From positions 556,936-620,935 of the forward strand of contig NZ_JAJKFK010000004.1 in the NCBI RefSeq assembly GCF_021653975.1: 64,000 nt of DNA, written 5' to 3'. The notes under the pieces are model-generated. The model was not told where the DNA came from. It saw nothing but the letters and a program-made list of their open reading frames with translations, and did not search any database. The translations under genes and the position numbers were made by a program. This DNA comes from Amycolatopsis sp. GM8. GTDB lineage: Bacteria > Actinomycetota > Actinomycetes > Mycobacteriales > Pseudonocardiaceae. Below, in pieces: positions 1-64,000 of this stretch. Positions within the stretch are counted from its first letter, which is position 1; the number at the start of each line of letters is the position of its first letter.

Positions 1-596
1 CTGCCGAACGCGCGCTCGGCCTCCAGGCTGGTGCGTTCGTAGGCGTCGGTGAGGTCTCCGGGATTGGTGACCACGCGGATACCGCGGCCGCCGCCGCCCG
101 CGGTCGCCTTGAGCATCAGCGGATAACCGATCCGCTCCGCCGCGCGCAGTGCCGCGTCGAGGTCCTCGACCGGGCCGCGGCTCCACGGCGCGACCGGCAC
201 GCCGACCTCTTCGGCGATCAGCTTGGCACCGATCTTGTCGCCCAGTTTGCGCATCGCGTCCGGGGAGGGGCCGATGAACGTCACGCCCAGCTTTTCGCAC
301 AGCTCCGCGAACGCCGGGTCCTCGGCGACGAAGCCCCAGCCGACCCACGCGGCGTCGGCACCGGTCTCGACCAGCGCGCGTTCCAGCACGGCGAGGTCGA
401 GGTACGGGCGCGCCGCGGCCGGGCCGAGGTCGTAGGTGAGGTCCGCCTCCCGCACGAACGTCGCCGCGGCGTCGGCGTCGGTGTAGAGGGCCACCGTTTC
501 GATCCGCGGCCCGCCCTCCGCGTTGAGCTCACCGACGGCGTGGATGAGCCGCATCGCGGCTTCACCTCGGTTGACGATCGCGACACGACTGAACAC
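1..596 (-). CDS. Acyl-CoA carboxylase, biotin carboxylase N-terminus (partial)
   Basis: The gene runs off the left edge; 198 N-terminal codons are visible. They encode the biotin carboxylase fold that carboxylates biotin with bicarbonate and ATP in acetyl/propionyl-CoA carboxylases. The N-terminus reads VAIVNRGEAAMRLIHA, followed by an ATP-grasp glycine loop (KATAGGGGRGIRVV, from about residue 163). I chose the GTG at 596 because AGG lies 9 nt upstream; an in-frame GTG at 611 has no ribosome site. The N-terminal wording resembles the very long actinobacterial proteins that fuse biotin carboxylase to a carboxyltransferase, but that cannot be confirmed here. A palindrome about 115 bp upstream (710-730) may control it. 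Confidence 0.85.
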   Translation of the reverse strand, partial: MFSRVAIVNRGEAAMRLIHAVGELNAEGGPRIETVALYTDADAAATFVREADLTYDLGPAAARPYLDLAVLERALVETGADAAWVGWGFVAEDPAFAELCEKLGVTFIGPSPDAMRKLGDKIGAKLIAEEVGVPVAPWSRGPVEDLDAALRAAERIGYPLMLKATAGGGGRGIRVVTNPGDLTDAYERTSLEAERAFG

Positions 597-709
597 CGAA
601 TCGATCCTCACAAAAATCGACGACGAAACCCGGCCCGCTGGCCGTCGTCCAGCATCCCGCTTACCGGCCGGTATGTGCTCGTCCGCCGTGTTGCGTGCCG
701 GAGCACGAT

Positions 710-730
710 CTTTGTAGGAACCCTCCAAAG
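710..730. promoter_or_regulatory. Imperfect palindrome upstream of the carboxylase gene
   Basis: CTTTG at 710-714 pairs with CAAAG at 726-730, and AGG with CCT inside them, giving a 21-bp palindrome with one mismatched pair, centred on 720. It lies in the 162-bp gap upstream of the carboxylase start at 596 and just past the stop of the glycosyltransferase gene at 759. The position suits a repressor site for the carboxylase. The protein that binds is unknown, and the rest of the gap shows nothing I can name. Confidence 0.4.
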
Positions 731-758
731 GCGAGGGCTGACCTCGACCTTCGCCTGA

Positions 759-2774
759 TCATCGTCGGCGGTGCCCGATGAGAGTCTGGTCACCCGGGAT
801 CACCGCCGGGACCCCGGCGACCTCGCGATAGAGGTCTTCGAACGTGTCGAGCGTGGTGCCGATGGCGTGCGCGGCGATCAGTTCACTGCTGGCGGCGCCC
901 ATCCGGGCGGTCACCGCCGGGTCGGCGACGACCGAACGCAGCCGGTCCGCCAGCTCCCGGACGTCGCCCGGGGTGAACAGCCAGCCGTTGTGGCCGGGGC
1001 GGCACAGGTGCGGCAGCGCCATCGCGTCCGCGGCGACGACCGGCCTGCCGGCGGCCATCGCTTCCATCGTCGCCAGGCTCTGCAGTTCCGCGACGCCGGG
1101 CATGCAGAACACATCGGCGGCCGCGTAGGAGTCCAGCAGGTCGTCCTCGCCGACGAAGCCCCGGAACCGCACGCGCGCGGTGATGCCGAGCCGGTCCGCC
1201 AGCTGCTCCCACGCGGCCCGGCACGATCCGTCACCGACGATCTCGGCGTGCAGCCCCGGTATCAGGGCCACCGCGCGCAGCAGCTCGTCGACGCGCTTCT
1301 CCTCGTCCAGGCGGCCGACGAACAGAACCGTCGGGGCTTCGGTGTGCCGCACGGGTTCGCGCAGGCGGTACCGGTCGATGTCGATGCCGCACGAGACCGC
1401 GATCGCGCGGGCCGGGAAACCGTTGTCGTGCAAGAGTTTCACCGCGCGCGGGGTGGGTGCGGTGACGACGTCGGCCTCGTCGAAGACGTTCCGCAGGTCC
1501 CGCCATGCCCACCGGGACGCCGCGCGCTGAAGCCAGGCCGGGACGTGCAGGTGGCCGAAGAGGTTCTCCGGCATGAAGTGATTCGTTGCCACGGTGGGAA
1601 TTCCGCGTGCCGACGCATGCCGCAGCACGTAGCGGCCGACCACGAAATGGGCTTGCACGTGGACCAGGTCGGGCGCCAGCCCGGTGAGCAAGGTCCGGAC
1701 GTCTTTGCTGACCTCCCAAGGCAATCCGATGCGGAACGTCCGGTGGAACGGCGTCCGGTGCGAGCGCAGGCGGTGCACGGTGATCCCGTCGACGTACTCG
1801 GTGCGGGCCTCCCCCGCCGGGTCCACCGTGATCACGTGCACGTCATGGCCCCGACCGGCCAGACCGGTGGCCAGGCGGTGCGCGAAGCGCGCGGCGCCGT
1901 TCACGTCCGGCGGGAACGTCTCCGCCGCGAGCACGACACGCTGGACGCTTCCGGTGACGCGAGTCGCCGGTGCGGGCTCGGCGGGCTTGCGGGTCAGGGC
2001 CACCACGCCACCGATCGCCACGGCGGCGAAGGTCAGCTCGGCGAAAGCGGTCGGGCCGCTGAGATTGCCGGCCTCGCCGAGCAACCCGGCGCCGATGGCC
2101 ACCGCGAACAGCGGGTCCACGACGGTCAGGCAGGCGACGGTCAGGTGCGGCGGCCCGGCGGCGTAGGCGTGCTGCACGAACCACCCGCCGACAAGCAGCG
2201 CGGCGACCATGCCCGCCACCGAGAAGACGGCCGCCCAGCCGACCGTGCCGTGCAGGGCGTCCTGCGAGACGGCCCGCATGAGGACCGAGACGTAGCCGTA
2301 CGCGATCCCACCTGCCGCGCCGTAGGCGAGGGTGCGCAGCGCCGGCCGGGTGCCGAGCAGACCGAGGACCGCGATCAGCCCCAGCACGATCAGCCCGGCG
2401 TGGAATTCGGCGGTGGGCGTCACCGTGGTCGAGGCGGCGCTGCGGGCGGCGACGAACACGAACGCACCGACCCCGAACGTCGTCACCGCGACCAGCGGCA
2501 GCTCGCGCCGCCGGCCGTCGAGGAGCGCGGTGATCCCGATGGCGACCACGCCGACCGGTTGCACGACGGTCAGCGGCGCGATCCCCAGCGCCACCGCGTG
2601 CGCGCCCGCGCCGACCGCGCACAGCGCCAGGCCCGCGAGCCAGCGCGGGCGGCGCGGGAGATCGAGGACGCGCAGGGCCCCGGCCCCGGCGTGCACCGCG
2701 CCGTGCTGCCAGCGCGCACCGAGCGCGAACAGGACCGCGGCCACTACCGCGAGCAGGATGGCGAACGCCGTCAT
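759..2774 (-). CDS. Fused DMT-type membrane transporter and family GT4 glycosyltransferase
   Basis: The 671-residue protein has two parts. Residues 1-265 form about nine or ten hydrophobic segments of drug/metabolite-transporter (EamA/NIPA-like) type. After a short linker, residues 280-671 form a GT4 glycosyltransferase: an N-terminal PPDVNGAARFAHRLA loop, a central VLFVGRLDEEKRVDEL donor-site strand (484-499), and the retaining E-x7-E motif (E563, E571). By family it should transfer a sugar from a nucleotide or lipid-linked donor at the inner membrane face; the acceptor is unknown. The ATG at 2774 overlaps the stop of the upstream DUF998 gene (ATGA), so the two are translationally coupled. 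The reading frame stays open upstream into that gene, but that stretch is not coding in this frame. Confidence 0.8.
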   Translation of the reverse strand: MTAFAILLAVVAAVLFALGARWQHGAVHAGAGALRVLDLPRRPRWLAGLALCAVGAGAHAVALGIAPLTVVQPVGVVAIGITALLDGRRRELPLVAVTTFGVGAFVFVAARSAASTTVTPTAEFHAGLIVLGLIAVLGLLGTRPALRTLAYGAAGGIAYGYVSVLMRAVSQDALHGTVGWAAVFSVAGMVAALLVGGWFVQHAYAAGPPHLTVACLTVVDPLFAVAIGAGLLGEAGNLSGPTAFAELTFAAVAIGGVVALTRKPAEPAPATRVTGSVQRVVLAAETFPPDVNGAARFAHRLATGLAGRGHDVHVITVDPAGEARTEYVDGITVHRLRSHRTPFHRTFRIGLPWEVSKDVRTLLTGLAPDLVHVQAHFVVGRYVLRHASARGIPTVATNHFMPENLFGHLHVPAWLQRAASRWAWRDLRNVFDEADVVTAPTPRAVKLLHDNGFPARAIAVSCGIDIDRYRLREPVRHTEAPTVLFVGRLDEEKRVDELLRAVALIPGLHAEIVGDGSCRAAWEQLADRLGITARVRFRGFVGEDDLLDSYAAADVFCMPGVAELQSLATMEAMAAGRPVVAADAMALPHLCRPGHNGWLFTPGDVRELADRLRSVVADPAVTARMGAASSELIAAHAIGTTLDTFEDLYREVAGVPAVIPGDQTLIGHRRR

Positions 2775-3391
2775 CGCGTCACCTCGCGGGTCGCGGCCGC
2801 CATCGCGAACAGCAGGCCGTAGAGCAGCGCGTACAGCACCCGCTCGAAAAGGCCCAGCAGCACCAGATCCGTGCCGATCGTCAGGTGCGTGAGCAGGAAC
2901 GCGAACGACGCGAACCCCGCGGCGACGGCCAGCCGGTGCACCGCCGGGCTGGGCAGGAACCCGCGGGAGACCAGCCACCCCGCGAGCGGGAGGCTGATGA
3001 ACATCGCCGCGCCCGCATACCGGTGCACGACACCGGAAAACGATGTCGGCACGCTCGCCGGGTCGGTCGGGAAGGCCGTCGCGATGAGCAGACCCGCCGA
3101 CCACACCCCGAGTAGCACCGCCGCCGGACCGGACCGGGGCAGGCCACGCCTGATCAACATCAGCAGCAGCGCCACGGACGCGGCGGCGAGGCTCAGCGAG
3201 CCGACCGCCAGCAGCGCCGTCCCACCGGGGACGAAGACGTAATCGCTGACGACGGCGCTGACCGGGCTGAGCCGGCCGATCGCCGTGAGATGCAGGTAAA
3301 GAATGGGGATCAGGGAAAGGACGAGACCTGCGACGACCAGCACCGGCAGCGTGGACCGGGTTCTTTCCTGAATGGGGGTCACCAGGATCAT
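2771..3391 (-). CDS. DUF998 family integral membrane protein
   Basis: A 206-residue protein with six predicted hydrophobic helices and short loops; the segment around VVSDYVFVPGGTALLAVGS and the later HRYAGAAMFISLPLAGW match the DUF998 pattern of actinobacterial membrane proteins. Function is unknown. It is the first gene of a two-gene unit with the transporter-glycosyltransferase fusion, which starts inside its stop codon, suggesting a joint envelope role. The ATG at 3391 follows GGCGGCAGG. Two copies of a GGGAAATCCC box lie upstream (3421-3509). Confidence 0.7.
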   Translation of the reverse strand: MILVTPIQERTRSTLPVLVVAGLVLSLIPILYLHLTAIGRLSPVSAVVSDYVFVPGGTALLAVGSLSLAAASVALLLMLIRRGLPRSGPAAVLLGVWSAGLLIATAFPTDPASVPTSFSGVVHRYAGAAMFISLPLAGWLVSRGFLPSPAVHRLAVAAGFASFAFLLTHLTIGTDLVLLGLFERVLYALLYGLLFAMAAATREVTR

Positions 3392-3420
3392 CCTGCCGCC
3401 GGAATCCCGCGCGGAGATCG

Positions 3421-3509
3421 GGGAAATCCCTGAGGCGGACCCGGAGATATCCCGGCCCCATCGCTGAGAAAGGCTCAGGAACCCATTTGGCGGTAGGGAT
3501 TTCCCTACC
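3421..3509. promoter_or_regulatory. Paired GGGAAATCCC boxes upstream of the DUF998 gene
   Basis: The 151-bp gap between the kup stop and the DUF998 start holds GGGAAATCCC at 3421-3430 and its reverse complement at 3496-3505. The second copy sits inside a longer palindrome, GGTAGGGA at 3492-3499 and TCCCTACC at 3502-3509. A weaker CTGAG/CTCAG hairpin lies between them. Two matching boxes in opposite orientation upstream of a start are typical of a regulator site, possibly with looping; no regulator is identifiable. A copy of TCCACTGTGGA (3527-3537) lies beside them. Confidence 0.4.
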
Positions 3510-3542
3510 CCCGGGGTCCACTGTGGACGACGGTCCGGGAAT

Positions 3543-5456
3543 TCACACCTCGATGTGCGAACCCATGATCACCGTGCGCTCGCGCGGCAGGTTGAAATAC
3601 TCGGCGGCGTCCACGGCGATGTACGAGGTCGCGATGAACAACCGCTTGCGCCACCGCGCCATCGTCGGCTCGGTGCCGGTGCGCAGCTCGATCGTCGACA
3701 GGAAGTAGGACGCGTCGTCCAGGTCGAGCCTGCCCTCGGTCTGGGCCGGTTCGAGATGGCGCAGCGCCCGCGGCACGTCCGGGGTCTCCATGTACCCGAA
3801 GCGCGCGGTGACGTGGGTGATCCCGTCGTCGCCGTAACCGAGATCGTCGACGACCACCCGCCGGTTCACCGGTACCCGCGGCACCGGCTCGGTCTCGATG
3901 GACACGATCACCAGATGCTCGTGCCGCACATGGTTGTGGTCCACGTTGGCCCGCAGTGCGAGCGGCGCGGTTTCCTTGCCACGGTTGAGGAACACGGCCG
4001 TGCCCGGCACCCGGCGGATCAGCGCCGCCTTGTTCCGCAGCCGTTCCACGAACTCGTTCAGGGTCCCCTCGCGCCGCTCGCGTTCCGCGGTCACCACGAT
4101 CCGGCCGCGCTGCCAGGTGATCATGATCGTGAACACCGTGACGCCGATCAGCAGCGGCAGCCACGCGCCGTGCAGCAGCTTCGTGAAGTTCGCCGCGAGG
4201 AACAGCAGGTCCACCACGAGCAGCACGGTCGCGCCGATGCCGACCAGCCAGGCCGGGGTGCCCCACTTGGCGCGGGCGATGAAGAAGAACAGGATGGTGG
4301 TGATGGTGATCGTGCCGGTCACCGCCATCCCGAAGGCGTAGGCCAGCGCGGCGGAGCTGCGGAACGCGAACACCAGCGTCAGCACCGAGACCAGCAGCAG
4401 CCAGTTGACCCACGGCACGTAGATCTGGCCGCGTTCGGTCGCCGAGGTGTGCGCGACCCGCAGCCGCGGCAGGTAGCCCAGCTGCGCGGCCTGCGACGTC
4501 ACCGAGTACGCCCCGGTGATGACCGCCTGGGACGCGATCACGGTCGCCGCGGTCGCGAGCACGATCATCAGGATCCGGCCCCAGCCCGGCACCAGCAGGA
4601 AGAACGGGCTGGAGATGTTGGCCGGGTCGTCCAGGATCAGCGCGCCCTGGCCGAGATAGCTGAGCGTGCACGCGGGGAACACCAGGAAGATCCAGCCGCG
4701 GGTGATCGCCTTGCGGCCGAAATGCCCCATGTCGGCGTACAGCGCTTCGGCGCCGGTCACCGCGAGCACGATCCCGGCCAGCGCGAAGAACGCGATCCCG
4801 AAGTGGCCGGCCATGAACCCGATCGCGTAGGTCGGGGAAAGCGCTTCCAGGATCCCAGGGTGCCGCACGATGCCACCGACACCGGCGGCGCCGATGGCGG
4901 TGAACCACAGGATCATCACCGGCCCGAACACCCGCCCCACCGCGGCGGTGCCCCGGCGCTGGACCAGGAACAGCAGCACGATGATCACCGCGGTGATCGG
5001 CACGATCAGCTCTTCCAGCGACGGCTCGACCACCTTCAGGCCTTCGACCGCGGACAGCACCGAGATCGCCGGGGTGATCATGCTGTCGCCGAAGAACAGC
5101 GACGCGCCGAAGATCCCGGCCGCGGCGAGCACGAGCGCGGCGCGGCGGCCCCGCTGCCCGCTCCACCGGCGCAGCAGCGTGATCAGGGCCATGATGCCGC
5201 CCTCACCCTCGTTGTCGGCGCGCATCGCCAGCAGCACATAGGTGACCGTCACGATGATCATCACCGACCAGAACACCAGTGACACCACGCCGAACACGTT
5301 GTCCGTGCTCACCGGCACCGGATGCGGGTCGGCCGGGTTGAACACCGTCTGCAGGGTGTAGATCGGGCTCGTCCCGATGTCCCCGAACACCACGCCCAGC
5401 GCACCGATGACCAGTGCCAGCCGGACCGTGTCAGGCGCTTTTTCCGCTGTCGTCAC
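3543..5456 (-). CDS. kup: KUP/HAK/KT family potassium uptake protein
   Basis: A 637-residue proton-coupled potassium transporter. The N-terminus carries the family signature GDIGTSPIYTLQTVF and the loop MRADNEGEGGIMAL; about twelve transmembrane helices occupy residues 15-440 and a hydrophilic cytosolic domain fills the rest. Length is normal for Kup (about 620-640). The GTG start at 5456 has no Shine-Dalgarno, but a TACTGT box lies 8 nt upstream (5465-5470). It follows corA by only 21 bp, or 28 bp counted from corA's preceding box, so it may be read from its own promoter as well as from the corA transcript. Confidence 0.93.
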   Translation of the reverse strand: MTTAEKAPDTVRLALVIGALGVVFGDIGTSPIYTLQTVFNPADPHPVPVSTDNVFGVVSLVFWSVMIIVTVTYVLLAMRADNEGEGGIMALITLLRRWSGQRGRRAALVLAAAGIFGASLFFGDSMITPAISVLSAVEGLKVVEPSLEELIVPITAVIIVLLFLVQRRGTAAVGRVFGPVMILWFTAIGAAGVGGIVRHPGILEALSPTYAIGFMAGHFGIAFFALAGIVLAVTGAEALYADMGHFGRKAITRGWIFLVFPACTLSYLGQGALILDDPANISSPFFLLVPGWGRILMIVLATAATVIASQAVITGAYSVTSQAAQLGYLPRLRVAHTSATERGQIYVPWVNWLLLVSVLTLVFAFRSSAALAYAFGMAVTGTITITTILFFFIARAKWGTPAWLVGIGATVLLVVDLLFLAANFTKLLHGAWLPLLIGVTVFTIMITWQRGRIVVTAERERREGTLNEFVERLRNKAALIRRVPGTAVFLNRGKETAPLALRANVDHNHVRHEHLVIVSIETEPVPRVPVNRRVVVDDLGYGDDGITHVTARFGYMETPDVPRALRHLEPAQTEGRLDLDDASYFLSTIELRTGTEPTMARWRKRLFIATSYIAVDAAEYFNLPRERTVIMGSHIEV

Positions 5457-5477
5457 GGTCGCGAACAGTACCGGCCG

Positions 5478-6449
5478 CTACAGCCAGTCGCGGCGGCGGA
5501 ACATCACATACAGCCCGATGGAGAACACGACGATGGCGACTGTGGAGGTCCAGAAGCCCCAGTGCTGCTCGAGCCCGGGATACGGGATGTTCTGGCCGTA
5601 GAAGCCGGTGATGGCGGTGGGCACCGCGATGATCGCGGCCCAGCTGGTGACCTTCTTCATGATCGTGTTGAGCCGGTTGCCCTGCAGGCTCAGCTGGGTC
5701 TCGCGGATCGTGGTGACCAGGTCGCGCAGCGACTCGGTCCACTCACCGGCACGCAGCACGTGATCGTAGACGTCCTGGTAGTACGGCATCATCGTGTCGT
5801 CGACGACGTGCAGGTCGCGGCGCATCAGGGAGTTCACGACCTCGCGCATCGGCAGCACCACGCGGCGCAACGCGACCATGCTCTTGCGCAGGTGCAGCGA
5901 GCGGCGCTGCATCTCCTTGTAGTCGGCGTTGTCCGCGAACACGAGATCCTCCAGGCCCTCGATCTCCTCGTCCAGGGCCTGCACGGCGTCGAAGTGGCTG
6001 TCGACGATGTAGTCCAGCAGGCCGTGCACGAGGAACCCGACGCCGCTCTTGGCCAGCTCCGGCTCGCCGTCCCAGCGCGCGACGACCTCGTCGATCTCGA
6101 AGCCCTCGTCCTTGCGGACCGTGACCAGCGCCCGCTCGGTGAGGAACGCGGCCACCTCGCACTTGGCCAGCACCCCGGTCGCGGTGTCCAGCCGCACGGC
6201 GTAGGCGGTGAGGAAGGAGTGCGTGTCGTAGCGGTCGAGCTTCGGCCGCTGGTGCTCGTGCACCGCGTCCTCCACCGCGAGCCGGTGCAGGCTCAGCTCC
6301 TCGGCGATCGAGGCCAGGTCCTCCTCCGTGGGGCGGCACATGTCGAGCCACACCGTGGCACCCGGGTCGGCCAGGTGATCGGAGACGTCGGCGACCGGGA
6401 AGTTCTCCGCTTCCAGGACGCCGTTGCGGTAGAGCCTGGTACGCGCCAT
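5478..6449 (-). CDS. corA: CorA family divalent metal (Mg/Co) transporter
   Basis: A 323-residue protein with a long acidic and helical cytosolic N-terminal domain and two C-terminal transmembrane helices. The CorA pore signature appears as YGQNIPYPG in place of the classical YGMNF, a variant seen in actinobacterial members, so the exact metal is less certain. I chose ATG 6449 over the in-frame GTG at 6458 because a TACTGT promoter box (6457-6462) overlaps the GTG and lies 7 nt before the ATG, giving a leaderless start. It sits between an epimerase gene and kup on the same strand. Confidence 0.88.
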   Translation of the reverse strand: MARTRLYRNGVLEAENFPVADVSDHLADPGATVWLDMCRPTEEDLASIAEELSLHRLAVEDAVHEHQRPKLDRYDTHSFLTAYAVRLDTATGVLAKCEVAAFLTERALVTVRKDEGFEIDEVVARWDGEPELAKSGVGFLVHGLLDYIVDSHFDAVQALDEEIEGLEDLVFADNADYKEMQRRSLHLRKSMVALRRVVLPMREVVNSLMRRDLHVVDDTMMPYYQDVYDHVLRAGEWTESLRDLVTTIRETQLSLQGNRLNTIMKKVTSWAAIIAVPTAITGFYGQNIPYPGLEQHWGFWTSTVAIVVFSIGLYVMFRRRDWL

Positions 6450-6470
6450 GGACGTCACAGTAGTGGGCGG

Positions 6471-7892
6471 TTATCCGACCTGGGCGAGGAACTCGTTGCG
6501 GCCGGCTTCTTCGCGGTAGTGCCAGGTGTCGCGGACGCACACGGGGCACCAGTGCCCGGCGGTGAGCACGAGTCTCGGGCTGCCGGTGAACTCGTGGCCG
6601 AACGCGCACCGCCAGGCCAGCGGCGTGGCGATGTCGCCGCGCCGCGCGTCGGTGCTCAGCAGCGCACCGCCGCGGAACCGGGCCACCGCGGTGTAGTCCA
6701 CAGTGGACCAGTCTTCGTCCGGTTTGGACTCGTCGTAGCCGTGGTCGAGCAGTTTCGGGATCCGGTCGGGGGCCGGCGGGGTGAAAGTCGACCAGTCGCC
6801 GATGGCCTCCCACTCCGCGCGGGAGCCGAAATAGGCCCGGATCCGCTCGTCGTCGCCGTCGCGGACGAACGACATCGTGCCGCGCGGCTTCCCGGCGAGC
6901 GGTTTCATCACGAAGCGCTTGACCAGCCACGCCGGCACCCTGCCCGCCAGCCGGATCGACCGCGGCGCCGCGGCCAGGATGCGGGCCAGCGCGCCGTCGA
7001 ACGTGTCCTCGCGGAACGGCACCAACTGCTGCAGGCGGTCGGAGTCGGTGTACCACTGGCCGTGGAAGTTCCTGGTGGCGAACCAGTTCCGGTCGTACCA
7101 GGCGCGCACGTCCGGGACGCCGACAGCGGCGGCCAGCCGGCTCTGCAGGTCCCAGTGTGTCAGCCGCCATTCCTCGCCGCCGCCGATGTTGTAGATGCCG
7201 CCCCACAGTCCGGCGGGCGTGTCGTCCTCGCAGATACCGGCCATGAGCCGGGCCGCGTCCTGTACGGACACCCATTCCATAGCGCCTTCCAGCGGGGTGT
7301 GCGTGATGATCGGGTCGCGGATCTCGAGCACGCCGGGATGGAAGATGCCGGTCTGGCGCAACCACACCCATTTCGGCAGACCGGAGTCGACCAGCGCCCG
7401 CTCGGCGATGATCTTGCTCTGCCCGTACTCGTCGTAGTGCGAAACCCGCAGCGGGTCGCCGATCCGGCCCCAGTGGTGCGGCGGGTTGCGGTCGCCGGTC
7501 TCGGCGATCGAACCGACCCCGACGACCCCGATCGCGCCCGGATCCGGCTGGGCCCGCACCGCCTCGATGATGTTGCGCATGCTGCCCACGTTGACCCGGT
7601 GGGCGAGCTCCGGGTGGTCGTCGGCGAACGGCGAGACCACCGCGCCCAGGTGCAGCACGAAATCCGCGCCACGGACACAGGTCTCGACCGCGGCGTAGTC
7701 GGTCAGGTCTCCGAAATGGACGGTCAGGTTGGGCATGGCGGCGAACTCAGCGATCGCCGCGCGCTCGGCGGGCAGCACGAGCGCCACGACGTCGAACCGC
7801 CCGGCCCGGCCGGCGAACTCACGCAGGATGTAGCGACCCCAGTTGCCGGTGGCACCAGTGAGGAAGACCCGCTTGCGGGTGCGCTGGCTCAT
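6471..7892 (-). CDS. NAD-dependent epimerase/dehydratase with C-terminal metal-binding-like tail
   Basis: A 473-residue extended short-chain dehydrogenase. The Rossmann loop is TGATGNWG near residue 13, the catalytic pair is YGQSK, and the usual LHLGAVVSP strand is present. Substrate unknown; family members act on nucleotide sugars or related alcohols. The protein is about 130 residues longer than a typical epimerase, and the tail contains C-x3-H (CAFGH) and C-x2-C (CPVC) about 25 residues later, which could bind zinc. A TAGCGT box at 7899-7904 lies 6 nt upstream of the ATG, so the transcript is probably leaderless. corA begins 21 bp after its stop. Confidence 0.8.
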   Translation of the reverse strand: MSQRTRKRVFLTGATGNWGRYILREFAGRAGRFDVVALVLPAERAAIAEFAAMPNLTVHFGDLTDYAAVETCVRGADFVLHLGAVVSPFADDHPELAHRVNVGSMRNIIEAVRAQPDPGAIGVVGVGSIAETGDRNPPHHWGRIGDPLRVSHYDEYGQSKIIAERALVDSGLPKWVWLRQTGIFHPGVLEIRDPIITHTPLEGAMEWVSVQDAARLMAGICEDDTPAGLWGGIYNIGGGEEWRLTHWDLQSRLAAAVGVPDVRAWYDRNWFATRNFHGQWYTDSDRLQQLVPFREDTFDGALARILAAAPRSIRLAGRVPAWLVKRFVMKPLAGKPRGTMSFVRDGDDERIRAYFGSRAEWEAIGDWSTFTPPAPDRIPKLLDHGYDESKPDEDWSTVDYTAVARFRGGALLSTDARRGDIATPLAWRCAFGHEFTGSPRLVLTAGHWCPVCVRDTWHYREEAGRNEFLAQVG

Positions 7893-7931
7893 GCCACCAC
7901 GCTAGGCGATTACGGCGTTTACTTCAGGCGC

Positions 7932-8360
7932 TCAGTCGTGCAGGTGTTCCAGGTTCTCCAGGGCCGGCCGCGGCCGCGGCACGATCGTCGCAGGCGGCAC
8001 CTCGGCGGTTTCCCGCACCAGACGGGCGAAGGCCGCCATGGCGAGCGCCCCGAGCGCGACCCCGGTCAGGATCACCGCCGCCAGGCCGCTCGCGGGCGTG
8101 AACACCAGGTTCCCGTGCCGCCCGAGCACGAACCCGTCGTGCAGGCACCAGCAGATGACCACCGTGCCGAGCGCGGCGGCGGGCGTGGTGACCGCGGCGA
8201 CCCCGGCCACCGTGACCGTCAGCACGGCCACCGACCAGTCCGGATGTGCCGTCACCCCCGCCGCGACCGCGACGAGCGTGACCACGATGCCCGCCACGAA
8301 ACCGAGCGGGAGCCCGTACCCGCCGAGTACCGGTGGCGCCGGCCAGCGTGATGTGCGCAT
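7932..8360 (-). CDS. Small multi-pass membrane protein, function unknown
   Basis: I do not recognise the family. The 142-residue product has about four hydrophobic helices (GLPLGFVAGIVVTLVAVAAG and three more) and a hydrophilic, proline-rich tail ending in LENLEHLHD. I chose ATG 8360 because the upstream extension in this frame is arginine-rich and unlike protein; GGGGG sits directly before the ATG, which is a poor spacing for ribosome binding, so the start is uncertain. It is transcribed away from the kdp remnant, and the 229-bp gap between them holds the palindrome at 8433-8480. Confidence 0.5.
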   Translation of the reverse strand: MRTSRWPAPPVLGGYGLPLGFVAGIVVTLVAVAAGVTAHPDWSVAVLTVTVAGVAAVTTPAAALGTVVICWCLHDGFVLGRHGNLVFTPASGLAAVILTGVALGALAMAAFARLVRETAEVPPATIVPRPRPALENLEHLHD

Positions 8361-8432
8361 ACCCCCATCACACCGGCGGATCCGGCGCTCGGGCCGGTCC
8401 TTGCCACACCTCCTGCGCTCCGGCCGCCGGTT

Positions 8433-8480
8433 TTGACGCCGCCTTGACGCGGGTCCCGGCACCTGTCAACGCGGCGTCAA
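8433..8480. promoter_or_regulatory. 48-bp palindrome built from TTGAC elements between divergent genes
   Basis: TTGACGCCGC at 8433-8442 is matched exactly by GCGGCGTCAA at 8471-8480, and a second TTGAC at 8444-8448 by GTCAA at 8465-8469, all on one centre (8456.5). Four TTGAC half-sites are therefore arranged symmetrically, separated by 1, 16 and 1 nt. The element lies between the starts of the small membrane protein gene and the kdp remnant, where a two-dimer operator would sit. It may be the leftover control site of the kdp operon; no kdpDE genes are in the window. The rest of the 8361-8589 gap shows only a GAAGGA ribosome site before 8590. Confidence 0.45.
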
Positions 8481-8589
8481 GGAATCCCGGATCGGTGTCG
8501 CCGGGTAGTCGAGGCCCGTTGGCCAGTCCCGGGGCCGTGGCGTGTCATTTCGCAGCCGGGCCGGACGACGCCCGAGGACGAAGGACCTG

Positions 8590-10214
8590 ATGACCGACTT
8601 GGCTCTCCCCGGCGGGCGCGCGACGCGCTCCTCCCGCGTTCGCGGCGGGCTGCTCGACCCCGCGCTGCTGTGGCGAGCGCTGCCCGGCGCGCTGCGCAAG
8701 CTCAACCCGTTCACGTTGTGGCACAACCCGGTCATGTTCGGGGTCGAGGCCGGTTCGGTGCTCACCACCGTGCTGGCGGTCCTCGGGCCGGGCGTCTTCG
8801 CCTGGCTGATGACGGTGTGGCTGTGGCTGACCGTCGTGTTCGCGAACCTCGCCGAGGCGGTCGCCGAAGGCCGCGGCAAGGCACAGGCCGACAGCCTGCG
8901 CCGCACCCGCCGGCAGACCACCGCGCGGCGCCTTGCCGGGCCCGGCTGGCCGGTCGAGGAGACCGTCGCCGCCGCGGATCTCGCCCTCGGCGACCTGGTG
9001 GTCGTCACGGCGGGCGAGATCGTGCCCGGTGACGGCGACGGCGTCGAGGGCATCGCGAGCATCGACGAGTCGGCCATCACCGGCGAGTCCGCGCCCGTGA
9101 TCCGCGAGGCGGGCGGCGATCGCAGCGCGGTCACCGGTGGCACCACCGTGCTGTCGGACCGGATCGTCGTGCGGATCCGGCAGCAGCCGAGGCAGAGCTT
9201 CCTGGACCGGATGATCCGCCTCGTCGAAGGCGCCAACCGGCAGCGGACGCCGAACGAGATCGCGCTGACGATCCTGCTCGTCGCGCTGACCGTGGTGTTC
9301 CTGGTGGCCGTGGTGACGCTGCAGCCGCTCGCGATCTTCTCGAAGCAGTTCCAGGCCGCCGCCCCGGACACGCAGGCGATCACCGGCGCCGGGGTCAGCG
9401 GGATCGTGCTGGTGTCGCTGCTGGTGTGCCTGATCCCGACGACGATCGGCGGGCTACTGTCCGCGATCGGCATCGCCGGGATGGACCGGATGGTGCAGCG
9501 CAACGTGCTCGCGATGTCCGGTCGCGCCGTCGAGGCCGCGGGCGACGTGCACACCCTGCTGCTGGACAAGACCGGCACCATCACCTTCGGCAACCGGCGC
9601 GCCACCGGGTTCCTGCCGGTCCCAGGTGTCGGTGAACTCGTGCTCGCCCGCGCGGCACGGCTGGCGAGCCGCCGGAAGGCCGGTCCGTCGTCGCGCACGC
9701 CAAGGACCACTACGACATCCGCCTCCAGTCCGAGGCGGAGCTGGCGCACGCGCGGTGGGTCGAGTTCAGTGCCCAGACCCGGATGTCCGGTGTGGACACC
9801 GGCGAACGCGCACTGCGCGAGGGCGCGGCGGCATCGGTCGCCGAGTGGGTACGCGAACGGGGCGGCATCGTTCCCTCCACTTTGGATGGTCTGGTCGAGA
9901 AGATCTCCGCCGCGGGCGGCACCCCGCTCGTCGTCGCGCCGACGCTGATCCTCGTGTTCACCGCGATCGCGATGGCGATCCCGTCGGCGCGCGCGTCGAT
10001 GGGCAACGGCGGGCCGCACGGCCGGTATCTGCCGATCCTGCTTGTGCTCGCGCTGGCCGGGAGCCTCGCCACCCAGTCCCCCGGCGCCACCACCGCCGGC
10101 ACGCTGCGGGCGAGCGGCGCGAACTTCATCGTGCTGACCACCGGAGCCGCGTTGATCCTGGCGCTGCTGAACTTCCTGCCCGCCCTGTCACTAGGACCGC
10201 TCGCCGGCGGCTGA
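8590..10214 (+). pseudogene. Scrambled kdpB-kdpA remnant (K+-transporting P-type ATPase)
   Basis: The ATG at 8590 (GAAGGA 4 nt upstream) opens a good Kdp[48 protein letters not shown], and the phosphorylation motif DKTGTIT. Near 9669 the frame breaks; a short out-of-frame deletion removes the stretch between LAS and PEGRSVV. KdpB resumes in the other frame to GGTPLVVA (about 9938), then joins in frame to the C-terminus of KdpA ([43 protein letters not shown]) and stops at 10214. The KdpA part itself lacks about 35 residues around the TSAANNNG filter region. The KdpB hinge (GDGxNDAP) and C-terminal membrane domain are absent, so no working pump can be made. Normal order is kdpA before kdpB, so this is not a simple deletion. 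Confidence 0.85.
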
Positions 10215-10237
10215 CACGGCCGTGGCCCCACCGCCGA

Positions 10238-10441
10238 GTTGGCCCGCCATGTCGCCGTGTTTGCCCGCCACGTCAGTGAGTTGGCCACCTGCGTCGGTGA
10301 CTTTGCCCGCCACGTCACTCAGTTGGCCCGCCGCGCCGCCGTGTTGGCCCGCCACGTCGGTGACTTTGCCGCCCGCGCGGCCAACTCACCGACGCCACCG
10401 GCCAACACGCGCGCGCCACCGGCCAACACGGCTGTGGGGCT
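10238..10441. repeat. 21-bp-period tandem repeat with an inverted tail, at a convergent junction
   Basis: Seven units begin with GTTGGCC, GTTTGCC or CTTTGCC at 10238, 10259, 10280, 10301, 10322, 10343 and 10364, exactly 21 bp apart, with a common core GCCCGCCACGTC. From 10379 the array flips: GGCCAACTCACCGACG and GGCCAACACGCGCGCG units start at 10379, 10400 and 10421, again 21 bp apart, as reverse complements of the first set. The array can fold back on itself. It fills the space between the stop of the kdp remnant (10214) and the stop of the convergent isomerase gene (10448). It lacks the spacers of a CRISPR array. The frames open across it only read the repeat. Confidence 0.85.
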
Positions 10442-10447
10442 GGGCGG

Positions 10448-11452
10448 CTAGTGGCCGAAGGCGGAGTCGAACGACGCCGCCGGGGGTTCGATTGAGGCGA
10501 GCCGGCGGATGAAGGCCAGCGCGTCCGGGGCGCCGGCGAGGCGGTCCATGCCGGCGTCTTCCCATTCGATCGAGATCGGGCCGTGGTAGCCGATCGCATT
10601 CAGGGCGCGGAAGCAGTCCTCCCACGGTACCTCGCCGTGGCCGGTGGACACGAAGTCCCAGCCGCGCCGCAGATCGCCCCACGGCAGGTGCGAGCCCAGC
10701 CGTCCGTTGCGGCCGTTGCCCACCCGGCGCCGCGCGTCCTTGCAGTCCACGTGGTAGATCCGGTCGGCGAAATCGAGCAGGAACGACACCGGATCCAGGT
10801 CCTGCCACAGGAAATGGCTCGGATCCCAGTTCAGGCCGAACGCCTCGCGGTGCCCGATCGCATCGAGGGTGCGCACCGTGGTCCAGTAGTCATAGGCGAT
10901 CTCCGTCGGGTGCACCTCGTGCGCGAACCGCACGCCGGAATCGTCGAACACGTCGAGGATCGGGTTCCACCGGTCGGCGAAATCGGTGTAGCCGCGCTCG
11001 ATCATGGACTCGGGCACCGGCGGGAACATCGCGACGGTGTGCCAGATCGACGAACCGGTGAACCCGATCACCGTGTCCACGCCCAGCTTCGCGGCCGCAC
11101 GGGCGGTGTCCTTCATCTCCTCCGCCGCGCGCCGCCGCACTCCCTCGGGCTCGCCGTCGCCCCAGATCCGCGCGGGCAGGATCGCCTGGTGCCGCTCGTC
11201 GAGCGGGTGGTCACACACCGCTTGGCCGAGCAGGTGGTTCGAGATCGCCCACACCTTGAGATCGTACTTTTCCAGCAGGTCAAGCCTTCCGCGGACATAC
11301 GAGTCGTCAGCGACCGCTCTGTCCACTTCGAAATGATCCCCCCAGCAGGCGATCTCCAAACCGTCGTAGCCCCATTCGGAAGCCAGCTTGCAGACCTGTT
11401 CGAACGGCAGGTCGGCCCACTGGCCGGTGAACAGGGTGATCGGGCGCGGCAT
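10448..11452 (-). CDS. Sugar phosphate isomerase/epimerase (TIM barrel, AP-endonuclease-2 fold)
   Basis: A 334-residue xylose-isomerase-like TIM barrel. The metal-binding residues of this fold are visible in [32 protein letters not shown] and [11 protein letters not shown]. Substrate unknown; the pairing with a Gfo/Idh/MocA dehydrogenase and a CUT2 ABC transporter suggests conversion of an imported sugar or inositol-like polyol. The ATG at 11452 is chosen over one 8 codons upstream because GGAGGGG lies 7 nt before it. It is the last gene of the five-gene operon, and its stop abuts the 21-bp repeat array. Confidence 0.85.
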
Positions 11453-11469
11453 CGTCACTCCCCTCCGGT

Positions 11470-12615
11470 TTACCATGGACTGTCCACTGTGGTCCAGATA
11501 CTGGATTCCGCGGAACTGCGCTCGACGGCGTCCAGCACCCGTTGTACCGCCAGTCCGTCTACAAAGGACGGCTCCGGATCGGTCCCTTCACCAATCGCGA
11601 TCAGCAGGTCGAGCGCCTGGTGGGTGAACCCGTGCTCGTAACCGAGTCCGTGCCCCGGCGGCCACCAGCCGCGCAGGTACGGGTGGTCCGGCTCGGTCAC
11701 CACGACGCGGGTGAAGCCACGCAGGTCCGGGGGCGCCGTGCCGTCGTGGAACCACAGCACGTTCATGTCCTCGAAGTCGAACGCTAGGCTGCCGGCCGAA
11801 CCGTTCAGCTCGATCCGGATGGAGTTCTTGCGCCCCAACGCGAACCGGGTCGCTTCGAACGTCGCGAGGGCGCCGCCGGTGAACCGGCCGAGGAACACCG
11901 CGGCGTCGTCCACGGTGACGATCCCGGTCCCGTCCCCGTCCGGCCGTTCCTTGACGAAGGTCTCCAGCGTCGCGCTCACCCCGGTCAGCCGCTCCCCCGT
12001 CAGGAACTGGGTGAGGTCGACGATGTGCGCGCCGATGTCGCCGAGCGCGCCCGACCCGGCGCGGTCCTTCTCCAGCCGCCAGCTCATCGGCGCCCGCGGA
12101 TCGGACAGCCAGTCCTGCAGGTACTGCGCCCGCACATGCCGGACGGTGCCGATGCGGCCTTCCGCAACGAACCGCCGGGCGAGCGCGATCGCCGGCACGC
12201 GGCGGTAGGTGAAGCCGACCATCGACCGCACGCCGCGCGCCCGGGCCCGCTCGGCGGCCTCGGCCATCACCTCCGCCTCGGCCACCGAGTTGGCGAGTGG
12301 TTTCTCGCACAGCACATGCTTTCCCGCGTCCAGCGCGGCGATCGCGATCTCCGCGTGCGTGTCGCCGGGCGTGCAGATGTCGATCAGGCCGATGTCGTCC
12401 CGGTCGATCAGCGCACGCCAGTCGGTTTCCACCGACTCCCAGCCGAACCTCTCGGCGGTGTCGCGGGCGGCCTGCTCGTCGCGCCCGGCGAGCGCGACGA
12501 GCCGTGGTGCGAGTGGCGGGTCGAAGAAGCTACGGGCACCGCGCCAGCCCTGGGAATGCGCCCTTCCCATGAACGCGTAGCCGATCATGCCGATGCCCAG
12601 TGTCCCGTGGCTCAT
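11470..12615 (-). CDS. Gfo/Idh/MocA family NAD(P)-dependent sugar/polyol dehydrogenase
   Basis: A 381-residue oxidoreductase with an N-terminal Rossmann domain ([18 protein letters not shown]), the family EKP motif in [11 protein letters not shown] whose lysine is catalytic, and the C-terminal alpha/beta substrate domain with [14 protein letters not shown]. It should oxidise a hydroxyl of the imported sugar or of a product of its neighbours. GGAAGGGGAG lies before the ATG at 12615. It lies 27 bp after the binding-protein gene and 17 bp before the isomerase gene, all on one strand. Confidence 0.9.
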
Positions 12616-12642
12616 CGCTCCCCTTCCGATCGCGGTTTCCGG

Positions 12643-13692
12643 TCAGGACTCGAAACCCAGTGGCAGGTACTTGTCCACATTGGACTTGGTGACGACCGGG
12701 GCGTTGAGCACGATCCGGCGCGGCACCTCGACCTGCACCAGATCGGACAGTCCCTTGTTCTGCACCAGGAGCCGGGCCAGCCGGATCCCGTCGGCGGCCT
12801 GGGTCGGCGGGTAGAGCACGGTCGCCTCCATCGAGCCTTCCTGGATCCAGCGCATCGCGTTCTTCGAGCCCGCGCCGCCGATGAAGGCGAACTCGTGCCG
12901 GTTGGCGTTGTCGAACGCGGCCTTGACGCCGACGCCCTGGTCGTCGTCGTGGTTCCAGATGATGTCGATCCGCGGCGCGGCCTGCAGCAGGTTCGACGCG
13001 GCGGCCTCGCCGGACTCGACGGTGAACTGCGCCGCGACCCGGTTGTCGACCGTCTGCCCGCACGCCCGCAGCGCGTCCGCGAACCCGCGCGAACGGTCCT
13101 GGGTCAGCGGCAGCGAGTCGATACCGGCGATCTCCGCGATCACCGGGTTGCCCAGGTTCTTGCTCCGCACCAAACCACAGGCGTAGGTGCCGGCCGAGAT
13201 GCCCATCCCGTAGTTGTCGCCGAGGATCGTGACCCGGGAGGCGAAATCGCTGGAGAACTCGCGGTCCACGTTGACCACCGGGATCCCGGCGTTCATCGCC
13301 TTGCGCGCGACCTCGGTCAGCGCCGCCCCGTCGATCGGCAGCAGCACGATCGCGTCCACGTGATCGTTGATGAACGTCTCGATCTGGCTGATCTGCAGGC
13401 TCGCGTCGTTGGTGCCTTCGGCGACCCGCAGGTCGATGTCGGGGTATTTCTTCGCCTCCGCCTGCGCGGTCGAGTTGATCGCGCCGAGCCAGCCGTGATC
13501 GGCCTGCGGGCCGGAGAAGCCGATCACCACCTTCTCGCCCGGCGTGTCGTTGGAACTGCCCGCGTTCACGGGCGCGTCCGCGGCCGGCTGCGGTTCGGAG
13601 TTGCTGGTGCAGCCCGCCACGAGCGTGCCCGCGGCGGCGAGTATTCCCAGTGCGGTCAACAGTTTCCGGGCAGGACGAACTGACCAGGACAT
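12643..13692 (-). CDS. Sugar ABC transporter substrate-binding lipoprotein (CUT2 type)
   Basis: A 349-residue periplasmic-binding-protein-1-like lipoprotein. A basic N-terminus, hydrophobic stretch and lipobox LVAGC (Cys28) anchor it outside the membrane. The fold is seen in KVVIGFSGPQADHGWLGAI, DAIVLLPIDGAALTEV and IPVVNVDREF, as in ribose/inositol-binding proteins. It delivers the substrate to the permease encoded at 13729-14754. GGAGGAG precedes the ATG at 13692. Sugar identity cannot be read from sequence alone. Confidence 0.9.
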   Translation of the reverse strand: MSWSVRPARKLLTALGILAAAGTLVAGCTSNSEPQPAADAPVNAGSSNDTPGEKVVIGFSGPQADHGWLGAINSTAQAEAKKYPDIDLRVAEGTNDASLQISQIETFINDHVDAIVLLPIDGAALTEVARKAMNAGIPVVNVDREFSSDFASRVTILGDNYGMGISAGTYACGLVRSKNLGNPVIAEIAGIDSLPLTQDRSRGFADALRACGQTVDNRVAAQFTVESGEAAASNLLQAAPRIDIIWNHDDDQGVGVKAAFDNANRHEFAFIGGAGSKNAMRWIQEGSMEATVLYPPTQAADGIRLARLLVQNKGLSDLVQVEVPRRIVLNAPVVTKSNVDKYLPLGFES

Positions 13693-13728
13693 GGTTTCTC
13701 CTCCGTTGCGGTACTGATCGGTGGGTTG

Positions 13729-14754
13729 TCAGGTGCGCTCGCGCGTGGCGAAGCGGCGCTGGATGAGGACGGCGACCACGATGATCGCGCCCTTCGCGAC
13801 CGCCTGGGTCGAGGTGTCGAGGTTGTTCAGCGTGAACACGTTGGTGAGCGTGGTGAAGATCAGCACCCCGAAGACGGTGCCGACGATCGTGCCCCGGCCG
13901 CCCGACAGCAGCGTGCCGCCGATCACCACCGCCGCGATCGCGTCCAGTTCGTACAGGCTGCCGTGCGTCGAGGTGCCCGCGGTGGTGCGCGCCATCAGCA
14001 TCACGGCGGCGATCCCGCACGCGACACCCAGCAGCACGTAGAGCAATGCGGTGTGCCGCTTGACTTTCATGCCCGCCAAGCGCGCGGCCTCGGCGTTGCC
14101 GCCGACGGCGATCGTGCGGCGGCCGAACGTCGTCCGGTTGAGCACGATCCAGCCGGTCACGGCGACGAGCGCGAAGATGATCACGAGCACCGGGATGCCC
14201 GCGACATCACCGCCGAAAAAGTCGACGAACCCGCGTTCGCGCACGATCTGGGTCTTCTTCTGCGAGATGATCTCGGCGAGTCCGCGCGCGGCGGCGAGCA
14301 TCGCCAGCGTGGCGATGAACGCGGTGATCCGGCCGTAGGCGATGAGGATCCCGTTGACCAGCCCGCACCCCGCGCCGACCAGGATCGCGGTGAACACCAT
14401 GACGATCCAGTGGAAGTCGGTCGCCAGTTTCTGGGTGGCAAGGGTGGTCGCCCACACCGAGGACAGCGCGACGATCGCGCCGACGGACAGGTCGATGCCG
14501 CCGCCGATGATCACGAACGTCATGCCGACGCTGACCACGCCGATCACGGACGCGAGCCGCAGGATCGTGGTCAGGTTTTCGATGCTGCCGAACCGGTCCC
14601 CCGCCGTGACGATCCCGATCACGCACAGCAGGGCGAGTGCCACCACCAGCCCGAGGTTGCGGCCGATCGGTCCGGAAAGGACGGTCGTCACCCGGCTCGC
14701 CGGTTTCGGCGCGGGCGGCGAGCCGGGTTTCGCCGTGGTTTCGTGCGTGGTCAC
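13729..14754 (-). CDS. Sugar ABC transporter permease (RbsC/BPD-transp-2 type)
   Basis: A 341-residue inner-membrane permease with about nine or ten helices. Family marks include VGMTFVIIGGGIDLSVGAI and the coupling region FGRRTIAVGGNAEAARLAG, followed by IAAVVIGGTLLSGGRG. It is the single permease of a CUT2 importer and probably acts as a homodimer. The GTG at 14754 has GGAGG upstream and overlaps the ATPase stop codon (GTGA), so the two are coupled. A frame open upstream of the GTG is the shadow of the ATPase gene. Confidence 0.9.
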   Translation of the reverse strand: MTTHETTAKPGSPPAPKPASRVTTVLSGPIGRNLGLVVALALLCVIGIVTAGDRFGSIENLTTILRLASVIGVVSVGMTFVIIGGGIDLSVGAIVALSSVWATTLATQKLATDFHWIVMVFTAILVGAGCGLVNGILIAYGRITAFIATLAMLAAARGLAEIISQKKTQIVRERGFVDFFGGDVAGIPVLVIIFALVAVTGWIVLNRTTFGRRTIAVGGNAEAARLAGMKVKRHTALLYVLLGVACGIAAVMLMARTTAGTSTHGSLYELDAIAAVVIGGTLLSGGRGTIVGTVFGVLIFTTLTNVFTLNNLDTSTQAVAKGAIIVVAVLIQRRFATRERT

Positions 14755-16262
14755 GCGACCTCCCCTTCCAGCACCAGGTCGAGCACGCGGTGTTCGTCGA
14801 TCGACTCGGCCGGCCCGTCGAGCACCACGGCGCCGTCGGAGATCACCAGCACCCGGGTGGACAGGCCGATGACCTCCTCGATCTCGCTCGAGACCACGAC
14901 CACGGCGAGCCCCCCTGCGGCCAGCCGGTGGATGAGCGCGTAGATCTCCGAGCGGGCGCCGATGTCGACACCGCGGGTCGGTTCGTCCAGCAGCAGCACC
15001 TTGCAGCCGCGCAGCAGCCAGCGCGCGAGCACGACCTTCTGCTGGTTCCCGCCGGACAGCGTGCGTGCCTCTCTGTCCACATCGGATGGACGGATGTCGA
15101 GTTCGCGCACCAGGTTCTCGGCGCTGCGACGTTCGGCGCCGAGCCGGACGAACCCGCCGCGCGCGAACCGGCCGAGGCTGGCGGCGATGATGTTGCGGCT
15201 GACCGGTTCGCCGAGGAACAACGCCTGGCTCTTGCGTTCCTCCGGGCACAGCCCGATTCCGGCCGCGACCGCGGCGCCGACGCCGCCCGGCCGGACCCGC
15301 TTCCCGCCGACCTTCACGGTGCCCGTGCCGGGCGCGCGGGCACCGTAGATCGTCTCCAGGATCTCCGAGCGCCCGGACCCGACCAGCCCCGCGAGCCCGA
15401 CGACCTCACCGGGCCGCACCTGGAAGCTCACGCCGGAGAACTCGCCGTCGCGCGACAGGTTCTCGACTTCCAGCAGCGGCTCGGCGTAAGTCGTCTCGCC
15501 GCGCGGCGGGAAGACGTACTCGATCGCGCGGCCCGTCATGAGCCGGATGATCTCGCTGGTCGGGGTGTCGGCGACTGGGAGGCCGGTGGCGACCGTGCGA
15601 CCGTCCTTGAGCACCGTGACGCGGGTGCCGATCTGCCGGATCTCGTCGAGCCGGTGCGAGATGTAGACAACCGCGACCTCCTCCTCGGTGAGGTCGCGGA
15701 TGACCCGGAACAGCCGCTGGACCTCTTCCTGGTCGAGCACGGCGGACGGCTCGTCCATGATGATCAGCCGCACGTCGTGGGACAGGGCGCGCGCCATGCT
15801 GACGATCTGCTTGCCGGCCGCGGGCAGCCCGCCGACGTCGGTAGTCGGCCGGATTTCGGGATGCCCAAGGCGTTTCAGCAAGGCGGCGGCCGCGCGGTTG
15901 GCCTCGGTGCGACGGCTGAAGCCGAGGTGCGCGTGCTCGTGGCCGAGGAAGATGTTCTCCGCGACCGAAAGCCCGTCGACGAGGTCGAGTTCCTGGTAGA
16001 TCGTGGCGATGCCCAGCCGCATCGCGGCCTGCGGGTCGGGCAGCCGCACCGGCTCGCCGCGCCAGGCGATCTCGCCCCCGTCCGGCTGGTGCGCCCCGGA
16101 GAGCACCTTGATCAGGGTCGACTTGCCCGCGCCGTTCTGCCCGAGCAGGCAGTGCACCTCGCCCGCCGTGACGTCGAGGTCGATGCCGTCCAGCGCGCGT
16201 ACTCCGGGGAACAGCTTGACGATTCCCCGCATCGACAGGAGCTTCCCCGATCCTGTGTCCAT
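14751..16262 (-). CDS. Sugar ABC transporter ATP-binding protein with two NBDs (RbsA/MglA type)
   Basis: A 503-residue ATPase that powers the CUT2 sugar importer. The first domain has Walker A GQNGAGKS and Walker B LIIMDEPSAVLD but a degenerate signature (LPAAGKQ); the second has GLVGSGRS as a degenerate Walker A, an intact LSGGNQQK signature and LLLDEPTRGVD. This mix is normal in the family. The ATG at 16262 has no Shine-Dalgarno, but a TACCCT -10 box (16270-16275) lies 7 nt upstream, so the mRNA probably begins at the start codon; M11 is a less likely alternative. It is the first gene of the operon, facing the ROK repressor gene. Confidence 0.92.
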   Translation of the reverse strand: MDTGSGKLLSMRGIVKLFPGVRALDGIDLDVTAGEVHCLLGQNGAGKSTLIKVLSGAHQPDGGEIAWRGEPVRLPDPQAAMRLGIATIYQELDLVDGLSVAENIFLGHEHAHLGFSRRTEANRAAAALLKRLGHPEIRPTTDVGGLPAAGKQIVSMARALSHDVRLIIMDEPSAVLDQEEVQRLFRVIRDLTEEEVAVVYISHRLDEIRQIGTRVTVLKDGRTVATGLPVADTPTSEIIRLMTGRAIEYVFPPRGETTYAEPLLEVENLSRDGEFSGVSFQVRPGEVVGLAGLVGSGRSEILETIYGARAPGTGTVKVGGKRVRPGGVGAAVAAGIGLCPEERKSQALFLGEPVSRNIIAASLGRFARGGFVRLGAERRSAENLVRELDIRPSDVDREARTLSGGNQQKVVLARWLLRGCKVLLLDEPTRGVDIGARSEIYALIHRLAAGGLAVVVVSSEIEEVIGLSTRVLVISDGAVVLDGPAESIDEHRVLDLVLEGEVA

Positions 16263-16269
16263 GCCGGTG

Positions 16270-16309
16270 AGGGTAAAGATACTTTTGCCTTCCGGTCAAG
16301 CAAAAGTAT
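16270..16309 (-). promoter_or_regulatory. Promoter of the sugar operon with overlapping ROK-type operator
   Basis: On the minus strand a -35 box TTGACC (16294-16299) and a -10 box TACCCT (16270-16275) are 18 nt apart, and the ATG at 16262 follows 7 nt later. A perfect inverted repeat, ATACTTTTGC at 16279-16288 and GCAAAAGTAT at 16300-16309, covers the spacer and -35. It is AT-rich in GC-rich DNA and lies between the operon and the divergent ROK gene, so it is very likely the ROK binding site. Occupation would block the promoter directly, and could also limit the regulator's own expression. Confidence 0.7.
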
Positions 16310-16393
16310 GCTGGCATCCATTAAAAGATGAAGCTGTTCTAGACTCGTTACGACAAAAGACGTACACGGGTCGACAGAAAGGAACCGTCGAGC

Positions 16394-17569
16394 ATGCCGG
16401 TGCGTGAAGGACCGCCCGAAGGCCGGGGAGCGCTGTTCCAGCTGCTCCGGGACGGGAAGCCGCGCACGCGCGCCGAGCTTTCGGCGGAGACCGGGCTCGC
16501 GCGCTCGACGATCGCGGAGCGGATCGAGTCGCTGCTCGCGATCGGCTTGCTGCGGCACGCCGAGAAGGCGGGCTCGACCGGCGGGCGGCCGCCGAGCATG
16601 TTCGCGTTCAACCCCGGCGCGCGCGTGGTACTGGCCGCGGACATCGGTGCCACGCACGTGAAGCTCGCGGTCGCGGACCTGTCCGGCGCGATCATCGAGG
16701 AGCAGGACCACCCGCTCGACATCGCGTCGGGCCCGGAGATCGTGCTCGACTACGTGGCGACCGCCGGGCTGGAGCTGCTGACGAAGACCGGACGTTCGGC
16801 GAAGGAGCTGGCCGGGATCGGGGTCGGGCTGCCCGGGCCGGTCGAACACGCGAGCGGCCGGCCGGTGAACCCGCCGATCATGCCGGGCTGGAACGAGTTC
16901 GACGTGCGGGCGTACCTCGTGGCGCGGCTGGGCACCGAGGTCGCGCTCGTGGACAACGACGTGAACCTGATGGCGCTCGGCGAGTACCGGACGCACTGGC
17001 CGGACAAGCCCAACATGATGTTCGTCAAGGTGGCGACCGGCATCGGGTGCGGGCTGATCAGCGACGGGCGGCTGCACCGCGGATCGCGCGGCGCGGCGGG
17101 CGACATGGGGCACGTGCAGGTGCCCCGTGGGGTCGATGTTCCTTGCCGCTGCGGCAATATCGGCTGTCTGGAAGCGGTCGCGAGCGGTGGCGCCATCGCC
17201 GCGCAGCTGACCGAACTGGGCACGAAAGCCGTGGGCAGCAAGGATGTCGTGGAGCTGGCGCGTGGCGGTTCGGTGCCGGCGCTGCGGATGCTGCGCCAGG
17301 CCGGGCGGGATATCGGCGAGGTGCTGGCCACGGCGGTGAGCCTGTTCAACCCGTCGGTGATCGTCGTCGGCGGTGCGCTGTCGCAGGCCGGAGAGCACCT
17401 GATCGCCGGCGTGCGAGAGGTGGTCTACCGCCGTTCGCTGCCGCTGGCGACCGAGGAGTTGCGGATCGTCCAGTCCCGCGGCGGTCACCAGGCGGGTGTG
17501 CTGGGCGCGGCGGCGATGGTCATCGACCACGCGTTGTCGCCCGAGCAGCTGGATGCCCTGGTGTCCTGA
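16394..17569 (+). CDS. ROK family transcriptional repressor of the sugar operon
   Basis: A 391-residue NagC/XylR-type regulator. A winged HTH occupies about residues 8-65 (TRAELSAETGLARSTIAERI), followed by a sugar-kinase-like domain with DIGATHVKLAV, DNDVN, and the ROK zinc motif CRCGNIGCLE with GHVQV before it. The regulator probably leaves its operator when it binds the imported sugar or a phosphorylated form. AAAGGA lies 9 nt upstream of the ATG. It is divergent from the ABC operon, with one shared inverted repeat between them, and its stop leads into the second 21-bp repeat. Confidence 0.9.
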   Translation: MPVREGPPEGRGALFQLLRDGKPRTRAELSAETGLARSTIAERIESLLAIGLLRHAEKAGSTGGRPPSMFAFNPGARVVLAADIGATHVKLAVADLSGAIIEEQDHPLDIASGPEIVLDYVATAGLELLTKTGRSAKELAGIGVGLPGPVEHASGRPVNPPIMPGWNEFDVRAYLVARLGTEVALVDNDVNLMALGEYRTHWPDKPNMMFVKVATGIGCGLISDGRLHRGSRGAAGDMGHVQVPRGVDVPCRCGNIGCLEAVASGGAIAAQLTELGTKAVGSKDVVELARGGSVPALRMLRQAGRDIGEVLATAVSLFNPSVIVVGGALSQAGEHLIAGVREVVYRRSLPLATEELRIVQSRGGHQAGVLGAAAMVIDHALSPEQLDALVS

Positions 17570-17619
17570 CCGGATGGTTCGGCGATGTCTGCCGGTGGCG
17601 TTCTCCCCGCCGCGCCGCG

Positions 17620-17703
17620 GGCGTCGAACTCGGCGTCGTGGGGGTCGAACTCGCCGTCCCGGGCGTCGGACTCGGCGTTCTGGGTGTCGGACTCGCGCGT
17701 GGG
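17620..17703. repeat. Second 21-bp-period tandem repeat at a convergent junction
   Basis: Four units start at 17620, 17641, 17662 and 17683. Each has the form GG-N-GTCG-R-ACTCG followed by a variable tail, for example GGCGTCGGACTCGGCG. The fourth ends against the stop codon of the phosphatase gene at 17704. The sequence is unrelated to the array at 10238 but has the same 21-bp period and the same setting: the short space between two converging genes (ROK regulator and phosphatase). The frame reading GVELGVVGVELAV across it is probably not a protein. Confidence 0.8.
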
Positions 17704-18492
17704 TCAGGCGCGGATGGTGGCTGCCAGTTCGTCGGCGAGTTCGGGGGTCGCGGCGACGACGCCGGACCAGCGGCGGCTCAGGTCGGGGTCGATCTCGACG
17801 GGACGGCCGAACGCGTCGATCACCACGCCACCCGCCGCGGGCAGCAGCACCGCGGCCGCGGCGATGTCCATGATGCGGTGCGTGTCGGAACCCGCGTCGG
17901 CGAAGGCATCCGTACTGCCTTGAGCCACGAGCGCCGCCTCGAGGCAGCTGCTGGAGAGGATCCGCACCCGCGCGGCGCGGCGGCTCACCCGCAGCCACGC
18001 CGCCTCGTTCTTCCGGTGCGGACGCAGCAGGCTCACCGCGGCGCCGTCCAGCTCCCGGCGGCCACTGGTGCGGTACGGGCCCGGCTCCCCGGCCTTGGCG
18101 TGCCAGCTGCGGCCGGTGTCGAGCCAGGTGGTGAGCGACTCGACCGCCTTCCCGTCGATGGCGACCACCCCGGCGAACGCGGCGAACGGCACCCCGGCGA
18201 CGGCGTTCGCGGTGCCGTCGACCGGATCCACGACGAGGGTGACGGCGGAACCGTTGTCCACCACCCCGATCTCCTCGCTGATCAGGTTGACCCGTTGCGC
18301 CGCGGCGGTTTCCGCGACCGCGGTGTCGACCAGCAGGTCCAGGCGCGTGGTGGGGGTGCCGTCCGCGCCGATCTCGACCTTCTCGGCGAGGGCGGCACGA
18401 TCATGCGCGCGCCGCGCGTCGTGGAAGGCCGTCATCGCCGCGCGGGCCACGGCGGCCAGCGCGGGATGGGTACCGTCCGGGATCTCGATCAT
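17704..18492 (-). CDS. Inositol-monophosphatase family phosphatase in the phosphonate operon
   Basis: A 262-residue Mg-dependent, lithium-sensitive-type phosphatase. Metal ligands are in LISEEIG (E73, E74) and DPVDGTAN (D89, D92), with the C-terminal aspartate in HRIMDIAA. ATG 18492 overlaps the phnM stop (ATGA) and has GGGGGG upstream, so I prefer it to the ATG 12 bp earlier. As the last gene of the phn operon, coupled to phnM, it probably acts on a phosphorylated ribose product of C-P lyase; that substrate is inferred. No phnN or phnP gene is present, and this enzyme might do related work. Confidence 0.85.
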   Translation of the reverse strand: MIEIPDGTHPALAAVARAAMTAFHDARRAHDRAALAEKVEIGADGTPTTRLDLLVDTAVAETAAAQRVNLISEEIGVVDNGSAVTLVVDPVDGTANAVAGVPFAAFAGVVAIDGKAVESLTTWLDTGRSWHAKAGEPGPYRTSGRRELDGAAVSLLRPHRKNEAAWLRVSRRAARVRILSSSCLEAALVAQGSTDAFADAGSDTHRIMDIAAAAVLLPAAGGVVIDAFGRPVEIDPDLSRRWSGVVAATPELADELAATIRA

Positions 18493-19667
18493 CGTGCCCC
18501 CCATAGTACGGATCGCACCATCGGCCAGGGCTCTCGTGGTTCGACGAGCGCCAGGTCCGCCCGCAGGCCCGGCGCGAGCCGGCCGCGGTCGGTCAGGCCC
18601 GCGACCTCCGCCGGGCCGCTGGTGACGAGGGCGATGGCGGCGGGCAGCGTGGCGATGCCCTCCTTGGCGAGCAGCATCGCCGCGGCCAGCAAACCCGAGG
18701 GCAGGTAGTCCGAGGCCACCGCCGTCACCAGGCCCCGCTCGATCAGGTCCCGCCCGGACGCGTTGCCGTTGTGCGACCGCCCGCGCAGCACGTTCGGGGC
18801 ACCGACCACCACCGGCAGACCCTGTTCCCGCGCCGCTTCCGCCGCTTCGAGGGTGGTCGGGAACTCGGCCACCGCTCCCCCGCGTTCGATCAGCTCGCCG
18901 ATTTCCCCGGCAGAGCTCGGATCGTGGCCCAGCAACCGGATCCGCTCGGACCGCGCGCCGAGCCAGGAAAGCGCTTCCTCGCGCACGTCCAGCAGGCCGT
19001 CCCGGTCCACGATGAGCTGATCGACGTGGCGGCGAGCCTCCACTTCGGACATTCCGCGGCGACCCACCAGATACCGCTCGTAGTATTCGCGGTCGGCGTA
19101 CTGACCCTGACCCGGCGTGTGGTCCTCATGCGACACCAGCGCCCCGTCGGGCACCTGCTCCAGCCGCTCCCGCAATGCGGCCAGCCCCTCGGGGCTGCGC
19201 ACGTCGAGCCGGTACAGGATCCGGTGGTCGACCAGCCCGCCCGGGTAGGTATCGACCGCCTCGCAGACCTTCTCCGCCTGCTCCACGGTCCGCCGGATAC
19301 CGCGGCCGTGGCTCTCCTCGAACCCGATGCCGTGGAACACCGTCGTCACACCCGCGGCGTGCAGCTTGCCCTCGAAGGACAGGATCGCGAACTCGACCGG
19401 CAGCTCGGCGCCGGGCCGCGGCATCCGCTCGTTCTCCAGCCCGTCGCTGTGCGTGTCAACGAGGCCGGGCACGCACAGCAGGCCCTGACCGTCCACATCG
19501 GACGACGATCCGGCCGGATGCGGCTCCACCGCGGCGATCCGGCCGTCACGGACGACGATGCGCGAATCGTCGAGCAGCCGGTCCGGCAATACCGCCCGCA
19601 CGTGCCCGAGCACGTAGTCCGCGGGCGGCGCGGCCAGTGTCCAGGATTCGGCGACCGGGGTGGTCAT
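18489..19667 (-). CDS. phnM: Alpha-D-ribose 1-methylphosphonate 5-triphosphate diphosphatase PhnM
   Basis: A 392-residue amidohydrolase-fold enzyme that removes pyrophosphate from ribose 1-methylphosphonate 5-triphosphate, giving the 5-phosphate substrate of C-P lyase. The metal motif HxD appears in PGLVDTHSDGLENE, followed by FEGKLHAAGVTTVFHGI, HEDHTPGQGQ and VVVGAPNVLRGRSHNGN, all typical of PhnM. The ATG at 19667 overlaps the phnL stop (ATGA) and its own stop overlaps the phosphatase start in the same way. Confidence 0.93.
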   Translation of the reverse strand: MTTPVAESWTLAAPPADYVLGHVRAVLPDRLLDDSRIVVRDGRIAAVEPHPAGSSSDVDGQGLLCVPGLVDTHSDGLENERMPRPGAELPVEFAILSFEGKLHAAGVTTVFHGIGFEESHGRGIRRTVEQAEKVCEAVDTYPGGLVDHRILYRLDVRSPEGLAALRERLEQVPDGALVSHEDHTPGQGQYADREYYERYLVGRRGMSEVEARRHVDQLIVDRDGLLDVREEALSWLGARSERIRLLGHDPSSAGEIGELIERGGAVAEFPTTLEAAEAAREQGLPVVVGAPNVLRGRSHNGNASGRDLIERGLVTAVASDYLPSGLLAAAMLLAKEGIATLPAAIALVTSGPAEVAGLTDRGRLAPGLRADLALVEPREPWPMVRSVLWGAR

Positions 19668-20413
19668 GCGACACCTTCCAGAATCTCGTCGGGTTTCCCC
19701 GTGCGGTCGACCAGCCCGCCCGACATCAGCACGACCCGGGACGCGAGCCGGCGCATCGCGTCCAGGTCGTGGAACACGGCGAGCACCGCGACCCCTTGCC
19801 CGGCAAGGGATCCGACCAGCTCCAGCGCGGCCTCCCGGTTCGCCGGGTCCAAAGCGGACACCGGCTCGTCGAGCAGGAGCAGCCGCGGCGGGCGGACGGT
19901 ACCGGCCGCGAGGTTGACGCGCTGGCGTTCGCCGCCCGAGAGCACTCCGCAGTCGACGTCCCACAGCGCCTCGTCGAGGTTGAGCCGCCGCAGGGCGGCC
20001 GCAGCCGCCTCCTTCGACGCTTCCCGGTCCAGACCACGTCGACGGGCGGCCGCCGCGACGACCTCCCACGGCCCGGTCCGCGGCGGCGCGGCGAGGAACT
20101 GGGAAACGTATCCGATTTCGCGGCCGCGCAGCCGCGCCATCGCCCGGTCGGCGAGGCCGGTCAGCTCGACGTCCTCGGTGCCGGTGCACAGCACGACCGT
20201 GCCGGAGTCGGGCAGATAGGTGCGGTAGACACAGCGCAGCAGCGACGACTTGCCGGCGCCACTGGGCCCAGCGAGCGCTACGTGCTCACCGGCGTGCACG
20301 TCGAGGTCGACGCCGTGCAGGGATTCGACGGTCCGCCCGTCGATCGTGTGCAGCACGAAGGACTTGCGCAGCCCGCGCACACTCAGCACAGGTTCGGTAG
20401 CGGATTTCACCAC
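19664..20413 (-). CDS. phnL: C-P lyase accessory ABC-type ATPase PhnL
   Basis: A 249-residue ABC protein with Walker A GPSGAGKSS, signature LSGGERQR and Walker B LLLLDEPVSALD. The insert VYRTYLPDSG and the SFVLHTIDGRTV start are characteristic of PhnL, which takes part in forming ribose 1-methylphosphonate 5-triphosphate with PhnGHI and also docks on PhnK in known assemblies. The GTG at 20413 comes 2 bp after the phnJK stop, with AGGAG 6 nt upstream; a second GTG follows directly at 20410. No membrane domain is present, as expected. Confidence 0.92.
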   Translation of the reverse strand: MVKSATEPVLSVRGLRKSFVLHTIDGRTVESLHGVDLDVHAGEHVALAGPSGAGKSSLLRCVYRTYLPDSGTVVLCTGTEDVELTGLADRAMARLRGREIGYVSQFLAAPPRTGPWEVVAAAARRRGLDREASKEAAAAALRRLNLDEALWDVDCGVLSGGERQRVNLAAGTVRPPRLLLLDEPVSALDPANREAALELVGSLAGQGVAVLAVFHDLDAMRRLASRVVLMSGGLVDRTGKPDEILEGVA

Positions 20414-20415
20414 GG

Positions 20416-22218
20416 TTATCTCCTGGCCGCGGCGACGAGCCGCTGGGTGTAGGGATGGTGCGGATCGTGGAACAGCTGGTCGGTCAGGCCGCGCTCGACG
20501 ACCCGCCCGAGCTGCATGACCACGGTGCGGTCGGTGAGCGCCTCGATCACCGCGAAGTCATGGCTGACCACCACCGCCGCGACGTCCCGTTCGGCGAGCA
20601 GGCCGCGCAGCAGGTCGAGCACCCCGGCGGCGACCGAGGCGTCGAGACCGGTGGTGGGCTCGTCGAGCAGCAGCACCGGCGGATCGGTGGCGAGCGCCTT
20701 GGCGATCTGCACGCGCTGGCGCATCCCACCGGAGAAGGTACGCACCGGATCGTCCATTCGCGACAGTGGCACCTCGACCCGGTCGAGCAGCTCCGCGGCC
20801 CGGCGGCGGATCGCGTGGTAGCCGCGCCAGCCCGCGGCGGTCAGCCGCTCGGCGATGTTCCCGCCCGCCGTGACGCCGAGATCGAGCCCCGCGGCCGGGT
20901 CCTGGTGCACCACGGCCATCTCAGCGATGCGCAGCCGCCGCCGCTCGTCGGCGGGCAGCCGCAGCACATCCGTGCGCCCGCCGTCGACCGCGGCCAGGTG
21001 CACCTGACCGGCCGTGGCGTCCACGTCGCCGATCACGCAACCGAGCACAGTGGACTTCCCGGATCCTGATTCGCCGATGACACCAAGGGCTTCACCGGGA
21101 GCGACGTCGAACGACACGTCCCATGCGGCGACGATCGCGCCGGTCGCCGGGCTGATCGCGGTCCCGTTCTCAGGACCGGTGCCCGGAACGGCTCCGGCCC
21201 CGCCCCGCCCGTGCACCTTCCCGATGCCCGACACGCGCAACGACCATTCCTGCTCACCGGACACCCGCGCCGGAGCGACGTACGGCTCGATCGTGGCGGC
21301 GCCTGCCATCCGGGTCCGCGGGTCGGGCAGCAGGTGCAACGGCGCGCGCTCGCGATGACCGGCCACGTCCGCGTCCCGGTCCCGTACCCGCGAGCACCAT
21401 TCGGTGTCGCTGCACAGGTATCCGCCGTCGGCACCGGCTTCCACCAGGAACACGTCGTCGCTGCCGCACAGCCGGCACCGCGCGCCGGGCGCGTGCTCGA
21501 CCTCGAACGGCACGTCGTCGAAGGCCAGCGGCCGGACGTCGGTGTGTGGCGGCACCGCGTAGATCTTCTTCTCCCGCCCGGCGCCGAACAGGTTCAGGTG
21601 CTCGCACTGGTGCAGCCGCGGCACATCCCAGCGCGGGATCGGGCTGGAGGCCATCACGAACCGGCCGCCGACGAGCACCGGATATCCGCTGCCCCGGGTG
21701 ATCACTCCATTTCGGACCAGATCCTCGTACAGACTCACCCAGATCTTCGAGTAATCGTCCTCGGCATGCATGCGGGCGCACTCGGCGACGGACTTTTCCA
21801 CGCCGCGCAACGGTTCCGGCACCGGCACCTGGTAGACGAGCACATGCTCGTCGCCGAGCTTCTCCTCCGGAATCCGGTGCCGCGTCTGGATGACTGTGGC
21901 CTCGCGAGTGTCGGCGGACTCGGCACAACCGGTGGTCGAGGCGATCATCCGGCGCAGGTTGGTCGCGTTCACCCCGGCGTCGTCGCCCTGGTCGATCACC
22001 TTGACCGTGTCGCCGGGGCCGATCACCGCGAGCGTCACCTGCAGCCCGCCCGAACCCCAGCCGCGGGCGACGGGCATCTCGCGGGAGCCGAACGGCACCT
22101 GGTAGCCGGGCACGCAGACCGCGGTGAGCACCGCGCGGCGGATCTCGCGTTTGGCGCCCTCGTCCAGGATCCCCTGCTCGCGTTCCAGCTCGTCGACAAG
22201 GTCCATTGTGGACGTCAT
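20416..22218 (-). CDS. PhnJ-PhnK fusion: radical-SAM C-P lyase joined to its ABC ATPase
   Basis: One open frame of 600 residues holds two proteins that are usually separate. Residues 1-300 are PhnJ, the enzyme that cleaves the C-P bond of ribose 1-methylphosphonate 5-phosphate; its cluster and catalytic cysteines are C248, C251, C269 and C275, with the C-x5-C spacing of E. coli. Residues 322-600 are PhnK, with Walker A GESGSGKS (382-389), HQDPAAGLD, signature FSGGMRQR (495-502), Walker B LLLDEP and H-loop H553. A glycine/proline-rich linker around 335-350 joins them, and no stop or restart is visible. PhnK binds PhnJ in the E. coli complex, so the fusion makes structural sense. The ATG at 22218 shares a base with the phnI stop (TGATG). 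Confidence 0.92.
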   Translation of the reverse strand: MTSTMDLVDELEREQGILDEGAKREIRRAVLTAVCVPGYQVPFGSREMPVARGWGSGGLQVTLAVIGPGDTVKVIDQGDDAGVNATNLRRMIASTTGCAESADTREATVIQTRHRIPEEKLGDEHVLVYQVPVPEPLRGVEKSVAECARMHAEDDYSKIWVSLYEDLVRNGVITRGSGYPVLVGGRFVMASSPIPRWDVPRLHQCEHLNLFGAGREKKIYAVPPHTDVRPLAFDDVPFEVEHAPGARCRLCGSDDVFLVEAGADGGYLCSDTEWCSRVRDRDADVAGHRERAPLHLLPDPRTRMAGAATIEPYVAPARVSGEQEWSLRVSGIGKVHGRGGAGAVPGTGPENGTAISPATGAIVAAWDVSFDVAPGEALGVIGESGSGKSTVLGCVIGDVDATAGQVHLAAVDGGRTDVLRLPADERRRLRIAEMAVVHQDPAAGLDLGVTAGGNIAERLTAAGWRGYHAIRRRAAELLDRVEVPLSRMDDPVRTFSGGMRQRVQIAKALATDPPVLLLDEPTTGLDASVAAGVLDLLRGLLAERDVAAVVVSHDFAVIEALTDRTVVMQLGRVVERGLTDQLFHDPHHPYTQRLVAAARR

Positions 22219-23330
22219 CAGCATTCCTTCCCGGCCGGGTCGGCCGGCCGCTCGGCCGGTCCCTCGCCGGCTTCGGCGGCCACGCGCATGGCCTGCTTGC
22301 GTTCCACGATGGAGCGGAACGTCACGTAGTGCGGCAGCTTCAAGTGTTCGAGGAAACCGGCGGAGTCCAGCCCATCGACGGTCAGCAGCAACAGCTGCTC
22401 CAGCGGGCCCTTCCGGCCGAAGCGCCGGTTCGCGATGTCCAGATTGGACATCGCGATCGCCTTGCGCTCGTTGTGCCCGAAGCAGAGTCCGTAGCCGACG
22501 TCGAGCCGGGTGCGGTCCTCGTCGGCGCCGTCGAGGTTCTCGATCGCCTCGGCCTCGGTGACCCGGAACTCGCCCAGTGTCACCGGGTTTCCGGTGTGCG
22601 GGTGCCGCACGCGCAGCGGGACGCGGCCGTGCCGGACCTCGCCGAGCGTCACCTCGTGCACATCGCCGTCCGGGCCGAGGATCGAGCGGTACCACAGCGA
22701 AACGAGGCCACCGGTCTCGGCGCGCGCCATCGACGCGAGCACCGCTGACCGGGGCGCCGGCGGACGGGCGGGCTTGCGGGTGATGTCGACCGGCTCCGGG
22801 TCGTCCCCGCGGCGCTGGTCGGCGACCAGATCCAGTTTCCGCAGCAGGTCGAGGAACCGGCGGGGGCGGCGATGCTCCTCGGAGCGCTCGCGCGCCGGGC
22901 GATCCTGCACGGTGCCCGGCTCCGGCGGGCCGTCGGGCTGTTCGAGCAGGCGGCCGGTGTAGTCGGTGGTGCGGCCGAGCAGCTGCGGGCCGTCCGGCTC
23001 GCGGAACGCGGGCACGATCCGGCGCAGCACGGTCATCTCGTCGGGATCGACCGGTTCGCTGACGGCCAGCCGCGGCAGCGTGGACCGGTGCGCCCGCACC
23101 AGATGCGAGGCCTCCAGCGGGTCACCCTCGGCCTGGCGCAGCGCGGCCGCCGCCGTCGGCTCATGGTACAGACCACCTTCGCCCATCACCCGGTCCACGG
23201 CGAGCCGGAACCGCGCGGTGATCTGCTCCGTCGACGCCCACGGCGCCGGGGCGTGATCCCGCGCGCGCCGCACCAGGTCCTCGGCGGCGAGGATGGCCTC
23301 CAGCCCGCCGCGTGCTCCCGAGTACCCCAT
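22218..23330 (-). CDS. phnI: C-P lyase core subunit PhnI
   Basis: A 370-residue subunit of the PhnGHIJ core. It supplies the nucleosidase activity that, with PhnG, PhnH and PhnL, attaches the phosphonate to the ribose of ATP. Recognisable segments are MGYSGARGGLEAILAAEDLV at the N-terminus, LDVGYGLCFGHNERKAIAMS, and DGLDSAGFLEHLKLPHYVTF near the end. Length matches the family (about 350-370). It is joined to phnH and phnJK by TGATG overlaps, which would help equal output of core subunits. Confidence 0.95.
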   Translation of the reverse strand: MGYSGARGGLEAILAAEDLVRRARDHAPAPWASTEQITARFRLAVDRVMGEGGLYHEPTAAAALRQAEGDPLEASHLVRAHRSTLPRLAVSEPVDPDEMTVLRRIVPAFREPDGPQLLGRTTDYTGRLLEQPDGPPEPGTVQDRPARERSEEHRRPRRFLDLLRKLDLVADQRRGDDPEPVDITRKPARPPAPRSAVLASMARAETGGLVSLWYRSILGPDGDVHEVTLGEVRHGRVPLRVRHPHTGNPVTLGEFRVTEAEAIENLDGADEDRTRLDVGYGLCFGHNERKAIAMSNLDIANRRFGRKGPLEQLLLLTVDGLDSAGFLEHLKLPHYVTFRSIVERKQAMRVAAEAGEGPAERPADPAGKEC

Positions 23331-23902
23331 CAGCGCTCGCTCCCTTCGATGACGGTCGTGCGCGGGATCCCGGCCATCCGGCCGTCCGGCGCGATCAGCA
23401 GCAGGTCGATGCCGGCCGGGTACCCCGCCACCGCTTCGGCTCGGGCCGCGAGCAGACCGTCCACTCCGGACAGCCGCACCGTGCCGGGGATGCCGGGCCC
23501 GGACAGCTCCCAGTCCTCACCATCCACTTCGGACACGGCAAGACACACGAGCGCGCCTTCCTCGGGCGCGAAAGCGCTTCCCCGGCCCACGGCGCGCAGC
23601 TCGTCACCGGTCATCGGCCGGGTCGCCGCGACGAACCGTGCCGAACCTGTCTCCGCGGCGGGCGCCGAGGTGACCACGCCGACCGCGTCGGCCCAATCCT
23701 CGCCCTCGTCCAGCACCGCCACGGTGGTCCCCAGGTCGGCCAGTGCCAGCACCGGCAGCAGCACCGCGGGCACACCGGGACGTTCTGGCAGGCGGACGAT
23801 CCGTCCGGGCCGCGACAACGCGTCCAGCACCGCGCGGAACACCTGCCGCGACTCGTCCGGCCGCAGCGTGGCCGCGGCGATCCGGTCCAGGATGGCCGTC
23901 AC
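23330..23902 (-). CDS. phnH: C-P lyase core subunit PhnH
   Basis: A 190-residue core subunit. PhnH features seen are ESRQVFRAVLDALSRPGRI at residues 17-35, LLPVLALADLGTTVAVLD, and the C-terminal YPAGIDLLLIAPDGRMAGIP followed by TTVIE. It helps build the active PhnGHIJ complex. The GTG at 23902 overlaps the phnG stop (GTGA), and its own stop TGA shares its last base with the phnI ATG. Confidence 0.93.
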   Translation of the reverse strand: MTAILDRIAAATLRPDESRQVFRAVLDALSRPGRIVRLPERPGVPAVLLPVLALADLGTTVAVLDEGEDWADAVGVVTSAPAAETGSARFVAATRPMTGDELRAVGRGSAFAPEEGALVCLAVSEVDGEDWELSGPGIPGTVRLSGVDGLLAARAEAVAGYPAGIDLLLIAPDGRMAGIPRTTVIEGSER

Positions 23903-24333
23903 GTCAGCTCCTCGAATTCGACGATGGTGGGCGCCAGTTCGGCCCATTCCGCGGCCTCGCGTTCCACGCGCCGCCGGGCGACCGCGTGGCACAGCTCTTC
24001 GACGCGTGCCGAGCGGGGTCGCGCGGCTTCGGCCTCCGCGTCGAGTACCGCGGCGGCCAGCGTGGCGGCCCGGTCGTCGCCGAGGCGCATCGACCAGCCG
24101 CGCTGCCCCGCCAGCTCGACCTCGGCGCGGCAGGCGAGCACATCCCCGAGCAGGAACCGTTCCGCCAGCACGGGTTCGCGCACCTGCGCGGCGACCGCCC
24201 CCACCTCCGGCCCGGTCAGCACGCGCACGGCGGCGCCGTCGGCGAGACACTCGTCGGCCAGCGCGACCAGCTCGTCCCGCTCGGCCTCCGCGAGCAGCGC
24301 GCACCGCTGCTCGCGGCTCAACACGTCGGTCAC
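23899..24333 (-). CDS. phnG: C-P lyase core subunit PhnG
   Basis: A 144-residue subunit. The segment AERFLLGDVLACRAEVELA followed by GWSMRLGDDRAATLAAAVLD aligns with the E. coli PhnG stretch ERFFAGD...GYSWVLGRD. The start is the GTG at 24333, which overlaps the phnF stop as GTGA; the frame continues open upstream but encodes nothing recognisable there. PhnG is needed with PhnH, PhnI and PhnL for transfer of phosphonate to ribose. Confidence 0.9.
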   Translation of the reverse strand: MTDVLSREQRCALLAEAERDELVALADECLADGAAVRVLTGPEVGAVAAQVREPVLAERFLLGDVLACRAEVELAGQRGWSMRLGDDRAATLAAAVLDAEAEAARPRSARVEELCHAVARRRVEREAAEWAELAPTIVEFEELT

Positions 24334-25055
24334 TGCACCACCTCCGGAATCGTTTCGGTCAGTTCGACGATCACGCGGACCGCGTCGGCCCTGGTCCACG
24401 CCGCACTGCACATAAGCACCCGCCCGCTCCCGGCGTCCCGGCTGAGGCTCTCCCCGAGATAGACCGGGCAGCTCGCCTCGATGCCCAGCTCCCGCAGCAC
24501 ATGCGCCGGCGGCATCTCCAGGCTCACCCGGTACCACGCGCGCACCGGCCGGACCCGGCCCATCTGCCGCAGCACCACGTCGATCGAGTCGACCACCTGC
24601 AGCGCCATGTCCAGATCGGGCACGACGTCGACCGGGATCCACTCCTCGGTCCAGGTCGCCAGCAGCTCGTCGATGTAGAACTCGCGCACGACGTGGTGCG
24701 CCAGCGACCCCGGCTCGCGTTCCAGCCGGGCGGCCTCCGTCTCGGGCAGACCGGCCCGGTCGACGGCCTTGACCATCGCGCGCGGGGTCGCGCCCGACGC
24801 CTCCACCGTCGCGTGCCACGACGGCGGGCGGCTGCGGGAGATCACGTAGTCGATGCGGGAGTTGACGAACGTGCCCGCCCCCTGCACCCGGCGCACCAGC
24901 AGTCGGCGCTCCAGCTCCTGCAGCGCGGACCGGGCCGCCGCCCGTCCCACCCCGAACCGGCTGGCCAGCTCGGGTTCGCTCGCGACCCGGGTCCCGGGCG
25001 CGCACCCGGCCAGCTCGCCCGCGAGCCGGTCGGCGATCTCGAGATACCTCGTCAT
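24330..25055 (-). CDS. phnF: GntR/UTRA family regulator PhnF
   Basis: A 241-residue regulator with an N-terminal winged HTH (PELASRFGVGRAAARSALQE, VQGAGTFVNSRIDYVI) and a UTRA effector domain (residues 80-241) like those of phosphonate-operon regulators. It should repress the phn genes when phosphate is plentiful or when ligand is absent. The ATG at 25055 has only GGGGG close by; CAGTGT 7 nt upstream may be a -10 box, which would make it leaderless. The 108-bp gap upstream holds a perfect palindrome, TTGTCCGGACAA, possibly its own operator. Confidence 0.88.
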   Translation of the reverse strand: MTRYLEIADRLAGELAGCAPGTRVASEPELASRFGVGRAAARSALQELERRLLVRRVQGAGTFVNSRIDYVISRSRPPSWHATVEASGATPRAMVKAVDRAGLPETEAARLEREPGSLAHHVVREFYIDELLATWTEEWIPVDVVPDLDMALQVVDSIDVVLRQMGRVRPVRAWYRVSLEMPPAHVLRELGIEASCPVYLGESLSRDAGSGRVLMCSAAWTRADAVRVIVELTETIPEVVQ

Positions 25056-25078
25056 GCCCCCGACACTGCTCGCCCGCC

Positions 25079-25090
25079 TTGTCCGGACAA
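25079..25090. promoter_or_regulatory. Palindrome TTGTCCGGACAA upstream of phnF
   Basis: A perfect 12-bp palindrome 24 bp upstream of the phnF start, inside the only sizeable internal gap of the phn operon. The half-site CCGGACAA recurs at 29094-29101, upstream of phnD. Two such sites at the two likely promoters of one regulon suggest a PhnF operator, but this is inference. A further ACAACTG/CAGTTGT pair (25087-25093 and 25137-25143) spans the same gap. Confidence 0.4.
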
Positions 25091-25163
25091 CTGCGCGGCG
25101 TGAAACCCGCCGGACACCGGAAGTGAACATCCGAGACAGTTGTTTCTCGCCTCCACGTAGGTA

Positions 25164-25694
25164 TCAGCGCCAGAGCTGGTGCAGGAGCGGCTCGAAGGAC
25201 TCCAGTGGGCGCGTGGGGACGCCCGGGACCTTCGCGGCGTCGTCCCAGCGCCGCAACTCGGCGGCCTCCCGCGCCCACGGGTGCGCCTCGAACTCGGCGA
25301 CCTCTTCGGGTGTCATCGGCCCGCCTTGCCGCACCAGCGACCGCTGCGAGACGGGGCTGAGCGACTCCGCGTACCCGGCGTCCACCACCACGAGGTACCG
25401 CTTGGCCGGGACATGCTGCCCGACCAGGAACGCGGCGCGCTCCCCACAGTGCCGCAGACAGAAATCCGCCCCTGCCTGCTCGTGGGGCAGGCCGCGGTAG
25501 TGCTCGACGACCCCGGGCGCGCGGCCGACGTCGTGCAGCAGCGCCGCCACCACGACCTCGATGTCCGCCTCGGCCGTGAGCGCGTGCCCGGCGGTCTGCA
25601 GGGCGTGCTGGAGCTGGTCGACGGCCTCGCCGCCGTCGTAGTCGCCCGCCATCGCCCGGAGGACGGCGAGCGTGTCGGGCACTGAGAACCACAT
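25164..25694 (-). CDS. PhnZ-like HD-domain diiron oxygenase for phosphonates
   Basis: A 176-residue HD-domain protein that matches PhnZ along its length: EAVDQLQHALQ, ALLHDVGR, LPHEQAGADF, GQHVPAKRYLV, RQGGPM and RWDDAAK. The expected iron ligands are all present (H30, H54, D55, H71, H94, D151). PhnZ uses O2 to cleave the C-P bond of an alpha-hydroxy-phosphonate. The lid region differs slightly: Y19 and E23 are four residues apart, where I recall three in PhnZ. AAGGAG lies 8 nt before the ATG. It sits 14 bp after phnE, before phnF. No PhnY hydroxylase gene is in the window, so the substrate is open. Confidence 0.82.
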   Translation of the reverse strand: MWFSVPDTLAVLRAMAGDYDGGEAVDQLQHALQTAGHALTAEADIEVVVAALLHDVGRAPGVVEHYRGLPHEQAGADFCLRHCGERAAFLVGQHVPAKRYLVVVDAGYAESLSPVSQRSLVRQGGPMTPEEVAEFEAHPWAREAAELRRWDDAAKVPGVPTRPLESFEPLLHQLWR

Positions 25695-25708
25695 AGCTGA
25701 ACTCCTTG

Positions 25709-27295
25709 CTAACGAACAACACGGCGCAGCCCGACGGCGAGCAGCTCGACGGCCATCACCACCACGAACACCAGCGCCAGAATCGCTGTGACCGCGCCGA
25801 ATTCGAGCACCCGCGAGGCATTCAGCAGGTCGAACCCGATCCCACCCGCACCGACGATGCCGAGCAGCGTGGCCGACCGGATGTTCACGTCGAGCTGGTA
25901 GAGCACATGCGCGACGAACGCGGGCGCGGCCTGCGGCAGCGTCGCGGAGAAGAACACCTGCCACCGCCCGGCACCGGTCGCGCGCAACGCCTGCTCGACA
26001 CCGGGATCGACCTCCTCCAGGGAGTCGGCGACGAGCTTGCCGAGCAGCCCGACGACGCCGACGGCGAGCGCGAGCGCCCCGGCGACCGGGCCGAGCCCGC
26101 TGATCACCACGAACACGATCGCGAGCACCAACTCCGGGATGCCGCGCACCCCGACGATCAGCAGCCGGAAGAACCGCGCGGCGTTCGGCGCCACGTTCCG
26201 GGCGGCCAGCGCCCCGAACGGCAACGCCAGCACCGCACCCAGCAGGGTCGCGGCGAGCGCGATCTTGACGGTCTCCCACAGGTCGCCGGCCAGCACCGGG
26301 AGGAACTCCGGCGGCCAGAACAGTGACAGCGTGTGGCCGAGGTTGCCGAGCGCGCCGAAGAACTGGCCCGCCGACAAGTGCGCGCCCCAGATCGAGGCGA
26401 GCACGATGACCAAGGTGAGCACCGCGTAACCCGTCTTCCCGATCCTCGCCATCGTCCACTGTGGACTGACCTGGCCGGCGCGGCGCGGCGGCGGCATGGT
26501 CACTTTGGGGCGCAGCAAGGCGTTCCGGATCGCGCCGGAGAGGAACTCGACGACCACGCACAGGATCAGCACGACGAGCGCGAGCGCCATGCCGCGGCGG
26601 TAGTCGAGCTCGCGCAGCGAGGTGGCGATCGCGTAGCCGAGCCCGTCGACGCCGACGAACCCGAGCACCACCGAGACCCGCAGGTTGATGTCGAGCCGGT
26701 GCAGCGCGGTCGCCACCAGCGCGGGCAGCACCTGCGGCAGCACCCCGGCGATTAGCTCCTGCCCGCCGGCCGCGCCGCCCGCGCGCACGGCCGCGCGCGG
26801 GCCCTCGTCGATCTGCTCGATCGCGTCGGCGTAGAGCTTGCCGACCATGCCGACCGAATGCAGGCCCATGGCCAGGATCCCGGCCATCGCGCCGAACCCG
26901 AACACGCGGAAGAACACGATCGCCAGCACCACGTCCGGCACCGCGCGGGCCGCGACGATGACGGCGCGCGAGGCGAACCGGGCGCCGCGGTGCGGGGTCG
27001 TGTTGCCCGCCGCGAGCACCGCCAGCACGATGCTGATCACCACCGACAGCAGCGTCGAGCAGACGACGATCGACAGCGTCTGCCCGGTCAGCTTCAGCAG
27101 CTCCCCGGCCGGTGGGAAGTCGAGCGGCAGCATCCGGCCGGCGAAGTCCGCCGCGTTGCCCGCGCTGTCGACCAGGGTCGCCACGTTGATCCGCAGGTCG
27201 CCGACCGCCCACGCGGCCAGCGCGAACAGCGCCAGCAGCGTGAGCGTCGCGGCGACCGGGCCCGTCTTGGGACGGGCGAGCGTGCGGACCGTCAT
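25709..27295 (-). CDS. phnE: Phosphonate ABC transporter permease, PhnE1-PhnE2 fusion
   Basis: A 528-residue permease with two homologous halves, each about the size of a single PhnE. The first half has the EAA-type coupling region around AIEQIDEGPRAAVRAGGA and ends in VDGLGYAIATSLRELDY; the second repeats it with SLEEVDPGVEQALRATGAG and AGGIGFDLLNASRVLEF. The pair would form the whole membrane channel in one chain. GTP-like or ATP sites are absent, as expected. The ATG at 27295 overlaps the phnC stop (ATGA). A copy of TCCACWGTGGA lies in the hinge between halves (26455). Confidence 0.92.
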   Translation of the reverse strand: MTVRTLARPKTGPVAATLTLLALFALAAWAVGDLRINVATLVDSAGNAADFAGRMLPLDFPPAGELLKLTGQTLSIVVCSTLLSVVISIVLAVLAAGNTTPHRGARFASRAVIVAARAVPDVVLAIVFFRVFGFGAMAGILAMGLHSVGMVGKLYADAIEQIDEGPRAAVRAGGAAGGQELIAGVLPQVLPALVATALHRLDINLRVSVVLGFVGVDGLGYAIATSLRELDYRRGMALALVVLILCVVVEFLSGAIRNALLRPKVTMPPPRRAGQVSPQWTMARIGKTGYAVLTLVIVLASIWGAHLSAGQFFGALGNLGHTLSLFWPPEFLPVLAGDLWETVKIALAATLLGAVLALPFGALAARNVAPNAARFFRLLIVGVRGIPELVLAIVFVVISGLGPVAGALALAVGVVGLLGKLVADSLEEVDPGVEQALRATGAGRWQVFFSATLPQAAPAFVAHVLYQLDVNIRSATLLGIVGAGGIGFDLLNASRVLEFGAVTAILALVFVVVMAVELLAVGLRRVVR

Positions 27296-28050
27296 GCGCT
27301 GCCCACCAGCGCGGCACCGCCGTAGATGGTGGCCGCCGCGGTGTGGTCGAGCGTGCGGGCCGGCTGGTCCAGTACGACCCGGCCCGAGCGCAGCCCGATG
27401 ATGCGGTCCGCCCACGCCAGCGCCAGCTCGACCTGGTGCAGGCTGCACAGCACCGTCAGGTCCCGCTCGGCCGCGATCTCCCGGATCAGCCGCATCACCT
27501 GCGCCGAGGATTCCGGGTCCAGCGACGCGACCGGCTCGTCGGCGAGCAGGATCTCCGGGCGCTGCATGAGCGCGCGGGCGACCGCGACCCGCTGCTGCTG
27601 GCCGCCCGACAACGTGTCGGCACGCTGGAACGCTTGCGGCGCAAGGCCGACGCGCTCCAGGTGGCCCAGTGCCTCCAGCCGGACGGCCTTCGGGTAGCTG
27701 GGCAGGCCCAGCCTCGGCCCGCGTAGCCGCCCGAGCCCGCCGGTGCACACGTTCTCCAGCACCGACAGGCTGCCGACCAGGTGGAACTGCTGGAACACGA
27801 ACCCGATCCGGCGGCGCAGGTCGCGCAAGCGGGCGCCGCGCGCCTGCCCGACGTCCGTGCCCAGCGCCGCCACGGTGCCGCTGGTGGCCGTGTGCAGCCC
27901 GTCGACGTGCCGCAGCAGGGTGGACTTGCCCGAACCGGACAGTCCCAGCAGGACGACCACTTCACCCGGCTCGACCCCGAACGACACGTCGTGCAGCGCG
28001 ATCGTGTGCCCGAACCGCTTGGTCACGCCGTCGAACCGGACGGCGCTCAT
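27292..28050 (-). CDS. phnC: Phosphonate ABC transporter ATP-binding protein PhnC
   Basis: A 252-residue ATPase with Walker A GLSGSGKST, Q-loop FVFQQFHLV, signature LSGGQQQR, Walker B ILLADEPVASLD and H-loop CSLHQVELA. The insert after the Q-loop (VCTGGLGRL...GLPSYPKAV) is characteristic of PhnC. It energises uptake through the fused PhnE. Its ATG at 28050 overlaps the phnD stop by four bases and its stop overlaps phnE, so the uptake genes are translationally coupled. Confidence 0.94.
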   Translation of the reverse strand: MSAVRFDGVTKRFGHTIALHDVSFGVEPGEVVVLLGLSGSGKSTLLRHVDGLHTATSGTVAALGTDVGQARGARLRDLRRRIGFVFQQFHLVGSLSVLENVCTGGLGRLRGPRLGLPSYPKAVRLEALGHLERVGLAPQAFQRADTLSGGQQQRVAVARALMQRPEILLADEPVASLDPESSAQVMRLIREIAAERDLTVLCSLHQVELALAWADRIIGLRSGRVVLDQPARTLDHTAAATIYGGAALVGSA

Positions 28051-28985
28051 GCGGTCGTGCACTGCTTGGACTTGGTGACCTCGCAGACGTGCCGGACGGT
28101 GTCGTAGAACGCGTCGTCCACCTTGGCGTAACCCCAGTCGCCGGCGTCGTCGACCGTGCACTTGTCGTTGGTGCACAGGTTGTTCGCCTTGAAGTAGTCG
28201 CTGTTCGCGTCCTGCTGGAAGACGGTGGCGATCTTGTCCTTCAGCGCCGGGGCGAGGTCGTCGGCCAGTGCCACCGGGGAACCGGCGATGAGGTCGGACT
28301 TCCACACCGTGGTCACGTCACCCGGCTTGAGCTGCCCGCGCTGGATCAGCAGGGTGTCCACCATGACGTCCTCGGCGAACCCGACGTCGCACTGGCCGCT
28401 GGCCACGCCGAGCACGGAGGCGTCGTGCCCGCCCGTCATGACCGGGGTGATGTCGGTGTCGGGGTTCACGCCCGCGTCGAGCAGGCCGGCCCGCGGGTAG
28501 AGATAACCCGAGGTCGAGTTCGGGTCGACGAAGCAGACCTTCTTGCCCTTGAACCCGGCCAGGCCGGTCACCGGCGAGCCCGCCTTGGTGATGCCGTACG
28601 AGCGGTAGCCGGGGGTGCCGCCCTTCTGCGGCAACTGCGCCGCGATCGCGGTCGTCTTCACGCCGGTGGTCTTCGCGACCACGTACGACAGCGGTCCGTA
28701 CTGGGCGATGTCGACCTTGCCGCTGCGCTGCGCCTCGATCACCGCCGCGTAGTCGGTGGCCTGCTGGAACCGGACGGTCTTGCCGGTCTCCTTCTGCAGC
28801 AGGTTGATCACGCCCTGGTAGTCCTGCTGCAGGTCGGTCGAGTTCTCGCTCGGCACCGCCGCGAACACCAGCTCACCGGGGTCGCGCGTGCTGCCGCCGC
28901 TGCCGCCCGCCGCGCTCTGCCCGCAGGCCGTGAGCAGCAGCGCCGCCCCCGTCAGCGCGGCCGCGCGCCACCACTTGTCGCCCAT
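28047..28985 (-). CDS. phnD: Phosphonate ABC transporter substrate-binding lipoprotein PhnD
   Basis: A 312-residue lipoprotein with a short basic start, a hydrophobic stretch and lipobox LLTAC. PhnD features include VFAAVPSENSTDLQQDYQG, the YGPLSYVVA strand, GLAGFKGKKVCFVDPNSTSG, and four cysteines near the C-terminus that could form disulfides outside the cell. It captures phosphonate or phosphite. I chose ATG 28985 because GAGGAGG lies just upstream; an ATG 45 bp earlier would spoil the signal sequence. It is the first gene of the operon, so the main phn promoter should lie in 28986-29113. Confidence 0.93.
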   Translation of the reverse strand: MGDKWWRAAALTGAALLLTACGQSAAGGSGGSTRDPGELVFAAVPSENSTDLQQDYQGVINLLQKETGKTVRFQQATDYAAVIEAQRSGKVDIAQYGPLSYVVAKTTGVKTTAIAAQLPQKGGTPGYRSYGITKAGSPVTGLAGFKGKKVCFVDPNSTSGYLYPRAGLLDAGVNPDTDITPVMTGGHDASVLGVASGQCDVGFAEDVMVDTLLIQRGQLKPGDVTTVWKSDLIAGSPVALADDLAPALKDKIATVFQQDANSDYFKANNLCTNDKCTVDDAGDWGYAKVDDAFYDTVRHVCEVTKSKQCTTA

Positions 28986-29007
28986 CCGTCCTCCTCGCTC
29001 GGTACGC

Positions 29008-29025
29008 CGAGAAGGCTGGTTCTCG
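29008..29025. promoter_or_regulatory. Palindrome in the phnD upstream region
   Basis: CGAGAA at 29008-29013 and TTCTCG at 29020-29025 flank GGCTGG, a perfect 6-bp-armed palindrome 23 bp before the phnD ATG. It could be an operator or a small hairpin in the 5' leader. A half-site CCGGACAA (29094-29101), matching the phnF palindrome, lies further upstream. I cannot place a convincing -35/-10 pair. Confidence 0.3.
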
Positions 29026-29042
29026 CGCATGCCACGAGGGCG

Positions 29043-29078
29043 AAACCCGGGTTACCGGTCCCCGAACGAACCGGGTTT
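29043..29078 (-). terminator. Possible hairpin after the capA-like gene
   Basis: AAACCCGG at 29043-29050 and CCGGGTTT at 29071-29078 form 8-bp arms around a 20-nt loop, starting 36 bp beyond the stop of the CapA-like gene (29114) and before the phnD promoter region. There is no U-run, as is common in high-GC hosts. It could separate the two transcription units, or be a regulatory palindrome. Confidence 0.3.
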
Positions 29079-29113
29079 TCTCGCGGCACTCAACCGGACA
29101 ACCACGCCCGGGG

Positions 29114-30235
29114 TCAGTTCGCCGCGCGGGCGAGCCCGGCGTCGGCGCCACCCCGGCTGAGCACCACGGAATCGGTGTCCTGCACGGCTTTCGCCGCGCG
29201 GACCGGGTCCAGCTGGGGGCTGCTCGCGGTGCGCACCCGGATCGGCGGCCCGAGGTCGATCACGGTGGGCACATACTCGGCGCGGTCGACCGTCCAGCCG
29301 GTGCCCGAAGGCACGAAGTGGAAGCGCGCGATGACGCCTTCCTCGGTGACGCCACGCGGTTCGGAGTGCCGGGCGATCGAGTTGCCGAGCCCGTAGGCGA
29401 CCCATTTTCCGTTGATGTGCTCGAACGGCTGCACCACGTGCGCGTGATGGCCGATGATCAGGTCGATCGCCGGGTCGCCGAGCAGGCGTTGCGCGATCTT
29501 CTGCTGGTCGGCGGTCGGCACCTGCTGGTATTCCACGCCCCAGTGCAGGCTCGCGATCACGATCTGCGCGCCCGCGGCGCGGGCGGCCCTGGCGGCGGCG
29601 AGCACGGCGTCGACATCGAGGGTGTTGGCGACCCATGGCTTGTCGGCGGGCAGCTTCCGGCCGTTGTAGCCGAAGGTGAACGCCACGTGGCCGACCTTCA
29701 CACCGTGCACGTCGAGAATGAGCGGAGTGCGCGCCTCCTGCTGCGTGCGGGCCGAGCCGGTGTGGCGGACACCCACGGAGTCCAGCGTGTCCAGGGTACG
29801 GGTGATCCCGTCGACGCCCTGGTCGAGGGTGTGGTTGGACGCGGTGGAGCAGTCGTCGTAGCCGGTCGACGCGATGGCGGTCGCGATCTCCGGCGGCGCG
29901 CTGAAGTCCGGGTAGCCTTCGAACGGCCCGGCCGGCGGCGCCAGCGGGGTTTCCAGATGGCAGATCGCCAGGTCGGCGCGGCTGATCACGTCCCGGATCC
30001 CGGCGAGCATCGGCCGGTAGTCGCGCTGCCCGTTGCCGTCCTGGGTGGCCTGGGTGGTCAGCTCGGGATGGATCAGCACGTCGCCGGTCGCGACCACGTT
30101 GATCCCCGGATCGACGGGAATTGAGACCGGCGGATTGTTCGGCAGCGGCGCGCGGTCGACGTTCGCCACGCAGGCGGCCGACAGCGGCACTGCCGCCAGT
30201 GCCGCGATCAGTCGGCGTACGCGCATGCGCCGCAT
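29114..30235 (-). CDS. CapA-like calcineurin-fold lipoprotein
   Basis: A 373-residue CapA-type (PGA_cap) protein. The N-terminus MRRMRVRRLIAAL leads to a lipobox-like LSAAC, so it is probably a surface lipoprotein. Metallophosphatase-type motifs follow: ATGDVLIH near residue 50, HLETPLA, TASNHTLDQGVDGI, ASLHWGVEY and GHHAHVVQPFE. Relatives take part in poly-gamma-glutamate or other cell-wall polymer processes; the activity here is unknown. The start could also be the ATG at 30226. It is divergent from hypF across 159 bp in which I see no clear motif. Confidence 0.85.
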   Translation of the reverse strand: MRRMRVRRLIAALAAVPLSAACVANVDRAPLPNNPPVSIPVDPGINVVATGDVLIHPELTTQATQDGNGQRDYRPMLAGIRDVISRADLAICHLETPLAPPAGPFEGYPDFSAPPEIATAIASTGYDDCSTASNHTLDQGVDGITRTLDTLDSVGVRHTGSARTQQEARTPLILDVHGVKVGHVAFTFGYNGRKLPADKPWVANTLDVDAVLAAARAARAAGAQIVIASLHWGVEYQQVPTADQQKIAQRLLGDPAIDLIIGHHAHVVQPFEHINGKWVAYGLGNSIARHSEPRGVTEEGVIARFHFVPSGTGWTVDRAEYVPTVIDLGPPIRVRTASSPQLDPVRAAKAVQDTDSVVLSRGGADAGLARAAN

Positions 30236-30394
30236 GGTGCCAGTGCCCCGCCGACCACCAGCCGATCGCCCGTCCGGCCGTATTCCGGTGCCGCCGAACG
30301 GCGCAACGCCCGCACGGTTGTCCGCATCCGTGGTGGTGAGCGGGCGTGTCGTGACGAAGTGCCACCTGGCCGCGGAGCGTGCGAGACTCGTCGG

Positions 30395-32623
30395 GTGGGT
30401 GATCGGATCCGCCTGGCGGTGCGGGTCGACGGGATCGTGCAGGGGGTCGGCTTCCGGCCCTTCGTGCACGCGCTCGCCTGCCGGTTCGGGCTCGCCGGGC
30501 ATGTCGGCAACGACGCGGCCGGGGTGTTCGCCGAGGTCGAGGGCGGGCGGCGGGCGGTCGCGGACTTCCTGGTGGCGATGCGGGACCAGGCGCCACGGCT
30601 CGCGGTGGTCGAGCGGGTGACGACACACGAGATCGCCCGGCTCGATGAGACCGGGTTCCGGATCGCGGCGAGCCCGGCCGGCGGTGACGCCCGGACGCTG
30701 ATCTCCGCGGACAGCGCGACCTGCGCGGACTGCCTGCGTGAGCTGTTCGACCCGGCCGACCGGCGGTATCGCTACCCGTTCCTCAACTGCACGAACTGCG
30801 GGCCACGCTTCACCATCGTCCGGTCGGTGCCCTATGACCGGGCCTCGACGACGATGTCCCCGTTCCCGATGTGCCCGGACTGCGCCCGCGAATACCACGA
30901 CCCTGCCGACCGCCGCTTCCACGCGCAGCCGACGTGCTGCCCCGCGTGTGGGCCGGCTCTCCGGCTACTCGGCACCGAAAATGATCCGATCGAGTCCACT
31001 GTGGACGCTCTGCGCGCCGGGCAGGTGGTCGCAGTCAAGGGACTCGGCGGGTATCACCTCGCGGTGGACGCGACCAGCGAAGGAGCCGCTGGGCGGCTGC
31101 GATCGCGGAAACACCGTGAGGACAAGCCGTTCGCCGTAATGGTGCCGGATCTGTCCGTCGCTTGTGGACTGTGCGAAGTGGACGATCTCGCAGCGGGCCT
31201 GCTCACCGGGCGCCGCCGTCCGGTCGTGCTGCTGCCACGGCGACCAGGCACTCGGATCGCGCATGCCGTCGCCCCGGGCAACCGCCGGCTGGGCCTCATG
31301 CTGCCGTACACGCCGCTGCATCATCTGCTGCTCGCCGCGATGGCCGGGCCGATCGTGCTGACCAGCGGCAACGTCTCCGACGAGCCGATCGTGTACCGCG
31401 ACGAGGAGCTGCGGGCCCGCCTGGACGGAATCGCCGACGCGTTTCTGGTGCACGACAGGGTGATCCACCTCCGCACCGACGATTCGGTGGTCCGGCCGTT
31501 CCGTGGTCGCGAGCAGCTCATGCGGCGCTCGCGGGGATACGTGCCCGAGCCGGTGACCGGCTCGTTCCCCCGGCATATCCTGGCCTGCGGCGCGGAACTG
31601 AAGAACACCTTCTGCCTGGCCAAGGACCGGCGGGCGTTCCTGTCGCACCATATCGGCGATCTCGAAAACTACGAGACGCTGCGCTCGTTCACCGACGGCA
31701 TCGAGCATTTCCAGCGCCTGTTCGACGTCCGCCCGGAGGTGGTAGCGCACGACCTGCATCCGGAGTACCTGTCGACGAAGTACGCCCTGGCCCGGGAAAA
31801 CGTGGAACTCGTTGGCGTGCAACATCATCACGCGCATATCGCGGCGTGCCTGGCCGACAACGGCGAGGACGGCCCGGTGCTCGGGGTCGCGTTCGACGGG
31901 CTCGGCTACGGGCCCGACGGGACCATCTGGGGCGGCGAGTTCCTGCTCGCGGACCGCGCCGGGTTCAAGCGGGTCGGACATCTCGCGCCGGTGCCGATGC
32001 CGGGCGGGACCGCGGCGATCAGGCAGCCGTGGCGGATGGCGGCGGCCTATCTCGACGCTGCCTACGGCTCGGACATGCCGGCGCTGGAGGTGGTGCGGCG
32101 CAACGAGTCCCGGTGGTCCGGCGTGGTGTCGCTGGCCCGCCGGTCGGTCAACGCGCCCCTGACATCGAGTGCGGGCCGGCTGTTCGACGCGGTGGCCGCG
32201 ATCCTTGGCACCCGGGACGCGATCAGCTACGAGGGCCAGGCGGCGATCGAACTCGAACAGCTCGCGGACCCACACGAGGAAAGCGCCTATTCAGCCGGCA
32301 TCACCGATGGTGTGATCACGGGTACGGACCTGATCATGTCCACTGTGGACGACCTGCGCGCGGGTGTGCCGGTGCCGGTGATCGCCGCCCGGTTCCACAA
32401 CGGGGTCGCCGGCGTGATCGCCCGGGCGTGCGTCAGGCTCCGGGACCAGACCCGAGTCGGCACGGTGGCGTTGTCGGGCGGCGTGTTCCAGAACCTCCTG
32501 TTGCTCGGGCGCACCGTCGACATGCTGGAGGACAACGGTTTCCGGGTGCTGACGCACTCGCGCGTACCGACGAACGACGGCGGGATCAGCCTGGGACAGG
32601 CTGTCGTGGCCGCGACGCGCTGA
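30395..32623 (+). CDS. hypF: Carbamoyltransferase HypF, [NiFe]-hydrogenase cyanide-ligand synthesis
   Basis: A 742-residue protein that makes the thiocarbamate later turned into cyanide ligands by HypE. Domains in order: acylphosphatase-like (VQGVGFRPFVHALA, residues 10-90), two zinc-finger pairs (CADC...CTNC and CPDC...CPAC), a YrdC-like nucleotide domain, and a Kae1-like domain with HHHAH and LSGGVFQN. The GTG at 30395 has no ribosome site; GAGACT 6 nt upstream could be a -10 box. It runs towards the hydrogenase operon and its last 38 bp overlap the 3' end of hypB on the other strand. It carries two TCCACTGTGGA words (30995, 32339). Confidence 0.95.
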   Translation: MGDRIRLAVRVDGIVQGVGFRPFVHALACRFGLAGHVGNDAAGVFAEVEGGRRAVADFLVAMRDQAPRLAVVERVTTHEIARLDETGFRIAASPAGGDARTLISADSATCADCLRELFDPADRRYRYPFLNCTNCGPRFTIVRSVPYDRASTTMSPFPMCPDCAREYHDPADRRFHAQPTCCPACGPALRLLGTENDPIESTVDALRAGQVVAVKGLGGYHLAVDATSEGAAGRLRSRKHREDKPFAVMVPDLSVACGLCEVDDLAAGLLTGRRRPVVLLPRRPGTRIAHAVAPGNRRLGLMLPYTPLHHLLLAAMAGPIVLTSGNVSDEPIVYRDEELRARLDGIADAFLVHDRVIHLRTDDSVVRPFRGREQLMRRSRGYVPEPVTGSFPRHILACGAELKNTFCLAKDRRAFLSHHIGDLENYETLRSFTDGIEHFQRLFDVRPEVVAHDLHPEYLSTKYALARENVELVGVQHHHAHIAACLADNGEDGPVLGVAFDGLGYGPDGTIWGGEFLLADRAGFKRVGHLAPVPMPGGTAAIRQPWRMAAAYLDAAYGSDMPALEVVRRNESRWSGVVSLARRSVNAPLTSSAGRLFDAVAAILGTRDAISYEGQAAIELEQLADPHEESAYSAGITDGVITGTDLIMSTVDDLRAGVPVPVIAARFHNGVAGVIARACVRLRDQTRVGTVALSGGVFQNLLLLGRTVDMLEDNGFRVLTHSRVPTNDGGISLGQAVVAATR

Positions 32624-33293
32624 GCCACGAGTACCAGTCCGCCAAGCCGTCCCCGCGGGTCGCCGAAAGCGGTAGTACCCGCGCCGCCGGGTTCACCACG
32701 TGCACGTCCCGCTCGAACGCCGCCAGCTCGAAGTCCACATAGGACAACAGGTCGATCTTGTTCAGCAGCACCACGTCCGCGGTGGTGAACATGTGCGGGT
32801 ACTTCAGCGGTTTGTCCGCGCCCTCGGTCACCGAGGCGACCACGGCGCGGGTGTGCTCACCGAGGTCGAACAGCGCCGGGCACACGAGGTTGCCGACGTT
32901 CTCGATGAACACCGTCGTGCCGGCCGCCGGATGCAGCGTGTCCAGGGCGCGGGCCACCATGCTCGCATCGAGGTGGCAGCCGGCGCCGGTGTTGACCTGC
33001 GTGACCGCCGCGCCGGTGGCCTTGATGCGGTCGGCATCCAGCACGGTCTCCTGGTCGCCTTCGATCACCGCGACCGGGCCGCCCAGCTCGGTGATGGTGC
33101 GTTCGAGCAGCGTCGTCTTGCCCGCGCCCGGCGAGCTCATCAGGTTGACCGCGAACAGCCCGTGGTGCGCGAGCCAGTCCCGGTTCCGCCCGGCCAGCCC
33201 GTCGTTCTTGGCCAGCACGTCTTGTTCCAACGTCACGGTATGGCTGTGCTCGACCTCGCCAGCGCCGGAGTCACAGCCGCAGGTGCCACACAT
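32586..33293 (-). CDS. hypB: Hydrogenase nickel-insertion GTPase HypB
   Basis: A 235-residue GTPase that delivers nickel to the hydrogenase large subunit with HypA. The N-terminus MCGTCGC matches the high-affinity nickel site of E. coli HypB. The P-loop is SSPGAGKT, the metal-linked cysteine region is NTGAGCHLDA, and NKIDLL is the guanine-specificity motif. It lacks a long histidine stretch, so it is not a nickel-storage form. It starts 1 bp after the hypA stop, and its C-terminus overlaps the end of hypF. Confidence 0.95.
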   Translation of the reverse strand: MCGTCGCDSGAGEVEHSHTVTLEQDVLAKNDGLAGRNRDWLAHHGLFAVNLMSSPGAGKTTLLERTITELGGPVAVIEGDQETVLDADRIKATGAAVTQVNTGAGCHLDASMVARALDTLHPAAGTTVFIENVGNLVCPALFDLGEHTRAVVASVTEGADKPLKYPHMFTTADVVLLNKIDLLSYVDFELAAFERDVHVVNPAARVLPLSATRGDGLADWYSWLSASRPRQPVPG

Positions 33294-33294
33294 C

Positions 33295-33624
33295 TCAGAC
33301 CACCTCCACCGAAGTGATGCGCAGTTCGCGCCCGGTCAGCATTTCGATGTCCGCGCTGCCGCACGGGCAGAGCGGGATCAGGTCGTCCATCGTGAACTCC
33401 TCCCCGCAGGTCCGGCAGTGCGCCCGCCCGCCGGGCTCGCTGATGTGCAGCGCCGCGCCCTCCAGCGGCGTGCCCGCGCACACCAGCTCGAAGCAGAACC
33501 GCACCGAGTCCGCGACCACCCCGGACAGCTTCCCGATCTCCAGGGACACGTCGAGCACCTTGGTCTCGCCCGTCCGTTCCAGGATGGTCTCCACGACGCT
33601 GCGGGTGATGGACAGTTCGTGCAT
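33295..33624 (-). CDS. hypA: Hydrogenase nickel chaperone HypA
   Basis: A 109-residue protein beginning MHELSI, whose His2 binds nickel, with a C-terminal zinc domain. The zinc ligands are C-x2-C (CRTC) and CPC; the second pair has one residue between cysteines where two are usual. It passes nickel to the large subunit together with HypB. The ATG at 33624 shares a base with the hypE stop (TGATG). Confidence 0.93.
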   Translation of the reverse strand: MHELSITRSVVETILERTGETKVLDVSLEIGKLSGVVADSVRFCFELVCAGTPLEGAALHISEPGGRAHCRTCGEEFTMDDLIPLCPCGSADIEMLTGRELRITSVEVV

Positions 33625-34691
33625 CAGCAGATCCGCGGCAGCGGGTCGCCGACGAGCAGGTCCACGATCCGGGTCCCGCCGAACGCGGTGTTCAGCAGCA
33701 CCAGGCCCGGCGGGTCTTCGCCGATCCGCCCGATGATCGCGGCTTCGGCACCGAGCGGATGCGCCCGCAGCGCGGCGAGTGCGTCGCCGGCGGTGGCGCC
33801 GTCGACGATCGCCACGAACCGGCCCTCGCACGCGACGTACAGCGGGTCGATGCCGAGCAGTTCCGAAGCGCCGCGTACTTCTTCGCGCACCGGCACGGCG
33901 TCCTCATCCACCACGACCGCCACGTTCGCGGCCTGCGCGACCTCGTTGAGGATCGTCGCCACCCCACCGCGGGTCGCGTCCCGCAGCGCCCGGACACCCG
34001 GCACCCGCAGCAACGCGTCGGCGAGCTCGTGCAGCGGCGCGGTGTCCGACTCCAGGTCCGCGTCGATGTCCAGCTCACCGCGGGCGAGCATGATCGTGAT
34101 CCCGTGCTCGCCGATCGGCCCCGACACCAGCACGGCATCGCCGGGGCGGGCGGTGGCGACGCCCAGCCCGGAATGCTCGATGACGCCGACCCCCGCGGTG
34201 TTGACGTAGCACCCGTCGGCCTTGCCGCGCTGCACGACCTTCGTGTCCCCGGTGACGACCTGCACGCCCGCGCGCCCGGCCGCCACCCGCATCGACTCGA
34301 CGATCCGGATCAGGTCCGCGACCGGGAAACCTTCTTCGAGGATGAATCCCGCCGTCAGGTACAGCGGCCGCGCACCGGAGACGGCGAGATCGTTGACCGT
34401 CCCGTTCACCGCGAGATCACCGATGTCGCCACCGGGGAAGAACAGCGGCGACACCACGAACGAATCCGTCGTCAGCGCCAGCCGCGCGCCGTCGACGACG
34501 AGCGACGCCGCGTCTTCGAGCGGTTCGAGCAGCGGGTTGCGGAACGCGTCCAGGAACACGGCTTCGATCAACGTGTGCGTTGCCTTGCCGCCGGACCCGT
34601 GCGACAGCACGATCCGCTCCTCCCGCACCCGGGCCTTGCGGCGCCGCGCCCGCTCGATGCGTTCCAGCACACGCTCTTCCGCCGTGGTCAT
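33624..34691 (-). CDS. hypE: Carbamoyl dehydratase HypE
   Basis: A 355-residue PurM-like enzyme that dehydrates a thiocarbamate on its C-terminal cysteine to a thiocyanate. The sequence ends in the conserved PRIC. Other marks are LSHGSGGKATHTLIEAVFL, TTDSFVVSPLFFPGGDIG, and GDTKVVQRGKADG. It accepts the carbamoyl group from HypF and hands cyanide to iron on HypCD. The ATG at 34691 overlaps the hypD stop (ATGA). Confidence 0.95.
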   Translation of the reverse strand: MTTAEERVLERIERARRRKARVREERIVLSHGSGGKATHTLIEAVFLDAFRNPLLEPLEDAASLVVDGARLALTTDSFVVSPLFFPGGDIGDLAVNGTVNDLAVSGARPLYLTAGFILEEGFPVADLIRIVESMRVAAGRAGVQVVTGDTKVVQRGKADGCYVNTAGVGVIEHSGLGVATARPGDAVLVSGPIGEHGITIMLARGELDIDADLESDTAPLHELADALLRVPGVRALRDATRGGVATILNEVAQAANVAVVVDEDAVPVREEVRGASELLGIDPLYVACEGRFVAIVDGATAGDALAALRAHPLGAEAAIIGRIGEDPPGLVLLNTAFGGTRIVDLLVGDPLPRIC

Positions 34692-35815
34692 ACCCGGCTC
34701 GCCTCCCGCACCCGGCTCCGCGTGAACCGGCCGAAGTTGTAGTACGCCGCGCACGCACCCTCGGGCGAGACCATGCAGGTGCCGATCGGGGTCTCCGGGG
34801 TGCACGCGGTGCCGAACACCTTGCACTCCCACGGTTTCAGCACACCCTTGAGTACCTCGCCGCACTGGCAGGCCTTCGGGTCCGCGACCCGCACGCCCGG
34901 CACCGAGAAGATCCGCTCGGCGTCAAAGGCGGCGAACTCCTCGCGCACCCGCATCGCGGAATGCGAGATGAACCCGAGCCCGCGCCATTCGAAGTACGGC
35001 CGCAGTTCCATCACCTCGCCGATCGCCCGCAGCGCGACCAGGTTCCCGTCCCACGGCACCACGCGGGTGTACTGGTTCTCGACTTCCGAGCGGCCCTCGG
35101 CCAGCTGCAGCATCAGCAGGTAGATCGACTGCAGGATGTCCAGCGGCTCGAATCCGGCCACCACAACGGGTTTCCCGTAGTCGCGGGCGATGAATTCGTA
35201 CGGCCGGCAGCCGATCACCGTCGACACGTGGCCGGGCCCGATGAACCCGTCCAGGCGCAGGTCCGGCGAGTCCAGGATCGCCTTGATCGCCGGGATGATC
35301 GTGACGTGGTTGCAGAAGATCGAGAAGTTGTCGATCTTCTCCGCGGCGGCGCGCAGCACGGTCATCGCGGTCGAGGGCGCGGTGGTCTCGAACCCGATCG
35401 CCATGAACACGACCTGCTGGTCCGGGTTCTGCCGGGCGATCTTCAGCGAGTCCAGCGGCGAGTACACCATCCGGATGTTGGTGCCCTCGGCGTTGGAGTC
35501 GAAGAAGTTCCCGCCGCTGCCGGGCACCCGCATCATGTCCCCGAACGACGTCATCAGCACACCGGGCTGCCGCGCGATGTGGATCGCGTCGTCGACCCGG
35601 CCCATCGGGATCACGCACACCGGGCAGCCGGGCCCGTGCACGAGCGTGATACTCGGCGGCAGGTAGTCCTCCAGGCCGTGCTTGTAGATCGTGTGCGTAT
35701 GCCCGCCGCACACCTCCATGAACCGGTACTCGCGCCCCGGCTCGCACAGGCTGGTGATCTTCGCGGACAGCGCCCGCGCCTTCTCCGCGTCCCGGAACTC
35801 GTCGACGAACCGCAT
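34688..35815 (-). CDS. hypD: Hydrogenase iron-centre assembly protein HypD
   Basis: A 375-residue [4Fe-4S] protein that with HypC builds the Fe(CN)2CO unit. Motifs: FMEVCGGHTHTI (conserved cysteine for thiol chemistry), HGPGCPVCVIP, GFETTAPSTA, and the cluster cysteines in ACQCGEVLKG, CKVFGTACTPE and GTCMVSPEGACAAYY. I chose ATG 35815 because GGGAGG lies 5 nt upstream; a GTG two codons earlier is less likely. It starts 10 bp after hypC. Confidence 0.95.
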   Translation of the reverse strand: MRFVDEFRDAEKARALSAKITSLCEPGREYRFMEVCGGHTHTIYKHGLEDYLPPSITLVHGPGCPVCVIPMGRVDDAIHIARQPGVLMTSFGDMMRVPGSGGNFFDSNAEGTNIRMVYSPLDSLKIARQNPDQQVVFMAIGFETTAPSTAMTVLRAAAEKIDNFSIFCNHVTIIPAIKAILDSPDLRLDGFIGPGHVSTVIGCRPYEFIARDYGKPVVVAGFEPLDILQSIYLLMLQLAEGRSEVENQYTRVVPWDGNLVALRAIGEVMELRPYFEWRGLGFISHSAMRVREEFAAFDAERIFSVPGVRVADPKACQCGEVLKGVLKPWECKVFGTACTPETPIGTCMVSPEGACAAYYNFGRFTRSRVREASRV

Positions 35816-35825
35816 GCTCACCTCC

Positions 35826-36098
35826 CTAGTCGATCCGCGAGTCCCGCAGCGCGGCGAGCTCGTCCTCGTAGGCCTTGCCGATGCTCTCCAGGAAGTCCAT
35901 CGCCGCCCTGGCCTCGTCTTCGTCTATTTTGGACAGTGCGAACCCGACGTGGATGAGGATCCAGTCGCCGGGCACCGGCGGGTCGTCGGTGAGCAGGCCG
36001 ATGTTGATCGTGCGCTTCACCCCGCTCACCGCGACTTTCGCCAGGTCCGGCCGGTCCTGGCTGATCTCCACGATCTCTCCGGGAATACCGAGGCACAT
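35826..36098 (-). CDS. hypC: Hydrogenase maturation chaperone HypC
   Basis: A 90-residue HypC/HupF chaperone beginning MCLGIPGEIVEI; Cys2 binds the Fe(CN)2CO unit and the large-subunit precursor. The body follows the small beta-barrel pattern (NIGLLTD...PGDWILIHVGFALSKID) with a helical tail. It differs from the second HypC-like protein encoded at 42975, which lacks the MC start. Confidence 0.94.
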   Translation of the reverse strand: MCLGIPGEIVEISQDRPDLAKVAVSGVKRTINIGLLTDDPPVPGDWILIHVGFALSKIDEDEARAAMDFLESIGKAYEDELAALRDSRID

Positions 36099-36105
36099 GG
36101 CGGCC

Positions 36106-36213
36106 TCACATCCTGCTCAGCCGGATGTAGCGGCGGAGATCGCGGCCGACGGTGCGGACCAGCAGTACCACCAGCCCGACCAGGCTCACGATCAGCAACG
36201 TGCGGATGACCAT
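36106..36213 (-). CDS. 35-residue single-helix membrane peptide in the hydrogenase operon
   Basis: A short frame with a strong ribosome site (AAAGGAGG, 7 nt before the ATG) encodes one hydrophobic helix (LLIVSLVGLVVLLV) followed by a basic segment, RDLRRYIRLSRM. The start overlaps the last 22 bp of the protease gene, and hypC begins 7 bp after its stop, so it is a genuine operon member. It resembles the small actinobacterial DUF6893-type proteins by length and the RYxRxxxM ending, from memory. It may help anchor the hydrogenase or its partners to the membrane; function is unknown. Confidence 0.65.
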   Translation of the reverse strand: MVIRTLLIVSLVGLVVLLVRTVGRDLRRYIRLSRM

Positions 36214-36671
36214 CGCGCACCTCCTTTTTCGACGAGTTCCGTGATCAGCTCGACGGCCCGCGGCACGGCGGCCGCGACCCGCGGGCTGAGCCCGATCCGT
36301 TCGGCGACGTCCGCCGGTTCGCACCCGACGACGAGTACCCGGCGGGTGTCGCCGCCCAGCCTGCGCAGCAGCCCCAGTACGACGTCGGGCTGCATCCCGT
36401 GCGCGTCCAGCGGGCCGTCCGGCGCGTCGTCGCCCGGCTCGATGACGTAGACGGTGCCGGGCTCGCCGCCGCGCGGCGCGGCGTCGACGAGGATCGCCGT
36501 GTCGTAGCCGTCCAGCAGTTCGTACGCCAGGTGCAGGCCGCTGATCCCGTAGTCGGCGACCCGCACGGACGGCGGCAGCCCGGCATCGGCCAGCTGGCGC
36601 GCCACCTCGACGCCGAACCCGTCGTCGCCAAGGAAGATGTTGCCGATCCCGGCGACCAGCACGCCGTTCAC
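36192..36671 (-). CDS. Hydrogenase maturation endopeptidase (HyaD/HybD family)
   Basis: A 159-residue M52-type protease that trims the C-terminus of the large subunit after nickel insertion. The N-terminal GIGNIFLGDDGFGVEVARQL carries the first metal-binding acidic residue, VDAAPRGGEPGTV the second region, and DAHGMQPDVVLGLL the conserved histidine. The GTG at 36671 overlaps the upstream stop (GTGA). It is presumably specific for the large subunit encoded at 39476-41266, whose C-terminal tail beyond the L2 histidine is 22 residues. Confidence 0.92.
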   Translation of the reverse strand: MNGVLVAGIGNIFLGDDGFGVEVARQLADAGLPPSVRVADYGISGLHLAYELLDGYDTAILVDAAPRGGEPGTVYVIEPGDDAPDGPLDAHGMQPDVVLGLLRRLGGDTRRVLVVGCEPADVAERIGLSPRVAAAVPRAVELITELVEKGGARWSSARC

Positions 36672-37759
36672 GGTTCCTCCCGCAGTGGTTCGACCTCGTC
36701 GGGCGAGAAGTAGCGGTAGCGGCCGAACTCCTGCTGGAACTCCGCCGCCGGGTCGTCGTCGACCGTCACCGCGAGATAGCTCTTTCCATCCACATCGGAC
36801 AGTACTTTGCGGACGGTCGCGATCCGGCCGTCGAGGAACATGTCCTGCGCGTCGGCCCGCCGCCGTCCGGCGTGCAGGCGGACCCGGCTGCCGGGTCCAG
36901 GGATGGTGGCCGCGCGCAGCTGCCGGATGGTGCCGTGCAACCGGTCCAGCAGTTCCGGCGGCATGCCGTCGACCCGATCGATCAGCGCCCTGGCCCGTTC
37001 GTCGGTCTCGCGCGCCTCGCGCTTCTCGTCCTCGGTCAGCGCCATCGTGCGCAGGGTGAGGATCTCGTCGATCTCCGTGCCGTCGAACAGTTCGCCGGCG
37101 CTTTCGGGGGCGACCGACGGGTAGTCGTAGAGGATGATCGGCGACGCGAGCATCGCGTCTTCGGCGATCATCACCGGCCACAACCGTTCGTTGCGGCAGG
37201 CCTGGGCGGCGGGGGCGGCCCATTCCGGCGGATCCAGCAGGGACAGGAACCGGCCCGGCTCGGCCACCAGCACGAGATGCGCGGCCAGCAGGGCGTGGCG
37301 CAGCGCCTGCTCGCGGGTGGGCTCGGGCGGGGACCACGACGTGGTGTTGGCGATCTCGGCGCGCACCCGCAGTCCGCCGTAGGGCCCGGGCAGCGCGTCG
37401 AAACGCACCCGGATCTCGCCGCGCAGACCGTCCACTGTGAACGGAACGGTGCCGGACTCCCCCACCGGCAGCACGGCGTCGATCTCGCGCTCGACCACCT
37501 CGTCGAACTCCGGGCGTTCCTTGGCCTGCAGGAACCGCAACCGCAGCCGCAGCACCGCGTCGCCGCCCGGTTCGAGCAGGCATTCGGTGTGGCAGTCCGC
37601 GTACTCGCCGTGCCCGGCGGACGCGAACGCCGGCGGCATCAGCACGCCGAACTGCCAGCGCAGCCGGTTCTTCGTCGCCGAGGCACGGTACGGGTAGAGC
37701 AGATACCCCTCGTACAGCAGCGCGTCCCCGATCGCCTTCGCCTGGTCGAACACGGTCAT
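36668..37759 (-). CDS. Hydrogenase-cluster protein, function unknown
   Basis: A 363-residue soluble protein I cannot assign to a characterised family. It is acidic, with an N-terminal beta-rich half (ALLYEGYLLYPYRASATKNR near the start) and a helical segment around ALTEDEKREARETDERARAL, and ends in an SH3-like stretch with FLDGRIATVRKVLSDVDGK. No signal peptide or cysteine motif. It overlaps the DUF6084 gene and the protease gene by four bases on either side, so it belongs to the operon; a maturation or assembly role is inferred from position only. Confidence 0.7.
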   Translation of the reverse strand: MTVFDQAKAIGDALLYEGYLLYPYRASATKNRLRWQFGVLMPPAFASAGHGEYADCHTECLLEPGGDAVLRLRLRFLQAKERPEFDEVVEREIDAVLPVGESGTVPFTVDGLRGEIRVRFDALPGPYGGLRVRAEIANTTSWSPPEPTREQALRHALLAAHLVLVAEPGRFLSLLDPPEWAAPAAQACRNERLWPVMIAEDAMLASPIILYDYPSVAPESAGELFDGTEIDEILTLRTMALTEDEKREARETDERARALIDRVDGMPPELLDRLHGTIRQLRAATIPGPGSRVRLHAGRRRADAQDMFLDGRIATVRKVLSDVDGKSYLAVTVDDDPAAEFQQEFGRYRYFSPDEVEPLREEP

Positions 37760-38394
37760 GACCCGGCCTCCCCGTTCGCGAGCAGCGTGGTCATGGCCGC
37801 GTCCCAGGTCGGGATGGCGTGGCGCGCCTTGAATCGCAGCAGTTCGTCGACCGTGTCCCGGTGCAGCCGGATCCACGCGGAGTTCGGGAAGTACCGGTCC
37901 ATCAGCTCCCGCCACACCCGCACCGGCATCCGGTAGCTCGCCTCGCTGTGCCACGGCACCTGCTCGATCCAGAAACCCTTGTCCCCCTTGCCGAACACGG
38001 TTCCGGAGAACAGCAGCACCAGCGGCACCACGCCGTCCCGCAGGCCGTGGAAGTACTTGCCGGCGGCGACTTCCAGGTCGTAGGTGCACGGCACTTCGAG
38101 CTCCACCTCGCAGGCGCCGGTGAAGCCGGGCACCATCGCCGACACGTTCGCGAACTGGAACGGCTTGAGCGTCTGGCCCCAGCGCGACGGGTCGCCGAAC
38201 AGGCTGACCAGCAGTTCCGCCTCCGCCGGCTCGTACCGGCGGCGCTGCGGCTCGATCCGGATCTGGCAGCGCAGGGCGATCGCGTGGATCTCGGTGCGGC
38301 CGATATCGGCCACGTGCAACCGGAACCGCAGGGTCGGCCCGGCGGCGTAGGCCATCGGGCGCACGTCGCTGCAGTCGAAGGTCAGCTCAGCCAT
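37756..38394 (-). CDS. DUF6084-type hydrogenase-cluster protein
   Basis: A 212-residue soluble protein that looks like the DUF6084 proteins found in actinobacterial hydrogenase loci (identified from memory). The first half is beta-rich (AGPTLRFRLHVADIGRTEIH, ALRCQIRIEPQRR) and the second half mentions a conserved VPLVLLFSGTVFGKGDKG and WIEQVPWHSEASYRMPV. No cofactor motif is visible. The ATG at 38394 overlaps the preceding gene by eight bases. Role unknown. Confidence 0.65.
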   Translation of the reverse strand: MAELTFDCSDVRPMAYAAGPTLRFRLHVADIGRTEIHAIALRCQIRIEPQRRRYEPAEAELLVSLFGDPSRWGQTLKPFQFANVSAMVPGFTGACEVELEVPCTYDLEVAAGKYFHGLRDGVVPLVLLFSGTVFGKGDKGFWIEQVPWHSEASYRMPVRVWRELMDRYFPNSAWIRLHRDTVDELLRFKARHAIPTWDAAMTTLLANGEAGS

Positions 38395-38977
38395 CGGCGG
38401 CCTGCTCACCACGATGCCGCAGCCCGGCGAAAAACTCCTCGAGCGCCTCCCGGGCCTCGGTGCCGCCGTCGAAACCGCGCCAGTGCAGCCTGACGAGCCC
38501 GACCAGCTCGTAGCACGTGTCGATCGGCACCAAGAAGCCTTCGCCGCCGTTGAGCAGCAGCGCCTCGACGTCGGGTTCGACGCCGCCGAACGCGGTCGCC
38601 AGCTCATCGGCGGTGTCCAGTGGCAGCAGGCATTCCGTGGCGCCGGCCGGGCTCGGGTAGTACGCCACCGGCCGCGCCAGCCGGGAGTTGGTGAAGAAGA
38701 ACGCCATCCGCACCGGGATCCCCGCGCCGTCCAGCAACCGTTGTCCCGCCTCGAACTCCGGGTCGTACCGGTACCGCCGCGGCACCGCGCGGTACCGGCC
38801 GGCGCCGGGACGGGTGAACAACAGGTAGCAGCCGCGGCAGGCGCACATGATCGACCGCCCGTCCAGGTCGATCACGTGCGAATGCTCTGCCGCCAGCGGC
38901 TCCGCGCACATCTCGCACCGCTCGCCCGGCCGGGCTCGCACGGGTGGTTCGCGGAACCGCCGCAGTCCCGAACTCAT
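38387..38977 (-). CDS. DUF5947-type zinc-finger-like hydrogenase-cluster protein
   Basis: A 196-residue protein with an N-terminal C-x2-C pair (ERCEMCAEPL) and a second pair, CACRGCYLLF, about 25 residues later, which would bind zinc or an iron-sulfur cluster. It resembles DUF5947 proteins of hydrogenase loci. I chose ATG 38977 because it overlaps the NifU-like gene's stop (ATGA); the ATG 15 bp upstream is less likely. It could act in electron transfer or assembly. Confidence 0.7.
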   Translation of the reverse strand: MSSGLRRFREPPVRARPGERCEMCAEPLAAEHSHVIDLDGRSIMCACRGCYLLFTRPGAGRYRAVPRRYRYDPEFEAGQRLLDGAGIPVRMAFFFTNSRLARPVAYYPSPAGATECLLPLDTADELATAFGGVEPDVEALLLNGGEGFLVPIDTCYELVGLVRLHWRGFDGGTEAREALEEFFAGLRHRGEQAADG

Positions 38978-39471
38978 CGCGGCACCGGGCAATCCACGAT
39001 CGGCAGCAGCGGCCGGCCGCCGGGCCCGGTCGCGCCTTCCACCTCGATCCCGGTCAGTTCCGGCGCGGCGTCGCGGACCGTCCGCTCGATCGCCTGCTGC
39101 GCGGTGACGGCCGAAGACGGGCAGCCGTCGCAGCTGCCCGTCAGGCGCAGGTGCAGCAGCCCGTCCTCGATGCCGATGAACTCCACGTCACCGGCGTGCG
39201 ACCCGAGGTAGGGCCGCACCTCCTCCAGTGCCGCGGTGACCCGTTCCACTGTGGACTGTGGATGCAGGTCGTGCAGGATCAGCAGGCCCCGGACCAGCTC
39301 GTCCTTCGCCAGCCGGGCGACCATCGGCTCGTCGGCCAGCTCCAGCACCCTGGCCAGCCCCGCGCCGTAGAGCTCCATCAGCGCGTGCACCAACTCCTCG
39401 GCGACCGGGCTGCCGTCGAGCTCGTCCAGCAGCCGCTCGATCCGCTCGCCGGCCGCCTGCACCGGGTCCAC
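38974..39471 (-). CDS. NifU-like C-terminal-domain protein next to the large subunit
   Basis: A 165-residue protein. Residues 75-145 form a NifU C-terminal domain with the cluster-binding C-x2-C in TGSCDGCPSS; residues 1-70 are helical. Such domains hold or pass on a [4Fe-4S] cluster. It lies 4 bp after hhyL, the position where some relatives encode an iron-sulfur protein proposed to relay electrons, so it may be an electron partner and not only an assembly factor. The start is GTG 39471. A TCCACWGTGGA word lies at 39245. Confidence 0.82.
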   Translation of the reverse strand: MDPVQAAGERIERLLDELDGSPVAEELVHALMELYGAGLARVLELADEPMVARLAKDELVRGLLILHDLHPQSTVERVTAALEEVRPYLGSHAGDVEFIGIEDGLLHLRLTGSCDGCPSSAVTAQQAIERTVRDAAPELTGIEVEGATGPGGRPLLPIVDCPVPR

Positions 39472-39475
39472 GCGA

Positions 39476-41266
39476 TCACATCCCGGCGCTGAACGCGTGC
39501 GGGGTGTGCAGCTGCTCCAGCACCTTGCCGTTGCCGGTGTACATGTGCACGCCGCACGGCAGGCACGGGTCGAAGCTGCGCACGGCCCGCATGATGTCGA
39601 TGCCCTTGAAGTTGTCCTGGCTGTTCTCCTCGAAGATCGGCGTGTTCTGCACCGCGTCCTCGTACGGGCCGGGCGTGCCGTAGCTGTCGCGGACGCTGCC
39701 GTTCCACGGGGTCGGCGGGTACGGGTGGTAGTTCGCGATCTTGCCGCCCTTGATCACCATGTGGTGCGACAGCACGCCGCGCACCGCTTCGGTGAACCCG
39801 CAGCTGACGCCTTCCTCGGGGACCTTGAACGGTTCCCAGGTCTTCGTGTGCCCGGCCCGTACCTCCGCCAAAGCCTTGTCACAGAAGTACAGCGCCATCG
39901 CCGCGGCGTAGGCCTGGAAGTACGTGCGCGCCCGGTTGCGCTCGATCGCGTTGCTCCATTGTGGAATCTTCCACTCGAAGCTCACCTCGGGCTTGGTCGC
40001 CGTGCGCGGCAGGTTGATCTGCACGCTGTGCCCGGTCGCCGTGACATACCCGGTGTCCACCAGGCCCGCCAGCGCGGTCGTCCACAACCGCGCGATCGGG
40101 CCGCCACCGGTGTCCAGCGGCAGGTGATCGACACCGTCGAACCAGCGCGGCGACATCGTCCACGAGTACTGCTTGTCGAAGTCCCGCTTGGCGGGCTTCG
40201 GGATCGTGTGCTGGTTCCACGGGTGCCGCGGATCGACCGGGTTGCCCAGCGGGTCCCGGGTGACGAACAGGTCCTCGCCGTCCCAGTCCTCGTAGAAGGA
40301 ACTGCCGAGCAGGATCCGGATGCCCAGGTTGATGTCGAGCAGGCTGGTGGTGACGAGCTTGCCGTCGACCACCACGCCGGGGGTCACGAACATCTTGCGG
40401 CCCCAGTCCTCCATGTGCTCGTAGGTGAAGTCGCAGTGCTCGGGATCGTTGAGGCTGCCCCAGCAGCCGAGCAGGATCCGCCGCCGCCCGACCTCCTCGT
40501 AGCCGGGGATGGCCTGGTAGAAGAAGTCGAACAGGTCGTCGTGCATCGGCAGGCAGCGCTTCATGAACTCGACGTAGCGCATCAGCCGGGTCAGGTAGTC
40601 GGTGAACAGCTGCACCGTGGCCACCGTGCCGACCCCGCCCGGGTACAAAGTGGACGGATGCACGTGCCGGCCTTCCATCAGGCAGAACATCTCCCGCGTG
40701 CTCCGGCTGACCTGCAGTGCCTCGCGGTAGAACTCGCCCTCCAGCGGGTTGAGCGAGCGCATGATGTCGCCGATGGTCCGGTAGCCGTGCTGCTCGGCGT
40801 GCGGCGCCTCGGTGCGGTTGGCCTGTTCCAGCACCCCGGGGTTGGTCTCCGCGACCATCTTCTCGCAGTAGTCCACCCCGACCAGGTTCTCCTGGAAGAT
40901 GTTGTGGTCGAACATGTACTCGGCGGACTCACCGAGGTTGACGATCCACTCGGCCAGGTGCGGCGGGCGGACGCCGTAGGCCATGTTCTGGTTGTAGACC
41001 GAGCAGGTCGCGTGGTTGTCCCCGCAGATCCCGCAGATCCGGCTCGTGATGAAATGCGCGTCGCGGGGATCCTTGCCCTTCATGAAGATGCTGTAGCCGC
41101 GGAAGACCGACGAGGTGCTGTGGCACTCGACGACGCGCTTCGCGGCCCAGTCGATCTTGGTGTAGATGCCGAGGCTGCCGACGATCCGGGTGATCGGGTC
41201 CCAGGCCATCTCCACCAGCTGACTGTCCTTTGTGGTGGGAGTGCTGCGGTGTGCGGTGGTAGCCAT
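39476..41266 (-). CDS. hhyL: Group 1h [NiFe]-hydrogenase large subunit
   Basis: A 596-residue catalytic subunit. The nickel-binding L1 motif is TSRICGICGDNHATC (C78, C81) and L2 is FDPCLPCGVHMY (C568, C571). These forms are typical of the actinobacterial high-affinity group 1h (formerly group 5), not of groups 1a-1g or 2. After the L2 histidine (H574) 22 residues remain, to be removed by the endopeptidase encoded downstream. It oxidises H2, with electrons passing to the small-subunit clusters. It begins 21 bp after hhyS. Confidence 0.95.
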   Translation of the reverse strand: MATTAHRSTPTTKDSQLVEMAWDPITRIVGSLGIYTKIDWAAKRVVECHSTSSVFRGYSIFMKGKDPRDAHFITSRICGICGDNHATCSVYNQNMAYGVRPPHLAEWIVNLGESAEYMFDHNIFQENLVGVDYCEKMVAETNPGVLEQANRTEAPHAEQHGYRTIGDIMRSLNPLEGEFYREALQVSRSTREMFCLMEGRHVHPSTLYPGGVGTVATVQLFTDYLTRLMRYVEFMKRCLPMHDDLFDFFYQAIPGYEEVGRRRILLGCWGSLNDPEHCDFTYEHMEDWGRKMFVTPGVVVDGKLVTTSLLDINLGIRILLGSSFYEDWDGEDLFVTRDPLGNPVDPRHPWNQHTIPKPAKRDFDKQYSWTMSPRWFDGVDHLPLDTGGGPIARLWTTALAGLVDTGYVTATGHSVQINLPRTATKPEVSFEWKIPQWSNAIERNRARTYFQAYAAAMALYFCDKALAEVRAGHTKTWEPFKVPEEGVSCGFTEAVRGVLSHHMVIKGGKIANYHPYPPTPWNGSVRDSYGTPGPYEDAVQNTPIFEENSQDNFKGIDIMRAVRSFDPCLPCGVHMYTGNGKVLEQLHTPHAFSAGM

Positions 41267-41287
41267 GTTCGGGTCTCTTTTCCGTTG

Positions 41288-42325
41288 TCACCACGGTGCG
41301 CGGTAGCCGGTGTGCAGTTTTTCGCCCTTGGCACGCCATTTCGGCTCGGTGTCGGCCTTGTTCTCGGTGATGTGGCGCAGCCGGCGGATGACCGACCCGT
41401 AGGCGCTGCTCGCCATCGACGAGACGTGCGCGCCCGGCGGCTCGTCCATGAACGGCATGAACCGGTCCGGGAAGCCCGGCATCGTGCAGCCGATGCAGAT
41501 CCCGCCCACGTTCGGGCAGCCGCCGACGCCGTTGATCCAGCCGCGTTTGGGCACGTTGCACTTGACCACCGGGCCCCAGCAGCCGATCTTCACCAGGCAT
41601 TCCGGCGAGCCGTACTCCTGCGCGAACTGGCCCTGCTCGTAGTAGCCCGCGCGGTCGCAGCCCTCGTGCACGGTCGCGCCGAAGAGCCACTGCGGGCGCA
41701 GGTGCTCGTCGAGCGGGATCATCGGCGCCTGCCCGGCCGCCTGGTAGAGCAGGTACAGCAGGGTCTCGGAGAAGTTGTCGGGATGCGTCGGGCAGCCGGG
41801 GATGCAGACGATCGGGATGCCCGCGGCCGATTTCCAGTCCCAGCCGAGATAATCGGGCACACCCATCGCGCCCGTCGGGTTGCCCTCCATCGCGTGGATG
41901 CCGCCGTAGGTGGCGCAGGTGCCCGCGGCGACCACCGCGAGTGCCTTGGGCGCCAGGCGATCCAGCCACTCGCTGGTGGTCATCGGCTGGCCGGTCTCGG
42001 GGTTGTTGCCGAACCCGCACCAGTAGCCCTCGCGCTTGATCGCCTCGTTCGGGATGGACCCCTCGATCACCAGCACGAACGGTTCCAGCTCACCACGATC
42101 GGCTTTGTAGAACCATTCGATGAAGGTGTCCGCGCCCTTGTCCGGGCCGCATTCGAAATCGATCAGCGGCCAGTGCACCTCGATCTTCGGCAGTCCGGGC
42201 AGCGCGCCGAGCACGATCTCCTCGATGCTCGGCTGGGTCGCCGCGGTCAGTGCGACCGAGTCCCCGTCACAGGACAGGCCCGCGTTGATCCAGAGCAGAT
42301 GGATGGGTTTTTCCGTGTCGGTCAC
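41288..42325 (-). CDS. hhyS: Group 1h [NiFe]-hydrogenase small subunit
   Basis: A 345-residue iron-sulfur subunit. The proximal-cluster motif is C19-x2-D22 (LSCDGDSV), with aspartate where other groups have cysteine; an Asp ligand is known for the Ralstonia eutropha actinobacterial-type hydrogenase. Other cluster cysteines are in AAGTCATYGG, CIPGCPTHPDN, HEGCDRAGYY, CLVKIGCWGPVVKC and CPNVGGICIGC. There is no Tat signal, in line with a cytoplasmic-face enzyme in this group. The GTG at 42325 overlaps the SIS-gene stop (GTGA) and GAGGGG lies 9 nt upstream. Confidence 0.94.
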   Translation of the reverse strand: MTDTEKPIHLLWINAGLSCDGDSVALTAATQPSIEEIVLGALPGLPKIEVHWPLIDFECGPDKGADTFIEWFYKADRGELEPFVLVIEGSIPNEAIKREGYWCGFGNNPETGQPMTTSEWLDRLAPKALAVVAAGTCATYGGIHAMEGNPTGAMGVPDYLGWDWKSAAGIPIVCIPGCPTHPDNFSETLLYLLYQAAGQAPMIPLDEHLRPQWLFGATVHEGCDRAGYYEQGQFAQEYGSPECLVKIGCWGPVVKCNVPKRGWINGVGGCPNVGGICIGCTMPGFPDRFMPFMDEPPGAHVSSMASSAYGSVIRRLRHITENKADTEPKWRAKGEKLHTGYRAPW

Positions 42326-42969
42326 CGCTGAACACCCCTCACAGTGAGTTCCCACAACGCGTGGTAAATCGTCGTCTGTGCTTCCTGAATCCGGTGCACC
42401 GACGAGGAAGGCACGACGAACAGGTAGTCGAGCGACTCCAGTTCGGCCATTTTCCCGCCGTCGTAGCCCGCGATCCCGATCGTGAGCATGCCCCGCCGGG
42501 CCGCTTCGTCGAACGCCCGCAGCAGGTTCGCCGAGTTGCCGCTCGTGGACAGCCCGGCCGCGATGTCACCGGCCCGGCCGAAAGCGCCGAGCTGGCGGGA
42601 GAACACGACGTCGAAGCCGACGTCGTTGGACAGCGCGGTCACCACCGCGATGTCGTTGGTGAGCCCGAACGCGGGCAGCGGCGGCGCGTCCCCGCCCGGG
42701 CTGAGGAAGAGCCCGGCCAGGTCCTGCGCGTCGGTCGAGCTGCCGCCGTTGCCGAAGGCGAACAGCCGCCCGCCGGCGTCGAACGCGGCCGCCATCCGCC
42801 CGGCGCACTCCTCGATCCGCGTACCGTCGGCCTCGGCCACCTCGGCACGCAAGGCGATGATCTCGCTTGTTTTGTCCACTGTGGACTGGCGGACCTGCGC
42901 CAGCACGGCTTGCAGGTCGCCTGCCCCGGCGTACAGGAACGGATACAGCGAAGCCAGCTCACCTGACAC
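42322..42969 (-). CDS. SIS-domain protein (GmhA-like), hydrogenase operon
   Basis: A 215-residue sugar-isomerase-fold protein related to phosphoheptose isomerase, with FGNGGSSTDAQDLAGLF and LSTSGNSANLL as the phosphosugar-binding loops. Such genes are regularly found beside group 1h hydrogenases, where their role is unknown. I prefer GTG 42969 because GGAGG lies 8 nt upstream; the in-frame GTG 42978 overlaps the HypC-like stop but sits on the ribosome site. It is the second of two SIS genes, with only moderate similarity between them. Confidence 0.82.
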   Translation of the reverse strand: MSGELASLYPFLYAGAGDLQAVLAQVRQSTVDKTSEIIALRAEVAEADGTRIEECAGRMAAAFDAGGRLFAFGNGGSSTDAQDLAGLFLSPGGDAPPLPAFGLTNDIAVVTALSNDVGFDVVFSRQLGAFGRAGDIAAGLSTSGNSANLLRAFDEAARRGMLTIGIAGYDGGKMAELESLDYLFVVPSSSVHRIQEAQTTIYHALWELTVRGVQR

Positions 42970-42974
42970 CTCGC

Positions 42975-43199
42975 TCACCTCCGGACGACGGCGATGGCCT
43001 CCCCGGCATGGACCAGAACGGTGTCGCCCACGGCCGTGGACACGAGCGCGACACTGACTTCCTCGCGGCTTTCCCCGGTGTCCACAACGGCCAGATCGAG
43101 ATCGAGCAGTTCGATCACCGTCACTTCGACCGCGGTGTCGCCGCAGGTGATGCAAACCTCGTCGTGGCACTCGGGGCCGGGGGCTTCTCGGCCGCTCAT
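42975..43199 (-). CDS. HypC-like small chaperone, hydrogenase operon
   Basis: A 74-residue protein with the HypC beta-barrel pattern (VSVALVSTAVGDTVLVHAGEAIAVV) preceded by CHDEVCITCGD. It lacks the MC start of true HypC, so the iron-unit ligand would have to be one of the internal cysteines (C11, C16, C19). It lies between the two SIS genes and may be a partner specific to the group 1h enzyme. The ATG at 43199 overlaps the upstream stop. Confidence 0.75.
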   Translation of the reverse strand: MSGREAPGPECHDEVCITCGDTAVEVTVIELLDLDLAVVDTGESREEVSVALVSTAVGDTVLVHAGEAIAVVRR

Positions 43200-43816
43200 G
43201 CGACCACCTCCTGGCCGAGGACGCCGGGCTGCTCGAAGAAGACGTGCACCAGTTCCCACAGCACGTGGTAGGTCGTGACGTGCACTTCCTTGACCACGCG
43301 CGGATCGGCGGAGCGGGCCAGCAGCACGTGGTCCACTTCGGCCGCGCGCGCTATCCGGCCGCCGTCGCCGCCGGTGAGCGCGACCGTCAGCATCCCACGC
43401 TCGCGCGCGGTGACGAGTCCGCGCAGGACATTGCCGTCCTCGCCGTCGGAGGAGATGCCGAGCGCGATATCGGCGGGCTCGGCGAGGATCCGGATCTGGT
43501 GCGCGAACACGTCGTCCAGGCCCGCGCGGCCGGCGACGCCGGTCAGGGTCGCCACGTCCGCGGTGAGCGAGACCGCCGGCAGCGCCCGCTTCCCCACGAT
43601 CACCGGATGGACGAACTCGACGGCGACGTGCTGCGCGTCGGTGCTGGGCCCGCCGTTGCCGAATACGACGAGCTTGCCGCCCCGGTGGAACCGGGCGGCC
43701 ATGGCGTGGCAGGCCAGCGCGACCTGCTCAGCCTGCCCGGCCAGGTCGCGTACGGGCGTCTCACGACGGGCGAAGATCTCGTGAGCCGCGTCCATGGAGC
43801 CGGCGAAGCCCGGCAT
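43196..43816 (-). CDS. SIS-domain protein (GmhA-like), first gene of hydrogenase operon
   Basis: A 206-residue SIS protein with FGNGGPSTDAQHVAVEF, LGISSDGEDGNVLRGL and ALTGGDGGRIARAAEVDHV. The usual serine of the loop is replaced in GISSDGEDGN, so catalysis as an isomerase is doubtful; sugar-phosphate sensing or a maturation role are alternatives. ATG 43816 is chosen because GGGAAG lies 8 nt upstream; GTG 43825 is less likely. It opens the operon, 69 bp from the AKR stop, where a promoter and CRP-like site are seen. Confidence 0.82.
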   Translation of the reverse strand: MPGFAGSMDAAHEIFARRETPVRDLAGQAEQVALACHAMAARFHRGGKLVVFGNGGPSTDAQHVAVEFVHPVIVGKRALPAVSLTADVATLTGVAGRAGLDDVFAHQIRILAEPADIALGISSDGEDGNVLRGLVTARERGMLTVALTGGDGGRIARAAEVDHVLLARSADPRVVKEVHVTTYHVLWELVHVFFEQPGVLGQEVVA

Positions 43817-43851
43817 GGCGCTCACTTCCCAGCAGTCGTCGATGTTCGTTC

Positions 43852-43880
43852 AACGTAAGACTGTGACGTGGCTCACGCAA
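43852..43880 (-). promoter_or_regulatory. Candidate hydrogenase-operon promoter with a CRP/GlxR-like site
   Basis: On the minus strand TTGCGT (43875-43880) and TACGTT (43852-43857) are 17 nt apart, 36 bp before the first operon gene. TGTGACGTGGCTCACG at 43862-43877 matches the CRP consensus TGTGA-N6-TCACA in nine of ten positions. It overlaps the -35 and spacer, so binding would block this promoter if the assignment is right; an activator role would need a promoter further downstream. It links hydrogenase expression to cAMP or carbon status, which is inference. Confidence 0.5.
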
Positions 43881-43885
43881 GTTGA

Positions 43886-44950
43886 TCAGCGGCGGTTTTC
43901 GACCTTCAGGTCGCCGTGGGTGACGGTGCGGATGTGGTCGCTGGCGAGCATGTCGTGCGGGTAGCCGAGGTCGATCGCGCTGACCTCGTCGAGGCGGGCC
44001 AGCTGACCGGCGGTGAGGTCGACCTCCAGCGCGCCCAGGTTCCCGACCAGCTGCTCGGGGGTGCGAGCACCGATGACGGGTGCCGTCACGCCGGGGATCC
44101 GCAGCGTCCAGGCCAGTGCGACCTGGGCGGGCGTGTGGCCCACCTCCTCGGCGATCTCCCGCACGACGTCGGCGATGGCGAGGGTGCGTTCGGTGACCAT
44201 GCCCAGCGCGGCGTTGAAGCTCTTGCGGTTGCTTTCCCCGGAGTCGGCGTTCGTCGCGCTCAGGTCGGCGCGGCTGTACTTGCCGGAAAGCACGCCGCCG
44301 CCCAGCGCCGAGAACGGGGTCACGCCCAGCCCCATCGCCCGCGCCATCGGGATCAGGTCACGGTCCGCGCCCCGGTTGATGAGGCTGTATTCGACCTGCA
44401 GCGCGACCAGCGGCGACCAGCCGCGCAGGTCGGCGATCGCCTGCATGCGCGAGATCTCCCAGGCCGGGGCGTTGGACATCGCCACGTACAGGACCTTGCC
44501 CTGGCGCACCAGATCGTCCAGGCCCCGCAGGATCTCCTCGACCGGGGTCGCGAAGTCCCACACGTGCAGGAAGAGCAGATCGAGGTAGTCGGTGTTCAGC
44601 TGCCGCAGGCTGGCCTCCACCGAGGCGAACAGGCTCTTGCGGTGCGCGCCGCCCGAGTTCGGGTCGCCGGGCCGCCGCTGCGTCGTGTACTTCGTCGCCA
44701 GCACCAGGCTTTCGCGGTGGTCCCGGGTGAATTCGCCCAGCATGCGCTCGGAGCTGCCATTGGTGTAAGTGCTGGCGGTGTCGATGAAGTTGCCGCCGCG
44801 CTCGACATAGGTGTCGAACAGTTCGCGCGCGACGTCGTGCCCGGCGCCCCAGCCCCAGTCGGTGCCGAAGGTCGCCGTGCCCAGAGCCAGCGGTGAGACC
44901 CGCAGCCCGGAGCGGCCCAGCAGCCGGTAGGTGTCGAGGGTGAGCGGCAT
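43886..44950 (-). CDS. Aldo/keto reductase
   Basis: A 354-residue NADPH-dependent reductase of the AKR superfamily with the catalytic tetrad D57, Y62, K87 and H129 (IDTASTYTNGSSE, LATKY, LLFLHVWD). The C-terminal coenzyme-binding stretch is seen in GVTAPVIGARTPEQL. Substrate unknown. GGAGG precedes the ATG. It is divergent from the MmyB-type regulator gene at 45068, a common pairing in actinobacteria in which the regulator represses the reductase gene. Confidence 0.9.
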   Translation of the reverse strand: MPLTLDTYRLLGRSGLRVSPLALGTATFGTDWGWGAGHDVARELFDTYVERGGNFIDTASTYTNGSSERMLGEFTRDHRESLVLATKYTTQRRPGDPNSGGAHRKSLFASVEASLRQLNTDYLDLLFLHVWDFATPVEEILRGLDDLVRQGKVLYVAMSNAPAWEISRMQAIADLRGWSPLVALQVEYSLINRGADRDLIPMARAMGLGVTPFSALGGGVLSGKYSRADLSATNADSGESNRKSFNAALGMVTERTLAIADVVREIAEEVGHTPAQVALAWTLRIPGVTAPVIGARTPEQLVGNLGALEVDLTAGQLARLDEVSAIDLGYPHDMLASDHIRTVTHGDLKVENRR

Positions 44951-45024
44951 CGTGTCCTCCTGTGCTCGTGATCGTCGTCGGGCACCAGCCTGCGACCGCC
45001 GCGAGCCGGGGGTAAGGGAAAGAG

Positions 45025-45036
45025 GTTCCTGGGAAC
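45025..45036. promoter_or_regulatory. Palindrome between the AKR and HTH-regulator genes
   Basis: GTTCC at 45025-45029 and GGAAC at 45032-45036 flank TG in the 117-bp divergent gap, 31 bp before the regulator ATG. It is the best candidate operator of the XRE/MmyB regulator. No clear -10 box is visible for either gene. Confidence 0.35.
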
Positions 45037-45067
45037 ATCGGTCCTACCCGGGCTTGTTGGACCAGCC

Positions 45068-45901
45068 ATGATCACCGGCACCGTGGACGTGACACAGGAG
45101 CTGGCCGCGTTCCTGCGGACCCGGCGTGAACGCCTGGATCCCAGGGATTTCGGCCTGCCGTCGCGCCGGCAGGCCCGGCGGACCCCGGGACTGCGCCGCG
45201 AAGAGGTCGCCGAACTGGCCGGGGTCAGCGTGGACTACGTCGTGCGGCTCGAACAGGCGCGCGGGCTGCGGCCTTCAGCGGAGGTGCTGGAGGCGCTGGC
45301 GCGGGCGCTGCGCCTGGCCCCGGACGAACGCGCCTACCTCTTCGGCCTGGCCCGGCAGCGGCCCCCGGACGCGGACAAGCTCGCCACCACCGCGGCGCCG
45401 GCGCTGGCCCGGCTGGTCGCCGACCTGTCGCCGCTGCCGGTCATGCTGATGAACCACCGCTACGACATCCTGGCCTGGAACAGCGAAATGGCGAGGCTGC
45501 TCCTGGATTTCGGGACCTTGCCGCCCGGGCAGCGCAACGCGATGTGGCTGTGCCTGGTGCATCCGGAGATCCGGGAGTTCTACGTCGACCGCGAACGCGT
45601 CGTGCGGGAGGGGATCGCCCACCTGCGCGCCGCGTGGGCCGCGCATCCGGAGGATCAGGCGTTGACCGATCTCATCGCCGAATGCGCGGCCGGTGACGAG
45701 GAATTCGCGCGGTTGTGGGCCGCGCGGGACGTCAAGGTCAACGGCCGCGGCCGCAAGGTGCTGCGGCATCCGGCCGCCGGTGTGCTCGCGGTCCAGTTCG
45801 AAACGCTGACCCCGCTTCAGGATCCGGACCAGCTGCTGGTGATCTACCGCGCCGCGGACGAGGAAAGCCAGGCGGCCTTGGATGCACTGTGCGCGCGGTG
45901 A
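45068..45901 (+). CDS. XRE-family HTH regulator with MmyB-like ligand domain
   Basis: A 277-residue regulator. Residues 10-75 are an XRE helix-turn-helix beginning LAAFLRTRRERLDP with GLRREEVAELAGVSVDYVVR and LEQARG. Residues 105-270 are the PAS-like MmyB domain (VMLMNHRYDILAWNSEMARL, VHPEIREFY) that binds a small, perhaps lipid-like, ligand. It faces the aldo/keto reductase gene and probably controls it and itself. No ribosome site is visible before the ATG. Confidence 0.88.
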   Translation: MITGTVDVTQELAAFLRTRRERLDPRDFGLPSRRQARRTPGLRREEVAELAGVSVDYVVRLEQARGLRPSAEVLEALARALRLAPDERAYLFGLARQRPPDADKLATTAAPALARLVADLSPLPVMLMNHRYDILAWNSEMARLLLDFGTLPPGQRNAMWLCLVHPEIREFYVDRERVVREGIAHLRAAWAAHPEDQALTDLIAECAAGDEEFARLWAARDVKVNGRGRKVLRHPAAGVLAVQFETLTPLQDPDQLLVIYRAADEESQAALDALCAR

Positions 45902-45907
45902 ATCCGT

Positions 45908-46909
45908 TCAGACGGCGGTGTTCCGGCGGACGGTGCGCTCCAGGATGCCGAGGGTCCCTTTGAGGGCGGACTCGGAGATCACCGGGAAATGAACGCGCTT
46001 GCGCCAGTCATCGTCGACATCCGACCAGTCGTAGTAGGAGGTGACGAGGGTGCCGTCCGGGGCCGGCTCCAGGCGGTAGCCGTAGACGTGGCGGGCATGC
46101 GGCGGGACCGGGCCCTCGACGGTCCACGCGATCTCCTCGCCCGGGACGAGCTTGGTGATCACCACCTGGACGTCGTACCTCCCCAGCGGGACGTCGCCGA
46201 GCGCTTCGCGATCCATGTGCACCACGAACCGGTCGCCGGCCCGCGTGACCGATGCCCCTTCGGCGTCCATGAGCATTCCCGACGCGTCGATGTCCACATG
46301 TCCCTTCGGATCGGTCAGGACGGCGAAGACGGCGCCGGCGGGGGCCGGGATAAGCCGGGTGACCTCAATCCGTTCCGGGCCCGGTGTTTCCGCCGTGGCC
46401 ATCAGAACAGCGCGACCGAGAATGTGCGATGTCATGGTGAAGCCGAGGAGCGCCGGGGTGGCGTCGGCCGGGACGCCGAGGGACTCGACGTCGAGGGCGT
46501 GCACCACGACGAAGTAGCGGTGCGGGCCGTGTCCCGCCGGTGGCGCAGCGCCGATGAACCGCGCGAGGCGGGCATCGTTGGGAAGCTGGAAGGCACCGTC
46601 GGGCAGGCCCGAACCGGTGTCGTCGCCCGCGCCCTCGGGCAACTCGGCGCAGGTGGCGGGAAGATCGGCGACCGCCCAGTGCCAGAACCCGGACCCGGTG
46701 GGCGCGTCCGGGTCGTAGACGGTGACGGCGTAGCTCTTGGTGCCTTGGGGAGCGCCGCTCCAGGACAGCTGCGGCGAGAGGTCCTTCCCGCCGGGGACGG
46801 CGGAGGAGAACTGCTCGAGCGACCAGGTGGCACCGTCGGTGATCGTGGTGCTGGCGACGGTGAAGGTGGCCGCCTCCGGGAGACGGGCGAACGGGTCGTT
46901 AACGCTCAT
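45908..46909 (-). CDS. PEBP (YbhB/YbcL) domain fused to an SRPBCC domain
   Basis: A 333-residue fusion. Residues 1-175 are a phosphatidylethanolamine-binding-protein-like domain with VYDPDAPTGSGFWHWAVAD and GHGPHRYFVVVHALD, the two ligand-site motifs of YbhB/YbcL. Residues 180-330 are an SRPBCC/polyketide-cyclase-like domain (IEVTRLIPAPAGAVFAVLTD, GYRLEPAPDGTLVTSYYDW). Both parts bind small hydrophobic ligands in other proteins. GGAAGGA precedes the ATG. It is divergent from a GntR-type gene, with a shared AT-rich operator between them. Confidence 0.82.
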   Translation of the reverse strand: MSVNDPFARLPEAATFTVASTTITDGATWSLEQFSSAVPGGKDLSPQLSWSGAPQGTKSYAVTVYDPDAPTGSGFWHWAVADLPATCAELPEGAGDDTGSGLPDGAFQLPNDARLARFIGAAPPAGHGPHRYFVVVHALDVESLGVPADATPALLGFTMTSHILGRAVLMATAETPGPERIEVTRLIPAPAGAVFAVLTDPKGHVDIDASGMLMDAEGASVTRAGDRFVVHMDREALGDVPLGRYDVQVVITKLVPGEEIAWTVEGPVPPHARHVYGYRLEPAPDGTLVTSYYDWSDVDDDWRKRVHFPVISESALKGTLGILERTVRRNTAV

Positions 46910-46951
46910 CGCGTCGTTCCTTCCTACTGCGGTGGTGAAGCGTCGAAACTA

Positions 46952-46999
46952 TATCGACCATAACACAAATAATCGATTATCGACGCCTTCGTCTATACT
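46952..46999. promoter_or_regulatory. AT-rich operator and leaderless promoter of the GntR gene
   Basis: The 96-bp divergent gap holds the perfect palindrome ATAATCGATTAT (46969-46980) and two TATCGAC repeats (46952-46958 and 46978-46984). A -10 box TATACT (46994-46999) lies 6 nt before the GntR ATG at 47006. The AT content is striking in this genome. Binding at the palindrome would cover the spacer of the GntR promoter, so autoregulation and control of the PEBP-SRPBCC gene are likely. Confidence 0.55.
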
Positions 47000-47005
47000 C
47001 AGGGC

Positions 47006-47653
47006 ATGACGTTGGGCAAGCCGATGCTCTCCGAGCAGGCCTACGAGCACCTGCGGAAGGCGATCATGCACGGCGCCCACGCACCCGGCGATGCCCTGAA
47101 ACCCCAGGATCTCGCCCGGGAACAGGGGGTGAGCCTGGCGGTCGTGCGGGAGGCGCTCGTGCGCCTGGTCGGCGAGGGGCTCGCCGACCGGCTGCCGAAC
47201 CGTGGCTTCGCCGTCCCCGCCTTCTCAGATCGCCGCTGGCAGGAGATCGCGGAGGCCCGGCGGACCGTCGAACCGGTTCTGCTGCGCCTGTCCATCGAGC
47301 GCGGCGACCTGGAGTGGGAAGCCCGCGTGCGAGCCGCCCATCACCGTCTCGCCGGCACCCCGCCGTTCGACCCCGCGGAAGGCCGGCACTACAGCGACGC
47401 CTGGGCCGAAGCGCACCGGATCTTCCACCGCACCCTGCTGGAGGGATGCGGCAACTCGATGCTGCTGGAGACCTTCGACCGGATGTGGACCGCGAGCGAA
47501 CTCGCCCGCCGCTGGTCGGCCCACCGCAGCCCCGGCCGGGACCACCTCGGTGAACACCGCCGGCTGGAGGAGACCGCACTGGCGCGCGACGCCGACGCCG
47601 CGGCCGCGACGCTGGTGCGGCACCTCACCCTGACCGCGGCCGGACTGGTCTGA
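47006..47653 (+). CDS. GntR family regulator (FCD/FadR subfamily)
   Basis: A 215-residue regulator. The N-terminal winged HTH (YEHLRKAIMHGAHAPGDALK, LAREQGVSLAVVREALVRL) is followed by a helical FCD ligand domain (residues 75-210) with HRIFHRTLLEGCGN. It probably controls the divergent PEBP-SRPBCC gene. The ATG follows TATACT by 6 nt with no Shine-Dalgarno, so translation is likely leaderless. Confidence 0.88.
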   Translation: MTLGKPMLSEQAYEHLRKAIMHGAHAPGDALKPQDLAREQGVSLAVVREALVRLVGEGLADRLPNRGFAVPAFSDRRWQEIAEARRTVEPVLLRLSIERGDLEWEARVRAAHHRLAGTPPFDPAEGRHYSDAWAEAHRIFHRTLLEGCGNSMLLETFDRMWTASELARRWSAHRSPGRDHLGEHRRLEETALARDADAAAATLVRHLTLTAAGLV

Positions 47654-47717
47654 CGCGCTTAAGCCCGCACCGGCTGGTCTTCGCGGTAAGGTCGGCGAAC
47701 CGGACGACGGAGGTGTC

Positions 47718-48194
47718 ATGGCGCAGGACGAGATCGTGCTCGGCCCGCTCCCGAAGGGGATCACGCTCGCGAACCAGGGAATGCGGAAGAAGACCTGGAA
47801 CGTGCTCGGCCACACCTACGCCATGAAGGCGGCCAGCGACTCGAGCTTCGCGTTCGAGACCTACGACCCGCCGGGCACCGGGGTCCCGCCGCATGTGCAC
47901 CCGTTGCAGGACGAGCACATCTACATCCTCGAAGGCGTGTTCACGCTCTACCTCGATGGCGCGTGGGAGACCGCGGGACCCGGCGACACCGTGCGGATGC
48001 CGCGCGGGCTGCCGCACGCGTACTACAACCGCGGCGAGGTGCCGACCCGTGGGCTGTTCTGGGTCAGCCCCGCGGGACGGCTCGCGGAACTGTTCGACAA
48101 GCTGCACAACCTGACCGACCCGGACGAGGTCGTGCGGCTGTCGGCGCTGTGCGACGTCGAGTTCCTCCCGCCGGGCTCGGTCGAAGGGGCCTGA
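47718..48194 (+). CDS. Cupin-domain protein
   Basis: A 158-residue small beta-barrel protein. The metal-binding motifs are PPHVHPLQDEHIYILEG (H-x-H and E) and MPRGLPHAYYN (final H). Such proteins may be isomerases, dioxygenases or sugar binders; nothing selects among them. GGAGG lies 5 nt before the ATG. Its stop lies a few bases from the convergent flavin monooxygenase stop. Confidence 0.85.
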   Translation: MAQDEIVLGPLPKGITLANQGMRKKTWNVLGHTYAMKAASDSSFAFETYDPPGTGVPPHVHPLQDEHIYILEGVFTLYLDGAWETAGPGDTVRMPRGLPHAYYNRGEVPTRGLFWVSPAGRLAELFDKLHNLTDPDEVVRLSALCDVEFLPPGSVEGA

Positions 48195-48197
48195 GCC

Positions 48198-49421
48198 TCA
48201 GCGGTTGACCTGCTCGCGCGAAGCCCCGGTGACTTTCGCGTAACCGGCCACGATCGCCTCCATCTCCGCCGGGTCCATCACGTCCTCGATCCGGGAAAAC
48301 CCGTCCGGGGCACGGCGTTCCACCTCGTCGATGACGTTCTCCGGGCCACCGACCCGGTTGCGGCGCACGACTTCGCTCGTCACCGGGAGGCGTTCGTCCT
48401 GGTACGCCAGCAACGCGTCCGCCGGATCTTCGTGCTGCGTAAGGTGAATGCTGAGGCTCGTCGCGTCCAGGATCGCTTGCCCAGCCCCGTTCGAGCCCAT
48501 CGGGTACATCGGGTGCGCCGCGTCCCCCAGCAACGTGACGCGCCCCTTCGTCCAGTACGGCAACGGATCGCGGTCGCACATCGGGAACTCGAACACGTCC
48601 GCAGTCGCCGCGATCATTGCCGCGTGATCGGTGACGGGGATCCCGAAGCGCGCGGCGAGTTCGGCGAGCCCGGACGGGTCGACCCGGCGCGACCAGTCCT
48701 GGCGCTGCGGCGGCGGGTCGCCGGGACGCCCGCTCAGCACGCCGATCGCCCAGTTCGTCAGCCGCGTTTGCGGTGTTTTCCCTTCCGCGATCGGGTACAG
48801 CACGAGCTTCGCCGCGGTGCCACCCGCGATGACCATCTGGTGCCCGTCGCCGTAGCGCGGCCAGTCGACCGCGCCGCGCCACATCATGACGCCGTTCCAC
48901 CGGGGCGCGCCTTCGCCGGGGAACAGCGTGGCGCGCACCGCCGAATGGATCCCGTCGGCCGCTACGAGCGCGTCCGCGCGCACCGGCTCCCCCTCGGCGA
49001 ACCGGGCCTCGACGCCGTCCGCATCCTGCTCGAACCCGGTGAGCCGGCGCGAGGTGTGCACCGCGTCCTCGCCGAGGCGTTCGCGCACCGCCCGCAGCAG
49101 CACGCCCTGCAGGCGGCCGCGGTGCACGCTGAACTGCGGCCACGTGAACCCCGCGGCAAGACCGCACGGCCGCCGCATGATCTCCGGCCCGAGCCGGTGC
49201 AGGTAGACCAGCTCGTGGGTCCGGATCGCGACCTCGTCCAGCCGCTCCAGCAGGCCCAGTTCGGTCAGCTCCTTGACCGCGTGCGGCAGCGCGTTGATGC
49301 CGACGCCGAGCTCCCGGACGAGATCGCCCTGTTCGTAGATCTCGCAGTCGATCCCCTGATGGTGCAGTCGCAGGGCCGTCGTCAGCCCGCCGATCCCCGC
49401 GCCCACGATGATGATCCGCAT
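48198..49421 (-). CDS. FAD-dependent monooxygenase
   Basis: A 407-residue class A flavoprotein hydroxylase. FAD-binding motifs are IIVGAGIGGLTTALRLH at the N-terminus, ALVAADGIHSAVRATLFPG, and GDAAHPMYPMGSNGAGQAI. It resembles the phenazine-modifying PhzS-type enzymes in these segments, but no phenazine genes are near, so the substrate is unknown. GGAGG precedes the ATG. It is convergent with the cupin gene. Confidence 0.88.
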   Translation of the reverse strand: MRIIIVGAGIGGLTTALRLHHQGIDCEIYEQGDLVRELGVGINALPHAVKELTELGLLERLDEVAIRTHELVYLHRLGPEIMRRPCGLAAGFTWPQFSVHRGRLQGVLLRAVRERLGEDAVHTSRRLTGFEQDADGVEARFAEGEPVRADALVAADGIHSAVRATLFPGEGAPRWNGVMMWRGAVDWPRYGDGHQMVIAGGTAAKLVLYPIAEGKTPQTRLTNWAIGVLSGRPGDPPPQRQDWSRRVDPSGLAELAARFGIPVTDHAAMIAATADVFEFPMCDRDPLPYWTKGRVTLLGDAAHPMYPMGSNGAGQAILDATSLSIHLTQHEDPADALLAYQDERLPVTSEVVRRNRVGGPENVIDEVERRAPDGFSRIEDVMDPAEMEAIVAGYAKVTGASREQVNR

Positions 49422-49525
49422 AGCGGCCTCCAGTGTGGTCCCCAGGACGCCCAGGATGCCCGATCCGCGCGGGGCACACCACCGGTTTGGCCGTTTCGCC
49501 GGGAATCGTGGCAGCGGCTACCGGC

Positions 49526-50350
49526 TCAGCGCACCACCAGGTCCGCGACGACGGGCCGGTGGTCCGAGGCCTGCGTGTCGACCGTGCGGGTGCCGAGCAC
49601 GCGGACGTCCGGCGAGACGGTGATCAGGTCGATGCGGCTGGTGGGCACGGCGGCCGGATACGTCGCGGGACCGCCCGGCGCCGCGTCGCGCAGCCGAGTC
49701 CACAGTGGACCGAGCTCCGGCGCGCCCGCCTCCGCGTTGAAGTCGCCGACGAGCACCTTCGGACCGCGGTCCCGGCCGAGAATCGCGAGCATGTCGATCA
49801 CCTGGCGCGCGCGGACGTCCGGTTCGGACCGGTAGTCCAGGTGCGTGGCGTAGAAATGCACGAACTCGCCGCGGACCTTGACCGCCACTTCGGGGAAGCC
49901 GGGCGCGGGTGCGGGAACCGGATCAGGGTCCTGTGTGGACAGTCGGGTGATTTCGTGGTTCTCCTTGTCCAGCAAGGGGAACCGGCTCAGGATCGCGAGA
50001 CCGTACTGGCGCCGCGGCGCGCCGTCGGTGAGCGGGTCCAGGTCGTAGATCGGCGCGAAGAACACGTGCATGCCCAGCTTTCCGGCAAGCTCCTGGGCCT
50101 CGTCGGCGAAGGCGCTGCGGTCGCCCCAGTGCACGTCGACCTCTTCCAGCCCGATCACATCGGCATGCAGGGAGCGGATCGCGTCCGCGGTGCGGGCGAG
50201 GTCGTAGACCGCGTCCTCCCCCGCACCCGCGTGGATGTTGTAGGTCGCGACGGTCAGGTGGGCGGGCGTGGCGTCCGCCGGGACCACCGCGAGCGCGGCG
50301 AGCGTGAGGGCGGACAGGACGGAACCGGCGATCCGGGCGGTGTTTCTCAC
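49526..50350 (-). CDS. Secreted endonuclease/exonuclease/phosphatase-family protein
   Basis: A 274-residue metal-dependent phosphodiesterase of the EEP superfamily. A signal peptide with cleavage near ADATPA (about residue 28) predicts export. Catalytic motifs: TYNIHAG, GLEEVDVHWG, YATHLDYRSE, VLVGDFNAE and QASDHRPVVADL. Substrates may be lipid head groups or nucleic acid. The GTG at 50350 follows TAGCTT by 7 nt, so it is probably leaderless. A TCCACWGTGGA word lies at 49699. Confidence 0.88.
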   Translation of the reverse strand: MRNTARIAGSVLSALTLAALAVVPADATPAHLTVATYNIHAGAGEDAVYDLARTADAIRSLHADVIGLEEVDVHWGDRSAFADEAQELAGKLGMHVFFAPIYDLDPLTDGAPRRQYGLAILSRFPLLDKENHEITRLSTQDPDPVPAPAPGFPEVAVKVRGEFVHFYATHLDYRSEPDVRARQVIDMLAILGRDRGPKVLVGDFNAEAGAPELGPLWTRLRDAAPGGPATYPAAVPTSRIDLITVSPDVRVLGTRTVDTQASDHRPVVADLVVR

Positions 50351-50445
50351 GCCGGTGAAGCTACTGGTGAATCACCACCTTTGCCTGAACAGCGGGAAAA
50401 CTCGCGAGCCTTCGCGGTTTTCGCCCGGTGTGCCAGCCTTAGCGG

Positions 50446-51450
50446 GTGCTGCCCAGGATCAGGTACTGCCGCACGCCGGCCGGCCAGGTCGCGTACTCGA
50501 CGACGGGGACCGGCCCGCCGCTGCTGCTCGATACCGGCTGGGTCACCGATCTTCGCGGGCAACTGGAGCTGTTCTCCTTCGGCGCCTTCGTCGAGCGCCT
50601 GGCGGAACGGTTCACCGTGATCCGTTACGACAAGCCGGGCTGCGGGCTGTCCGACCGGGACGGCGCTGACCTCTCGTTCGACCGGCAGGTCGAGGCCGCG
50701 CTGGCGGTGGCCGACGCGGTGGGCGCCGACCGCCTCCGCCTGTTCGGGGCGTCGCAAGGTGGTCAGCTGGCCGCCGCGCTGGCGGCCCGGCACCCGGACC
50801 GGGTCGAAGCGCTGGTGGTGTACGGAATGTGCGCCAGCGGAAGGGATCTGGCACCCGCCGAGGTGCGGAAGTCGGTCGTGGCGCTGGTGCGGGCGCACTG
50901 GGGCCTGGGACTGAAGGCGCTCGCCGGCGCCTTTGTCGCCGACCCGACCGCCGCGGATCTGGCCGGGTTCGCCCGGTTCCAGCGGGCGAGCGCGTCAGCC
51001 ACGGTGGCCGCCCGCCTGCTGGAGGTCTACTACGACACCGACATCAGGGACCTGCTTCCCGCGGTCGGCGCGCGAACGGCGGTCCTGCATCGCGGCGCGG
51101 ACCGTGGCACCCCATTCGAGCTGGGCCGGGAGGTCGCCACGCTGATCCCCGGGGCGACGCTGATCCCGCTTCCGGGCGCCGCACACCTCTTCTACCACGG
51201 TGACTGGTCCGCGGTCGCGGAGGCGGCGACCGGTTTCCTGGCCGAGCAGGCCGGCACCGGGCTCACGGAGCGCGAGCTGCAGGTGGCCGGCCTGGTCGCC
51301 GAGGGGCTGACCAACCAGGCCATCGCGCGGCGGCTGTCGGTCGCACCGCGCACGGCCGAGACGCATGTGGAGAACATCCGGCGGAAGCTGGCGGTCCGCT
51401 CGCGGGCCCAGATCGCGGTATGGGTGACCCGGCACCGGCCGCACGCCTAG
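50446..51450 (+). CDS. Alpha/beta hydrolase with C-terminal LuxR DNA-binding domain
   Basis: A 334-residue protein. Residues 15-265 are an alpha/beta hydrolase with the nucleophile elbow FGASQGG (S103) and the catalytic histidine in PGAAHLFYH (H247). Residues 272-334 are a LuxR-type HTH (LTERELQVAGLVAEGLTNQA, IARRLSVAPRTAETHVENI). It may be a regulator that senses an ester or lactone, possibly hydrolysing it. The GTG start follows CAGCCT by 6 nt; divergent from the EEP gene, with a 95-bp gap. Confidence 0.85.
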   Translation: MLPRIRYCRTPAGQVAYSTTGTGPPLLLDTGWVTDLRGQLELFSFGAFVERLAERFTVIRYDKPGCGLSDRDGADLSFDRQVEAALAVADAVGADRLRLFGASQGGQLAAALAARHPDRVEALVVYGMCASGRDLAPAEVRKSVVALVRAHWGLGLKALAGAFVADPTAADLAGFARFQRASASATVAARLLEVYYDTDIRDLLPAVGARTAVLHRGADRGTPFELGREVATLIPGATLIPLPGAAHLFYHGDWSAVAEAATGFLAEQAGTGLTERELQVAGLVAEGLTNQAIARRLSVAPRTAETHVENIRRKLAVRSRAQIAVWVTRHRPHA

Positions 51451-51562
51451 GCAGTTCCGCCGAGGCCGGCACCAGGTCGGCGGTCGTGGCCAGGGGAAAG
51501 GCTTCTTTCCGCAGGTAATTGACTCGATTTCGGCGCCGGGCCGACTGACTTAGCGTCAGGGC

Positions 51563-52279
51563 ATGACGAACACTTTGACCATTCCGTCCGGGTTCAGTGG
51601 CCCGGCCGGCATCGGCAACGGCGGCTACACGAGCGGCCGCATCGCCGCGTACCTGGACGGCCCGGTGACGGTCACGCTCCGCCGCCCGCCACCGCTGGAC
51701 ACGCCGATGACCGTCGAACACGACGACGCCAGCTCGGTCCGTCTCCTGCACGACGGAACGCTGATCGCCGAGGCCACCCGGACACCGGACGGCCCGGGGA
51801 TGGAGCTCCCGGGCACCGTGTCCCTGGCGGAGGCCGACGCGGCGGCCGGATCGGCGAAGTACTTCGCCGATCCGCTCTACCCCAGCTGTTTCGTGTGCGG
51901 GCCGAACCGAGCGCCGGGCGACGGGATGCGGATCTTTCCCGGCCCGGTGGGCGAATTGTGGGCGGCACCGTGGACACCGGATCCGTCGGTCGGCGACGCC
52001 TTCGGGCGGGTGCTGCCGGAGGCGGTCTGGGCGGCGCTCGACTGCCCCACCGGGATCGCCGCCGCCGAGGCCGCCCAGCTGACCGAGAGCATGCTGCTCG
52101 GCCGGATCACCGGCAGCGTCAGCGGGCTGCCCGCGGTCGGAGACCGATGCCGGGTACTCGCCTGGCCGGCCGCGCGGGACGGGCGCAAGCTCACCGCCGG
52201 GTCGGCCGTGCTCGGACCCGGCGGCGAAGTGCTGGCCGTGGCCACCGCGCTGTGGCTCACGACGGGGGTCGGCGCATGA
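51563..52279 (+). CDS. Hotdog-like putative thioesterase
   Basis: A 238-residue protein with two hotdog-like halves: one around GPVTVTLRRPPPLDTPMTVE and one around LTAGSAVLGPGGEVLAVATA. The centre contains CFVCGPNRAPGDGMRIFPG, a motif seen in uncharacterised actinobacterial thioesterase-like proteins. Function inferred, substrate unknown. A TAGCGT box lies 6 nt before the ATG (leaderless style). The LLM oxidoreductase gene starts inside its stop codon (ATGA). Confidence 0.65.
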   Translation: MTNTLTIPSGFSGPAGIGNGGYTSGRIAAYLDGPVTVTLRRPPPLDTPMTVEHDDASSVRLLHDGTLIAEATRTPDGPGMELPGTVSLAEADAAAGSAKYFADPLYPSCFVCGPNRAPGDGMRIFPGPVGELWAAPWTPDPSVGDAFGRVLPEAVWAALDCPTGIAAAEAAQLTESMLLGRITGSVSGLPAVGDRCRVLAWPAARDGRKLTAGSAVLGPGGEVLAVATALWLTTGVGA

Positions 52280-53244
52280 CCGCCCGGGGCGTGGCGCTGA
52301 CGCCGATGGAGACCCGCCGCGATGTCGTCGTCCGGGCCGCGGTGCTCGCCGACGAGCTGGGCTACGAGACGTTCGCGGTGCCTGAGGGCTGGGGGTTCGA
52401 CTCGACCCCGGTGCTGACCGAGATCGCGGTGCGCACCAACAGGATCCGGCTCGTCTCCGGCGTGCTGTCGGTCTGGGGACGCACTCCCGCGACGCTCGCG
52501 ATGACCGCCGCGACGCTGCACCAGGTCAGCGAAGGGCGTTACGTGCTCGGCCTGGGGGCGAGTACGAAGGCCCTCGCGGAGGGGTTCCACGACGTCCCGT
52601 TCTCGCGGCCGGCTGAGCGGCTGCGCGAGGTCGTGACGGCGGTGCGGACGTTGCTGCGGGGTGAGCCCGCCCAGCTCCGCGGCACTCGGTCGGCGCGCCC
52701 TTTGCGCCTGGGGCAACCGCCTGTTCCCGAGCTGCCGATCTGGATCGCCGCGCTGGGCCCGCGCACGATGGAGGTGGCCACCGAACTCGGCGACGGCTGG
52801 ATTCCCGCGCTGGTGGCCCGTGACCGCGTCGCCGGCTCGGCGGCCGAGCTGCGCGGGCGGCGTGAAAGCGCTTTCACGGTGGCGACCGGGCCGATCGCCG
52901 TCGCTGCCGAGGACCCCGGCATGGCCCGGGAGATCGCCGCGACCTGCCTCGCGTGGTACCTGAGCGCCATGGGCGACGTCTATGCCCGTTCGCTGGCCGG
53001 CCAGGGCTACGCCGACGAAGTCAGCGCTGTCATCGCCGCGAACCCGCGGCCCAGCCCGCGACACGGCACCGTCCCTGCGGCAGCCGACGGCCTCCTCGAT
53101 CAGCTCGCCGTCCACGGCACGCCGGAACAGATCCAGGCGCAACTCAAACCCTGGGACGACGCCGCCGACATCGTCTCGATCATGCTGCCACCGGGCCTGC
53201 CGTGGGACACCGTCGAAGCGACGATCCGGGCCGCGGCGGGCTAG
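52276..53244 (+). CDS. LLM-class flavin-dependent oxidoreductase
   Basis: A 322-residue luciferase-like TIM-barrel protein, probably F420- or FMN-dependent. Recognisable segments are ADELGYETFAVPEGWGFDST, SGVLSVWGRTPATLAMTAAT, GRYVLGLGAST and LPIWIAALGPRTMEVATELG. Translationally coupled to the thioesterase-like gene, so the two probably act on the same compound. Its stop TAG overlaps the stop of the convergent patatin gene in a shared CTAG. Confidence 0.88.
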   Translation: MTARGVALTPMETRRDVVVRAAVLADELGYETFAVPEGWGFDSTPVLTEIAVRTNRIRLVSGVLSVWGRTPATLAMTAATLHQVSEGRYVLGLGASTKALAEGFHDVPFSRPAERLREVVTAVRTLLRGEPAQLRGTRSARPLRLGQPPVPELPIWIAALGPRTMEVATELGDGWIPALVARDRVAGSAAELRGRRESAFTVATGPIAVAAEDPGMAREIAATCLAWYLSAMGDVYARSLAGQGYADEVSAVIAANPRPSPRHGTVPAAADGLLDQLAVHGTPEQIQAQLKPWDDAADIVSIMLPPGLPWDTVEATIRAAAG

Positions 53245-54164
53245 TTACCCGTGTCGAGAGCCGTCGCCATCGCGGCCGCGCCCAGATCGAACGCACGATG
53301 CAACAACGCCGGATCCACCGCGAGCCGCGACACCTCCGGCGCACCAGGCGGCACCACCACCTGCGCCAGCGAACCCGCCCCCCTCAGCCGCTCGTCGTCG
53401 GCGCGGCGGCGTTCCGGCCGGGCGCGCCAGGCGGCGAGGGCAGCGGGCGCGGTGCGGCGCAGAAAGGCCGTCACCGCAAGGTTTTCCACCCGCGGCGGTG
53501 GCCCGGCCCGCTCGTCGGCCCGCCGCGAGCGCAGCACCAGCACGTGTGTGCAGCCGTCCCGCAACGCGGTGTGGAACGGGATCGGCTCGGTCAACCCGCC
53601 GTCGAGCAGCCGCCGGCCGCCGAGCCGGACGAGAGGTCCGGCGAGCAGCGGCAGCCCGGCCGAACCGCGCAGCGCCAGCTTGAGCGACTCGGCGCCGGAC
53701 AGGTCCCGGGCCAGGTCCGTGACCTCGCCCGTGTCGGCGTCAGTGGCGATCGGGTGCAACCGGACAGGACTCGCCAGCACGCCGTCGAAGTCCAGCCCCG
53801 CCCACCGCTGGTACACCTCGTTCATCAGGAACTCCAGGTCCACCACCGGTTTCCGGCGCAGCGCGGCCCGCGGCCGGATGACATTCGGCAGCACATCCGG
53901 ATGCCACCAGAACGACGCGCCGTGCTCGGCCTTGCCGGACAGCAGCCACGCGCCGGTGATCGCGCCCATCGACGAGCCGTACACGTCGTCGAACAGCTGC
54001 GTGAACCCGCGCCGCTCCAGTTCGACGGCCATCCCGCTCGAATAGGTCCCCCGGCTGCCGCCGCCCTCGATCGCCAGCCCCAGCCGGTACGGATCGTCGC
54101 GCGCCCCCGGCACGCTGCCACCCTCCGCCCGCGCGCGCACCAGCTCCAGCACCGAAACGCTCAC
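53241..54164 (-). CDS. Patatin-like phospholipase
   Basis: A 307-residue lipid acyl hydrolase. The oxyanion hole is GGGSRG (34-39), the nucleophile elbow is GSSMG (S65) and the dyad aspartate lies in LLDGGLTEPIPF. No signal peptide, so it probably acts on membrane lipids from inside. The GTG at 54164 follows TAACCT (54171-54176) by 6 nt, giving a leaderless start. Divergent from the PLP decarboxylase gene with only 37 bp between starts. Confidence 0.9.
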   Translation of the reverse strand: MSVSVLELVRARAEGGSVPGARDDPYRLGLAIEGGGSRGTYSSGMAVELERRGFTQLFDDVYGSSMGAITGAWLLSGKAEHGASFWWHPDVLPNVIRPRAALRRKPVVDLEFLMNEVYQRWAGLDFDGVLASPVRLHPIATDADTGEVTDLARDLSGAESLKLALRGSAGLPLLAGPLVRLGGRRLLDGGLTEPIPFHTALRDGCTHVLVLRSRRADERAGPPPRVENLAVTAFLRRTAPAALAAWRARPERRRADDERLRGAGSLAQVVVPPGAPEVSRLAVDPALLHRAFDLGAAAMATALDTGN

Positions 54165-54201
54165 CAGCCGAGGTTATCCCGATCATCGCTAGTCTCGGGG
54201 C
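54165..54201. promoter_or_regulatory. Compact divergent promoter pair
   Basis: Between the patatin GTG (54164) and the decarboxylase ATG (54202), the two -10 boxes are TAACCT on the minus strand (54171-54176) and TAGTCT on the plus strand (54190-54195), each 6 nt from its start codon. Each -35 region would have to lie on or beyond the other gene's -10 box, so the promoters overlap and should compete for RNA polymerase. Confidence 0.5.
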
Positions 54202-55566
54202 ATGGACCTGCGTGAGTTGCTCGCCGCGACCGCGGCATCCGTCGCCGGCTACCGGGAACGGGCCGCCGAAGGCCCGGTTTTTCCCGAGACGAGCCCGGAA
54301 TCCGTACGGGACGCGCTCGGCGCGCTGCCGGACGGGCCGACACCCGCGGCCGAGGTCGTCGACGTGCTGACGAAGGCCGCCGAACCGGGGCTGGTCGCCA
54401 CCACGGGCCCGCGCTACTTCGGTTTCGTCATCGGCGGCGCGCTCGACTCGGCGACCGCGGCCGACCTGCTGACCACCGGCTGGGACCAGAACGGCTTCAA
54501 CGCGATCAGCTCCCCCGCCGCCGCGGCCGTCGAGGACACCGCCGCCGCCTGGCTGAAGGACCTGCTCGGGTTGCCGGCCACCGCCTCGGCCGGGTTCGTG
54601 ACCGGCGGGCAGGCCGCCAACACCGTGTGTCTCGCCGCCGCCCGCCAGCATGTGCTGGCACGTGCGGGCTGGGATGTCGAGCGTGACGGTCTCGCCGGCG
54701 CGCCGCGGATCCGGGTGCTCGCGGGCGCCGACCGGCACGCGACCATCGACCGCGCGCTGCGGCTGCTGGGCCTGGGCACCGGCGCGGTCGTGCCCGTGCG
54801 CACCGATGCCCAGGGCCGCACCGACATCGGCGAGCTCACCCGGCTGCTGTCCGAAGTGGACGGTCCGCGGATCGTGTGCCTGCAGGCGGGCGACGTCAAC
54901 ACCGGCGCGTTCGACGACTTCCCCGCCGCGATCGGCGCGGCGCACGCACACGGCGCGTGGGTGCACGTCGACGGCGCGGTCGGGCTGTGGGCGGCCGCGA
55001 GCCCGGGCCTGCGCCATCTCGTGGCGGGCGCCGAGGCCGCCGACTCGTGGTCCACCGACGGCCACAAATGGCTCAATGTGCCCTACGACAGCGGGTACGC
55101 GTTCTGCGCCCACCCGGACGCGCACGCCGCGGCGACCGCCCTCACCGCCGCGTACCTGATCGGGCAGGACGGGTTCCGCGCGCCGAGCGCGTTCGCGCTG
55201 GAGTCCTCGCGGCGCGCCCGCGGCTTCGCGACCTGGGCGGCGCTGCGGGAACTCGGCCGCTCCGGGCTCGCGGACCTGGTTGACCGGTGCTGCGCGCTGG
55301 CCCGCCGGTTCGCCACCCGGCTGGAGGACGGCGGCGTGACGATCGGCAACGACGTGGTGCTCAACCAGGTCCTCGCCGCGTTCGGCGACGACGAGCGGAC
55401 CCGGCGGGTGCTGGCCGCGGTGCAGCGGTCCGGGGTGTGCTGGATGGGCGGCACGACCTGGCACGGCCGCGAGTACATGCGGATCTCGGTCTCCAGCTGG
55501 CGCACCACGGAAACCGACATCGACCGCTCCGCCGACGCGGTGCTCGCGGCGTTCCGGGCCTGCTGA
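54202..55566 (+). CDS. PLP-dependent decarboxylase (group II)
   Basis: A 454-residue amino-acid decarboxylase-like enzyme. The PLP lysine is K289 in STDGHKWLN, with H179 (DRHAT) stacking on the ring and D257 (VHVDGAV) binding the pyridine nitrogen. It has the N-terminal helical region of aromatic-amino-acid decarboxylases. Substrate unknown. Probably leaderless (TAGTCT 6 nt upstream). It converges with an alpha/beta hydrolase gene 7 bp away. Confidence 0.9.
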   Translation: MDLRELLAATAASVAGYRERAAEGPVFPETSPESVRDALGALPDGPTPAAEVVDVLTKAAEPGLVATTGPRYFGFVIGGALDSATAADLLTTGWDQNGFNAISSPAAAAVEDTAAAWLKDLLGLPATASAGFVTGGQAANTVCLAAARQHVLARAGWDVERDGLAGAPRIRVLAGADRHATIDRALRLLGLGTGAVVPVRTDAQGRTDIGELTRLLSEVDGPRIVCLQAGDVNTGAFDDFPAAIGAAHAHGAWVHVDGAVGLWAAASPGLRHLVAGAEAADSWSTDGHKWLNVPYDSGYAFCAHPDAHAAATALTAAYLIGQDGFRAPSAFALESSRRARGFATWAALRELGRSGLADLVDRCCALARRFATRLEDGGVTIGNDVVLNQVLAAFGDDERTRRVLAAVQRSGVCWMGGTTWHGREYMRISVSSWRTTETDIDRSADAVLAAFRAC

Positions 55567-55573
55567 TGTGCTC

Positions 55574-56572
55574 CTAGCGCGCGGCCCCCACCTCGCGGAC
55601 GGCGTCGCCGATGACCCGGGCGAGCAAACCGGGGTCGTCGTGGTTGATGTGGTGGCTGGAGTGCCGAGCCCAGATGTGTGTCGCATTCGTCGACATCGTC
55701 AGGAACTCGGCTTGCAGCTCGCACCACACGGGGTACCAGTTCTCGCGCCGGACCGGGCCGGCGGTAACCACGGTGACCGGCATATCGCCGAGGTCACGGG
55801 CTTCGTCGCGCAGAGCCTCCCGGCCCGTGAGCACGCCTGTGAACTCTTGGACGACCGCACGCCGGTTGCGAGAACTCAGGTGAGTCGCGAGGTGTGCGTC
55901 GACCAGATCGGCGGGCACCTCGGTCTCCGCATCGCGGCGCAGATCGGGCGCCAGGCCAAGGGCAAGCTTCAGCCGCTTCCAGCCCAGGACACGCAGGCAC
56001 CAGCCGGCGGCACGCATCGCCAGTTCGATATCGCCGATGCTGGGGTCGACCTCGTGCAGCCGCTTGTTCTGGTCCTCATGGCTGGAGTCGACAAGGATGA
56101 GCCGGGCGACCCGATCACGATGGCGCGCCGCGTACAGCCGCGCGATGAGGCCGCCGACGGAATGGCCGGCCAGCACCACGGGGCCATCGATCCCGAGCGC
56201 GTGGACCAGCACGTCGACCTCATCGGCCATCGCGCTGATGGTGCGGGGCCACGGTCCCGGATCGCTCCAGCCGATCCCGGCCCGATCGACCACGATGGTC
56301 GTCGCGTCCGTGACGTCAGCGAGGCAACGCTGGACGCGAACCCATTCATCGGCGGGCGTGCTCAGCGCGGGCACGACGATCACCACCGGTTTCCCCGTAC
56401 CGGACCGGAAAACATGCAGCCGGCGGCCACCGACGTCGACCAGCTCGCCTGGTGGCGGGAACCGGCGGGTGTCGCGCCGTTCCGCCAGCCGCTGGTAGAT
56501 GGCGCTGGCCGCGGCCAATCCCACCGGAACCGCTGACAACGCGGCGAGGGCACGGCGGCTGGTCGATGTCAT
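55574..56572 (-). CDS. Alpha/beta hydrolase with N-terminal membrane segment
   Basis: A 332-residue hydrolase with nucleophile elbow GHSVGG, oxyanion region VVIVVPALSTPADEW and the histidine near HSSHHINHDDPGL. Residues 5-27 (RALAALSAVPVGLAAASAIY) form a hydrophobic anchor or signal. I chose ATG 56572 because GGAAGGGA lies upstream; the ATG 48 bp earlier adds residues without a ribosome site. Substrate unknown. Confidence 0.82.
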   Translation of the reverse strand: MTSTSRRALAALSAVPVGLAAASAIYQRLAERRDTRRFPPPGELVDVGGRRLHVFRSGTGKPVVIVVPALSTPADEWVRVQRCLADVTDATTIVVDRAGIGWSDPGPWPRTISAMADEVDVLVHALGIDGPVVLAGHSVGGLIARLYAARHRDRVARLILVDSSHEDQNKRLHEVDPSIGDIELAMRAAGWCLRVLGWKRLKLALGLAPDLRRDAETEVPADLVDAHLATHLSSRNRRAVVQEFTGVLTGREALRDEARDLGDMPVTVVTAGPVRRENWYPVWCELQAEFLTMSTNATHIWARHSSHHINHDDPGLLARVIGDAVREVGAAR

Positions 56573-56669
56573 GTCGAGTCCCTTCCTCGGTGCGGTTGGG
56601 CACCACGAAGGAATGGTCATGGCTCACTTCGACGTTGGGAATCCACCATCGGTGGCGTTCCACCCGAAC

Positions 56670-59600
56670 TCACTGCTCGATGAGGCGCAGCCATTCCCGT
56701 GGTGGGACGGTTCGCCAGTCGAACACGAACGGCGTGCCGTCGGCGAGCGCGGGTAGCCGGTGCTGGGCGAGATACGTGAGCACCGGCGAGCAGCGGACGG
56801 CGTCGGCGACCACGGTGTAGCTCAACGCAGGCCCGGGCACGCTCGTCCACCGGCGCACGAGCAGCGAAGTGATCTGCTGGACGGTCACCTCCCCGGTCAC
56901 CCACCGGCCCAGCAGCAGGTGCTCCCCCGGCCCGAGCGGTGCGTGTTCCCGCGCCCACTCGGACGCCGCCCGCGCCACCGGGTCGTCGGGCACCCCGACC
57001 GTTTCGGCGGTCAGCCGCGGCAGCACTGCCACGCAGTCGATCCCGCCGTCGCGGCGCCGCAGCACGGTGAACGCGTCCGGCTGCGCCCGCCACCACTGTT
57101 CGGCCAGCCGCGCAGCCAGCGTGCCGGCCTCCTGGTCGATCAGCTTGAGCACGGCCCGCTCGTCCGCCGGTGTCGCCGGTTCGGCCCGGGTGTCCGGGAT
57201 CGCCTCCCACGGCAGGCGCCCGCGATACCGGCTCAGGTAAAGGAAATCGAGCACCTCGCGGTCACCGGGGTCCTCCAGCAGCCGCGCCGCGACAAACCGG
57301 TAGACCCGCCGGTAGGCAAGCTCCGGCAGGTCCGCGGCGAGCGCCGCGCGCGCGACCGGATGCGGCACCAGGCCGTCCCCGCTGGTCTGCACGAACGACA
57401 GCCCGCGCAGCCATTCGAACAGCTCCTCGACGTTCGGCGGCAGCTCGGAAAGGCCGTGCCGCACCAGATCCCGCGTGGTCACCCGCGCGCACGCGAGCAC
57501 CCCGAGCGCCTCGCGATGCCGGTCCGAGGGCACCTCGTCCCTCAGCTGCCGGGTCAGCGACGCGATGACGTCGGGACCGATCCGCCACTGCGGGGCGGCC
57601 CGCACCGCGAGCACGTCGGCGACGAGCCCGAGCGCGAGCGGATGGCCGCCGGTGAACGCCAGCACGTCGGGGATCTCGGGGATTCCCCGCTGCCACAACA
57701 GGTCCGCCGCCTCGGACCGCGGCAGCGCGCGCACCGGCATCGTGCGCAGCGACGTCGACCGGTCGGCCAGCCATTCCGGTGCGGGCGCCTCGCGGCCGGC
57801 GACGACCAGGATCGCGCGTTCCGGCGCGCTCAGCAGGAACGTCTCGCGCAGCCACGTCTCCAGCGAGCCGATCAGCTCGGCGGTGTCCAGCACGAGCAAC
57901 CGCACCCCGACGGGCCACTCGGACGACCCGAGCGCGCCGCGGAACCCTTGCGGCGTCGGGGTGAACGTGCGGGCGTCGAGCAGCACGCACGACTCGCCGT
58001 CGGCGATCGCGTCCTCGGCGATCCGTTGCAGCAGCGTGGTCTTCCCGATCCCGCCGGACCCGTGCAGCCACAGCACCTGGAACGGCGGCTCCTGCGCCCG
58101 CCGCGCCGCCCGCAGGAACGCCAGCTCCTCGGCGCGCCCGGCGAACGCGCGGTTGCGGGCGGCCTGCAACCGGTCGGACAGCCGGGCGCCCCGCGGTTTC
58201 GGGTCGGCCAGCCGCGCGGCCAGCTCCTTCGCCCGATCGGTGCCCAGTTCCTCATACAGGGCAACGGCTTCGGCCCGGTGCTCGCGGGCACCGTCGCGAT
58301 CACCTGTGTGGTCCAGCAGCGCCGCCAGCTCGGACAGCGCCTGCGCCCGGTCCCACCGGTTCGTCGCACCGGTGAACTCCGCGACGGCGAACCGCAGCGG
58401 CTCGAGCGCCATGTAGTAGCGCGCGGCCCGGCGCCACGCCATGCCCTCATGCAGCGCCGCCTCGGCTTCCTGCAGCGGCAACGGGATCGTGGCGAACAGC
58501 TCCCGCGCGGCCCCGAACGTCGTGGCCGCGCGCAGCCAGTCCTCCAGGGTCTCCAGTGCCTGCCCGATCAGCTGGATGGTGAACGACTTGAGCATCCGGT
58601 AGGAGTCGGGATGGGCCTCGTCGCGGTAGAACTCGGCGTCCACCAGCACCGCCCGGTGCACGGCCAGCCCCTCGTCGGCCCGGCCGATGGCGCCCAGGAT
58701 TTCCCCCAGCGCGTTCCGGATCGTGCACTGCCCCAGCCAGAACCCGAGCTCACCGGACATCGCGACCGAGCGGCGGATGTGGTCGAGCGCCTCCTCGGGC
58801 CGCCCGAGCCGCATCAAGACCGCGCCGAGATAACCCAGCGCCCAGGTCTCTTCGCGGCGGTCACCGATCCGGGTCGCGAGCGCGAGCGCCTCGTCGAGCA
58901 GCGCGCGGCCGCCCTCGTAGTCGCCGAGGCAGTAATACCGCGCCCAGCCGACGGCGTTGAGCATCGCCGCCTCCTCGTGCCGGCAGCCCAGCGCGCGGGC
59001 CGCGGCGACGCCGAACTCGAAGACCTCGTCCCACGGCCGCTGCTGGACGCGGCTGTCGGAGTACCAGTGCATCGCCATGGCCAGGTCGAGCACTTCGCGG
59101 TGGCGCCCGGCGCGGGCGGCGGTGCCCTGGGCGGCCAGCCAGTTGCGGGCCTCGGCGTCGAGCCAGGCGCCGGCCTCCTCGCGGGTGGCGAAATGGCCGC
59201 CGGTGGCGCCGGCCGGGGCGTCCGGGAAGAACAGCCGGCCGGCTTCGGTGGCCATCGCGAGCAGATGGTCGACGACCACCTTCTCCTGCCAGTCGCCGCG
59301 GTCCTCCTCCGCCTTGAGCTGTTCCCTCGCGTAGATCCGGATCAGGTCGTGGTAGGCGTAGCGGCCCGGAACGGCCGTGGCCTGCAGGATGTTGACATCG
59401 ACCAGCTCGTCCAGGTACCGCCGCACCTCGGCCTCGCCGAGCCCGGTCGCCACGGCCGCGAGCGCGACCCCGAAGTCGGGGCCGGGCGCCACGGCGGCGC
59501 GGCGGAACACCAGCCGCGCCTCCGGGCGCAGCCGCCGGTGGGAGATTTCGAACGCGGGCCGCACCCGCAGGTCCCCGGCCGAGAGGGCGGCGAGCCGGGT

Positions 59601-60563
59601 GCGCTCGTCGCGCAGCTGGCTCACCAGGTGCGTCAGCGACCAGTCGGGCCTGCTCGCCAGCCGGTTCCCGGCGATGCGCACCGCCAGCGGCAGGTTCCCG
59701 CACAGCTCGACGAGTTCGGCGGCGGCGGCCGGTTCGGCGGCGGTGCGTTCGGCGCCGATGATCGACGCGACGAGGGCCAGCGCGTCACCGGGCGCGAGCG
59801 AGGTGAGTCGCACGATCCGGGCGGCGTCCAGCCCGGTGAGCGCGCGCCGGCAGGTGATCACCGTGAGACAGCCCGGCACGCCCCCGAGCAGCGGCCGCAC
59901 CTGGTCTTCGTCGGCGGCGTTGTCCAGCATGATCAGCAGGCGCCGCCCGGCGAGCAGCGCGCGGTAGAGCCCGGCCTGCTCCTCGACGGTCTTCGGGATC
60001 CGGGCTGCCGGCACGGTGAGCGTGCGCAGCAGCGCGTCGAGCGCGGCGCGCGGGGTGAGCGGCTGGTCGTCCATCCCGCGCAGGTCGACCGAGAGGAACC
60101 CGTGCGGGAAATGCGGGCTCAGCGCGTGCGCGGCCGCCCGCACCAGCGCGGTCTTGCCGACCCCGGGATGCCCGACCACCGACACCACGGCGCCGTCCGG
60201 CGCGTCCGCCGCGGCCTCGGCAGCTTCCCGCAGCAGCGCGAGCTCACCGGTGCGCCCGACCAGGTCCGCGACCGCCGCCGGCAGGGTGCCGATCACCTGT
60301 CCCGGTTCGCGACGGCGGCGGCCTTCCCTTGCGGCGGCGAGGAAAGCCGTCCGGTCCGGCCCGTCCAGGCCGAGCGCGTCGGCCAGGACCTCGGTGGACC
60401 GGCGCTGTGCCGTGCGGGTCCGGCCGCGTTCGAGATTGGACAGGGTGCGCACGCTGATCCCGGCGGCCTCGGCGAGCTCGCTCTGGGTCAGCGTGGCGGC
60501 ACGCCGGTGCCGCCGCAGCAGCTCCCCGAACGTGGTGCCCGCCTGGTCTCCGCTCCCGTTCAC
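56670..60563 (-). CDS. XRE-NB-ARC-TPR regulator with a second P-loop NTPase module
   Basis: A 1297-residue protein. Order: XRE HTH (11-66), first STAND-type NTPase with Walker A GHPGVGKT (131-138), Walker B LLIMLDN (209-215), GNLPLAV (289-295) and HDLIRIYA; about ten TPR-like helices (480-790); then a second NTPase with GRAEELAFL, Walker A GSGGIGKT (835-842), LLVLDTAE (889-896) and GHPLAL (973-978); and a C-terminal 300 residues of unclear fold. The first half is like common actinobacterial XRE-NB-ARC-TPR regulators; joining a second complete NTPase module is unusual. The GTG start follows TTTAAT by 8 nt. It may sense a metabolite or invader; target unknown. Confidence 0.85.
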   Translation of the reverse strand: MNGSGDQAGTTFGELLRRHRRAATLTQSELAEAAGISVRTLSNLERGRTRTAQRRSTEVLADALGLDGPDRTAFLAAAREGRRRREPGQVIGTLPAAVADLVGRTGELALLREAAEAAADAPDGAVVSVVGHPGVGKTALVRAAAHALSPHFPHGFLSVDLRGMDDQPLTPRAALDALLRTLTVPAARIPKTVEEQAGLYRALLAGRRLLIMLDNAADEDQVRPLLGGVPGCLTVITCRRALTGLDAARIVRLTSLAPGDALALVASIIGAERTAAEPAAAAELVELCGNLPLAVRIAGNRLASRPDWSLTHLVSQLRDERTRLAALSAGDLRVRPAFEISHRRLRPEARLVFRRAAVAPGPDFGVALAAVATGLGEAEVRRYLDELVDVNILQATAVPGRYAYHDLIRIYAREQLKAEEDRGDWQEKVVVDHLLAMATEAGRLFFPDAPAGATGGHFATREEAGAWLDAEARNWLAAQGTAARAGRHREVLDLAMAMHWYSDSRVQQRPWDEVFEFGVAAARALGCRHEEAAMLNAVGWARYYCLGDYEGGRALLDEALALATRIGDRREETWALGYLGAVLMRLGRPEEALDHIRRSVAMSGELGFWLGQCTIRNALGEILGAIGRADEGLAVHRAVLVDAEFYRDEAHPDSYRMLKSFTIQLIGQALETLEDWLRAATTFGAARELFATIPLPLQEAEAALHEGMAWRRAARYYMALEPLRFAVAEFTGATNRWDRAQALSELAALLDHTGDRDGAREHRAEAVALYEELGTDRAKELAARLADPKPRGARLSDRLQAARNRAFAGRAEELAFLRAARRAQEPPFQVLWLHGSGGIGKTTLLQRIAEDAIADGESCVLLDARTFTPTPQGFRGALGSSEWPVGVRLLVLDTAELIGSLETWLRETFLLSAPERAILVVAGREAPAPEWLADRSTSLRTMPVRALPRSEAADLLWQRGIPEIPDVLAFTGGHPLALGLVADVLAVRAAPQWRIGPDVIASLTRQLRDEVPSDRHREALGVLACARVTTRDLVRHGLSELPPNVEELFEWLRGLSFVQTSGDGLVPHPVARAALAADLPELAYRRVYRFVAARLLEDPGDREVLDFLYLSRYRGRLPWEAIPDTRAEPATPADERAVLKLIDQEAGTLAARLAEQWWRAQPDAFTVLRRRDGGIDCVAVLPRLTAETVGVPDDPVARAASEWAREHAPLGPGEHLLLGRWVTGEVTVQQITSLLVRRWTSVPGPALSYTVVADAVRCSPVLTYLAQHRLPALADGTPFVFDWRTVPPREWLRLIEQ

Positions 60564-60625
60564 TGCGGACCATTAAACCGGCACCCGGGGCCCTGCCCAC
60601 GGCGGCACGGCGTGCGCCGGACCCC

Positions 60626-61303
60626 TCAGCTGACGAGGGCGGGACCCAGCGGCGGGAACGGCCGCTTCGCGCCCATCGCGGTCAGCGCGACGTTCACAAA
60701 AGCGCAAAAACCGAGCAGCGAGAACACCAGGATCACGTACCCGGCCGCCTTCAGGATGTTGACGTCACCGGTGCGCGCCCCGGTCGCGGCGAGCGCGAGT
60801 GCCACCACGACGAGCCCGACGACCGCCGGGTAGATCGCGGGCAGCCGCAGGGTCGGTATCAGCAGGAACAGGAACAGGGCGCCCCAGGCGATGAAGAACA
60901 GTTGCTGGGTGGCCGATACGTCCGCGGCGGCGACGCCGTACCAGTTGTGGCCGAGCCCGACCAGCAGCGCGCCGAGGCTGAGCCAGAACCCGGCGAACGT
61001 GCCGGTGATGCCGGCGACCATGGTCTGGGCGAGCAGCGCCGCCCAGATGGTCACGACCGTCAGGAACAGGCCGGTGCCGAACACGACGATCGGCACGACG
61101 GCACCGAGCGCGGTCGCCGGCACGAACCCGATCAGCGCCATCCCGAGCGCCAGGGAGCCGACGGCGAAGATCGGCAGCCCGATGATGAGCGGATCCCCGC
61201 CCGCGCCGACCACGATGCCGGTGGGTCCGGTCCGCTCGACCATGGAGCGCACCTCGCTCGCGGTGGGGGTTTGGGTGGCCTCGTTGCTCTGCAGTTGTGA
61301 CAT
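60626..61303 (-). CDS. GPR1/FUN34/YaaH (SatP) family acetate/succinate transporter
   Basis: A 225-residue membrane protein with six helices. The family motif appears as GDPLIIGLPIFAVGSLALG, with ITGTFAGFWLSLGALLVG and FFIAWGALFLFLLIPTL further on. Proton-coupled uptake of acetate or succinate is the known activity; the NPAPLGL motif of typical members is altered to GDPLIIGL, so specificity may differ. GAAGGTGG precedes the ATG. A palindrome lies 67 bp upstream. Confidence 0.85.
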   Translation of the reverse strand: MSQLQSNEATQTPTASEVRSMVERTGPTGIVVGAGGDPLIIGLPIFAVGSLALGMALIGFVPATALGAVVPIVVFGTGLFLTVVTIWAALLAQTMVAGITGTFAGFWLSLGALLVGLGHNWYGVAAADVSATQQLFFIAWGALFLFLLIPTLRLPAIYPAVVGLVVVALALAATGARTGDVNILKAAGYVILVFSLLGFCAFVNVALTAMGAKRPFPPLGPALVS

Positions 61304-61369
61304 GGCGATCCACCTTCGACTGGGCAGTCCCTATCGGATCGATTAGAGACCTGCCTGCTCGCGGCGCGC

Positions 61370-61384
61370 GTCTCAATCTGAGAC
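61370..61384. promoter_or_regulatory. Palindrome between the SatP-like and DGPF genes
   Basis: GTCTCA at 61370-61375 and TGAGAC at 61379-61384 flank ATC, and GCGCGC blocks follow on both sides with one unpaired base. The element lies in the 156-bp divergent gap, 67 bp from the transporter start. Palindromes of the TGTCTCA/TGAGACA type are bound by some Fis-type activators, but I cannot tell which protein uses this one. Confidence 0.4.
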
Positions 61385-61459
61385 AGCGCGCCTGTCGATC
61401 CGACGGGGCCGGATTCGTGTAGGCAGTGACAAGCGGAACCGCCCACGGAGGAGCATCCG

Positions 61460-61810
61460 ATGACCAAGTACCTGCTCAGCGTCTACCAGCCCGCCGGTGC
61501 GGGGCGCCCCGCGCCGGAAGTACTCGACGGCATCATGAAGAACGTCACCGCCTGGCGGGACGAGCTGCGGGAGGCCGGCGCCTGGGTCTTCAGCGGTGGC
61601 CTGCACGCCCCGGACACGGCGACCGGGCTGCGCCCGCACGACGGCGACGTGCTGATGACCGACGGCCCGTTCGTCGAAGGCAAGGAGTACATCGGCGGGC
61701 TCACCATCATCGACGTCCCCGACCTCGACGCGGCGCTGGACTGGGGCCGCCGCGGCGCGCTCGCCACCACCCTGCCCGTCGAGGTCCGCCCCTTCGTCGA
61801 CGAGCCGTGA
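61460..61810 (+). CDS. YciI-related DGPF-domain protein
   Basis: A 116-residue protein with the DGPF motif in [18 protein letters not shown] and the YciI fold ([12 protein letters not shown]...[14 protein letters not shown]). Such proteins are the regular genomic partners of ECF42 sigma factors, and an ECF42 gene follows here. Their biochemical role is unresolved. GGAGG precedes the ATG. The 130 bp to the sigma gene contain an inverted-repeat element. Confidence 0.9.
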
Positions 61811-61822
61811 AGATCATGGTGA

Positions 61823-61922
61823 AAGTGGCTTGCGTGGCGGTGCGGGTAGCGGCCGTTCCCAGCAGCCCACCACCTTCAACAGAGTGCCGGCTGACGGCGC
61901 AGCGCAAGCGGCTCCGCCACTT
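61823..61922. repeat. Inverted-repeat element between DGPF and ECF42 genes
   Basis: AAGTGGC (61823-61829) overlapping GCTTGCG (61828-61834) at one end is mirrored by CGCAAGC (61903-61909) and GCCACTT (61916-61922) at the other. The 100-bp element lacks coding content and fills most of the gap between two genes normally adjacent and co-transcribed. It looks like a small mobile or REP-like palindrome; target duplications are not visible, so this is a structural call only. Confidence 0.45.
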
Positions 61923-61940
61923 AGGAAGTGCGCTCTACCA

Positions 61941-63143
61941 ATGAAATCCGAGATCGAGCGGATCTTCCGTGCGGAGTACGGCCGCGCGGTCGCCGTCCTG
62001 GTCCGCGTCTTCGGCGACATCGACCTCGCCGAGGAGGCGGTCCAGGACGCGTTCGCCGCGGCCCTGAAGCACTGGCCGGCGGCCGGGCTCCCGCCGAGCC
62101 CGGCCGGCTGGATCATCACCACCGCCCGCAACCGCACCATCGACCGGCTGCGGCGCGAGTCCTCCCGCGAGGACCGGCACGCCGAGGCCGCGCTGCTGCA
62201 CGCGGACAGCCCGGCCGAGGAGGGACCCGTGCGGGACGAACGGCTGCGCCTCATCTTCACCTGCTGCCATCCGGCGCTCGCCCCGGCCGCCCGGGTCGCG
62301 CTCACCCTGCGGCTGCTCGGCGGGCTCACCACCGCCGAGATCGCCCGCGCCTTCCTCGTGCCGGAAACCACGATGGCGCAACGGATCGTGCGCGCCAAGG
62401 CCAAGATCCGGGACGCCCGCATCCCCTACCGCGTGCCGCGCGACGCCGACCTGCCCGACCGGCTGCGCGCGGTGCTCGCGGTCGTCTACCTGATCTTCAC
62501 CGAGGGCCACACCGCCAGCTCGGGCGACCGGCTGGTGCGCGACGAGCTGTGCGCGGAGGCGGTGCGGCTGGGCCGGGTGCTCGCCGAGCTGATGCCCGAC
62601 GAGCCCGAGGTGCTGGGCCTGCTCGCGCTGATGCTGCTCACCGAGTCCCGGCGCGGCGCCCGGACCGGACCGGGCGGGGAGCTGATCCCGTTGGCGGCAC
62701 AGGATCGCGCACGGTGGGACCGCGAGCTGATCGCGGAAGGGCAGTCCCTCGTCCGCCGCTGCCTGCGGCGCGGACAGCCCGGGCCGTACCAGCTCCAGGC
62801 CGCGATCAACGCCGTGCACAGCGACGCCCCCACCGCCGCGGACACCGGCTGGGGCCAGATCGTCCAGCTCTACGACCAGTTGCTGGCCGTCAGCCCGACA
62901 CCGGTCACGGCCCTGAACCGGGCGGTCGCGGTCGCGGAGGTCGAGGGGCCGGCTGTCGCGCTGCGTCTCGTCGACGACCTGGACCTCGCGAACTACCACC
63001 TGTTCCACGCGATCCGCGCCGATCTGTTGCGGCGCCTCGGCCGCGACGCGGAAGCCGTCGAGGCGTACGAGGCCGCGATCGCCCGGACCGAGAACGCCGC
63101 CGAGCGGACCTTCCTGCGACGCCAGGCCGACCGCGGCCGGTAG
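61941..63143 (+). CDS. ECF42-type RNA polymerase sigma factor
   Basis: A 400-residue extracytoplasmic-function sigma factor. Sigma region 2 is [20 protein letters not shown] with [21 protein letters not shown] promoter contacts, region 4 is [20 protein letters not shown], and a long C-terminal TPR-like extension (about 200 residues, [15 protein letters not shown]...[15 protein letters not shown]) is the mark of ECF42. This group has no anti-sigma factor; the extension sets its activity. The ATG at 61941 begins the conserved [14 protein letters not shown] lies 12 nt upstream, a loose spacing. It probably drives the DGPF gene. Confidence 0.9.
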
Positions 63144-63344
63144 CCGGTCATGGTGAACGTCATCAGCAGGTCCGCCGCGACGCCCAGCGCCCACACGATC
63201 CACGGCACGATGCCGAGCCCGATCGGTCCGGTTCCAGGTGCCCGACGGCCGCCGCCATGATCACCGGCCAAGCATCAGGGCCGCCCGCAGTCGGTGCGGT
63301 CAATATCGGGATGGCTGAGCCACTCATCCACTACGCTGGGCGGC

Positions 63345-64000
63345 GTGTCCGATCCGCTCCGCCCGGTCACCCGGCCGCGCCTGTACGAGCAGGTGGTGAC
63401 ACAGCTGCGCGAGTACGCCGACGCGGCGGGCCTCCGGTCCGGCGACCGGCTGCCGTCCGAGCGGGATCTCGCCGACCGGCTGCGGATCAGCCGCGCCTCG
63501 CTGAAGCAGGCCATCGTGGTGCTCGAAGTGCAGGGCCTGGTGGAGATCCGGCACGGCGGCGGTACGTATCTGCGCACCGACAGCCTGCACCCGGAGCCGG
63601 TGGAGAAGCTCGTCGAACGGCGGCGGCGCCTGCCCGACGTGCTCGACGCGCGCGAGGCGATCGAGACCAAACTCGCGGAGCTGGCCGCGACCCGGCGGAC
63701 CGAGGCCGATCTCGACGCGATCGACGCGGCGCTCGCCGTGATGCGCGCCGAGATCGAGGGCGGGACGTTGGGTGAGGAAGGGGACCGCCGGTTCCACGCC
63801 GCGGTGACCGCCGCCGCGCACAGCGAGCTGCTCGCGGACTTCATGGGCAGGATCGCCGGCCAGATCGCCGAAACGCGGCGCGAGTCGCTGCACCAGCCCG
63901 GCCGGCCGCCGCGGTCGCTCGCCCAGCACACCGCCATCGCCGAGGCGATCCGCGCGGGCCACCCGGCCGCCGCGGCCGAGGCGATGCGGACCCATCTGGA
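63345..64000 (+). CDS. FadR/GntR family regulator (partial)
   Basis: The 3' end is cut by the window edge; 218 codons are visible. The winged HTH (VVTQLREYADAAGLRSGDRL, PSERDLADRLRISRASLKQA, GGGTYLR) is followed by an FCD ligand domain (AREAIETKLAELAATRRTE, DRRFHAAVTAAAHSELL) whose histidines would bind metal. The GTG at 63345 follows TACGCT by 7 nt, so it is leaderless. In the 201-bp gap upstream, TGGCTGAGCCA (63312-63322) is a small palindrome near the promoter that may be its operator; nothing else is evident there. Confidence 0.88.
   Translation, partial: MSDPLRPVTRPRLYEQVVTQLREYADAAGLRSGDRLPSERDLADRLRISRASLKQAIVVLEVQGLVEIRHGGGTYLRTDSLHPEPVEKLVERRRRLPDVLDAREAIETKLAELAATRRTEADLDAIDAALAVMRAEIEGGTLGEEGDRRFHAAVTAAAHSELLADFMGRIAGQIAETRRESLHQPGRPPRSLAQHTAIAEAIRAGHPAAAAEAMRTHL

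Follow-up and report, generated by a model that had tools for sequence, protein, structure and literature searches.

A single-chain PhnJ-PhnK fusion in the C-P lyase operon of Amycolatopsis and many other soil actinobacteria

Gly32 and Cys272 of Escherichia coli PhnJ play a radical role in C-P lyase. In the E. coli complex (4xb6, 7z15-7z19) PhnJ and PhnK are separate subunits, and according to the cryo-EM study of it (PMC9947105), PhnK docks on the insertion domain of PhnJ, the contact being formed by PhnJ Glu149, Tyr158, Asp226, Asp228 and Asp229 and by PhnK Arg78, Arg82, Arg116 and Tyr118. The PhnK dimer in turn bears a PhnL dimer, with PhnK Trp29 stacking on PhnL Arg82. The study describes PhnK as opening the core, one PhnK moving 25 A with PhnJ and PhnH in tow, and each PhnK of the open state as moving with its docked PhnJ; it also reports a core whose lone PhnK is flexible and incapable of ATP hydrolysis, and its discussion calls the timing and reason of ATP use in phosphonate breakdown still unclear (PMC9947105).

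We analysed a stretch of 64,000 nucleotides from Amycolatopsis sp. GM8 (contig NZ_JAJKFK010000004.1), hereafter the window, in which one frame encodes PhnJ and PhnK. The span 20416..22218 given for this gene in a preliminary description is exact, and the strand, missing there, is minus. The gene, phnJK, is built as follows.

22218-20416, minus strand: phnJK, a single frame of 600 amino acids without internal stop
21394..22218, minus strand: PhnJ part, residues 1-275; the radical-SAM subunit of C-P lyase, carrying four cysteines for the cluster
21310..21393, minus strand: element conserved in the main fused clade, spanning residues 276-303, with RVxxGDADxxxHxxxAPLxxLPDPxRR at 277-303; ordered by prediction
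21247..21309, minus strand: variable tether, residues 304-324, probably flexible as judged by entropy and pLDDT
20419..21246, minus strand: PhnK part, residues 325-600, an ABC ATPase with its catalytic motifs present
20416..20418, minus strand: stop codon of phnJK, read from the sequence

Profile searches and residue mapping onto E. coli confirm the earlier reading that one frame encodes PhnJ and a complete PhnK ABC domain, with cluster cysteines at 248, 251, 269 and 275. The Pfam PhnJ family (PF06007) matches residues 16-279 (E 1.9e-116, 388.4 bits, over the cut-off of 25) and Pfam ABC_tran residues 367-523 (E 1.5e-26), while NCBIfam PhnK (TIGR02323) matches residues 365-597 (E 4.9e-67) at 225.9 bits, below its curated cut-off of 302.85, and ranks first among the 182 NCBIfam families matched. 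The best PDB match of the PhnJ part is E. coli PhnJ (4xb6_D, E 6.8e-81); by whole-protein phmmer score, the Opp-type ATPase Rv1281c, matching in two stretches, ranks above E. coli PhnK for phnJK. The four cysteines align with E. coli C241, C244, C266 and C272, Gly38 with Gly32, and D519/E520, Q439 and H553 of the PhnK part with E. coli PhnK D170/E171, Q90 and H204. The PhnK part carries the full set of ABC motifs together with the Arg and Tyr residues that face PhnJ, among which R82 depends on the alignment. Third-position GC is 0.81-0.90 throughout the gene, linker included. PhnJ is single-copy in the source genome, and a second, separate PhnK was rejected, as the fusion itself scores highest for PhnK genome-wide, at 228.6 bits, and the next of the matches listed reaches 146.2.

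The gene lies in a C-P lyase operon in which phnG, H, I, J, K, L and M are all represented, and its PhnK part sits between phnI/phnJ and phnL. On the same strand, phnD is followed by an ABC ATPase at the phnC position, the double-PhnE frame, a PhnZ-like HD gene and a PhnF-like regulator; then come phnG, phnH, phnI, phnJK, phnL and phnM, and after them an inositol-monophosphatase-family gene.

28047..29030, minus strand: phnD, phosphonate-binding protein (PF12974, E 2.9e-58)
25709..27748, minus strand: frame with two PhnE permease domains (TIGR01097 in two stretches, E 1.7e-135)
25164-25712, minus strand: PhnZ-like HD-domain gene (Phn-HD model, below cut-off), between transporter and PhnF-like regulator
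24330..25130, minus strand: PhnF-like GntR/UTRA regulator (score below the PhnF cut-off)
23899..24333, minus strand: phnG (PF06754, E 3e-21)
23330..23899, minus strand: phnH (PF05845, E 5.8e-30)
22218..23330, minus strand: phnI (PF05861, E 2.4e-93), its stop overlapping the ATG of phnJK at 22218-22216
19664..20413, minus strand: phnL, a separate gene (TIGR02324, E 7.7e-65, 218.5 bits, cut-off 256.3)
18489..19670, minus strand: phnM (TIGR02318, E 1.3e-94; exceeds the NF011984 cut-off)
17704..18504, minus strand: inositol-monophosphatase-family gene (PF00459, E 5.2e-21), overlapping the end of phnM

PhnG, PhnK and PhnL score below their NCBIfam cut-offs, PhnG being over that of Pfam. The frame with two PhnE domains is a second fusion within the same operon. 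The composition is shared by relatives: across the 45 fused-type rows of the set L032-L110 we found PhnI in 45, PhnM and PhnL in 44 each, and PhnG and PhnH in 43 each, with L061 not counted for PhnL since its match falls within its PhnK, and the gaps are confined to L041, L061 and L073, which are short or cut contigs. For phnN and phnP, no match in the genome exceeds the family cut-off (the highest scores are 48 bits against 156 and 28.6 against 272.25), and E. coli PhnN, PhnP and PhnO as queries gave no match at the loci of the L032-L110 set. The inositol-monophosphatase-family gene probably belongs to the operon and might stand in at the late stages of ribose-phosphate processing. Within that set, 33 of the 45 fused and 14 of the 25 separate rows have a relative of it; among the 33, it lies directly after phnM in 24, between phnL and phnM in 1, and about 5 kb further in 8.

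How common the fusion is had been left open in the preliminary description. Among 79 loci of named genomes, drawn from the best 80 of 221 candidates and for that reason biased towards the fused form, PhnJ and PhnK share one frame at 48, two of which (L084 and L095) fall outside the main clade; 29 of the others have two genes, L074 has both parts with a frameshift, and L089 stops at a contig edge. We then counted matches in taxonomic samples that include the window's own genome where it belongs, at thresholds of E 1e-60 to 1e-70 that a distant PhnJ could escape. The genus sample has a match in 4 of 19 genomes (3 fused, 1 with two genes) and the family sample in 16 of 249, where 14 have a fused copy and 2 separate genes only, G629 carrying a fused copy plus separate PhnJ and PhnK. 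Matches in the order sample number 9 of 397 (4 fused, 1 fused-type but broken, 4 separate), and in the phylum sample 15 of 396, with 14 separate and a single fused one, the window's own. A genus taken as Streptomyces has a match in 5 of 295 (2 fused, 2 separate, 1 with the parts on two contigs). In the window's family the fusion is thus the usual form; across the phylum it is rare.

Within the window's genus, the fused frame of G001 L004 is identical to that of Amycolatopsis acidicola L067, and fused genes also occur in the Streptomyces loci L038, L071 and L075 and perhaps in L137 and L138. The fusion is a property of a large group of soil actinobacteria and spans many genera. Copies on mobile elements were sought and rejected: all 207 matching plasmid records are below 60% identity, the 30 listed being in two pieces each, and the sole matching phage record is likewise below 60% and in two pieces. 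This phage record, Pseudomonas phage Y12 (OQ572413.1, 6128-7776), holds PhnJ- and PhnK-like sequence, which may be host DNA or cargo.

Phylogenetic trees point to one main origin. In the PhnJ tree, built on 110 rows (132 loci minus near-copies, with L074 and L130 labelled fused by hand despite their frameshifts), the 50 fused-type rows of the main clade group together with support 99/91, three state changes are needed overall, and no reversion to two genes is seen among these 50 rows. The PhnK tree, made by a quick method, agrees: it unites 47 fused rows as a clade with an SH-aLRT of 99 and likewise needs three changes. In both trees the program flagged long branches among the outer rows. The fusion is an old, widespread variant of a known machine. 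The fusions of L084, a Synergistaceae MAG, and L095, an Actinomycetes MAG, look like separate and less certain events, their evidence being weaker because each is a single metagenome bin. Both have PhnJ then PhnK in one frame, like the main clade, but differ from it in that the conserved element described below is absent; the junction of L095 contains tandem repeats.

The nearest lineage outside the fusion is a sister clade of Acidimicrobiia, Actinopolymorpha, Streptosporangiaceae bins and two genomes taken as Streptomyces, whose PhnJ is 67-73% identical to the fused form in the named loci. Here phnJ and phnK are separate in 21 of 22 rows, L095 being the fused one, and nothing like residues 277-303 of the fused clade is present. 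A loop of PhnK between its first strands (window residues 337-366) is mostly free of cysteine in this clade, as in the fusion, and is short in L009, L091, L094 and L110. Elsewhere, the loop carries four zinc-ribbon-like cysteines (L007, L008, L011-L019, L078 and L080-L088), the carriers being Paenibacillus, Ktedonobacteria, a Synergistaceae bin and several distant actinobacterial families, and it is kept without the cysteines in most of the fused clade and many sisters.

The E. coli complex shares its subunits, the cluster cysteines and glycine of PhnJ, the ATPase motifs of PhnK and most docking residues with the fused form. In PhnJ of the main fused clade, the four cluster cysteines and the Gly32-equivalent glycine are present in 50 of 50 rows, as are Y158 and D229; the E149 position is Asp in all 50 and the D228 position Asp in 47. 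For PhnK, where three fused-clade rows are left out, Q90, D170, E171, H204, R78 and R116 are each found in 47 of 47 rows, and Y118 is Tyr in 44 and Phe in 3. Two interface positions behave differently: D226 of PhnJ is Thr, Ala or Ser in 50/50 fused rows, and R82 of PhnK corresponds to Arg430 by pairwise alignment and to Ile, Val or Thr by multiple alignment. A relaxed docking surface in the fusions, conceivable with a tether, was rejected, with a mean entropy over the insertion domain (129-169) of 0.54 bits in fused versus 0.47 in sister rows. At the PhnL contact, the stacking Trp29 of E. coli PhnK is replaced by Ala (residue 373) in 47 of 47 fused rows, a change shared with 21 of 22 rows of the sister clade, and 48 fused rows show no variation at PhnL Lys9, Phe11, His14, Arg82 and Glu175 (E. 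coli numbering). PhnL Arg82 is thus kept in 48/48 fused rows despite the Ala at the Trp29 position, set against only 4 sister rows.

An AlphaFold2 model of the single phnJK chain has pTM 0.85 and a mean pLDDT of 87.3. In fold searches its PhnJ part best matches E. coli 7z19_D and its PhnK part 7z19_I, each with TM 0.92 over the target, and the pTM indicates that the two predicted parts are positioned with confidence relative to each other. Indirect support for a docked geometry in the fusion comes from the conservation of most docking residues and from the predicted model, with D226 as an exception.

Taken together, these results make it likely that phnJK encodes a single polypeptide serving as PhnJ and as PhnK at once in a C-P lyase that is ordinary in other respects, with PhnK tethered in cis, docked as in E. 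coli, and present twice per core. Two PhnJK chains would assemble with PhnG, PhnH and PhnI into the core, each PhnK domain docking on the central insertion domain of a PhnJ. The two PhnK domains would dimerise with ATP, separate PhnL would sit on top of the PhnK dimer, and ATP hydrolysis would pull the core open. The covalent tie would guarantee two PhnK per core and keep each PhnK with a PhnJ through the open and closed cycle, so that a tethered PhnK could undock but not diffuse away. The published movement of PhnK by 25 A, pulling PhnJ and PhnH, is compatible with such a tether in cis. A core with a single PhnK, as in E. coli, would be impossible for the fusion unless the chain is cut.

The junction between the two parts, described in the preliminary account as a linker of roughly 30 residues, is better divided in two: its first portion is a predicted ordered, conserved element (277-303, pLDDT 90-96), and only about 20 residues remain as a variable tether, a division that follows from the differences in conservation, entropy and pLDDT along the junction. 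Counted from the final cysteine of the cluster up to the invariant Trp325 at the start of PhnK, the junction is 41-58 residues long (median 52), with 69 in L038 and 218 in L090, as measured in 66 of 68 fused loci, L084 and L095 misfitting the pattern. The length in L090 (Nocardia alni) comes with a tether extended by an in-frame 108-base tandem repeat of 2.7 copies (7017-7305). Many positions of the element are nearly invariant among 46 rows (D282 in 44, D284 in 45, H288 in 45, P293 in 46, L297 in 44, P298 in 45 and R303 in 46), and the mean entropy of residues 276-301 in these fused rows is 1.42 bits because the intervening positions vary. The tether (302-322) has a mean entropy of 2.49 bits, versus 0.65 for PhnJ and 0.52 for PhnK. 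In the AlphaFold2 model, pLDDT is 96, 96 and 90 over 271-300, with helices at 272-279, 285-291 and 300-305, and falls to 57-61 over tether residues 301-320.

Searched with a profile of the element, 72 of the 75 fused-type sources match below 1e-3, a count that includes near-copies and second loci of one place; the profile misses L084, L095 and L142, the last of which contains the PhnK part only. Against 78 non-fused-type sources its best match has E 4.1. The element is therefore confined to the main fused clade, where it is predicted to be an ordered extension of the C-terminal domain of PhnJ that E. coli PhnJ lacks after its last cysteine, and the variable stretch that follows would be the tether. 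We tentatively raise a stronger possibility, which we hold as doubtful: that the element is a new working part, an ordered brace coupling the cluster domain of PhnJ to the tethered ATPase and replacing contacts lost elsewhere in the PhnK-PhnL assembly. In that case a D-x-D-x3-H motif, immediately following the final cysteine of the cluster, might face a metal or the cluster.

The element also bears on the alternative that the fusion is functionally neutral, overlapping and co-translated phnJ and phnK having been joined by a small mutation, with a tether that adds nothing to docking or ratio. Joining the genes needs little change, since they already share a few bases, 4 in E. coli and between 1 and 11 in 7 of 7 plasmid-borne operons examined, and the two further fusions, in single metagenome bins, do without the element. 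Against neutrality, the main-clade junction gained a conserved element that is absent from 78 of 78 non-fused sources searched, and none of the 50 fused rows has returned to two genes. We regard neutrality as possible, though rather on the unlikely side.

The reading of phnJK as a cis-tethered chain implies a fixed 1:1 ratio of PhnJ to PhnK, as proposed earlier, provided that the chain is not cut. Release of free PhnK from the fused gene, by internal initiation or by proteolysis in the tether, seems improbable to us. The tether is predicted to be disordered and hence could be cut, and an in-frame GTG is present as Val335 in 32 of 46 rows and as Val329 in 16, but a start codon (ATG, GTG or TTG) with a Shine-Dalgarno-like stretch occurs over residues 296-350 in only 7 of 46 rows, at five places, 2 of them at 335. 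Control stretches of equal length give 31, 3, 3 and 1 of 46 (31 for residues 100-154), which makes the test a coarse one; over residues 296-330, ATG or GTG with such a stretch appears in 3 of 46 fused genes, with no conserved internal start.

There is a comparably slim chance that the PhnK domain acts in trans, docking across on the other half's PhnJ, or that it chiefly assists assembly. The length of the junction would not prevent this, and in L090 it reaches 218 residues; on the other side, the published open state (PMC9947105) moves PhnK with its docked PhnJ, and the pTM of the single-chain model suggests contact in cis, while a swap would still be compatible with both.

Frameshifts do occur in draft relatives: L063 has one near the end of the PhnK part, L074 one in the middle of it, and L130 (G920) is a fused-type phnJK broken by frameshifts in tether and PhnK. 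As judged by eye, a transposase-like frame lies just downstream of the broken gene in L130. A sequencing error, an assembly join or a decaying gene can nevertheless be discounted almost entirely for phnJK, since the hidden stop and restart once considered is contradicted by the same conserved frame in many independent genomes (48/79 named loci, among them L084 and L095, which are not of the main clade, and L063 despite its late frameshift; 14/16 matching family genomes), which excludes chance and a hidden frameshift, and since operon and catalytic residues are kept.

In the titles, abstract openings and passages of the open-access literature that we searched, no description of a PhnJ-PhnK fusion was found, and one may be in print elsewhere. 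Section 7.2 of a 2021 review (PMC7866108) lists Streptomyces clusters as phnFGHIKLM, phnMLKIHFEEDCNKG and phnMLJIHFCED, and in these three listed clusters only J or only K is found between phnI and phnL. Such listings would result if a fused gene had been given the name of just one half, and the fusion may thus explain Streptomyces clusters reported without phnJ or phnK. More generally, gene inventories that treat phnJ and phnK as two entries may take actinomycete operons for incomplete ones.

That the fusion is kept across many genera suggests that PhnK can remain with PhnJ through the whole cycle and that two PhnK per core are workable. The fused gene offers a convenient route to a purified 1:1 complex and a natural test of how C-P lyase works, and so bears on its open mechanism.
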